Part shown: positions 1 through 31,272 of the stretch, piece by piece
How positions within the stretch are numbered: the stretch's first letter is position 1
Layout of the letters: every line of letters starts with the position of its first letter
DNA from: a virus
IMG/VR virus record: IMGVR_UViG_3300032240_000041
Location: 1-31,272 of that record
Strand: one strand, 5' to 3'
DNA length: 31,272 nucleotides
Notes under the pieces: model-generated
The model's input: the letters and a program-made list of their open reading frames with translations, nothing else
What the model was told of the DNA's origin: nothing
Database searches by the model: none
Translations under genes and position numbers: made by a program

Positions 1-846
1 GAGTACGCTCGCTACGGCGAAGAGCACAAAGAGATCTACGAAACTGAGACCTCTGAGCGTTCTTTTGAAGAAGAAACCAAGCTGTCTGGCTTCTCTGCTG
101 CACCAGTCAAAAACGAGGGTTCTGCCATTCGTTATGACAATGCACAAGAGGCATGGACAACCCGCTATAACCACGAAACCATTGCCTTGGGTTTCTCAAT
201 CACTGAAGAAGCGATTGAAGATAACTTGTACGACAGCTTGTCTGGTCGTTACACCAAGTCTTTGGCCCGTGCTATGGCTTACACCAAGCAGGTTAAGGCT
301 GCTGCGGTTTTGAACAACGGCTTTAGCACCAGCTACCCCGGTGGCGACGGCGTTGCTTTGTTCAGCACTGCTCACCCCTTGATCTCTGGTGGTACCAACA
401 GCAACACTCCTTCTACCCAAGTTGACCTGAACGAGACTTCTTTGGAAGCCGCCGTTATTCAGATCGCTGCTTGGACAGACGAGCGTGGTTTGTTGATCGC
501 CGCCAAGCCCAAAAAGATGATTGTTCCCCCGAACTTGATGTTCGTCGCTAAACGCTTGTTGGACACCGAACTCCGCGTGTCTACTGCTGATAACGACATC
601 AACGCCATCAAGCAAATGGGCGCAATCCCCGAAGGCTACACTGTCAACCACTTCTTGACAGACACCAACGCTTGGTTCCTGACTACAGACGTACCTAACG
701 GTATGAAGCACTTCGTGCGTATGCCTTTGGCAAACAGCATGGACGGCGACTTTGACACCGGCAACGTCCGTTACAAGGCCCGTGAGCGTTATAGCTTCGG
801 CTGGTCTGATCCCCTTGGCATGTGGGGTTCTTCAGGTTCGTCCTGA
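1..846 (+). CDS. Major capsid protein, 3' part (gpT-like/HK97 fold)
   Basis: The reading frame is open from the first base, so the N-terminus lies outside the window; 281 codons plus stop are visible. The product builds the icosahedral shell. The C-terminal part, with GLLIAAKPKK, a VPP turn, RVGTADNDIN-like text (here RVSTADNDIN), IPEGY and the closing VRYKARERYSFGWSDP, is the signature I associate with Mu gpT-like major head subunits of environmental podoviruses. The visible part has no membrane segment or low-complexity stretch, unlike the small proteins downstream. An ATG at 187 is internal: capsid-like sequence continues upstream of it in the same frame. The gene is closed by a strong intrinsic terminator 25 nt after the stop, which fits a very highly transcribed gene. 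The assignment rests on remembered family motifs. Confidence 0.88.
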   Translation, partial: EYARYGEEHKEIYETETSERSFEEETKLSGFSAAPVKNEGSAIRYDNAQEAWTTRYNHETIALGFSITEEAIEDNLYDSLSGRYTKSLARAMAYTKQVKAAAVLNNGFSTSYPGGDGVALFSTAHPLISGGTNSNTPSTQVDLNETSLEAAVIQIAAWTDERGLLIAAKPKKMIVPPNLMFVAKRLLDTELRVSTADNDINAIKQMGAIPEGYTVNHFLTDTNAWFLTTDVPNGMKHFVRMPLANSMDGDFDTGNVRYKARERYSFGWSDPLGMWGSSGSS

Positions 847-868
847 TAATTTGGTTTTAAATAACCAG

Positions 869-897
869 AAGGGGGCCCTCAAAAGGGGCCCTTTTTT
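869..897 (+). terminator. Intrinsic terminator after the capsid gene
   Basis: GGGCCC at 873-878 pairs with GGGCCC at 886-891 around a 7-nt loop. Outer G-U and A-T pairs extend the stem to about 10 bp, and a run of six T follows at 892-897. This is a textbook rho-independent terminator for the + strand. Confidence 0.88.
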
Positions 898-904
898 ATT
901 AGCC

Positions 905-933
905 TTGCAAACGTCATAGAGGTTCCGTAGGAT
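905..933 (+). promoter_or_regulatory. Weak sigma70-like promoter candidate
   Basis: TTGCAA (905-910, 4 of 6 consensus) and TAGGAT (928-933, 4 of 6) are 17 bp apart. They lie between the capsid terminator and the acidic-protein gene at 976, where a promoter would be needed unless read-through supplies the transcript. The match is weak and could be chance. Confidence 0.28.
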
Positions 934-975
934 TGTTTTGCGGCATGGTGCTGCACGAAATTTAAAGGAGTTTTT

Positions 976-1341
976 ATGTACAAGCTTGAGATTGAAATTG
1001 GCGATTGGGATTGGGTTGACGGCGAAAAAGTGACCATCGAAACCTTTGATTTTGAGAAGGCACGAATCATCCAAGAATTTATTGAATTCCAAAAAGATTA
1101 CGGCTGGGCTGCTGACTACGACGTCACCGATGAGTTTCTTCTCAACCAATTTGACGATGCTGGTATTGAGTTTGATGAAGACGAAGATGAAAACTACGTC
1201 TATGATGAAGAAGCTGATGTCTGGTATTGGTACGATGAAGAGGCTGATGTTTGGTATGTGTACGACGAAGAGTCTGATGACTGGGTCGAGTATGTCGAAG
1301 AGGAAGTAGAAGAAGTTGTACAAGAAACTGTACAAGAGTGA
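976..1341 (+). CDS. Very acidic small protein with YDEE repeats
   Basis: 121 residues, starting at ATG after a good Shine-Dalgarno (AAAGGAG, about 7 nt upstream). The N-terminal half looks folded (alternating hydrophobic and charged, with IQEFIEFQKDYGW). The C-terminal half is dominated by Asp, Glu, Tyr and Trp. Residues 76-105 are three tandem decapeptides of the form YDEEADVWYx, and the last 16 residues are mostly Glu and Val. No Lys or Arg occurs after about residue 35. Proteins like this occur next to capsid genes in aquatic phage genomes, but I know of no function. The charge would suit DNA mimicry or binding to the basic small proteins encoded downstream; both are inference. It has its own terminator directly after the stop. 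Confidence 0.82.
   Translation: MYKLEIEIGDWDWVDGEKVTIETFDFEKARIIQEFIEFQKDYGWAADYDVTDEFLLNQFDDAGIEFDEDEDENYVYDEEADVWYWYDEEADVWYVYDEESDDWVEYVEEEVEEVVQETVQE
1201..1290 (+). repeat. Three tandem 30-bp units (decapeptide repeat)
   Basis: Units at 1201-1230, 1231-1260 and 1261-1290 encode YDEEADVWYW, YDEEADVWYV and YDEESDDWVE. Most differences in the first two units are at third codon positions, so the peptide is better kept than the DNA. Confidence 0.85.
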
Positions 1342-1716
1342 TTAAGTGGGGGCTTCGGCCCCCATTTCTTTTTCTTTTTTACGCTCGTTATGGTGATAAA
1401 CCCTATGGCAGTTTGAGCATAAAACCACACACTGTAGTATTTCTTCCAGTGCTTTTTTGTAGCTGCCGCTATTTATGAGCCTATGGACGCTTTCATTTTT
1501 CATTTCAGGATCTATGTGGTGAAAATCCAAAACTGCCGGGTGATTGATCCCACACTCAAGACAAGATAACGTAGATTTAAAGTCTTTCCATTTTTGCTTG
1601 AAGTTATCTTTAACTTTTTTGGTAGCTGCTCTAATTTTGGCCGCGTTTTTAGTGTAATGCTTTTTGGAATACCCCTTCTGTTTTTCTTTCTTTTTTGATG
1701 GGTCTTTGTACGGCAT
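1342..1716 (-). CDS. HNH endonuclease, antisense to the late operon
   Basis: 124 residues and the only minus-strand gene. MPYKDPSKKK is the usual opening of small phage HNH endonucleases, and a stop codon lies four codons upstream, so this ATG is the only sensible start. Zinc-binding pairs are C52-x2-C55 and C100-x2-C103. The catalytic beta-beta-alpha core is seen as DFHHIDP (H66, H67) and LCSNCHR (N102, H104), with H108 further on. The N-terminal third is very Lys-rich and probably contacts DNA. Such genes nick or cut DNA and often act as free-standing homing endonucleases or packaging-associated nucleases. It sits between two strongly expressed structural genes, in the opposite direction. 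No convincing Shine-Dalgarno or promoter is visible upstream on the minus strand, so expression is probably low. Confidence 0.9.
   Translation of the reverse strand: MPYKDPSKKKEKQKGYSKKHYTKNAAKIRAATKKVKDNFKQKWKDFKSTLSCLECGINHPAVLDFHHIDPEMKNESVHRLINSGSYKKALEEILQCVVLCSNCHRVYHHNERKKEKEMGAEAPT
1347..1380 (+). terminator. Intrinsic terminator with UUCG tetraloop
   Basis: TGGGGGC (1347-1353) pairs perfectly with GCCCCCA (1358-1364) around a TTCG loop, followed by TTTCTTTTTCTTTTTT (1365-1380). The cUUCGg loop is exceptionally stable. The T-run is only on the + side, so it terminates + strand transcripts. The same bases encode the last codons of the HNH gene on the other strand. Confidence 0.92.
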
Positions 1717-1717
1717 G

Positions 1718-1745
1718 TTGACATTCTACACAGATGGTGTATATT
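1718..1745 (+). promoter_or_regulatory. Strong sigma70-like promoter for the downstream virion genes
   Basis: A perfect TTGACA (1718-1723) is followed after 16 bp by TATATT (1740-1745, 5 of 6). Transcription would start near 1752 and read into the gene at 1836. The site lies just beyond the HNH start codon, after two terminators, where the long downstream gene train needs a new promoter. It is the best promoter match I saw in the window. Confidence 0.6.
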
Positions 1746-1766
1746 GCACTCATTCCGGGGTATCTC

Positions 1767-1824
1767 GGAACATCTGACAGTCCCGGCTGACGACATGCAG
1801 ACAGATGTTCCTCAACTTGCATGT
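1767..1824 (+). promoter_or_regulatory. Possible RNA pseudoknot or operator in the 5' leader
   Basis: Two interlocked perfect inverted repeats lie in the leader. Stem 1 is GGAACATCTG (1767-1776) with CAGATGTTCC (1802-1811). Stem 2 is ACATGCA (1793-1799) with TGCATGT (1818-1824). Their order gives an H-type pseudoknot with loops of 16, 2 and 6 nt. Stem 2 ends directly at the Shine-Dalgarno AAGGAA (1825-1830) of the gene at 1836. A translational control role is inference; stem 1 could instead be a DNA operator about 15-60 nt downstream of the predicted start point. Confidence 0.5.
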
Positions 1825-1835
1825 AAGGAAAAAAC

Positions 1836-2375
1836 ATGGCACGCACTACCTTCTCAGGCCCAGTCCGTTCTTTGGGTGGTTTCTATACCCAAGGTCAAAA
1901 CGCTGTTCTGACAATCACCTCCAGCGTTACGCTGAACCCTCAAGATTACGCTGGTCGTATTCTTACTGTTGGCGGCTCATTGGCATCAAACATTGTCATC
2001 ACGTTGCCCACAATCAACAGTTCAACTGACCCCTCTTCTTCTGGCCCCGGCGTAGACCCCAACACCTTGAACAACGAAGGCGTTACCTACACCTTCTGGA
2101 TTCCCACCACCATCTCTACAAGCTCGTTGAAGATTGGCACTGACGGTACTGACAAGTATGTTGGCTCTGTTTTGTCTATCGACACCGACTCTTCCAACGT
2201 AACTGTTGGTTTTGTCCCCGCAGCAAGCAATGACTTCATCAACTTCAACGGCGGTACAACCGGAGGTGTTGCTGGTACTTGGATTCAAATTGTGGCTGTT
2301 GCCGCATTGAAATACATGGTTACCGGTGTAGTTTTGGGTACAGGCACTGTTGCCACACCATTTGCCGATTCCTGA
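1836..2375 (+). CDS. Putative virion structural (head decoration-like) protein
   Basis: 179 residues, ATG preceded by AAGGAA with 5-nt spacing. The sequence is rich in Ser, Thr, Gly, Val and Ile with alternating hydrophobic residues (for example NIVITLP, YTFWIP, WIQIVAVAALKYMVTGV), which suggests a beta-sandwich. It has almost no charged stretches, so it looks like a surface or structural component. Its position right behind the capsid gene and behind a strong promoter suggests a head decoration or accessory head protein made in high copy. I do not recognise a named family. It heads the co-directional train of small genes, and its leader carries the pseudoknot candidate. Confidence 0.72.
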   Translation: MARTTFSGPVRSLGGFYTQGQNAVLTITSSVTLNPQDYAGRILTVGGSLASNIVITLPTINSSTDPSSSGPGVDPNTLNNEGVTYTFWIPTTISTSSLKIGTDGTDKYVGSVLSIDTDSSNVTVGFVPAASNDFINFNGGTTGGVAGTWIQIVAVAALKYMVTGVVLGTGTVATPFADS

Positions 2376-2388
2376 TTAGGAGCCAAAT

Positions 2389-2697
2389 ATGGCTATGCAA
2401 GGTGACATCCTAGCCAGTGCTATACGCACTACCTCTGGTACTTTAAACGACCAAGCTGGCAATGCCATTGGACGGTCGCGTATCAAGTCCATTCGTATCA
2501 TCCCAACCGCTTCCACTGCTGGAACAGTAGTGTTTAGAGACGGCGGTGCGAGTGGCACTGTGCGCTTAACAGTCAACGTGTTTGCTGGCACAACAGGCCC
2601 AGACTATATGTTGCTTCCCCACGAAGGCTTGCTGTTTAATTCAGGCATTTATGTTGACGTAACCACCATTGCTTCTGTCATGGTGTTTTATGGCTAA
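2389..2697 (+). CDS. Small beta-rich virion protein
   Basis: 102 residues, starting 13 nt after the preceding stop with Shine-Dalgarno AGGAG (2378-2382). Features are short beta-strand-like stretches: KSIRIIPTAS, GTVVFRDGG, VRLTVNVFAG, then YMLLPHEGLLFNSGIYVDV and a closing VMVFYG. This pattern, including the P-x-E-G-L-x-F turn, recalls a common small phage structural protein of about 100 residues, probably a head or tail accessory subunit. No enzyme motif is present. Its stop codon overlaps the next start by 8 nt, which suggests coupled translation. Confidence 0.75.
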   Translation: MAMQGDILASAIRTTSGTLNDQAGNAIGRSRIKSIRIIPTASTAGTVVFRDGGASGTVRLTVNVFAGTTGPDYMLLPHEGLLFNSGIYVDVTTIASVMVFYG

Positions 2698-3013
2698 GTC
2701 CCCCGCATGGACACGCAAAGAAGGGAAGAATCCGAGCGGAGGCTTGAACGCCAAAGGTCGAGCTTCCTACAACGCTGCGAATCCCGGGAAACCGGGGTTG
2801 AAGCGTCCTCAACCAGAGGGCGGCAGCAGGCGAGACTCTTTTTGCGCCCGTATGAAAGGGATGAAAGCGAAATTAACGAGCGCAGAAACCGCAAGGGATC
2901 CAGATTCGAGGATTAACAAGTCTTTAAGAGCGTGGAATTGTGCTGACGGTGGCTATATATCCAAAGCTGATGGATGCTGCACCAAAGGTAAGACGAAAGG
3001 CAGGTTTGTCTAA
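2690..3013 (+). CDS. Short basic phage protein with KGRxxYN and C-terminal DG-KGKTKGR tag
   Basis: 107 residues from the ATG at 2690; an earlier in-frame start at 2669 would lie deep in the previous gene. The first part has KNPSGGLNAKGRASYNAA, then RRDSFCARMKGMKAKLTSA and ARDPDSRINKSLRAWNC. This is a conserved small domain of unknown function that I remember from T4-like and environmental phages (possibly DUF6321, name not certain). The end, KADGCCTKGKTKGRFV, is the peptide shared with several neighbouring proteins. The protein is strongly basic and has conserved Cys residues. It overlaps the previous gene by 8 nt and abuts the next, so it is part of one translational unit. Confidence 0.8.
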   Translation: MAKSPAWTRKEGKNPSGGLNAKGRASYNAANPGKPGLKRPQPEGGSRRDSFCARMKGMKAKLTSAETARDPDSRINKSLRAWNCADGGYISKADGCCTKGKTKGRFV

Positions 3014-3514
3014 ATGGCAAAGACAAAAGTAAAGAAGATGGCATTTGGAGGGTACAGCGGCATTGGGAATGCAATGCCCCCTCAAGGTCGTCCTGCAATG
3101 CCCCCTCAAGGTGGCAGGGGCATATCCCCTAATCCGGGTCGTCCAGTTATGCCTAATCCGGGTGGGACTGCGCCCGTTGCGCAAGATATTAAATCGGCTC
3201 TTGCCAGCCCACAAATGGCGCAAAATATCGGTGATGCATTAGGTAATGCGCTTAACCAATCTAAACCCGGAACAGGAAGCACTTTGGAGCAAATGCCACA
3301 AGGTATGCCTCCTCCCCCCGGAATGCCTAATATTTCTCCTGCTGCGATGGCTATGTTTGGCCCCCCTAATGTAGCCCCCGGCGCTCCAAAAATGATGGGT
3401 GGCATGGGTATGAAAAAAGGTGGCAGGGTTTCTAATAAACCCAAAGCTTCATCAGCTTCTAGCCGTGGGGATGGCATTGCCACTAAAGGCAAAACAAAGG
3501 GTAGATTCGTATGA
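3014..3514 (+). CDS. Pro/Gly/Met-rich low-complexity protein with C-terminal KGKTKGRFV tag
   Basis: 166 residues starting on the base after the previous stop. Residues about 14-50 are Pro/Gly repeats (AMPPQGRPAMPPQGG, PNPGRPVMPNPGG). Residues about 96-130 are Pro/Met/Gly-rich. A short helix-forming stretch (DIKSALASPQMAQNIGDALGNAL) lies between them. The C-terminus has MKKGGRV, then RGDGIATKGKTKGRFV. It is almost certainly mostly disordered. No family function is known to me. The shared tail peptide and position suggest a minor virion component packaged with the other tagged proteins, which is inference. Confidence 0.75.
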   Translation: MAKTKVKKMAFGGYSGIGNAMPPQGRPAMPPQGGRGISPNPGRPVMPNPGGTAPVAQDIKSALASPQMAQNIGDALGNALNQSKPGTGSTLEQMPQGMPPPPGMPNISPAAMAMFGPPNVAPGAPKMMGGMGMKKGGRVSNKPKASSASSRGDGIATKGKTKGRFV

Positions 3515-3720
3515 CCGAGCACACAGACACCGTAAAAAATGTATTGGACGTTGTGGCAGTATTTACGACACTCGGTACATTTTTGAATCTACTTACCCCC
3601 ATATTCGGTTTAATCGGTGCGGTGGTTGGCGTAATGCGTATTTACGAAATGGCTACAGGTAAAGAGTTTTATACGCTGTTTCGTAAAAAGGAAGACAAAG
3701 ATGCCAGCAACCAGCCTTAA
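3511..3720 (+). CDS. Small membrane protein, holin-like
   Basis: 69 residues, start overlapping the preceding stop (ATGA). The N-terminus is short and polar. A hydrophobic segment at about residues 11-43 (VLDVVAVFTTLGTFLNLL then FGLIGAVVGVMRIYEM) can form one long or two short membrane helices. The tail is charged (RKKEDKDAS). Similar tiny proteins in aquatic phages are often labelled holins, but a clear 3TM-type holin lies at 16141, so this could instead be an accessory membrane protein. The last 20 nt overlap the next gene. Confidence 0.7.
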   Translation: MTEHTDTVKNVLDVVAVFTTLGTFLNLLTPIFGLIGAVVGVMRIYEMATGKEFYTLFRKKEDKDASNQP

Positions 3721-4204
3721 ACAAAAGAAATTCATGGATGCTGCGGCTCATAACCCAGCGTTTGCGAAGCAAGCGGGTATTCCGCAGTCAGTGGCCCAAG
3801 ACTTCAGTACCGCCAGTAAGGGTATGAAGTTTGGTAAAGGTACGGGCACCCGTGCTGATCGGCAAACAATCAACAACCCAAAAACCAACCAAGGCTCTCA
3901 GGAGCTATTCAAGAAAGGCGGAAGCGCTATGGCAACCAAGAAAATGATGGCTTTTGAAAAGTCCGGCAAAGATGTTGAAATGAAGGGCGTGAAAGAAGGC
4001 TCTAAAAAAGACATGGCAATGGACAAGATGCAAATGAAGAAAATGGCAAAGGGTGGTATCACTTCAGCCAAGATGGGTACTGTAAAGACCGCAGCTCCCA
4101 GCAAAGATGGCATTGCTTCCAAAGGCAAAACCAAGGGTACACAAATCAAAATGTCTGGTTCTAAACCACTGGGTATGAAAAAGGGCGGCAAAGCTTACTG
4201 CTAA
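3701..4204 (+). CDS. Lys-rich protein with MPATSxKQxKFM head domain and internal KGKTKG motif
   Basis: 167 residues, Shine-Dalgarno GGAAG before the ATG; overlaps the previous gene by 20 nt. The first 60 residues (MPATSLKQKKFMDAA, NPAFAKQAGIPQSVAQDF) match a small domain common in phages and related in style to DUF3008. The rest is a Lys/Met/Gly-rich tail with four KKM-type clusters, AKGGIT at about 116-121 and SKDGIASKGKTKGT at 134-147. The tag motif is not terminal here: a 20-residue extension with MKKGGKAYC follows. It is very basic and probably disordered after residue 60. Function unknown; perhaps packaged with DNA. Confidence 0.78.
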   Translation: MPATSLKQKKFMDAAAHNPAFAKQAGIPQSVAQDFSTASKGMKFGKGTGTRADRQTINNPKTNQGSQELFKKGGSAMATKKMMAFEKSGKDVEMKGVKEGSKKDMAMDKMQMKKMAKGGITSAKMGTVKTAAPSKDGIASKGKTKGTQIKMSGSKPLGMKKGGKAYC

Positions 4205-4216
4205 AAGGAGTTAATC

Positions 4217-4978
4217 ATGGCAAAAGCAAAAGATTTAGCAGCATTAGCTGGCCTCGCTGGTCTGGCTTATGCCATGCGTAACAAAGACAAACCAGAGCAG
4301 GAAAACAAAGGACGTCAGTCTGAAGATGCTGGGTATAAGTCTACAGAGACCCGTATGACTTCTGGTACCTCAACTGCTGATGACGATACAAAAAGTGATG
4401 TATTAAAAGCCATCACTACAAAAAGAGAAGCGCCAAACGACCAAGCTGGAAACGAAGGCGTATTGTCAACTCCGTCTGTAAAACCCAAATCAAAACCGGC
4501 TGACGTTGACTACTCTAAATACACAAGAGGTATGTCTGCTTCTGGGTCAAGCGCTCCTGCGTCAAAATCTGACACTACAGCTGATTACTCTAAGTACACA
4601 AGAGGTATGTCTGCTTCAGCACCAAGTATTACGGTTTCTACCCCAAGCACGGCGACAAAAACAAGTACTGACAGTAGAGTGCCTACACCAGAGCAGGCGG
4701 CAGCAAATCGTCAAGCAGCATACGACAAAGTAAAATCTGCTGGCTCAAGTATGGCTGATTACGTCAGTAACTTTGAAACCCCCGCAGAACGTCGTTCACG
4801 CGAAGCAGCACAAGCTCGTATGAACGCTTTACGTTCTTCCGGTGGCGCAAGAGCCAAAGGCGGCGCAATTAAAACCAAGAAGATGGCCAAAGGTGGCATG
4901 ACTTCTACAGCATCTTCTGCTTCCAAACGTGCTGATGGAATTGCATCCAAAGGCAAAACCAAGTGCAGGATGTATTGA
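4217..4978 (+). CDS. Ser/Thr-rich low-complexity protein with C-terminal DGIASKGKTK tag
   Basis: 253 residues, strong Shine-Dalgarno (AAAAGGAG). The N-terminus has a short Ala/Leu-rich helix (about residues 7-19). A long disordered Ser/Thr/Asp-rich part follows, with two copies of DYSKYTRGMSAS at about 98-109 and 123-134. A predicted helix lies at about 156-205 (EQAAANRQAAYDKVKS, ERRSREAAQARMNAL). It then ends with AKGGMT and RADGIASKGKTKCRMY. The last four residues deviate from the usual KGRxV: TGC stands where GGC would give Gly, so this copy of the tag has a single substitution. Function unknown. Confidence 0.76.
   Translation: MAKAKDLAALAGLAGLAYAMRNKDKPEQENKGRQSEDAGYKSTETRMTSGTSTADDDTKSDVLKAITTKREAPNDQAGNEGVLSTPSVKPKSKPADVDYSKYTRGMSASGSSAPASKSDTTADYSKYTRGMSASAPSITVSTPSTATKTSTDSRVPTPEQAAANRQAAYDKVKSAGSSMADYVSNFETPAERRSREAAQARMNALRSSGGARAKGGAIKTKKMAKGGMTSTASSASKRADGIASKGKTKCRMY
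4508..4617 (+). repeat. Duplicated 35-bp coding repeat
   Basis: Units at 4508-4542 and 4583-4617 differ at two positions (both third codon bases) and encode DYSKYTRGMSAS twice, 75 bp apart. This looks like a recent internal duplication. Confidence 0.8.
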
Positions 4979-4979
4979 A

Positions 4980-5837
4980 ATGATGGCCTCTCGCGGCATG
5001 GGCGCGATCAACCCTAAGAAGATGCCGGGGAAGAAAGAGATCACCCGTAAGGATGACCCAAACAAGGTTGCCATGTACGCTGGGGGTGGGTCAGTTCGTA
5101 ACCCTAGTGGCCCAGCTTCAGCAAATAGTGCAGATAACCCTAGCGGCCCTAAACGAGTTGGAAACCCCGCAGGTAAATACAGTTCGTTGGTGACAAGCGA
5201 CCTTCAGAACGCAAAAGCTAGGGCTGAAAGCCTTGGGCTGGCTAACGATGCGCAAGAGATTGCCAGTGAAGAAGCTTTGCGAGGTAGACTAACAAGCCGC
5301 AAAAAGGGTGGGTTGGCAAAACAAGCTGCCACTGCTATAGCCATGAAAGAAGCAGGCAAAAAGCCAAAGAAGATGGCTGAAGGCGGAAAAACCTTAGCAG
5401 AACAAACCCAAGAAAAGATCGCGGAGTACAACAATTCAAGTGGTGGTGGTTCATCCAATGATGTTATTCCGTATATTGAGGCAATGGGCGGCAAAGACAA
5501 ATATGGCACTATCGTCGGCGGAAAAGCTGGCTTTAGAAAAAAACTTGATGCAGATACAGACATAAGCGCGTATCTTGAAGGTAATGCGTACAAACCCAAA
5601 CAAGGTAGCTCCCAAGGAAAAATTACCGGTGGTGGGATTACATTCACTAAACGGTTTGACGACGGTGGCGGGGTCAATGCTGCTGGCAACTACACGAAGC
5701 CTGAATTGCGCAAGAAGATTGTGTCGCAAGTCAAAGCAGCCGCAACGCAGGGAACCAAAGCAGGCCAGTGGTCAGCCCGTAAAGCTCAGTTGGTAGCCAA
5801 GAAGTACAAGGCTGCTGGCGGGGGGTATAAAGATTGA
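4980..5837 (+). CDS. Basic phage protein with MASRGMGAINPKKMP start and GQWSARKAQLVAK end domain
   Basis: 285 residues from the ATG at 4980 (AGGA at 4967-4970); the next codon is also ATG, and MASRGMGAINPKKMP is the usual opening in related phage proteins. An upstream GTG at 4929 would overlap the previous gene by 50 nt and is less likely. Segments seen: a Lys-rich head with DDPNKV and YAGGG, a linker with NPSGP repeats, a helix (QNAKARAESLGLANDAQEIASEEAL), KKGGLAKQ and MAEGGK, a Gly-rich middle, and a C-terminal domain of about 55 residues (YTKPELRKKIVSQVKAA, GQWSARKAQLVAKKYK). That last domain recurs in aquatic phages, usually just before the next gene's domain. Role unknown. Confidence 0.75.
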   Translation: MMASRGMGAINPKKMPGKKEITRKDDPNKVAMYAGGGSVRNPSGPASANSADNPSGPKRVGNPAGKYSSLVTSDLQNAKARAESLGLANDAQEIASEEALRGRLTSRKKGGLAKQAATAIAMKEAGKKPKKMAEGGKTLAEQTQEKIAEYNNSSGGGSSNDVIPYIEAMGGKDKYGTIVGGKAGFRKKLDADTDISAYLEGNAYKPKQGSSQGKITGGGITFTKRFDDGGGVNAAGNYTKPELRKKIVSQVKAAATQGTKAGQWSARKAQLVAKKYKAAGGGYKD

Positions 5838-6067
5838 AAGCGCCGCAGCAATCCCTAAAAGATTGGACTGCCCAGAAATGGAGAACCAAAAGTGGCAAAC
5901 GCTCTTCTGACACAGGTGAAAGATACCTTCCTGAATCTGCAATCAAAGCTCTCAGCCCTGCTGAGTATGCTGCGACAACGCGTGCAAAACGTGCTGGCAA
6001 AAAAGCCGGGAAGCAATTCGTAAAACAACCACCAAAAGTAGCAAAGAAAACAGCAGGGTTTAGATGA
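5834..6067 (+). CDS. Small conserved basic protein, TTG start
   Basis: 77 residues. There is no ATG or GTG; the only start is TTG at 5834, overlapping the previous stop (TTGA) with a G-rich stretch (GGGGGG) about 8 nt upstream. Protein text such as LKDWTAQKWRTKSGKRSSDTGERYLP, IKALSPAEYAATTRAKR and a Lys-rich end is a conserved small domain in many environmental phages and some giant viruses; I do not recall its name with certainty. It is strongly basic with two Trp residues. Its constant partnership with the domain encoded just upstream suggests they work together, perhaps binding nucleic acid. Confidence 0.8.
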   Translation: MKAPQQSLKDWTAQKWRTKSGKRSSDTGERYLPESAIKALSPAEYAATTRAKRAGKKAGKQFVKQPPKVAKKTAGFR

Positions 6068-6270
6068 TGATCCCCTTCATACAAAAGCAAATTGAAGTTT
6101 CAGAGCGCATGTTTGAGATGATGCGTCGAGACCACAAAGAGCGTATGGAACACATAATTATGTGGGCTGATATGAATGACAGTTTGATGCGCAAACTGGA
6201 AGAACGCGACAAAGAGATTGATAGATTAAATGCGCTTTTAACGGCGTATACCACAGCGGAGAAAATATAA
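6064..6270 (+). CDS. Small coiled-coil protein
   Basis: 68 residues; ATG overlaps the preceding stop (ATGA). The protein is nearly all helix with heptad-like spacing of hydrophobics (MIPFIQKQIEVSERMFEMM, MRKLEERDKEIDRLNALL), so a parallel coiled coil is likely. It is Met-rich. No membrane segment. Function unknown; the place in the train suggests a small scaffold or adaptor role, which is only a guess. Confidence 0.72.
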   Translation: MMIPFIQKQIEVSERMFEMMRRDHKERMEHIIMWADMNDSLMRKLEERDKEIDRLNALLTAYTTAEKI

Positions 6271-6443
6271 TGGCTGAGAAATGGATCCAAAAGGCAATCA
6301 AAAAGCCCGGCGCATTGCGTGCGTCTCTTGGTGTCAAAGGTGATAAACCTATCCCTGCTAAGAAGCTGGCTGCGGCTGCAAAAGCTCCGGGCAAAATGGG
6401 CCAGCGTGCTCGTTTGGCTCAAACCCTAAAGAAAATGAAGTGA
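6270..6443 (+). CDS. 57-residue basic phage protein (MAEKWIQKAIKKPGALR)
   Basis: Start ATG shares its A with the previous TAA (TAATG). The protein reads MAEKWIQKAIKKPGALRAS, then a Lys/Ala-rich helix (PAKKLAAAAKAPGK) and GQRARLAQTLKKMK. This exact style of short protein is widespread in environmental phage genomes, often just before an adaptor gene, as here. It is very basic (about a quarter Lys/Arg) and may bind DNA or acidic partners; that is inference. The next gene starts 2 nt after its stop. Confidence 0.82.
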   Translation: MAEKWIQKAIKKPGALRASLGVKGDKPIPAKKLAAAAKAPGKMGQRARLAQTLKKMK

Positions 6444-6444
6444 C

Positions 6445-7371
6445 ATGGCTCAAACCTCCGGCAATTCATCATTTAACCTTGACCTAACTGAATTGGTTGA
6501 GGAGGCGTTTGAACGCGCCGGTGGTGAGTTGCGCACGGGTTATGACCTGCGTACAGCCAGACGTAGTCTGAATATCATGTTTGCTGATTGGGCAAACCGT
6601 GGTATCAACCTGTGGACTATTGAGCAGGGTACGATTGATTTTGTGCAGGGGCAAAACACATACGCCTTGCCTGATGACACGATTGACTTGCTTGAGCATG
6701 TGATCCGTACAGGTGCTAACGTGGCAGCAACACAGGCTGATTTAACGATCACCCGTATCAGTGTATCTACGTACGCCACAATCCCAAATAAAATTACCCA
6801 AGCCAGACCTATTCAGGTTTGGATTCAACGATATAACGGACAGACTTCGCCGACAGGGTTAACCCTAAGTGGCGCAATTACAGCCACAGACACTCAAATC
6901 ACATTGGATTCCATAGTTGGTTTACCAGCCGCTGGGTTTGTAAAGATCGAAAACGAGATCATCAATTACAGCTATATCTCAGGGAATACCCTATATAACT
7001 GTTTCCGCGCCCAGCAAAATACAACTGCCGCGAGCCATGTATCCGGCACTGCCGTATATTGGCAGCAAGTTCCCGCGATCACCGTTTGGCCTACGCCAGA
7101 CAATGCGCAACAATACCAATTTGTATATTGGCGTCTGCGCCGCACTCAAGATGCGGGTGGCGGTGTAAATATCATGGATGTGCCTTTCCGCTTTATCCCT
7201 TGTATGGCGGCTGGCTTGGCCTATTATGTAGCTGGAAAAATCCCCACGGGCGCAGAACGCCTACCATTTCTTAAGACGCAGTATGACGAGGCGTGGGAGC
7301 TTGCAGCCTATGAAGATCATGAGAAAGCAGCTTTGAGGCTTGTACCCCGTCAAACCTACATTGGGAGGTAA
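6445..7371 (+). CDS. Head-tail adaptor-like protein (P22 gp4-type tail accessory)
   Basis: 308 residues. The N-terminal helical part (LTELVEEAFERAG, LRTARRSLNIMFADWANRGINLW) followed by a beta part (FVQGQNTYALPDDTIDLLEHVIR) is the arrangement I associate with the gp4-like tail accessory/adaptor proteins that attach below the portal of podoviruses. Residues about 140-195 form an inserted beta domain (ATDTQITLDSIVGLP, FVKIENEIINY, GNTLYNCFRAQ), seen in other tail proteins. The helical end (FRFIPCMAAGLAYYVAGK, LKTQYDEAWELAAYEDHEKA) completes the fold. It probably docks the tail to the portal. Start ATG is 2 nt after the previous stop. Confidence 0.72.
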   Translation: MAQTSGNSSFNLDLTELVEEAFERAGGELRTGYDLRTARRSLNIMFADWANRGINLWTIEQGTIDFVQGQNTYALPDDTIDLLEHVIRTGANVAATQADLTITRISVSTYATIPNKITQARPIQVWIQRYNGQTSPTGLTLSGAITATDTQITLDSIVGLPAAGFVKIENEIINYSYISGNTLYNCFRAQQNTTAASHVSGTAVYWQQVPAITVWPTPDNAQQYQFVYWRLRRTQDAGGGVNIMDVPFRFIPCMAAGLAYYVAGKIPTGAERLPFLKTQYDEAWELAAYEDHEKAALRLVPRQTYIGR

Positions 7372-7373
7372 CA

Positions 7374-7862
7374 GTGGCAACGGATAAACTTAGAAAAGGT
7401 TTAGATGAGATACCGCTTGAGGGTGGTGGCGCAGGCGCGGGGTTTGGTGGCGCAGGCGCGGGGATGTCTCCGCCCGTTATAAACAGGATCTTCCCCAAAA
7501 TGCCCGGTGGTAAGTTGGAAGGCGAGTACGCACACAGAAACGTGCGTTCAGCCGCAGAACTTGAAGACATTATGTCTAGAGGGGCGGCGCTTCCTCCAGT
7601 AGGTTCAAAAAACTTACAAAAATATTGGACACAAACAAGTTCCCACAATGGGTCTACAAAAGAGACCGCTGCGGCAACAATTCGGGCAAAAATGAGCAAC
7701 ATCAAGGAAAACGAACCTGTTTTGCGGGAACATATTCAGAGATTTGATCGAGATGCAAACGACTGGGTTCCGCTTAAGAAAGGTGGCAAAGTCAAAGCCA
7801 CGGCATCTTACCGTGCAGACGGTATTGCCAAGCGCGGCAAGACCAGAGGGAGAATTGTGTAA
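7374..7862 (+). CDS. Tagged small protein (C-terminal RADGIAKRGKTRGRIV), GTG start
   Basis: 162 residues, GTG start with strong Shine-Dalgarno GGGAGGT (7364-7370 region) behind the adaptor gene. A Gly/Ala repeat (GGAGAGFGGAGAGM) sits at about residues 18-31 and comes from a 21-bp DNA duplication. The middle (residues 45-130) is mixed helical with LEGEYAHRNVRSAAELEDIM and ETAAATIRAKMSNI. It ends with KKGGKV and the shared tag. No known function. It shows that the tag is not limited to the 2.7-5 kb cluster, since it recurs between the two adaptor-like genes. Confidence 0.75.
   Translation: MATDKLRKGLDEIPLEGGGAGAGFGGAGAGMSPPVINRIFPKMPGGKLEGEYAHRNVRSAAELEDIMSRGAALPPVGSKNLQKYWTQTSSHNGSTKETAAATIRAKMSNIKENEPVLREHIQRFDRDANDWVPLKKGGKVKATASYRADGIAKRGKTRGRIV
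7425..7463 (+). repeat. Tandem 18-bp identical units (period 21 bp)
   Basis: GGTGGCGCAGGCGCGGGG occurs at 7425-7442 and again at 7446-7463, giving the peptide GGAGAG twice. In-frame slippage or duplication is likely. Confidence 0.8.
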
Positions 7863-8287
7863 TGGGCAATAGGTTTGCCAGCGGTAAGTATGCGATTGCC
7901 CAATGCGACCGCTGCGACCAACGGTTCAAGTTGAAGGTTCTTAAGACCGAAATTATCAAAACCAAGAACTACAACCTCTTGGTATGCCCTACGTGCTGGG
8001 ATCCAGATCAGCCGCAGTTGCAACTTGGTATGTTCCCGGTTGATGACCCGCAAGCTTTGAGGAATCCACGACCCGACCGCAGTTATGTCGTGTCTGGAAC
8101 AAACGGATTGCAGATTGTCCCGACTGGTGATAGCGTAAATGGTTCTGGTACGGTTCAGGGTGGTAGTCGTATCTTTCAATGGAACTGGTTTCCAGTTGGT
8201 GGGACAAGGGCAAGTGATGACGGTTTAACACCAAATAATTTGGTTTTAACCGTAGAACTTGGTACAGTAACGGTAAGCGTAACGTAG
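7862..8287 (+). CDS. Zinc-ribbon phage protein
   Basis: 141 residues; ATG shares a base with the previous stop (TAATG). The N-terminus carries two Cys pairs, C15-x2-C18 and C42-x2-C45, with CPTCWDPDQPQLQLGM and DDPQALRNPRPD following. This is a recognisable small zinc-ribbon protein of environmental phages, always near the adaptor genes. The C-terminal half is beta-like with Gly/Thr-rich turns (GGSRIFQWNWFPVGG). The zinc ribbon may bind DNA or act as a structural clip at the portal vertex; neither is shown. Confidence 0.82.
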   Translation: MGNRFASGKYAIAQCDRCDQRFKLKVLKTEIIKTKNYNLLVCPTCWDPDQPQLQLGMFPVDDPQALRNPRPDRSYVVSGTNGLQIVPTGDSVNGSGTVQGGSRIFQWNWFPVGGTRASDDGLTPNNLVLTVELGTVTVSVT

Positions 8288-8297
8288 GAGTTTAAAC

Positions 8298-8474
8298 ATG
8301 GATACAAAGCAGGTAAAACAGATCGCTGACAAAGAGGTGAAAGCCCATGAGAAGCGTATGCACCCCGGCGCTAAGAAGATGGCGGCTGGTGGCAAGACCA
8401 ATGCTCAGATGCTGAAGTATGGTCGTAACATGGCAAAAGTAATGAACCAGCGTAGCTCTGGTCGTGGAGGCTAA
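8298..8474 (+). CDS. 58-residue basic protein (MDTKQVKQIADKEVKAHEKRMH)
   Basis: Good Shine-Dalgarno (TAGGAG, 8285-8290) before the ATG. The protein is helical at the start (KQVKQIADKEVKAHEK), has a central AAGGKT turn and ends with MLKYGRNMAKVMNQRSSGRGG. Similar tiny proteins with conserved KYGRNMAKV and a GRG end occur in other aquatic phages. It is basic and Met-rich. Function unknown. Confidence 0.8.
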   Translation: MDTKQVKQIADKEVKAHEKRMHPGAKKMAAGGKTNAQMLKYGRNMAKVMNQRSSGRGG

Positions 8475-8475
8475 C

Positions 8476-8718
8476 ATGGCTGAATTTGATTATTTCCCAG
8501 CAGATACCAAAGACCCTTGCGGCAAGTACACACAGCCCAAGGTCTACAAATCTGTGACTGTTGGTGAAGAGCCAGCAATAGAGACTATGCGTAAAGCTAA
8601 CGTGTCCGTTGCCAACACTCGCAGTCAAGACTATCCCCCCACTAAGACCAGCGGTGTGCAAATGCGTGGCGGCGGTGCGGCTACCAAAGGCAAGATGGCT
8701 CGGGGGCCAATGGCGTGA
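8476..8718 (+). CDS. Small protein ending GAATKGKMARGPMA
   Basis: 80 residues from the ATG at 8476, one base after the previous stop, with Shine-Dalgarno GGAGG (8466-8470). It opens MAEFDYFPADTKDP and closes with MRGGGAATKGKMARGPMA, a conserved C-terminus in this phage group. The end is a looser relative of the DGIA-KGKTKGR tag (GAATKGKxARG). Little predicted structure. It lies immediately before the second adaptor-like gene and probably belongs to the same assembly step; function unknown. Confidence 0.78.
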   Translation: MAEFDYFPADTKDPCGKYTQPKVYKSVTVGEEPAIETMRKANVSVANTRSQDYPPTKTSGVQMRGGGAATKGKMARGPMA

Positions 8719-9404
8719 ACTATTCTGAACTTGTAAATGCGGTAACCAACTATACGGAGAACACCGTAGAGACGTCCGTGATGAATACGTTCATCACTCA
8801 GGCGGAGCAACGCATTTACAACACGGTTCAGTTCCCCTCGCTGCGTAAGAACGTGACGGGGGTAACGTCGTCTGGAAACAAATATTTATCCTGCCCCGGC
8901 GACTTTCTGTCTACGTTTTCTTTGGCGGTAGTTGATGCAGATGGCAACTATGAGTATTTGTTGAATAAAGATGTGAACTTTATCCGTCAGGCTTATCCTC
9001 AGCCAACCGATACTGCGCTCCCCAAGTATTACGCTTTGTTTGGCCCAACCACAACATCTGGCGCAAGCCCAACAATCACAAATGAGTTGAGCTTCATTCT
9101 TGGCCCAACGCCTAATGCGGCTTACAATGTTGAGCTTCACTACTACTATTACCCAGAATCAATCACCACAGCTACAACCACATGGCTGGGTGATAACTTT
9201 GACACTGTGCTGTTGTATGGCACATTGGTTGAGGCTTACACCTACATGAAGGGTGAGGCAGACATCATGGGCTTGTATGACGGCAAGTACAAAGAAGCAC
9301 TTGCGTTGGCATCTCGTCTTGGCGATGGTCTGGAGCGTAGTGACGCATACCGTAGTGGTCAGTATCGTCAGGCTCCTCTGCCACCCAATAACGGAGTGCG
9401 TTAA
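8715..9404 (+). CDS. Second head-tail adaptor-like protein, GTG start
   Basis: 229 residues; GTG overlaps the previous stop (GTGA). The helical N-terminus (YSELVNAVTNYTEN, MNTFITQAEQRIYNTVQFPSLRK) is followed by a beta part (KYLSCPGDFLSTFSLAVVDADG), a YYYYPE strand and a C-terminal helix bundle (LLYGTLVEAYTYMKG, YKEALALASRL). This matches the phage adaptor proteins placed between portal and tail (SU10/gp6-like adaptor class, from memory). It probably forms the second ring of the neck. Two adaptor-like genes in one cluster are common in podovirus relatives. Confidence 0.75.
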   Translation: MNYSELVNAVTNYTENTVETSVMNTFITQAEQRIYNTVQFPSLRKNVTGVTSSGNKYLSCPGDFLSTFSLAVVDADGNYEYLLNKDVNFIRQAYPQPTDTALPKYYALFGPTTTSGASPTITNELSFILGPTPNAAYNVELHYYYYPESITTATTTWLGDNFDTVLLYGTLVEAYTYMKGEADIMGLYDGKYKEALALASRLGDGLERSDAYRSGQYRQAPLPPNNGVR

Positions 9405-9826
9405 TGGCTTTTACCGGCAATTACTCCTGCAACACACTGCGTAGCGGCTTGGCAAACGGGTCTATCAATCTGACGACCGACACGTTCTATTTGGCGCTGT
9501 ACACAAACAACGCCACATTGGATGAGACAACTACTGCCTACACAGCTACTGGCGAAGCATCAGGTGGTAATTACGCCGCTGGTGGGCAAGTTGTAACTGC
9601 GACAGTCTCATCTGAAACTACGGCATCCGGCAGCATTGTTTATGTGTCGTTTTCTTCCCCATCATGGACTGGTCAGATTACCGCCAGAGGTGCGTTGATT
9701 TACAAAGCCGGTGCAAATGGAGCGGTGTGCGTCCTTGACTTTGGCAATGACAAAACATCCAACAATACTTTCACTGTGACGATGCCTGCTAACACCAGCT
9801 CATCTGCACTCATCAGACTTGTTTAA
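9404..9826 (+). CDS. Small beta-rich tail protein
   Basis: 140 residues; ATG shares its A with the previous TAA. The text MAFTGNYSCNTLRSGLANGSINL, TFYLALYTNNATLDETTTAY, GGNYAAGGQVVTA, ITARGALIYKAG, AVCVLDFGNDKTS is a well-repeated phage structural protein, probably a beta-sandwich that is part of a tail fibre or its attachment. No charged clusters and no enzyme motif. It opens the fibre region. Confidence 0.8.
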   Translation: MAFTGNYSCNTLRSGLANGSINLTTDTFYLALYTNNATLDETTTAYTATGEASGGNYAAGGQVVTATVSSETTASGSIVYVSFSSPSWTGQITARGALIYKAGANGAVCVLDFGNDKTSNNTFTVTMPANTSSSALIRLV

Positions 9827-9836
9827 GGAGCATTAA

Positions 9837-10418
9837 ATGTCTACCGTAGAAAAAGCCCAAGCCGCCGACGTTATCGGTAGCGCAATCACCAAAGCCTTGG
9901 ATAGCGGCGAGTCCGCGACTGCCAAAGGCGTGTATCACATGCAGTGCTTTGACAAAGATGGAAACCTGAAGTGGGAAGCTGAGTGTCCCAATCTGGTCGT
10001 CAATGGCGGCTTACAGGACATGAATAACAAGTATTTCCTTGGCAGTGCATATACCGCTGCTTGGTACATTGGCTTGTATGGCGCTGGTGCTTCAAACAAT
10101 CCAGCCGCCGGTGATACCGCAGCCTCGCACGCTGGCTGGACTGAAGTTACCCCCTACAGCCAAGCTACTCGTCCCGCTTGTACGTTTGCCACCCCCACCA
10201 CAGCAAATCCGTCTGTAGCGACCAACTCAGCCTCCCCTGCTGTTTACAGCATCAACGCAACAGCTACTGTTGGTGGTGCATTCTTGATTAGCAACAGCAC
10301 CAAGGGCGGATCAACAGGCACTTTGTACTCTGCGTCTGACTTCACCTCCCCCGGCGACCGCTCTGTTGTTTCAGGCGATACGCTGAACGTCACTTACACA
10401 CTTAGCTTGGCAGGTTAA
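9837..10418 (+). CDS. Putative tail-fibre-associated structural protein
   Basis: 193 residues, Shine-Dalgarno AAGGAG (9825-9830). A charged N-terminus (VEKAQAADVIGSAITKAL) leads to YHMQCFDKDGNLKWEAECPNLVVNGGLQDMN, a domain I know from many phage structural proteins, followed by YIGLYGAG and Thr/Ser/Ala-rich beta strands. The WYIGLYG strand resembles FYLALYT in the preceding protein, so both probably share one fold. Role: likely fibre or tail-tip subunit. Confidence 0.75.
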   Translation: MSTVEKAQAADVIGSAITKALDSGESATAKGVYHMQCFDKDGNLKWEAECPNLVVNGGLQDMNNKYFLGSAYTAAWYIGLYGAGASNNPAAGDTAASHAGWTEVTPYSQATRPACTFATPTTANPSVATNSASPAVYSINATATVGGAFLISNSTKGGSTGTLYSASDFTSPGDRSVVSGDTLNVTYTLSLAG

Positions 10419-10420
10419 TC

Positions 10421-10597
10421 ATGGCAACATTTAAAAAAGGCGATGTCGTAAAGCTGGCTGGCGTAGTTCCTCAAGGCCCAGTGATTGGTATGCGTATGGA
10501 CGATGATGGCAATGTGTCTTACTTGATTGAGTGGACAGATGTTGATGGTCATGCACAACAACGCTGGTTTGCCGAGTCTGAACTTGCCGCTGTTTAA
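10421..10597 (+). CDS. 58-residue YodC/DUF2158-like protein
   Basis: The start ATG follows the previous stop by 2 nt (AGG about 9 nt upstream). The protein opens FKKGDVVKLAG and has YLIEWTDVDGHAQQRWFAESEL at the end. GDVV-x-L at the start and W-x-D-x-x-G-x-x-Q-x-x-W-F-x-E-x-E-L at the end are the pattern of the small YodC-like (DUF2158) SH3-like fold. Function of that family is unknown. It is the only gene of the fibre block that does not look like a fibre. Confidence 0.75.
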   Translation: MATFKKGDVVKLAGVVPQGPVIGMRMDDDGNVSYLIEWTDVDGHAQQRWFAESELAAV

Positions 10598-10615
10598 ATG
10601 AGCGGGGCATGACGA

Positions 10616-11704
10616 GTGTTTGGCATATCGGCCTTCTCACAAGCCCCATTCTCGGCGCTTGGTAACTCTGTCTATAACGCAGACATAGCAGAGACAGCCA
10701 CGGCGACGGATAGCGTTTCATCGCTTTTAACTTTCCTCTCTTCTGTATCTGAGACATCGACTGCCACGGATGCGGTGTCTTCTTTGGTTACTTTCCCTGC
10801 GGCGGTATCTGAAACATCGACGGCTACAGATTCAACCTCATCAGCCCAAACATTTGTTACCGCAGTCAGCGAGGCATCGACAGCAACAGACTCATTTGCC
10901 GCAACCCAAACATTTGCGTCCACGGTTAGCGAGACAGCTACAGCCACGGATTCAGTGTCTGGCACACAAAGCTTTGCGTCTTCCGTGTCCGAAACATCAA
11001 CTGCTACAGATTCAGATGCGGTAGCTGCCAGCACATTCAATGCACCGGTAACAGAAGCCTCCACAGCAACAGACTCAACTTCATCCACGGCAACATTTGG
11101 TACATCAATCAGTGAGGCGGCAACAGCTACTGACACGGATTCAGCAGCACAAACTTTTGCCACCAGCGTGGCGGAAACAGCGACAGCTACGGATTCAGTT
11201 TCTGGAATACCTACATTTAAATCGACTATTGCTGAGACAGCCACGGCCACGGATGATGTGTCAAGTTCATTTGCCTTTAACAGCGCGGTGAGCGAAACAG
11301 CAACTGCAACGGACGCAGTGTCTGGCGGGCTTCTTTTCTTAAATAACATTGCTGAGTCTTCTGTAGCTACAGATGCAATTGATGCGTTTGCTGTATTCCA
11401 AGCGATGATTGAGGAGTTTGGTACGGTGCTAGATGCAACGGTGGCCGTTCCAATATATTTGTGCGCCATCCAAGAGGCAGTGGCAGCGTCTGATTCGTTC
11501 TTTGCTCGGTTCTTGTGGGAGTTGATTCAAGACAGCCAGTCAGCAAACTGGGGCAATATTGATAACTCAGAAAGCACAACATGGGCGACAATCGGTGCAG
11601 CGCAGACTGCTGGCTGGTCAACCATAGACACCGCAGAACCCGCTGACTGGGCAACGATTGACGATAGCAACCCCAATACTTGGACAAAGATTGGGACAAC
11701 TTGA
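10616..11704 (+). CDS. Repeat tail protein (20-residue and 11-residue repeats), GTG start
   Basis: 362 residues. GTG at 10616 follows GGGG; an ATG at 10598 in the same frame meets a stop after four codons. Residues 1-24 (FGISAFSQAPFSALG) are a typical head for this type. Residues 25-304 are about 14 tandem repeats of 20 residues with core xETATATDxVSxxxTFxxxV; the last three are degenerate. Residues 308-362 are exactly five 11-residue repeats with a conserved Trp and TI (ANWGNID, TTWATIG, AGWSTID, ADWATID, NTWTKIG). Such regular repeats suggest a long beta-structured or fibrous shaft with a different C-terminal repeat tip. Copy number could vary between relatives. Role: likely fibre or tail spike shaft. 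Confidence 0.82.
   Translation: MFGISAFSQAPFSALGNSVYNADIAETATATDSVSSLLTFLSSVSETSTATDAVSSLVTFPAAVSETSTATDSTSSAQTFVTAVSEASTATDSFAATQTFASTVSETATATDSVSGTQSFASSVSETSTATDSDAVAASTFNAPVTEASTATDSTSSTATFGTSISEAATATDTDSAAQTFATSVAETATATDSVSGIPTFKSTIAETATATDDVSSSFAFNSAVSETATATDAVSGGLLFLNNIAESSVATDAIDAFAVFQAMIEEFGTVLDATVAVPIYLCAIQEAVAASDSFFARFLWELIQDSQSANWGNIDNSESTTWATIGAAQTAGWSTIDTAEPADWATIDDSNPNTWTKIGTT
10688..11527 (+). repeat. About 14 tandem 60-bp coding repeats
   Basis: Each unit encodes 20 residues beginning SETxTATD or AETATATD (one unit is 21, the last 19 residues). DNA units have diverged mostly at third positions and in the last 10 codons. Units 12-14 keep only the spacing and the E and D positions. 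Confidence 0.85.
11537..11701 (+). repeat. Five tandem 33-bp coding repeats at the C-terminus
   Basis: Five exact 11-codon units with Trp at position 5 and Ile at position 8 end directly at the stop codon. They are unrelated to the 60-bp repeats before them. Confidence 0.85.
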
Positions 11705-11713
11705 GAGTAAGAC

Positions 11714-12172
11714 ATGGCATTAGTTTTAGCTGATCGAGTTAGGGAAACTACTACCACCGCTGGTACAGGCACGGTCACGCTTGCTGGAGCCGTGACGGGG
11801 TATCAGTCTTTCTCTGTTGTTGGAAATGGCAATACAACGTATTACACTATTGCTGGACAAGGTACGGCTGAGTGGGAAGTTGGAATTGGGACTTACACCT
11901 CATCAGGCACTACGCTTGCACGGACAACCGTGTTGGCTTCCAGTAATTCTGGGTCGCTGGTCAGCTTCAGCGCAGGTACAAAGGATGTGTTTGTCACTTA
12001 CCCGGCGGGTAGATCGGTATATGGTGGCGAGGGCTACACAGAAAACGACGCCCAGATTGACATAAGCTCGACGATTAACACGGGTAGAAATGCTATCAGC
12101 GCAGGCCCAATCACGGTGGCTACAGGCGTTACAGTGACTGTGCCAACAGGTTCAGTCTGGACTGTTGTCTGA
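11714..12172 (+). CDS. Tail-fibre protein with GPITV-GVTVTVP-GSVWTVV end module
   Basis: 152 residues, start 10 nt after the previous stop with GAG/AAG as weak Shine-Dalgarno. The head MALVLADRVRETTTTAGTGTVTLAG, then YQSFSVVGNGNTTYYTI and EVGIGTYTSSGTTLARTTVLASSNSG, is a common phage fibre domain. The last 22 residues form a module repeated at the end of the next protein. It is a beta-rich virion protein, probably at the tail periphery. Position before further fibre genes supports this. Confidence 0.8.
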   Translation: MALVLADRVRETTTTAGTGTVTLAGAVTGYQSFSVVGNGNTTYYTIAGQGTAEWEVGIGTYTSSGTTLARTTVLASSNSGSLVSFSAGTKDVFVTYPAGRSVYGGEGYTENDAQIDISSTINTGRNAISAGPITVATGVTVTVPTGSVWTVV

Positions 12173-12204
12173 TAAAGAAATAGAATACAAAAAGGAGCTT
12201 AAAC

Positions 12205-12816
12205 ATGCCATCAGCATATACCGATCTGCTAAAGCTGGTTCAGCCAGTCACTGGAGAACTCACCAATACGTGGGGTAACACGGTTAATTCCACGTTTACG
12301 CAGTTCATTGAGAATGCTGTTGCTGGTTATCAAAGCCAAAGCGTAACCAGCGGTGATTGGACTCTATCCACAACCACACCCGGCGATACTGCCAACCCGT
12401 CAACCAATGCTGCTCGTTACGCAATTTTGATTGCAACTGGAACACCAGCCACAACTCGTTACATTTACGCCCCACAACAAAGCAAAACCTACATCGTAAT
12501 CAACAATTGCACAGACCAAAGTTCAGTGTATATACGTGGTGGAACATCAAGTTCATACACAACCGGTGTAATGATTGCAGCAGGAAGTTCTGCTCTTGTG
12601 GCTTGGGATTCTACAGCTAGTGATTTTGTAAAAGTTGCAGGGGGCAGTGGTGCAACCGGTGGTGGTACAAACCAAGTATTTTTTCAAAACGACCAAACAG
12701 TTACAACAAATTACACCATCACCTCGAGTAAAAACGCAGGTACGTTTGGCCCCATCACAGTAAATTCCGGTGTCACAGTTACAGTTCCAAGTGGTTCTGT
12801 CTGGACAGTTGTTTAA
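12205..12816 (+). CDS. Tail-fibre protein sharing the end module
   Basis: 203 residues with strong Shine-Dalgarno (AAGGAG). It starts MPSAYTDLLKLVQPVTGELTNTWG, a frequent fibre N-terminus that probably anchors to the tail. The middle is beta-like (YAILIATGTP, YIYAPQQSKTYIVINNC, SVYIRGG). A Gly-rich hinge (GGSGATGGG) separates it from the last part, which ends GPITVNSGVTVTVPSGSVWTVV, differing from the previous protein's last 22 residues at only three or four positions. Likely a subunit of the same fibre complex. Confidence 0.8.
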   Translation: MPSAYTDLLKLVQPVTGELTNTWGNTVNSTFTQFIENAVAGYQSQSVTSGDWTLSTTTPGDTANPSTNAARYAILIATGTPATTRYIYAPQQSKTYIVINNCTDQSSVYIRGGTSSSYTTGVMIAAGSSALVAWDSTASDFVKVAGGSGATGGGTNQVFFQNDQTVTTNYTITSSKNAGTFGPITVNSGVTVTVPSGSVWTVV

Positions 12817-12825
12817 GGAGAACAC

Positions 12826-13494
12826 ATGAGTTCAGTAGCCATTTCAGGTAACGCAAGCGGGGCAGGCGTAATCACCATTGCCTCCCCCAATACCGCAAGC
12901 AATTACACAATGACGTTGCCAGCGGCGACAGATACGTTTGTTGGAAAAGCCACAACTGATACATTGACAAATAAAACGCTGACCAGCCCAACAATGACTG
13001 GTGCGGTAGTAAGTTCGATGGCATCCAGTGTGATTACATCTAGCACTGCGGTTGCATCTACCAGTGGTACGTCAATTGACTTTACAGCTTTGCCAAGTTG
13101 GATTAAACGTATCACCATAATGTTTCAAGGCGTATCTTTATCATCGACAGCAAATGTTTTGGTTCAACTTGGAACAGGTAGTACAACATTTACAACAACA
13201 GGTTACCTTTCAACCAGTAATGGCGCACAGGGGGGAGGAAACTCAATAAATACATCTACGGCTGGATTTGTAATAATTGATACGTCTGCCGCAGCCGTTA
13301 TTTCTGGTCATATGGTAATTACAAATATTACTGGAAACAATTGGGTTTCATCTCACGTTGCAAAAAGAGATACGGCTTTAATAATGTCTGGCGCTGGCGA
13401 TGTTTCTTTAGGCGCGGTGTTAACTGCTGTCCGTATTACATCAACTAGCACAGATACTTTTGACGCTGGTTCAATTAACATCTTTTACGAGTAA
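12826..13494 (+). CDS. Tail-fibre protein with receptor-binding-like C-terminal domain
   Basis: 222 residues, Shine-Dalgarno AAGGAGA. Residues 1-60 hold ASPNTASNYTMTLPAAT and TDTLTNKTLTSPTMTGA, a classic fibre shaft motif. From about residue 77 to the end (GTSIDFTALPSWIKRITIMF ... DTFDAGSINIFYE) there is a globular beta module, also present in the next gene. This module is widespread at phage fibre tips, so it likely contacts the host surface. The two copies have diverged strongly in the middle, as expected for host-range selection. Confidence 0.82.
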   Translation: MSSVAISGNASGAGVITIASPNTASNYTMTLPAATDTFVGKATTDTLTNKTLTSPTMTGAVVSSMASSVITSSTAVASTSGTSIDFTALPSWIKRITIMFQGVSLSSTANVLVQLGTGSTTFTTTGYLSTSNGAQGGGNSINTSTAGFVIIDTSAAAVISGHMVITNITGNNWVSSHVAKRDTALIMSGAGDVSLGAVLTAVRITSTSTDTFDAGSINIFYE

Positions 13495-14333
13495 ACACCA
13501 TGACAGCAAAAATTGATGGAACAAACGGCGTACTCCAGCAGTACGACTACCAAACCCCAACAACGGGGTTCTCCTACACGTTCGCCGCTGGTACACAAGT
13601 ATTGGTGATGAACCCCGCTGGCACATTGGCAACAGGCACGATCACAATGCCTGCATCCCCATCTGACGGGATGACGATTACATTCAGTTCATCACAGCAA
13701 ATCACGGCACTCACTGTTCAAGGTAACACAGGGCAGTCAATGTCAAACGCAGTGACATTCTTGCCGGGCAAAACGGCAGCATCGTATGTGTATCGACTCT
13801 CAAACACAACGTGGTATCCAACGCAGACAGTACCGGGTACAGGTTCGCAATTAGTCAGTGGTACTTCACAAGCATCTACATCAGGTACAAGCATTGACTT
13901 TACAGGCATACCTAGTTGGGTGAAGCGCATTACTGTGATGTTTAGTGGTGTGAGTTTGAGCAGTAATTCCACAATCAGAATTAGATTGGGTACTGGTGCA
14001 ACACCAACATACACAACTTCTGGATATATTACTTTTGGAACAACAACTGCCGCATCATCACTTTCTGGCGCAACAGATACTGGTGGTTTTGTAATTGGCG
14101 TAAATCAAACAGCATCAGGCGTAACTACTTATGGCGGCAACTGTATGATTACAAATGTTACTTCAAATGATTGGTCTTATTTGGCAATCATGGGCGGTTC
14201 GTCAACTACAAATGGCGGTCAAATGGGTGGCGGCTCTGTTTCACTTGCCGCGCCTTTAACTGCTATTAGAGTCACTACTGTAAGTGGCACAGACACCTTT
14301 GACGCTGGTTCAATCAACATCCTCTACGAATAA
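13054..14333 (+). repeat. Duplicated fibre-tip module (13054-13494 and 13872-14333)
   Basis: The 3' parts of two consecutive fibre genes encode the same domain. It starts at STSGTSIDFT and ends DTFDAGSINI(F/L)YE in both. The border regions (SWIKRIT/SWVKRIT, GVSLSS, LGTG) are conserved and the interior is divergent. The coordinates span both copies and the gap between them. Confidence 0.82.
13500..14333 (+). CDS. Tail-fibre protein, paralogous tip domain
   Basis: 277 residues; the ATG is 5 nt after the previous stop with no strong Shine-Dalgarno, so translation may be coupled. Residues about 1-115 form an N-terminal beta domain (TGTITMPASPSDGMTITFSSS, ITALTVQGNTGQSM, YVYRLSNTTWYPT) that I recognise from phage fibres. 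Residues 125-277 repeat the tip module of the preceding gene. Thus two proteins with different shafts carry the same kind of tip, which could give two receptor specificities. Confidence 0.82.
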   Translation: MTAKIDGTNGVLQQYDYQTPTTGFSYTFAAGTQVLVMNPAGTLATGTITMPASPSDGMTITFSSSQQITALTVQGNTGQSMSNAVTFLPGKTAASYVYRLSNTTWYPTQTVPGTGSQLVSGTSQASTSGTSIDFTGIPSWVKRITVMFSGVSLSSNSTIRIRLGTGATPTYTTSGYITFGTTTAASSLSGATDTGGFVIGVNQTASGVTTYGGNCMITNVTSNDWSYLAIMGGSSTTNGGQMGGGSVSLAAPLTAIRVTTVSGTDTFDAGSINILYE

Positions 14334-14342
14334 GGAAACACC

Positions 14343-14489
14343 ATGACACACAGAATTGAAGTAAATGTCCAAACTGGTGAAACCAAAATCATTGAGTACA
14401 CACCAGAAGAACAAGCGGCTTACGATGCGGCAGTAGCCGCACAACAGGCCGAGCAACAAGCACAGCCACCCGCTGAACAAGGAGCATAA
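14343..14489 (+). CDS. 48-residue acidic protein, possible fibre chaperone-like
   Basis: Shine-Dalgarno AAGGAA before the ATG at 14343. The text THRIEVNVQTGETKIIEYTPEEQAAYDAA, then a Gln/Ala-rich tail, resembles the short proteins that follow tail-fibre genes and start with a beta hairpin followed by TPEE and a helix. Some of these are fibre assembly factors; at this size it is only a suggestion. The next gene starts 2 nt after its stop. Confidence 0.7.
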   Translation: MTHRIEVNVQTGETKIIEYTPEEQAAYDAAVAAQQAEQQAQPPAEQGA

Positions 14490-14491
14490 AC

Positions 14492-15250
14492 ATGACAACC
14501 ACAATAAGCGGAACATCTGGGGTCACATTCCCAGCAGGCGGTGTTGGTAACCCAGCAGGCGCAGTAGTCGGTACAACCGACACTCAAACGCTGACAAATA
14601 AAACTATTGGCGCAGGAACGGCAAGTGTTCCCCCTTTGTTTTTTACATCTGGCACAAACCTTACATCAGCAGCCGCAGGTGCTTTTGAGTATGACGGAGA
14701 TAGGTTTTACGGAACAACAGATACAACAGGTGGTCAGGGCTATATACCCACAACCCAAATTTACAGAATGACCTCCTCTTCTGGATCAATAACATCTGGA
14801 ACTAACTTTTTTGTATTGTCTGGTAATAGTGCGGCCAGTCTTGTGGCAAACGCATGGTATGAAGTCGATGCAACATTTTACTTTACAAAAAATACTGCCG
14901 GAACAGTACAGATTCAAATGTCTTTCAGTTCAGCTATGACAGCAAACCAAGCTGGTGGTACATGTATTTTTCTGCCTGCGGCTGGTGGTACGGCAACAGG
15001 AACAGCTTCTATTGCAAGTTCACAGCCTTTAAGTGTTAGCGGTACATCAATGTCTTTTAGTGCTTCGCCATCAATCACCGCAGGTGTTAACTATACAATA
15101 AATTTAAAAGCGCATTTTCAAGCTGGGTCATCTGCAAGCAACGTGAGATTCTTGCAAAGTTGTAGTGCAGGAACGGTATCTCCCATGCAGGGTAGCTATT
15201 ACAAAATAACTCGTCTGCCTGCTTCAAATACTGGTAATTTTGTTGCATAA
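14492..15250 (+). CDS. Tail-fibre protein
   Basis: 252 residues, Shine-Dalgarno AAGGAG inside the end of the previous gene. The N-terminus has GVTFPAGGVGNPAGA and TTDTQTLTNKTIGAG, a fibre shaft motif also seen in the gene at 12826. It is followed by FTSGTNLTSAAAGAFEYDGDRFYGTTD, another standard phage fibre segment. The C-terminal 150 residues are a Ser/Thr/Ala-rich beta domain (WYEVDATFYFTKN, TINLKAHFQAGSSASNVRFLQ) resembling a jelly-roll tip. Last of the fibre genes before the lysis block. Confidence 0.82.
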   Translation: MTTTISGTSGVTFPAGGVGNPAGAVVGTTDTQTLTNKTIGAGTASVPPLFFTSGTNLTSAAAGAFEYDGDRFYGTTDTTGGQGYIPTTQIYRMTSSSGSITSGTNFFVLSGNSAASLVANAWYEVDATFYFTKNTAGTVQIQMSFSSAMTANQAGGTCIFLPAAGGTATGTASIASSQPLSVSGTSMSFSASPSITAGVNYTINLKAHFQAGSSASNVRFLQSCSAGTVSPMQGSYYKITRLPASNTGNFVA

Positions 15251-15266
15251 ACCTTTGGAGATGTAA

Positions 15267-15980
15267 ATTGACCCGATCTCTATCCTCTTTGCCGCAAATG
15301 CTTGCGTTGCCGCTATCAAGCAGGGATGCAAGCTATACAAGGACGCTAAAACTTCGTTTATGGAGGTCAAAGCCATTGCAACTGAAGTTGTCGGAGCGGC
15401 AAAAGAGGCGCAAAGTATTTGGCGAAGAATTCAATCTTATTTTGCAGACCCCCAACAAAACAGGGGAAACCAAGATAAGCCTGTGGCGAAAGCGGCTGGG
15501 AAAAAGAAAGACACCTACGTTGCTGTTGATGAAACCAAAGTCATGGCAACAATTGTTCAACAACTCTCTGAGTTCTTCCGCCTCCAAGAGACGTTAGCAA
15601 CACACATTCGGGAGGAAGAAGAAAAGTCCAAAAGCATCTATGACCCCAATGCCAACCTGATGGAAGCGGCCTTAAACAGAATCATGGCTCAACAGCAGAT
15701 GGCTGAATTGGAAGTGACAATCAGAGAAATAATGGTGTACCAATCCCCGCCTGAGTTGGGGGCGTTGTACAGCAAAGTGTTTGAGATGCGAGAAGTCATT
15801 GGACAAGAACAGGAACAGGCAAGGCTGAAACAAGAAGCACAACAGAGGTATAAGCAATGGCAACGGCAGGAGGCAAAAAGAAACTTCCAAGCAAAGTCAG
15901 CGTATCTAGTAGTGACTTCTATATTCCTCCTGTATCTGTGGGCGTGGCTCCTTCTTCTAAACCGGTGGGAGAAGACGTAA
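15267..15980 (+). CDS. Tail-anchored membrane protein, probable ATT start
   Basis: Open in this frame from 15267. The first ATG (15360) has no Shine-Dalgarno, but GGAG (15257-15260) lies 6 nt before ATT (15267). From there the protein reads (M)DPISILFAANACVAAI, and MDPISI-type openings are typical of related phage proteins; one base change (ATT to ATG) would give the usual start. With the ATT start it has 237 residues. Order: hydrophobic N-terminal helix (about 4-20), a Lys-rich linker, a long coiled coil (about 85-205, Gln/Glu-rich) and a C-terminal membrane segment (YLVVTSIFLLYLWAWLLLL). It lies just before a second membrane protein, holin and endolysin, so a lysis-related role is likely but unproven. 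The last 124 nt overlap the next gene. Confidence 0.72.
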   Translation: MDPISILFAANACVAAIKQGCKLYKDAKTSFMEVKAIATEVVGAAKEAQSIWRRIQSYFADPQQNRGNQDKPVAKAAGKKKDTYVAVDETKVMATIVQQLSEFFRLQETLATHIREEEEKSKSIYDPNANLMEAALNRIMAQQQMAELEVTIREIMVYQSPPELGALYSKVFEMREVIGQEQEQARLKQEAQQRYKQWQRQEAKRNFQAKSAYLVVTSIFLLYLWAWLLLLNRWEKT

Positions 15981-16141
15981 TGGGTTGGGTAGCTGCTTTG
16001 ATTTTGGTTGGATTCTTTTTGCCAATGCTTGGAATGCTGTATCTAGATATTCTGGAAGCCAAACATGAGGTCAAGGCGCAGGTTGAAAAAGTTGAAAGAC
16101 TCAAACGTGAAGTTGAACAAAGTAAACGTGAGGAAAAATAA
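15857..16141 (+). CDS. Small membrane protein overlapping the preceding gene out of frame
   Basis: 94 residues, ATG with AGAGG (15844-15848) 8 nt upstream. The first 123 nt or so lie inside the end of the previous gene in another frame. The N-terminal 40 residues are polar and Lys/Ser/Pro-rich, then one membrane helix (about 43-65, WVAALILVGFFLPMLGMLYL) and a charged coiled coil (HEVKAQVEKVERLKREVEQ). The topology, with a short inside head and a coiled-coil outside tail, would suit an inner-membrane spanin subunit, and overlapping genes are known for Rz/Rz1 spanins; no lipobox is present, so this remains a suggestion. Confidence 0.72.
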   Translation: MATAGGKKKLPSKVSVSSSDFYIPPVSVGVAPSSKPVGEDVMGWVAALILVGFFLPMLGMLYLDILEAKHEVKAQVEKVERLKREVEQSKREEK

Positions 16142-16650
16142 TGTTACCAATCATTGCATCACTGCTTGGCACACTTGCTGAAAACGGTCTTGGATTATTG
16201 TCCAGCGCCATCCAAGCCAAAGGTAAAGAGGTTGTTGAAAACACATTGGGGGTAAAAATACCCGATGCGCCAACTTCAGAAGATGTTGCCAAGCTGCGTG
16301 AGTTGCAGTTTGCCCATGAGGAAAAGCTCCTTGAGTTGGGAATCGAAAAGGCCAAGATGGAATTGGCTGAAATGGAGTTGCTTGCGAAAGCTGCTCAAAA
16401 CGATGCCGACAACATCACAGATCGCTGGCAAGCGGATATGGCATCTGACTCTTGGCTGTCCAAAAATATCCGGCCTATGAGCTTAATTGCCATTTTTTTG
16501 GGATATTTCTTGTTTGCCATGATGTCTGCCTATGGTCTAAACGCCAATGAGTCGTATGTCACCTTGCTTGGAAACTGGGGAATGCTTATCATGGGCGCAT
16601 ACTTTGGTGGACGCACAGTTGAAAAACTTGCAGAAATGAGGAAAAAATGA
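16141..16650 (+). CDS. Holin, 3TM type
   Basis: 169 residues; ATG shares its A with the previous TAA. A hydrophobic N-terminal stretch (residues 1-24) is followed by a charged helical region (43-92) and the signature DRWQADMASDSWLSKNIRP (94-112). Two membrane helices follow (about 113-133 and 139-157). This is the pattern of the Holin_3TMs family seen in many proteobacterial phages and gene transfer agents. It would form the membrane lesion that frees the endolysin, encoded next with a 4-nt overlap (ATGA). Confidence 0.85.
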   Translation: MLPIIASLLGTLAENGLGLLSSAIQAKGKEVVENTLGVKIPDAPTSEDVAKLRELQFAHEEKLLELGIEKAKMELAEMELLAKAAQNDADNITDRWQADMASDSWLSKNIRPMSLIAIFLGYFLFAMMSAYGLNANESYVTLLGNWGMLIMGAYFGGRTVEKLAEMRKK

Positions 16651-16988
16651 GCTTAAACCAAGAACAAGCCGCGTTCCTGCTGGATGCTTGCAAACTGATT
16701 CAGTATGCTACAGACCAAGGTTTTGTAGTGACCGGTGGGGAACTTGCCCGTACACCTGAACAACAGGCCATTTATTTCAAGACGGGCCGCTCAAAAACTA
16801 TGAAGTCCATACACCTCAAAAGGTGCGCCATAGACTTAAACTTCTTTAAAGACGGAAAGATTATTTGGGACAAAGCAACCATTGCTCCGTTGGGTGCATA
16901 TTGGGAGTCACTGAACCCAAAGAACCGTTGGGGTGGAAATTTTTCAAATCTTGTAGATTGTCCTCACTTTGAGCGCAATGTAGGTTAA
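16647..16988 (+). CDS. Endolysin, M15-type peptidase
   Basis: 113 residues, start overlapping the holin stop. The zinc site of M15 peptidases (VanY / T5 endolysin-like L-alanyl-D-glutamate or D-Ala-D-Ala peptidases) is visible: H56-x6-D63 in SIHLKRCAID and H107 in DCPHFE, with D104 near it. GELARTPEQQAIYFKTGRS matches the usual N-terminal substrate loop, and RWGGNF precedes the last ligand. It cuts peptide bonds in peptidoglycan at the end of infection. There is no signal peptide, so it depends on the holin. Complete, of normal length for this group. Confidence 0.9.
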   Translation: MSLNQEQAAFLLDACKLIQYATDQGFVVTGGELARTPEQQAIYFKTGRSKTMKSIHLKRCAIDLNFFKDGKIIWDKATIAPLGAYWESLNPKNRWGGNFSNLVDCPHFERNVG

Positions 16989-16990
16989 TC

Positions 16991-19345
16991 ATGCCATTAC
17001 AAAAGATTCTCTTCAAGCCCGGTGTAAACAGGGAGAACACAAGGTACACCACTGAAGGGGGTTGGTACGACTGCGAAAAGATTCGTTTTCGCCAAGGTAC
17101 GCCAGAGAAGATTGGTGGGTGGCAACAGTTTTCCGCTTATACCTATAAAGGTACATGCCGGTCTTTGTGGTCTTGGGATAGCTTATCTGGTATTGGTTAT
17201 ATTGGTGTAGGCACGCATCTGAAGTTTTATATCGAGCAGGGTGGGGTATACAATGACGTCACTCCGCTGCGTGCTGTGCAGACTGGTTTAAATGGCCCGT
17301 TTGCAGCTACATCTGGATCAACCACCATTACGGTAACAGATACATCGCATGGGGCTTTAGACGGAGACTTTGTTACTTTCTTTGGCGCAGTTGCCCTAAG
17401 TACACAAACATTTACGCGCTCCACAGCCACAAACTTTGTTTTATCTACTGCGCTTGCCCAAAATACACCTGTAATTTTGTCTTCTACAGGAACGCTACCT
17501 ACCGGGTTAACCGCAAATGTTCAGTACTACATAAAAGTTGTATCAGGCACGACAGTTAATTTCACTAACGTACCAAACGGCGCGGCTATTAGTACATCAA
17601 CTGCTGGTTCAGGAACATTTTCTTTGTATGTCAATAGCGGTATAACAGCAGATGTTCTTAACCAAAGTTTTCAAATCACCGTTGTTGATACCAACACATA
17701 CACAATTCAATCCACAGTTGCTGCTGGTGTGTATGACACTGGAAGTGGCGGAAACCCTGTAAATGCTTACTATGAAATTCCTGTTGGTAAAGACTCTGCC
17801 CAACCATTAACTGGCTGGGGCGCTGGCCCTTGGGGTTACGGCGCATGGGGTATTGGCACTGCCAGTACTTCACCTATACGTATTTGGTCGCAAAACAACT
17901 TTGGACAAGATTTAATCTTTGCCTATCGTGGTGGGCCTATGTATTACTGGAACGCATCAATCGGAGTTACACCAAATCCAGTAACCATAACAATTGCTGC
18001 TCCGGGTGTGTTTACATTGAATTATGGTAGCTTATCTGATGGTATGGCTATTGTTTTACTTACCAGCGGTGCGTTGCCGACTGGGTTAACTTCCGGTACT
18101 GTGTATTACGTAGGCGGAGCTTCTGGATCAACATTTAAACTTGCAACTAGCTACGCAAATGCTTTGGCTGGTACATACATCACCACATCTGGAACGCAGT
18201 CCGGCACACATTACGTATCTTCGTATGCCATTCCAGTGACATCATTGGGCGGCGCATCAGCTGTACCTGATTATGTAAATTTCATCATGGTGTCTGACGC
18301 AAGTCGATTCACTATTGCGTTTGGCGCAACGCCTTATGGCGGCGGTGATTTTGACCCCATGCTCATTCGATGGTCAGACCAAGAATCTGTTGTTGAGTGG
18401 ACTCCTGCGGCTACCAATCAGGCTGGCTTTATTCGCTTGTCGCACGGATCTCAAATACGTACAGCAGTACAAGCCCGTCAAGAAATTGTTGTGATTACAG
18501 ATTCGTCTGTATATTCATTGCAATACCTCGGCCCACCCTATGTTTGGGGTTCTCAGCTTCTTGGTGACAATATTTCCATCGCAGGATATAACACCGCAGT
18601 GATTGCGTCAGGCGTCGTGTATTGGATGGGCGTAGACAAGTTTTATAAATACGACGGCAGAACACAGACTTTGCGTTGTGACTTGCGCCAATACATATAT
18701 CAAGATATTAACCTCGACCAACAAGTCCAATTTTTCGCCTCAACAAATGAAGGTTTCAATGAGGTTTGGTGGTTCTATTGTTCTTCTGGCTCAACCGTAA
18801 TTGATAAGTATGTTGTGTACAACTACGCAGAAGATATTTGGTATTACGGCACTATGGGTAGAACTGCATGGATGGATTCTGGTTTAAATGATTATCCAAT
18901 TGCCGCAACCTATAACAACAATCTTGTCTACCATGAGTATGGTTTAGACGATAACACGACAGGTTCTCCTGTAGCGATTGATTCCTACATTACTTCATCT
19001 GAATTTGATATTGGTGATGGTCATAACTTTGGTTTTGTATGGAGGCTTATCCCTGACATTACCTTCCGTGGTTCAACTGCTACCAGCCCACAGGTCACCA
19101 TGTCTTTGGAGGCTTTGCAAAGCTCAGGCTCTGGTTACAACAACCCAGAATCAGAAGGTGGAGTTAACTACGGTACGGTAACCCGTGGCGTATCTGTGCC
19201 TGTTGAGACGTTTACACAGTACGTATACATGCGGGTACGTGGTCGCCAGATGACATTTAAGGTTCAGGGTACTCAGCTTGGTCTTCAGTGGCAGTTGGGT
19301 GCGCCTCGTATTGACATCAAACCTGATGGACGCAGGGGTTCATAA
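16991..19345 (+). CDS. Tail hub / DNA stabilisation protein (P22 gp10-like)
   Basis: 784 residues, starting 2 nt after the endolysin stop. The opening FKPGVNRENTRYTTEGGWYDCEKIRFRQG with PEKIGGW is a hallmark of large podovirus tail proteins related to P22 gp10, which close the tail and hold DNA in. Further marks are GWGAGPWGYGAWG (275-287), RWSDQESVVEWTP, AVQARQEIVVITDSSVYSLQY, and a propeller-like series of strands to the end. Two inserted modules with LPTGLT (about 160-213 and 352-410) are alike. The C-terminus (FKVQGTQLGLQWQLGAPRIDIKPDGRR) matches the family end. Likely a beta-propeller hub. Confidence 0.75.
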   Translation: MPLQKILFKPGVNRENTRYTTEGGWYDCEKIRFRQGTPEKIGGWQQFSAYTYKGTCRSLWSWDSLSGIGYIGVGTHLKFYIEQGGVYNDVTPLRAVQTGLNGPFAATSGSTTITVTDTSHGALDGDFVTFFGAVALSTQTFTRSTATNFVLSTALAQNTPVILSSTGTLPTGLTANVQYYIKVVSGTTVNFTNVPNGAAISTSTAGSGTFSLYVNSGITADVLNQSFQITVVDTNTYTIQSTVAAGVYDTGSGGNPVNAYYEIPVGKDSAQPLTGWGAGPWGYGAWGIGTASTSPIRIWSQNNFGQDLIFAYRGGPMYYWNASIGVTPNPVTITIAAPGVFTLNYGSLSDGMAIVLLTSGALPTGLTSGTVYYVGGASGSTFKLATSYANALAGTYITTSGTQSGTHYVSSYAIPVTSLGGASAVPDYVNFIMVSDASRFTIAFGATPYGGGDFDPMLIRWSDQESVVEWTPAATNQAGFIRLSHGSQIRTAVQARQEIVVITDSSVYSLQYLGPPYVWGSQLLGDNISIAGYNTAVIASGVVYWMGVDKFYKYDGRTQTLRCDLRQYIYQDINLDQQVQFFASTNEGFNEVWWFYCSSGSTVIDKYVVYNYAEDIWYYGTMGRTAWMDSGLNDYPIAATYNNNLVYHEYGLDDNTTGSPVAIDSYITSSEFDIGDGHNFGFVWRLIPDITFRGSTATSPQVTMSLEALQSSGSGYNNPESEGGVNYGTVTRGVSVPVETFTQYVYMRVRGRQMTFKVQGTQLGLQWQLGAPRIDIKPDGRRGS

Positions 19346-20457
19346 TGGCCCTGCCAGAATTCAAAACCGCTCCGTTAATTGCACCAGCAGTTCCAAACCT
19401 ACCGCTTGCGCCGGAGCAATACGACCGTAAGTTTCAAGACGAGTTTGAAAACATCCTACGTTTGTATTTCAACCGTTTAAATAACTTTAATCAGCTTTTT
19501 ACAACCAATACCGGCGGTTCATTATTGCAGTTTCCAAGCATGGCGCTGCAAGACAATACAAGTCAATCAGGCTCAACAACCTATCAGACGCCGCTGTCAT
19601 TCACGCAAATTGATTATGCCAATACGTTTAAGTTAAGTGACCATACAGCCGACTTTACTGGATCAAGATCAGGAACAACATTAACAGTATCTGCCTTGGC
19701 ATCGGGTTATATTTTTCCCGGAATGCACATTACAGGCACAGGCTGGGCAAGTTCTGTATTTACTGCAAGTATTGGCACAGTCTCAGGCGTGAAGAACACC
19801 ATGACTGTGACCGCAGTATCTTCTGGAACATTGGCTGTAGGTCAATATCTTGTAAATGGCGCGGGGCTGGTGACAGGCGCACGTATTGCCGCTCTAATCT
19901 CGGGGTCTGGCGGCGTAGGAACTTATTTAATCAACGTGCCAGACAACTCTGCGGTGACACTTGCCTCAACTACAATCACTGGCTATGGCATAAACATAAA
20001 AGATCAGCTTACTGGGACACCCGGAGGCGTAGGCACGTATTCAACCAGCACATCAGGAACAATTGCCAGCGCATCGCTTCAAGGGCGGGTTACTTCCAAA
20101 ATTGTGGCAAATACTTCTGGCACTTATAACCTTCAATGGTCTGGGCAGTTTTCAAGTTTAAGTAACGCTTCTGAAACCGCGTATGTTTGGATTCGTATAA
20201 ATGGAGTGGATCTGACCGGATCAACAGGGCGACTTGGATTGCTTGCACGCAAAAGTGCGGGTGTTGCCAATGACATGATTATTGGCTGGAACTATTACGT
20301 TAACCTCAATGCTGGGGATTATATGGAATTGTTTTGGCTAACTTCAAATGCTACCGATGTAACAATCAAAGCATACCCAGCAAGTACAAGTCCAGCCTAC
20401 CCTTCAACAGCATCAGTTGTTCTGACAATTGGATTTGTGTCGGCGCTCTTCCCATGA
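19345..20457 (+). CDS. Tail protein with helical anchor and jelly-roll end
   Basis: 370 residues; ATG shares a base with the previous TAA. LPLAPEQYDRKFQDEF plus ENILRLYFNRLNNF (21-50) is a helical anchor typical for this place in environmental podoviruses. Residues about 100-245 are Thr/Ser/Gly-rich modules with GVGTY twice (GGVGTYLINVP, GGVGTYSTSTS). The end (SGTYNLQWSGQF, YVWIRINGVDL, YYVNLNAGDYMELFW) is a C1q/TNF-like jelly roll. It probably forms a trimeric tail tip or fibre attached to the hub encoded upstream. Confidence 0.76.
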   Translation: MALPEFKTAPLIAPAVPNLPLAPEQYDRKFQDEFENILRLYFNRLNNFNQLFTTNTGGSLLQFPSMALQDNTSQSGSTTYQTPLSFTQIDYANTFKLSDHTADFTGSRSGTTLTVSALASGYIFPGMHITGTGWASSVFTASIGTVSGVKNTMTVTAVSSGTLAVGQYLVNGAGLVTGARIAALISGSGGVGTYLINVPDNSAVTLASTTITGYGINIKDQLTGTPGGVGTYSTSTSGTIASASLQGRVTSKIVANTSGTYNLQWSGQFSSLSNASETAYVWIRINGVDLTGSTGRLGLLARKSAGVANDMIIGWNYYVNLNAGDYMELFWLTSNATDVTIKAYPASTSPAYPSTASVVLTIGFVSALFP

Positions 20458-20491
20458 TACTATCAACAAACCCCCCATTTATGAGGCAAAA

Positions 20492-22162
20492 ATGAGTTTA
20501 AAGCTTGCCGCTCAACACCTTTCATCGCATGGCCGTGGTAATGATTCCACGCTTGTCCACATGTCGCCCCGTGAGGTTAAAAGCCTTAACGACTTGGCAA
20601 TGGCGCATGGCGGTCACTTGACTACCAATCCACATACGGGTTTACCCGAAGCTGGCTTCCTTGAGTCTATCTTGCCTATGGCAGCTGGCTTTGCTCTTGG
20701 CCCAGCTGGATTTGGATTGACAGCAGCAGAAGCTGGAATAGCAAGCGGTGCACTGGGCATGATTATGAACCCCAAGGCTGGCTTAATGGGCGGTTTGATG
20801 GCGGGTTTGGGTGCTTATGGTGGCGCTGGGCTTGGTGAAGCTTTGGCGCAGCAGGGTGTTCAGCAAGCCACTGCTGAAGAGCTGGCTAAAAATCAAGCTT
20901 TGCAGACTGCACAAACACAAGCAGCCCAAACTTTAAACAGCCAATTTGGTAATGTTGCTGCAAACGGAATCCCTGCCGGGCAAACTGATGCTTATATAAA
21001 AGCTGTCCAAGCTGCAAATGCACCCGGCGCAAATTTAATAGAAGCCGCACAAACTAATGCGCTGAACAACTACAACAAACTTGGCTTTATGGATAAGATG
21101 GGGAGAAACTTTGATACCCTGACCTCTCCCGGCGGCGCAAGCGGGTTGTTTGATAAGGTTACCAGTTCGCCCATGAGCTTACTCAAGACGGTCGGTTCTG
21201 CGTTTGCCCCTACCGCTGCTGAAGCTATGCAACCCAAAAAACCAGAAGAAGAGCAAGCCGATGCAAATATGGGTCAGCGCTATGCTTACAGCCCCGGGTA
21301 CACAAATCCAACTCCATACCCTAATGCCATGGGGCGTGAGCAAGTTTATGCAAACCAAACTTATACGCCTATTAGCAATGAGCAGGCTAAGAAAATTTAT
21401 GGTTTTGCCGATGGTGGTGCTACTCCTTCTTATACAGCCGCAGAACCAACGCCACCTATTAGTTCACCCCCGCCTGCTTTTAACATTCCAACTGTAAACA
21501 GCATGGCTGACTTGGTGCGTGCGCCTGAATCACAAGGACTTGTTAACGCATACCTTAACCAACCCAAGCCTGTTGATGTGCAGTCTCAGTACAACGATTA
21601 TTTACAAAGAACTATGGGGTCAACCCCAATGTCTGGAGTAAATTCAGGTGTAACAACTACTACACCCGTAACTAAAGCTGATCCTGATGCTAAATATACC
21701 TACGATGCAAATACGGGAAAATACATCAAAAACCCAAATTATGTAGATCCTAACGCTGTAAAAGCCAAGAAAAAAGGGAGTACCAACACTGGGATTAACA
21801 TGAGTGGCATCCCAAGTTCTACGAACTTCCGAGGTACGGCTGGCATGGCGGAAGGCGGTGTTGCTGATGCTCACTACAACCTTGGCGGTTACTCTGATGG
21901 TGGCAGATTGCTGCGCGGCCCCGGTGATGGTGTGTCCGATTCCATTCCTGCGGTGATTGGGCAAAAGCAACCTGCGCGTTTAGCCGATGGTGAATTTGTT
22001 GTACCTGCACGTATCGTTTCGGAGTTGGGTAATGGCTCAACAGAAGCAGGCGCACGCAAGTTGTACGCAATGATGGACAGAATTCAATCAGCCCGTGGTA
22101 AGACTGTGGGTAAAGGCAAAGTGGCAAAAAACAGTCGTTCTGAAAAATATCTTCCTGCTTAA
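20492..22162 (+). CDS. Internal virion (ejection) protein with GPGDGVSDSIPA end domain
   Basis: 556 residues from ATG 20492 (GAGG at 20483-20486); a longer in-frame start inside the previous gene is unlikely. The N-terminus (MSLKLAAQHLSSHGRGNDST, LVHMSPREVKSLNDLAMAHGG) is conserved in environmental phages. Residues about 67-145 are hydrophobic and Gly/Ala-rich (ILPMAAGFALGPAGFGL, GLMGGLMAGLGAYGG), fit to enter membranes. The middle is disordered (Gln/Ala- and Pro-rich). The end holds GYSDGGRLLRGPGDGVSDSIPA, LADGEFVVPARIVSELGNGS, AGARKLYAMMDRIQ, a conserved domain. FADGG and MAEGG motifs occur. By place and design it is ejected with the DNA. Confidence 0.78.
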   Translation: MSLKLAAQHLSSHGRGNDSTLVHMSPREVKSLNDLAMAHGGHLTTNPHTGLPEAGFLESILPMAAGFALGPAGFGLTAAEAGIASGALGMIMNPKAGLMGGLMAGLGAYGGAGLGEALAQQGVQQATAEELAKNQALQTAQTQAAQTLNSQFGNVAANGIPAGQTDAYIKAVQAANAPGANLIEAAQTNALNNYNKLGFMDKMGRNFDTLTSPGGASGLFDKVTSSPMSLLKTVGSAFAPTAAEAMQPKKPEEEQADANMGQRYAYSPGYTNPTPYPNAMGREQVYANQTYTPISNEQAKKIYGFADGGATPSYTAAEPTPPISSPPPAFNIPTVNSMADLVRAPESQGLVNAYLNQPKPVDVQSQYNDYLQRTMGSTPMSGVNSGVTTTTPVTKADPDAKYTYDANTGKYIKNPNYVDPNAVKAKKKGSTNTGINMSGIPSSTNFRGTAGMAEGGVADAHYNLGGYSDGGRLLRGPGDGVSDSIPAVIGQKQPARLADGEFVVPARIVSELGNGSTEAGARKLYAMMDRIQSARGKTVGKGKVAKNSRSEKYLPA

Positions 22163-22164
22163 TC

Positions 22165-22572
22165 ATGCCGTTGTACCAAATCAACCCAAGAGAGTTGCCA
22201 GAAGTTTGGCCTATTGCCGCTTCGCTTATTCAAAAAGCGATTGACTTAGACCCAACAGCTACGACAATTCAACACGTTGAGTACAGCATTAGAACTGGAA
22301 AAATGTTTCTCTTGGTATGGGAAGAACCCGGTGAGGGAATTACCGGTGCTTGCACAGTAGAGTTTTGGGATTTACCAATGGAGCGCATGGCTCATGTGAG
22401 TCTTATGGGCGGCAAAGGTATCGTAAGAAAACATGTTTTCGAGGAAGCCATGAAGTGGATGCGATTGCATGGCGCTACAAAAGCGCAGTGTTTTGCCCAA
22501 GGAACTCTTCCACAAATGTATGAAAAGATGGGCATGGAAAATACTCATCAAGTAATGAGGATTAAGTTATGA
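22165..22572 (+). CDS. GNAT-like protein, T7 gp13-type
   Basis: 135 residues, starting 2 nt after the previous stop. YQINPRELPEVWPIAASLIQKAI, MFLLVWEEPGEGITGACTVEF and the strand-helix FEEAMKWMRLHGATKAQCFA followed by MYEKMGMENTHQVM follow the order of a shortened GNAT acyltransferase fold. T7 gp13 and its relatives, needed to assemble the internal core and encoded next to ejection proteins, look like this. A clear Q/R-x-x-G-x-G/A acetyl-CoA loop is not visible, although GGKGIVRKHV sits near the expected place, so activity is doubtful. Its stop overlaps the next start (ATGA). Confidence 0.78.
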   Translation: MPLYQINPRELPEVWPIAASLIQKAIDLDPTATTIQHVEYSIRTGKMFLLVWEEPGEGITGACTVEFWDLPMERMAHVSLMGGKGIVRKHVFEEAMKWMRLHGATKAQCFAQGTLPQMYEKMGMENTHQVMRIKL

Positions 22573-24833
22573 ATTTACTGGACGCAAAGCGCAAACTTCT
22601 TCCCTTGAGTGGGTACATGGGTGATAGCGGCGGTGGTGGTGGGGGCAGCGCAAATCAAACCCAAACTACAACTGCTGAGTTGCCAGAATGGGCACGCCCG
22701 TACGCAAAGAATATCCTTGCCCAAGGTTCTGCGCTTACCGATATTAACCAAAATCCATATAAGCAATACGGCGCAAACCGCATTGCTGGGTTCTCCCCTA
22801 TGCAGATGCAGTCATATCAAAACGCTGCAAATATGGATGCAGGCCCTCAAGGTTTTCAAGAACAAGTTGGTCAGTATATGTCTCCCTACATGCAGAATGT
22901 GGTGGACGTCCAAAAACGCGGAGCTATTCGGGATTACCAAGTTGGTAACACCATGCAACAGGCGCAGGCTACACAGGCTGGCGCTTTTGGCGGTGGACGC
23001 GAAGCCATTCAACGTGCAGAACGTGAACGCGGTTTGATGGGTACTTTGGGTAGTATCCAAGCCCAAGGATCACAAGCTGCGTATGACCAAGCGGCAAATC
23101 AATTCCGCCAAGGTATTCAACAAAACTTGGGTATCAACCAGTTGCAGAACCAATACGGTAGCCAGATGCAACAGCAAGCCCAGCGTCCGTTGGATATGGC
23201 GTATCAAGACTTCTTGAATCAACAGAACTACCCCTACAAGCAGTTGGGCTTCATGTCTGACTTGGTGCGTGGTTTGCCTTTGGGCCAGAAATCTACAAGC
23301 AGTGTTTACGACCAAGGCCCCGGCATAGTGCAGACTTTGGCTGGTCTGGGTGGCGCTGCTTACGGTTTTGGTAAATCAGGACTCTTCGGTAAAGAGGGTG
23401 GCCTGATGACCTCGCACGCCGAAGGCGGGCAAATCGAAGACGAAGAGCCAGTCATTCGCTACGCTGACGGTGGCGTAACAAGCCCACAGAATGTTGAGAA
23501 TATTCTCCCTAAGTTGAGCGATCAGCAATTACGACAAGCCAAGGAAGCGGCTTTGAACCGTCGTGATGTTGTAGAAGCTCAGATGATTGATGCAGAGATG
23601 GCTGAACGTGCCTCTATCCGTGGCGGGTTGGGCGGCGCATTTAATCAAATCCCTCAAGACCAGCAAGAACAAATGATGGCTGGCGGCGGCATTGTCGCAT
23701 TCGCTCCCGGCGGCGTCACGTACAAAAAACAATTTGAAAGTAGCATGGAGACTTTAAAAGGTCTATCTGGGCAGCAGCCTGAACCATTAACGCCTGAACA
23801 ATATGAGCAAGGTGTTACTTCTCGTCAACCAATGCTTGAAAGAATATACGGCCAAGATATTACAAAACCATATTTGGAAGAAACCAAAACCAAAAGAATG
23901 GGGTTAGCGGATCAACTGGAAAAAGACAAAGGGCTTGCTTTTGCCATGGCAAGTTTGGGCATGTTGGCCCGCAAAAGAACACCGGGTGAAAGCCAGAAAA
24001 ACCAACTTATATCTGGGTTGGGTGAAGCTGGACAACAGTTTGCCGGTGAAGTTGGAAAACTTCAAAGAGATAGCAGAGAGGCTGATGACAAACTTCGTCA
24101 ATCTGAAATCTTATTGGCTACCGCACAGCAGCAGCGTAAAGAAGGCATGGCTAACAAAGCCATGTCTTTGGAAGACAAAGCTGATGACAAACGCCAAGAC
24201 GCATTCAAAACAAAAGCGGCTATACAAGAGAAAGTTGCTCAACTCCAAAGTGGTTTGGCCAGCACAGAAATGCAAGGCGAAAATGCGCTCAAGGTTGCAG
24301 GCATACACGCTGCTGTTCAGCGTGAAATGATGAATAAACCCGGTGAGATCGAGCGTATGATGTCTGAAGTTGACGCTATTCGTACTGGTAAAAAATCATT
24401 CCAAGGTAAAACTGGCGAAGAAGGTGCCAAAGCTTACCAAGATACACTTGGTCAAGTCGGTGCAGCACGTTACGGCGCTAAATACACTGGCCCAGATACA
24501 AGCTTTGCAAATGATGCTAAATTCCAAGCTGAGTTGGATAAACGAACTGCTTTATTGGTTTTGCAAAAACAAAAACCAAATATCACACCTGCTGAGTTAG
24601 ACTCGATAAACGCAAGGATAGATACTGAACGACAAAGGCTCATAGAAGAATGGAGACAAACCCATGGTTCTGGAGTTACATCAAAAACCTCTGGTGCTAC
24701 TGGAGCCCCAGCTACTGGAGCACCAGCTCCTTCAAATGCACCAGTTAAAGTAACAACTCAAGAACAATATATGTCGCTTCCATCAGGAACTACTTTTTTA
24801 GCTCCTGATGGTTCAGTTCGTACCAAACCATAA
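22569..24833 (+). CDS. Large internal virion (ejection) protein
   Basis: 754 residues. A Gly-rich hinge (GDSGGGGGGSANQ) near the start is followed by TTTAELPEWARPYAKNILAQ, a well-known opening of this phage group. Residues about 75-250 are Gln/Ala-rich helices (MQQAQATQAGAFGGGREAIQ, GSQMQQQAQRP), with NYPYKQLGFMSDLVRGLP. Residues about 250-400 are a linker with HAEGGQ, RYADGGV, AGGGIVAFAPGGV. Residues about 430-660 are a charged coiled coil (QQRKEGMANKAMSLEDKADD). The last 50 residues are Pro/Ala/Thr-rich. Such long helical proteins form the internal core or tail extension during ejection. No catalytic motif is seen. Confidence 0.75.
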   Translation: MNLLDAKRKLLPLSGYMGDSGGGGGGSANQTQTTTAELPEWARPYAKNILAQGSALTDINQNPYKQYGANRIAGFSPMQMQSYQNAANMDAGPQGFQEQVGQYMSPYMQNVVDVQKRGAIRDYQVGNTMQQAQATQAGAFGGGREAIQRAERERGLMGTLGSIQAQGSQAAYDQAANQFRQGIQQNLGINQLQNQYGSQMQQQAQRPLDMAYQDFLNQQNYPYKQLGFMSDLVRGLPLGQKSTSSVYDQGPGIVQTLAGLGGAAYGFGKSGLFGKEGGLMTSHAEGGQIEDEEPVIRYADGGVTSPQNVENILPKLSDQQLRQAKEAALNRRDVVEAQMIDAEMAERASIRGGLGGAFNQIPQDQQEQMMAGGGIVAFAPGGVTYKKQFESSMETLKGLSGQQPEPLTPEQYEQGVTSRQPMLERIYGQDITKPYLEETKTKRMGLADQLEKDKGLAFAMASLGMLARKRTPGESQKNQLISGLGEAGQQFAGEVGKLQRDSREADDKLRQSEILLATAQQQRKEGMANKAMSLEDKADDKRQDAFKTKAAIQEKVAQLQSGLASTEMQGENALKVAGIHAAVQREMMNKPGEIERMMSEVDAIRTGKKSFQGKTGEEGAKAYQDTLGQVGAARYGAKYTGPDTSFANDAKFQAELDKRTALLVLQKQKPNITPAELDSINARIDTERQRLIEEWRQTHGSGVTSKTSGATGAPATGAPAPSNAPVKVTTQEQYMSLPSGTTFLAPDGSVRTKP

Positions 24834-24841
24834 AACATATC

Positions 24842-27800
24842 ATGGCAAAAGACTGGTGGGAATCTGCGCCATTAGCGCAAGAACAATCAGGAAACTGGTG
24901 GGAATCTGCGCCGTTAGCACAGGAAAAACCTAAAGAGGATGCTGGCCTCATAGGTTCTTTTACTTCTGCGCTAAAAGAACGTGCTGCTACTGCAATACCA
25001 GCAGCTAAACTCTATACAGGTATGGGGGATCAAGAGCAAGCAACAAAAGAATTGTTGCAAGCCAAGAAAGATTCTGATGACGCATACAAACAAGTTGAGT
25101 TCAGCGACATTGGTGATTCGTTCAAAGCTGGTAAATATGGCGAAGCCCTAGACAGAACCTTTGAAAAGTTTAAAGAAGTTGCTGGTTCTTCGCTGGGTAC
25201 TATGGCTCCAGCTATGGTTGCCGGTGCTGCTGGTGCTGCCGGTGCTGCTATTGCTGCTCCTGCGGCTATACCTGCCGCTGCTGTTGGTACTGCCGCCTTT
25301 GGTCTTACTGCTCTTGGTTCTTACATTGCCGACAACATCGGTCGCCAAAAAGAAGAGCAACAGCAACGTGGCGAAGAAAAACAAGACATCAACCGCCTAA
25401 CCGCGACAGCCGCAGCCGCTGGCCAAACAGCGTTGGATATTTTTGGGTTCAAGTTTTTCAAACCCCTTGGTGCATTGGTCGGCATAGAAGGCAAAACATC
25501 TGCTGAGAAAGCGGCGATGGAAATTGTCGAAGCTGCTACAAAACCTAAAGCCTATCGACGTGCAGTTGCTCTTGGTACAGCAGAAGGCATTGCGTTTGAA
25601 GTACCGCAAGAGGTAGCTCAACAAGTATTAGAGCGCTGGCAAGCAGGGTTACCACTTGATCCATTTTCTGACCCAGATGCAGCCAAAGAATATATGGAAG
25701 CTGCTGGCGGTGCTTTGCTGCTTGGCGGCCCTATGGGAGCATATAGTAAGGTTAGAGAGACTGCTATTGCTCGTGGTTCCCCTGAAGGTCAAGCTATTCT
25801 TAAGAAACCGACAGAGGGTTCTATATACGAAAGAATGTCCAAAGGAGAAAAAAATGTCTCTGAACCTGACACAGGCACAGCTGGAATCAGCACTGAGATG
25901 GCTGGACAGTCCGATACAGGAACCACCTCCACAGGAGCTGGAGAGACTGACGCAGGTAGAGTGGTATCTACTGGACAGGATGTTTCAGCAACTACTACGG
26001 GAGCGAGAAATAAACCCGCTTCATTAGAAGCCTACGGCGATTTTGTACGCCAATACACAGACTTACGGGATGAGTACAACTCATTACCGGCAGGTGTAAT
26101 TGACCAAACGGGCATGAATCAGCGTAAGTTGATTTTGAAAGACTTGGCCAGCGTCATCGACGAAAACATGGGTTTGATCGGCAATAAAGGCGTAGCTGCT
26201 CAACTCAAGAACCCAGTATTCGACGGGACGAAAGTTCTTACTCGCATAGGCGAAAGAATCGGTCAGACCCATGCAATGCAGGGTGATCTCTTTGGTACGT
26301 TCCAAGGCGCTGCCCGCCGTGCCAAAAATGCTATGTCGTTGGCTGGCCAAGACACAAATAAGGCTGTAGAAATACTGGAACAAAGAAGGGCTGAAACCCA
26401 GCAAAAAATTGACTCCGGCGGCTACACAGATGAGGACATCATAAGATTGCGTCCTGCTGGTATGTCTGCGGGCCAAGCGCTCAAGAACAGAGACGTTATC
26501 CTGCAAGAGTTGTCACAACGCACAAATGCTGAAGTTGACCAAGCAGTTGATATATTGAAGAAACAAACCGGCCAGCCCCGTGCGATGCAGGGTGATCTGT
26601 TTGAGAAGAAGAAACCTTTAACGCCGGATCAAATGTATTTTGGTCAAGAAGAAGCAAACTTAACCGCTAAAGCTGAAGATGCCCAAGCAAGGGCGGATGA
26701 AGAACAAGCTAAAGTTGACAGCGTTAAGGAAAAGATCGCTCGCGGTGTATCTATGGATCCAAAACTTGTAGATATTTTGGTGGAGCAAACAGCTTGGTTT
26801 CAAGGAGAAGCAGATAAAGCCAAAGTTAAATTAGAACAAGTTCGTGAGCACTTACGTGAAATTGGTCATCCCCGATTTACAAAAACATCGGGTACTCCTC
26901 GTGCAACGCAGGGTGAGCTTTTCAATACAGACGAAATCCAAAAAGAAAATGCCAAAGCAGTAGCAGAAAATAGAGCGGGCCAAGAAAAAACAAAACCTAT
27001 AACCCGGGAAGCAAAACCCCCCGTAGATGAATTTGCTGACTTGGCAGAAGAAACAACTGCTGAACCTGTTCGTCAGGGTGCGCCACCCCCAGAGAAAGGC
27101 GTTAAAGCTCCTAGCCTAGCAGAAGAAATTGACCATGTACGCCGTACTCCAGAAGGTCAATTGATTTCTTCGTTCTTTGATGCAATTGAGCCGCAGAATC
27201 AAAACAAAGACGAAAAAGCCCGCCACGACAATTCCAAGAACACAGCAGCAAATGAGTTGCTGGAGTTTGATATTACGCACCCCAAGGAAGCTACTTCTGA
27301 AGGTGTTGGCACTGCACTCAAGTACCTTACCGACAGAGTTGGTGGGCTTGATAAATTACGCGAAATGATTGGTGCGTTACAAAGCGCTGCTGCCGGTGCG
27401 CAATCAGCCATATTCCAGAAGTATGGTTTACCTGATCTATCTACTCGACGTGGCATAGATAAGTTCAGTGGTGAAGTGCAGGAGTACTTCAAACAAAGAA
27501 CCGCTACTGGTGAAGGCATACCTACTCGTCTGCCCGGTGTTAAATCTCCTGTTACTGGTGGGACAGTTTATTCAGAAAAGTTTTCACAAGACGTAAGTGA
27601 AGCCCAGCAGTTTGAAACCCCTCAAGGTGAAAAACCCCGCAAGCCAAGTATGGCATCAAGGGTTAAAGAGTACGTACTTGCAGACAGTAAAATTTATGCG
27701 GCGATGTTGGCATTGCGCCAAGCGATTGAGTCCAGAAAACTGTCCCCACAAATACTTGCGGCAAAAACGTATTTTGATAACCTGAATCGTTCTACCGTTG

Positions 27801-30800
27801 GTGACGCATTAAGAGACGTTGCTTTTGATATTGCCTACAACGAAGGCGCTAACACTACGTTCTACGGAGAAGGCGGAGAGTATGCACGTCACTTTAAAGA
27901 GTGGATTGACGCAAACTTAGACCCTGCAACAGTAGAACTTGTTAACGAACTCATCGCAGATCACAAAGCTACGCTTGAGGCAAATGAAAAGTTTGACACA
28001 GCAAAAACTAAATACAACGAAGACTTAGATGCCTATGCTGAAAAGCAGCGCAAAGAAGCTGAAAAGATCTCAGGTAAAAAGATTGCCAAGGCTCCTACAG
28101 AACGCCACAGAAATATCAGTGAGCGTCTGAAAGAAACCGAAGCCGGAGAAACTGAGGAGACCAAAGACGTTGAGGTGAGCAAGAAGGGCTTGCCCACGGT
28201 GCAGGGGTTGTATGAAGTACATCCTGCCATTCGCCGTGCCATTGAGGAAGGTGATACCAATAAGGCTCTGACTTTGATGTCTGAAGCCAAGGGCAATCCG
28301 TACTATGCTGCTCTGGCCAAACGTATGTTGGAAGCGGGCATAACTGCCAAGACGACTGTGATTGGCGCGGATGAACTTGTACCTTTGTCTGGCGGTAAAG
28401 AAACTGTAGCCTTGCTGCGTAACTTCACAGACGCATTGAGGGACACGGTTGTCAACCTGTATCCGCAAGACCAGCACGCAACTTTAATATCAGCGCTTCG
28501 CTCAAACAACCTGCGCGATATTACAGGCGCAATTGGTCGTATCCAGTCTGAAATAAAAGATATGGATATTACCGAAGGTCAGAAAGAGTTGATTGACGAT
28601 GCCATCAACCTGTTAAATAAACAGTTTGCGTGGCGGGGTAAGTATGACCCAGCCACTGACGAAATAATGATGCGGTCAGGCTCGGGCATTACAAACCACT
28701 TGTTCTTGCACGAAGCCTTACACGCTGCCCTTTCGCACATCATTGATAACGCTGATAGCTTGCAAGGCATCCAACGCCAAGGCTATGACCAGCTTGTTAA
28801 GTTGTATGACCATGCCAAGGGTGTTTTGGCTACAGAAGGATTGACTGAGACAAACTTATATGGACTTAACGACATACATGAGTTCATCTCTGAAGCTCTG
28901 ACCAACCCAGTATTCCAAGCCAAGTTGCGGGCAATTCGTTTCCAAGCAGCGCCGTTCTCTTTGTTTACAGAGTTCACCAAGGCGTTGCGTAAGTTGTTCG
29001 GTATCAAAGAAGGTTACGAAAGCAATGTCTTGAACGAGACTATTCTTTCTGCCGATGCAATGATGCTGGGTGGTGTTACAAATAAGAGCAGCATCACCGG
29101 CGCATCTGGGCCAAAGGCTATGGCGGGGGCAGTTGTTCCACGGGTACTCCCCGGTGGCAGGCCCAACACACCGACCATGATTAAACACATGATGACATCC
29201 AGATCGTGGAATGAAGTTAAAGGAAATTGGCCGCTGTTCTACGCAAACTTAAAAGCCAACCTGCGCCCAATAGCGTTGGGCACGCTGACTACACGTCAGA
29301 TTGCAGACTTGGTGAACAAACGTCTGCCACAGTTGGATAACTTTGTCCGGGTGACTGAAGAGTTCCTCGCCCGCAAGAATAGTATCTTGCAAGAATCAGG
29401 CGATATATCTAAAAATTGGGAACGCTTGCAGTCTAAAAATTATGAGATGTCTCGTAAGTTGGCTGCTGTCATGCACGCAGCCACGCTCAGTGAGTTTGAT
29501 CCTGACCCTAGAGTAAATAATGATATTGCGGCCATAAATGCAAATACAGATTTAATAGAAATGTGGAAGGGTCTTAGCCCTGAAGCACAAAAGATTTACC
29601 GCCAAGCTAGAGACTTCTTTGACCGTAGGTACGAGGAATACAAAAACTTGTTGGATAAACGCATAGATGATATGGGTGACTTTGATGTACCCCAAGCAAC
29701 TATTACTAAGATACGAAAAGAATTTGAACAAGCAAAACGCAAAGGGCCTTACTTCCCGTTAATGCGCCATGGTCGATTCTGGTATCAAGTTGGCAAAGGC
29801 GCTAGTCGTGAATACTACATGTTTGAGTCTTTTGGTCAACAACAAGCACATATCAAAGAGCGCTTGGAGCAAAACCCAGAGTTGGCTGATTCATTGATGC
29901 AGGGCGATCAATACCAACAGCAGATGGATATGCACGCCAAAGAATCTGTTTTCTTAAAGTCTGCGTTTGATGCTATTGACAATTCAAATATGTTTGATAA
30001 GCAGGCTTTAAAGGATTCGCTTTATCAAACATGGTTGTCCAATCAACCAGAAAGCAGCTTCCGCACTCAATTTATGCACCGAAAGAAAATTGCTGGGTAT
30101 TCTGAAGATGCCTTACGTAATTTTGCTGGGTCATCGTTTCACATGGCGTATCAGCTTTCTCGCTTTGAATACTCCCCTGAAATGTTTTCGCAAATACGAG
30201 CCGCACGCTCACAGTTAAAAAAACGCTTTGATGTTAAAGATCGCGCAGATTTGGCTGTAGCTATAGAAAACAACGAGTTAAGCGACTACGTCAAAGAGAT
30301 GGAAAAGCGTCTGTCTTTGATGATGAACCCAACCGACATTGGTGTCATACCTTCTGTCTTGTCCAACGTGGGTTTCATTTGGTACTTAACCGCGCCCGCC
30401 TCGGCAATCGTCAACGTGGTGGGCGGTATGGTTATTGGCTTACCAACTTTGATTGGCCAACAAGTAAAACTCAACCCCAATATGTCATACACCAAGGCTA
30501 CGTTGAATGCGCTAGCCAGTATGAAAACGGTGGCTGGACAGATCATGGCCACAGGGTTTGGCTTAGAACATGGAGAACGCTTGCGGGACAATAGACTTTT
30601 ATTCCCGTCTATGGAACGATCTACCAGTATGAGTGATGTAGACAGAGACGCATATAACAAGTTTGTGGCTGACGGCCTGATTGATATAACTGGAACTTAT
30701 GACCAGTCTGGTTTGGCCGCATCACCAACAGAAACTTACACCGGCGCACGTCATCGTACCATGCAGGCATTGACTGCTTTGTTCCACAATGCTGAAAAGT

Positions 30801-31272
30801 TCAACCGTGAAGTCATGGCGATGTCCGCTTTCCGCACAGCCATGGAAAAACGCAAAAATTACACGGATAAACAACAGGCTTTTGATGAATCTATCACCGA
30901 AGCAAAAGATATAACCAATCGGTCTATGTTTGACTACTCGTCTGCAAACAAGCCACGTTACTTCCAGCATCCAGTTGCACGGGTAGTGCTGCAATTCAAG
31001 CAGTACCCACAACAGATGACTTACTTTTTGGTAAGTAATTTCTTAAACATGTTTAAGAAGCCTTCAGAAGACATGATGGAAAACATGACTTCTCAGCAAA
31101 AAGAAAAGTATTTGGCTGAACATGAGTCGCTTAAACGTGAAGCCACGGCTCGGTTTGTTGGCACGATGGGCATGGCGGCGCTCTTTTCGGGAGGAACTGG
31201 TCTCTGGGGCTTTTCCGCAGCCGCGTCAATTATCAACGCGGTCATTAACGGACTAGGTGATGAAGGTGACGA
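24842..31272 (+). CDS. Giant internal virion / polyvalent protein with HExxH peptidase motif (3' end outside)
   Basis: Open from ATG 24842 to the window end: 2,143 codons and no stop. No clear Shine-Dalgarno; it starts 8 nt after the previous stop. Order: tandem WWESAPLAQE (residues 5-14 and 19-28); a Gly/Ala hydrophobic segment (about 117-165); a Ser/Thr-rich linker (about 335-395); QGDLF peptides at 480-484, 583-587 and 690-694 amid coiled coils; a zincin motif LFLHEALHAAL with HEALH at 1290-1294 and a likely third ligand in HEFISEALTNP (about 1346-1356); helical parts; hydrophobic stretches (about 1830-1875 and at the end); FKQYPQQMTYFL (about 2046), resembling ends of large polyvalent or PLxRFG-type phage proteins (from memory). 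Probably ejected into the host, with a peptidase activity that could act on host proteins, cell wall or itself. Confidence 0.85.
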   Translation, partial: MAKDWWESAPLAQEQSGNWWESAPLAQEKPKEDAGLIGSFTSALKERAATAIPAAKLYTGMGDQEQATKELLQAKKDSDDAYKQVEFSDIGDSFKAGKYGEALDRTFEKFKEVAGSSLGTMAPAMVAGAAGAAGAAIAAPAAIPAAAVGTAAFGLTALGSYIADNIGRQKEEQQQRGEEKQDINRLTATAAAAGQTALDIFGFKFFKPLGALVGIEGKTSAEKAAMEIVEAATKPKAYRRAVALGTAEGIAFEVPQEVAQQVLERWQAGLPLDPFSDPDAAKEYMEAAGGALLLGGPMGAYSKVRETAIARGSPEGQAILKKPTEGSIYERMSKGEKNVSEPDTGTAGISTEMAGQSDTGTTSTGAGETDAGRVVSTGQDVSATTTGARNKPASLEAYGDFVRQYTDLRDEYNSLPAGVIDQTGMNQRKLILKDLASVIDENMGLIGNKGVAAQLKNPVFDGTKVLTRIGERIGQTHAMQGDLFGTFQGAARRAKNAMSLAGQDTNKAVEILEQRRAETQQKIDSGGYTDEDIIRLRPAGMSAGQALKNRDVILQELSQRTNAEVDQAVDILKKQTGQPRAMQGDLFEKKKPLTPDQMYFGQEEANLTAKAEDAQARADEEQAKVDSVKEKIARGVSMDPKLVDILVEQTAWFQGEADKAKVKLEQVREHLREIGHPRFTKTSGTPRATQGELFNTDEIQKENAKAVAENRAGQEKTKPITREAKPPVDEFADLAEETTAEPVRQGAPPPEKGVKAPSLAEEIDHVRRTPEGQLISSFFDAIEPQNQNKDEKARHDNSKNTAANELLEFDITHPKEATSEGVGTALKYLTDRVGGLDKLREMIGALQSAAAGAQSAIFQKYGLPDLSTRRGIDKFSGEVQEYFKQRTATGEGIPTRLPGVKSPVTGGTVYSEKFSQDVSEAQQFETPQGEKPRKPSMASRVKEYVLADSKIYAAMLALRQAIESRKLSPQILAAKTYFDNLNRSTVGDALRDVAFDIAYNEGANTTFYGEGGEYARHFKEWIDANLDPATVELVNELIADHKATLEANEKFDTAKTKYNEDLDAYAEKQRKEAEKISGKKIAKAPTERHRNISERLKETEAGETEETKDVEVSKKGLPTVQGLYEVHPAIRRAIEEGDTNKALTLMSEAKGNPYYAALAKRMLEAGITAKTTVIGADELVPLSGGKETVALLRNFTDALRDTVVNLYPQDQHATLISALRSNNLRDITGAIGRIQSEIKDMDITEGQKELIDDAINLLNKQFAWRGKYDPATDEIMMRSGSGITNHLFLHEALHAALSHIIDNADSLQGIQRQGYDQLVKLYDHAKGVLATEGLTETNLYGLNDIHEFISEALTNPVFQAKLRAIRFQAAPFSLFTEFTKALRKLFGIKEGYESNVLNETILSADAMMLGGVTNKSSITGASGPKAMAGAVVPRVLPGGRPNTPTMIKHMMTSRSWNEVKGNWPLFYANLKANLRPIALGTLTTRQIADLVNKRLPQLDNFVRVTEEFLARKNSILQESGDISKNWERLQSKNYEMSRKLAAVMHAATLSEFDPDPRVNNDIAAINANTDLIEMWKGLSPEAQKIYRQARDFFDRRYEEYKNLLDKRIDDMGDFDVPQATITKIRKEFEQAKRKGPYFPLMRHGRFWYQVGKGASREYYMFESFGQQQAHIKERLEQNPELADSLMQGDQYQQQMDMHAKESVFLKSAFDAIDNSNMFDKQALKDSLYQTWLSNQPESSFRTQFMHRKKIAGYSEDALRNFAGSSFHMAYQLSRFEYSPEMFSQIRAARSQLKKRFDVKDRADLAVAIENNELSDYVKEMEKRLSLMMNPTDIGVIPSVLSNVGFIWYLTAPASAIVNVVGGMVIGLPTLIGQQVKLNPNMSYTKATLNALASMKTVAGQIMATGFGLEHGERLRDNRLLFPSMERSTSMSDVDRDAYNKFVADGLIDITGTYDQSGLAASPTETYTGARHRTMQALTALFHNAEKFNREVMAMSAFRTAMEKRKNYTDKQQAFDESITEAKDITNRSMFDYSSANKPRYFQHPVARVVLQFKQYPQQMTYFLVSNFLNMFKKPSEDMMENMTSQQKEKYLAEHESLKREATARFVGTMGMAALFSGGTGLWGFSAAASIINAVINGLGDEGD

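Follow-up and report, generated by a model that had tools for sequence, protein, structure and literature searches.

A portable peptide tag on accessory head-module proteins of freshwater phages: a candidate capsid-loading signal

Tagged genes between capsid and adaptor

The window, a stretch of 31,272 nucleotides of viral DNA (IMG/VR record IMGVR_UViG_3300032240_000041), begins inside a major capsid protein (MCP) gene and continues with further genes of the head module. Five of its proteins carry the same short peptide, the tag (Table 1); all five copies lie where a first, sequence-only reading of this DNA had seen them. The consensus is GG-x(5-10)-[A/G]DG[I/C]Ax[R/K]GKT[K/R]G[R/K]-two hydrophobic residues-stop, about 14 residues long, and exactly 14 residues separate the Asp from the protein end, inclusive, in the four terminal copies. 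The GG turn, first noticed ahead of four copies, is general: in 608 of 631 tagged proteins it lies within the 30 residues ahead of the tag, mostly at a distance of 5-10. The internal position of the tag in protein 3701 is likewise usual for that family in other loci. Two of the tagged genes share bases of their stop codons with the next start: ORF 3014 (ATGA at 3511) and ORF 7374 (TAATG at 7862).

Table 1. Landmark genes, tagged genes and tag copies in the window
Feature	Positions	Strand	Description
Major capsid protein (MCP)	1..846	+	Phage_capsid_4 / Mu gpT type; 5' end lost at window edge; left landmark
Probable cement (decoration) protein	1836..2375	+	Same place and similar start as annotated cement/minor capsid proteins of DSL-LC04 and Pag-Yong1
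Tagged protein 1	2690..3013	+	DUF6321 domain (PF19846), then ADGGYISKADGCCTKGKTKGRFV
Tag copy 1	2969..3010	+	DGCCTKGKTKGRFV, C-terminal end of ORF 2690
Tagged protein 2	3014..3514	+	Low-complexity Pro/Gly/Met-rich body; no family matched
Tag copy 2	3470..3511	+	DGIATKGKTKGRFV, C-terminal end of ORF 3014
Tagged protein 3	3701..4204	+	40-aa N-terminal module (phrog_16759/22033), internal tag, Lys/Gly-rich end, terminal Cys
Tag copy 3	4106..4141	+	Internal, DGIASKGKTKGT; 21 residues remain after matched core (ORF 3701)
Tagged protein 4	4217..4978	+	Short hydrophobic N-terminus, disordered body
Tag copy 4	4934..4975	+	Degenerate DGIASKGKTKCRMY, C-terminal end of ORF 4217; Cys in place of conserved Gly
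Portal-tail adaptor protein	6445..7371	+	Homologous to annotated adaptors of DSL-LC04 and Pag-Yong1; right landmark
Tagged protein 5	7374..7862	+	About 100-aa foldable domain, disordered tail, tag; downstream of adaptor gene
Tag copy 5	7818..7859	+	DGIAKRGKTRGRIV, C-terminal end of ORF 7374

The end of the 8476 protein, at first taken for a looser form of the tag, is not a further copy of the portable tag. It belongs to a single-copy family of orthologues that all keep this ending (KTxGIKIRGTGAATKGxMARGPMA, one per locus in 133 loci).

The head block is ordered TerL-portal-GroES-(probable scaffold)-x-x-MCP. No prohead protease family was recognised between terminase and MCP, where some genes, including those beside the MCP gene, are of no known function; the early suggestion that a maturation protease cleaves the tag thus finds no support in the head gene content. 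PDB searches gave no match with the tag peptide or with the MCP, adaptor and 3701 proteins, and the MCP has no solved relative by sequence.

With about five basic residues per 14, on bodies that are basic too, the tag might be a Lys/Arg-rich tail that binds DNA (or RNA) non-specifically, so that proteins enter the particle by condensing with the genome rather than through a specific receptor. This is quite unlikely: little or no change is seen at the Asp, several Gly, [I/C], Ala, and the two terminal hydrophobic residues; and charge, which a freer sequence could keep, does not by itself demand exact placement.

Distribution and placement of the tag

Pattern scans of IMG/VR returned at least hundreds of tag copies among the matches listed, and the carriers form a large, widespread group of uncultivated freshwater phages. 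The loci fetched (more than 2 Mb) contain 679 matches to the forward motif versus 0 to the motif read backwards, which rules out a chance origin. Of the outcomes named at the first reading as refuting it, neither came true within the reach of the checks: the motif is all but absent from 84,980 prokaryote genomes, with four stretches, and does not stand at random positions. The statement that other environmental phages have such ends holds for uncultivated phages; among 50,697 phage records, three near-identical ones were found with the tag, reading GRT for GKT. INPHARED tblastn with the window's tag and with a consensus found no match, although in a database of that size these queries pick up hundreds of copies. 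Literature searches found no paper that pairs GKTKGR with phage and no mention of DUF6321 or Pag-Yong1.

The tag belongs to one capsid type: contigs that carry it have MCPs 74-93% identical to that of the window. A landmark of the same head module is present in 218 of 225 loci found through the tag; the other seven are stored pieces of 1-3 kb. Where both MCP and adaptor landmarks are present, 254 of 262 tagged ORFs lie between the two, eight follow the adaptor gene, and none precedes the MCP gene; the strand is identical. When contigs were instead sampled through the adaptor gene, all 37 complete capsid-to-adaptor intervals had 1-5 tagged ORFs, the seven tagless loci being cut off upstream. 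An interval can hold up to six tagged proteins.

Most copies end the protein. The motif stands exactly three residues before the stop in 319 of 505 instances from tag-sampled contigs, and in 137 of 198 from the adaptor-sampled ones. Other copies stand within the protein or, in a small variant family, at the N-terminus, so the tag does not strictly need a free C-terminus.

Among cultured phages, Planktothrix phage Pag-Yong1 is the only type in which a tag copy was found, by reading the syntenic region and not by the INPHARED tblastn. Its protein UMO75986.1, annotated as hypothetical, ends ..YASGGMIGRDGCAKRGRTKGRFI at the stop (C-terminal peptide ..DGCAKRGRTKGRFI). As in the window, the gene stands between those of the minor capsid and adaptor proteins, and the capsid type is the same; the differences are that one copy was found and that it reads GRT for GKT. 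Pag-Yong1, HTVC023P, and DSL-LC04 have homologous MCPs (72%, 63%, and 62% identical to that of the window, respectively) and adaptor homologues in the same order. Five cultured relatives that share this MCP and adaptor (DSL-LC04, HTVC023P, HTVC027P, CRP-902, and 023Pt_psg01) have no tag in the region read, so head assembly as such does not depend on it.

One peptide, many bodies

Tagged genes of a single contig share nucleotide identity of about 0.7 in their last 45 nt and about 0.28 beyond 75 nt; the similarity ends 60-75 nt before the stop codon. Within contigs, tag comparisons give pS of 0.72, which is saturated, and pN of 0.19. Selection thus acts on the peptide, which is kept although synonymous sites have changed to saturation. 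The saturation also rules out that the copies in general stem from a DNA-level repeat or a recent duplication. Recent copies account for five of 203 within-contig pairs, and in L062 tag copies identical over 90 nt have been grafted onto unrelated bodies.

The last tag codons have a second role, as the Shine-Dalgarno site of the next gene. The codon for Gly-10 is GGA or GGG in 249 of 401 C-terminal tags, versus 17 of 403 at Gly-6 of the same tags and 11 of 166 among internal tags (p values from about 1e-38 to 1e-77). In most cases the following ORF begins between -4 and +3 nt of the tagged gene's stop. Part of the C-terminal constraint thus lies at the RNA level, and these codons, being both peptide end and ribosome-binding site, offer a clear case in which protein-level and RNA-level selection overlap. 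One could go further and regard the tag as an element of gene organisation, in which a Shine-Dalgarno site with overlapping start lets cassettes spread through translational coupling, the peptide being largely a by-product. The Gly-10 codons and the nearby starts fit such a scheme. It is nevertheless highly improbable: the first ten residues are kept despite saturated synonymous change; internal and N-terminal copies, which have no coupling role, keep the same core; and a coupling site needs about four codons, not a fixed 14-residue peptide.

The bodies attached to the tag are unrelated, as first thought: no Pfam or PHROG family is common to the five tagged proteins of the window. Tagged bodies as a whole sort into 218 clusters, and of the 180 contigs that hold two or more tagged proteins, 162 have every body in a different cluster. 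The proteins are short (median 119 aa), and the bodies are mostly disordered and basic (+0.073 charge per residue, versus 0.009 in other ORFs). Most are of low complexity and match no known family. None of 149 cluster representatives has an enzymatic Pfam or PHROG domain; three single Pfam matches (E 7e-4 to 6e-3) were put down to chance. The known domains are two: DUF6321, which scores 67.1 bits in protein 2690 against a Pfam gathering cut-off of 28.5, and the 40-aa N-terminal module of protein 3701.

Both domains also occur without the tag. Untagged DUF6321 proteins, ending ..AWNC/..AWKC, are found in G005 22802 and in Pag-Yong1, where the gene lies elsewhere in the genome; the tag is portable, since DUF6321 occurs both with and without it. 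The N-terminal module of 3701, representing the commonest tagged family, is found on untagged proteins of unrelated phages; it also starts CBB_322, which was detected in CBB virions by mass spectrometry with 30 peptides (PMC5259590). These cases bear on the idea that duplication of a single gene, with an unconstrained N-terminal part, gave rise to the whole set of tagged genes, and that the tag has no specific sorting role. Adjacent, co-oriented genes with low-complexity bodies, most of no known family, would fit this. That origin is very unlikely, given the clearly untagged DUF6321 proteins, the untagged relatives of the 3701 module, and the abrupt end of the identical tag copies at unrelated bodies.

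The 7374 family has relatives in 12 other loci, and all full-length ones read end in the tag. Its domain was modelled with pLDDT 83. The best viral structural matches are ParB-type multidomain phage proteins (E 9e-4, TM 0.55), a class proposed to be injected (PMC5512222); nothing in the PDB matched significantly. An ADP-ribosyltransferase (ART) fold, suspected from R..YWT..E and the first Foldseek list, was unconfirmed with the cleaner domain model. The full-length model has an ART toxin as its top PDB match, at a weak E of 0.9; the domain-only model has no ART among its PDB matches and an annotated ART at rank 8 in BFVD, again weak (E 0.9).

A candidate loading signal

A sorting or assembly signal, as the sequence-only reading proposed, is the best explanation: it accounts for the single capsid type and gene interval, the mostly exact C-terminal position, selection at the peptide level, and portability. 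In its specific form, that of a portable C-terminal capsid-loading signal for fast-changing accessory virion proteins, the proposal stands at about an even chance. In this model, the late genes from capsid to adaptor encode one to six small, basic, mostly disordered, rapidly replaced proteins, each with a flexible GG linker followed by DG[I/C]Ax[R/K]GKT[K/R]G[R/K]-hydrophobic-hydrophobic-COOH. This end would attach, during prohead assembly, to a single conserved part of the head (scaffold, portal base, or inner capsid surface), and the body, whatever its kind, would be built into the head. For a place inside the virion, CBB_322 gives indirect support. Loaded bodies would then probably be ejected with the DNA. 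The suggestion that they act as effectors in the host draws on the 7374 family, one family with weak structural matches. The broadest version, in which the tag addresses an open-ended, fast-changing set of capsid-loaded proteins for injection into hosts and any body fused to it is packaged, is tentative and rather doubtful.

The same placement could serve proteins that are never ejected. A docking tag might anchor accessory proteins at the capsid outside, the cement protein, or the head-tail junction, with bodies that act as linkers, decorations, or stabilisers. The tagged genes do lie directly between the cement and adaptor genes, the bodies are mostly disordered and basic, and an exact C-terminus suits a peptide ligand. 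Still, this reading is unlikely, because turnover and diversity on the scale of 218 clusters are unusual for structural parts, and some bodies carry foldable or widely conserved domains.

The loading signal has parallels in known systems. Encapsulin cargo-loading peptides, which bind a pocket inside the shell protein, load different cargo into a shell of viral capsid ancestry, and like the tag they are mostly C-terminal and found on different proteins. Encapsulin shell operons, however, lack terminase, portal, and tail genes, whereas the tagged phages have complete head modules, in which terminase, portal, GroES, and adaptor are all present.

The T4 capsid targeting sequence, present on IPI and other internal proteins, directs encapsidation into the scaffolding core (PMC3012670). 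In both T4 and the window, one short conserved peptide sits on highly diverse small proteins of one phage group, and the tag, though unrelated to the T4 sequence, would work like it. The T4 sequence is N-terminal; the tag is mostly at the exact C-terminus, is basic, has a GG/DG/GKT signature, and marks up to six proteins per interval. T4-type peptides are cut off by a prohead protease whose gene accompanies the head genes, and no such gene was recognised between terminase and MCP in the tagged phages. Encapsidation is known for T4, which injects the labelled proteins into its host, and is proposed here for the tag.

Polyvalent phage effectors, including T4 Alt, are late products made with virion genes, and injection into the host along with the DNA has been proposed for them (Iyer et al. 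2017, PMC5512222). The resemblance lies in the 7374-family domain, which is similar to domains of the ParB-type multidomain proteins. Those effectors are multidomain and enzymatic; the tagged proteins are short, mostly disordered, and without recognisable enzymatic domains.

The tag makes directly testable the question of what these particles contain besides DNA, and Pag-Yong1, cultured and with one copy, allows a first test. A loading signal would stand beside the T4 capsid targeting sequence as an independent counterpart, and would provide a small transferable C-terminal peptide for putting foreign proteins into a phage head. Moreover, it would allow the accessory virion proteins of a widespread, otherwise unannotatable phage group to be listed from sequence alone. 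If the loaded set is indeed injected, reading the tag would be enough to list, from sequence, possible counter-defence or host-takeover proteins that belong to unknown families.

A portable peptide

The window, a 31 kb uncultivated virus record, carries part of a late gene block: major capsid protein (MCP), probable cement protein, small proteins, portal-tail adaptor, and tail and ejection-type proteins. The sequence-only reading had claimed five copies of one terminal peptide there, and all five are in place (table). This tag has the form GG-x(5-10)-[A/G]DG[I/C]Ax[R/K]GKT[K/R]G[R/K], then two hydrophobic residues and the stop; in all four terminal copies, the distance from the conserved Asp to the end is exactly 14 residues.

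Features of the window, by coordinate
Position	Strand	Feature
		MCP; start truncated by window edge
976-1341		Very acidic, Trp/Tyr-rich protein; tandem repeat YDEEADVWY
1342-1716	-	Inserted ORF between MCP and cement genes; its C-x2-C...HH...C-x2-CH pattern resembles HNH endonucleases
2690 (start)		Tag copy 1; DUF6321 (PF19846) protein
3014 (start)		Tag copy 2
3511		Next-ORF start overlapping tag stop
3701 (start)		Tag copy 3, internal
3701-3820		N-terminal 40-residue module
4217 (start)		Tag copy 4; conserved Gly replaced by Cys
7374 (start)		Tag copy 5
7862		Next-ORF start overlapping tag stop
8298-8474		Untagged protein 8298
8476-8718		Protein downstream of zinc-finger-like protein 7862; ends KTxGI[KQ][IM]RGxGAATKGxMARGPMA
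10616-11704		Protein made of short repeats (SETSTATDSVSS..)

Scans of IMG/VR with two degenerate DNA patterns, whose counts are lower bounds, found at least 505 tag instances in at least 225 loci. Of the 505 instances listed, 319 lie exactly three residues short of the stop codon, 27 end in GKTRA at the stop, about 128 have a short extension after the tag (often KM.GG.C), and a few lie at N-termini; two to six copies per locus is the usual number. Only four stretches match in 84,980 prokaryotic species genomes. Direct searches of 50,697 phage records gave no match, a meaningful negative because identical queries, at the same database size, give about 380-430 matches in the fetched loci. Reading the syntenic region of relatives revealed that Planktothrix phage Pag-Yong1 has one copy (RDGCAKRGRTKGRFI, then stop), present in identical form in the MinM2 and Pra-JY27 records. 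(OL906435.1, OQ594354.1 and PP438419.1, attributed to Planktothrix, Synechococcus and Planktothricoides, are 65,014 bp each with identical matches, and could represent a single phage or contamination.)

The remainders of the tagged proteins, their bodies, are diverse: 569 among the matches listed fall into 218 clusters (166 singletons), and of 180 contigs with more than one tagged protein, 162 have every body in a different cluster. Nucleotide identity between tagged genes of one contig is 0.67-0.71 in the last 45 nt and 0.28 past about 75 nt. Synonymous sites in the tag are saturated (within-contig pS 0.72 versus pN 0.19; pN is biased low, several residues being fixed by the search pattern, and pS is unaffected). 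A few pairs are recent copies; at locus L062, for instance, 90 identical nt end abruptly at unrelated bodies. DUF6321 proteins of relatives are untagged, ending in AWNC or AWKC, and 41 tagged variants among the matches listed have a GG linker and tag appended. The tag is therefore a grafted module under selection at the peptide level.

One head module, one gene interval

The 225 loci listed were found by the tag alone, and 218 of them have a landmark belonging to one and the same head module, with MCPs 74-93% identical to that of the window. Among the matches listed, both landmarks accompany 262 tagged ORFs: 254 of these stand between MCP and adaptor, eight follow the adaptor and none precedes the MCP. 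Tagged ORFs and adaptor always share a strand. Sampling in reverse, with the adaptor protein as query, gave tagged ORFs (1-5 each) in all 37 fetched loci that include both landmarks; in each of the seven tagless loci, the sequence upstream of the adaptor is under 520 bases long. In whole-record scans of 24 long contigs, the copies form one cluster per record. The tag is absent from the region read in cultured relatives with MCPs 54-65% identical, and is thus a marker of a sub-lineage, not of the capsid fold.

The protein at 8476, read earlier as ending in a looser tag, instead has a different conserved peptide, once per locus and also in 133 other loci; it was not found in INPHARED phages at E<=10. 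In loci L024, L027, L054, L072, L111, L129, L209 and L312, a small protein opens with an N-terminal version of the tag (MAYKSGADGIAKQGKTKGKNLGDSGP..), and the C-terminal half of this protein resembles protein 8298.

Constraint at the RNA level

Among the matches listed, 249 of 401 C-terminal tags use GGA or GGG for Gly-10; the corresponding counts are 17 of 403 for Gly-6 in these same tags and 11 of 166 for Gly-10 in internal tags. The start of the following ORF mostly falls -4 to +3 nt from the tag stop, with overlaps such as ATGA and TAATG (in the window, at 3511 and 7862 respectively). By this codon bias and spacing, the tag end doubles as the Shine-Dalgarno site for the following gene. Such a role accounts for part of the constraint on the last four codons; it leaves the first ten residues, and the internal and N-terminal copies, unexplained.

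Tagged proteins and a possible loading signal

Tagged bodies are basic, have a high content of disorder-promoting residues and contain almost no known domains. One exception is the commonest family, that of window protein 3701, whose N-terminal module is shared with small proteins from phiKZ-like jumbo phages and also begins the virion proteins CBB_322 and GAP32_317. Mass spectrometry of purified CBB virions detected CBB_322 (30 unique peptides; PMC5259590). The other is the 7374 family, with a foldable 100-residue domain (predicted structure, pLDDT 83). Among viral structures it best matches multidomain phage proteins of the ParB type (E 9e-4 to 0.07), for which packaging and injection have been proposed as a class (PMC5512222); against solved structures, models of this family gave no significant match. 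(Internal-tag proteins of the 3701 family, as at L007, L010 and L011, often carry a Cys at or near the end, following a KM-x-GG stretch; Cys is the last residue in 75 of 403 C-terminal tags among the matches listed.)

The phage T4 capsid targeting sequence is an N-terminal peptide, whereas the tag is mostly C-terminal, and no protease gene for such a system was recognised between terminase and MCP; the tag is therefore not classed with it. The tag is proposed to act as a C-terminal loading signal that a conserved head component recognises while the prohead assembles; the tagged bodies would be accessory virion proteins, perhaps ejected. The data show the tag's position, its confinement to one capsid type, selection on the peptide, its portability and its RNA-level role, whereas its recognition, the presence of tagged proteins in the virion and their ejection are inferred. 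This mechanism is plausible, the case for it standing evenly balanced. The tag itself is confirmed as a peptide-level, address-like feature of a widespread uncultivated phage lineage, and apparently a previously undescribed one.
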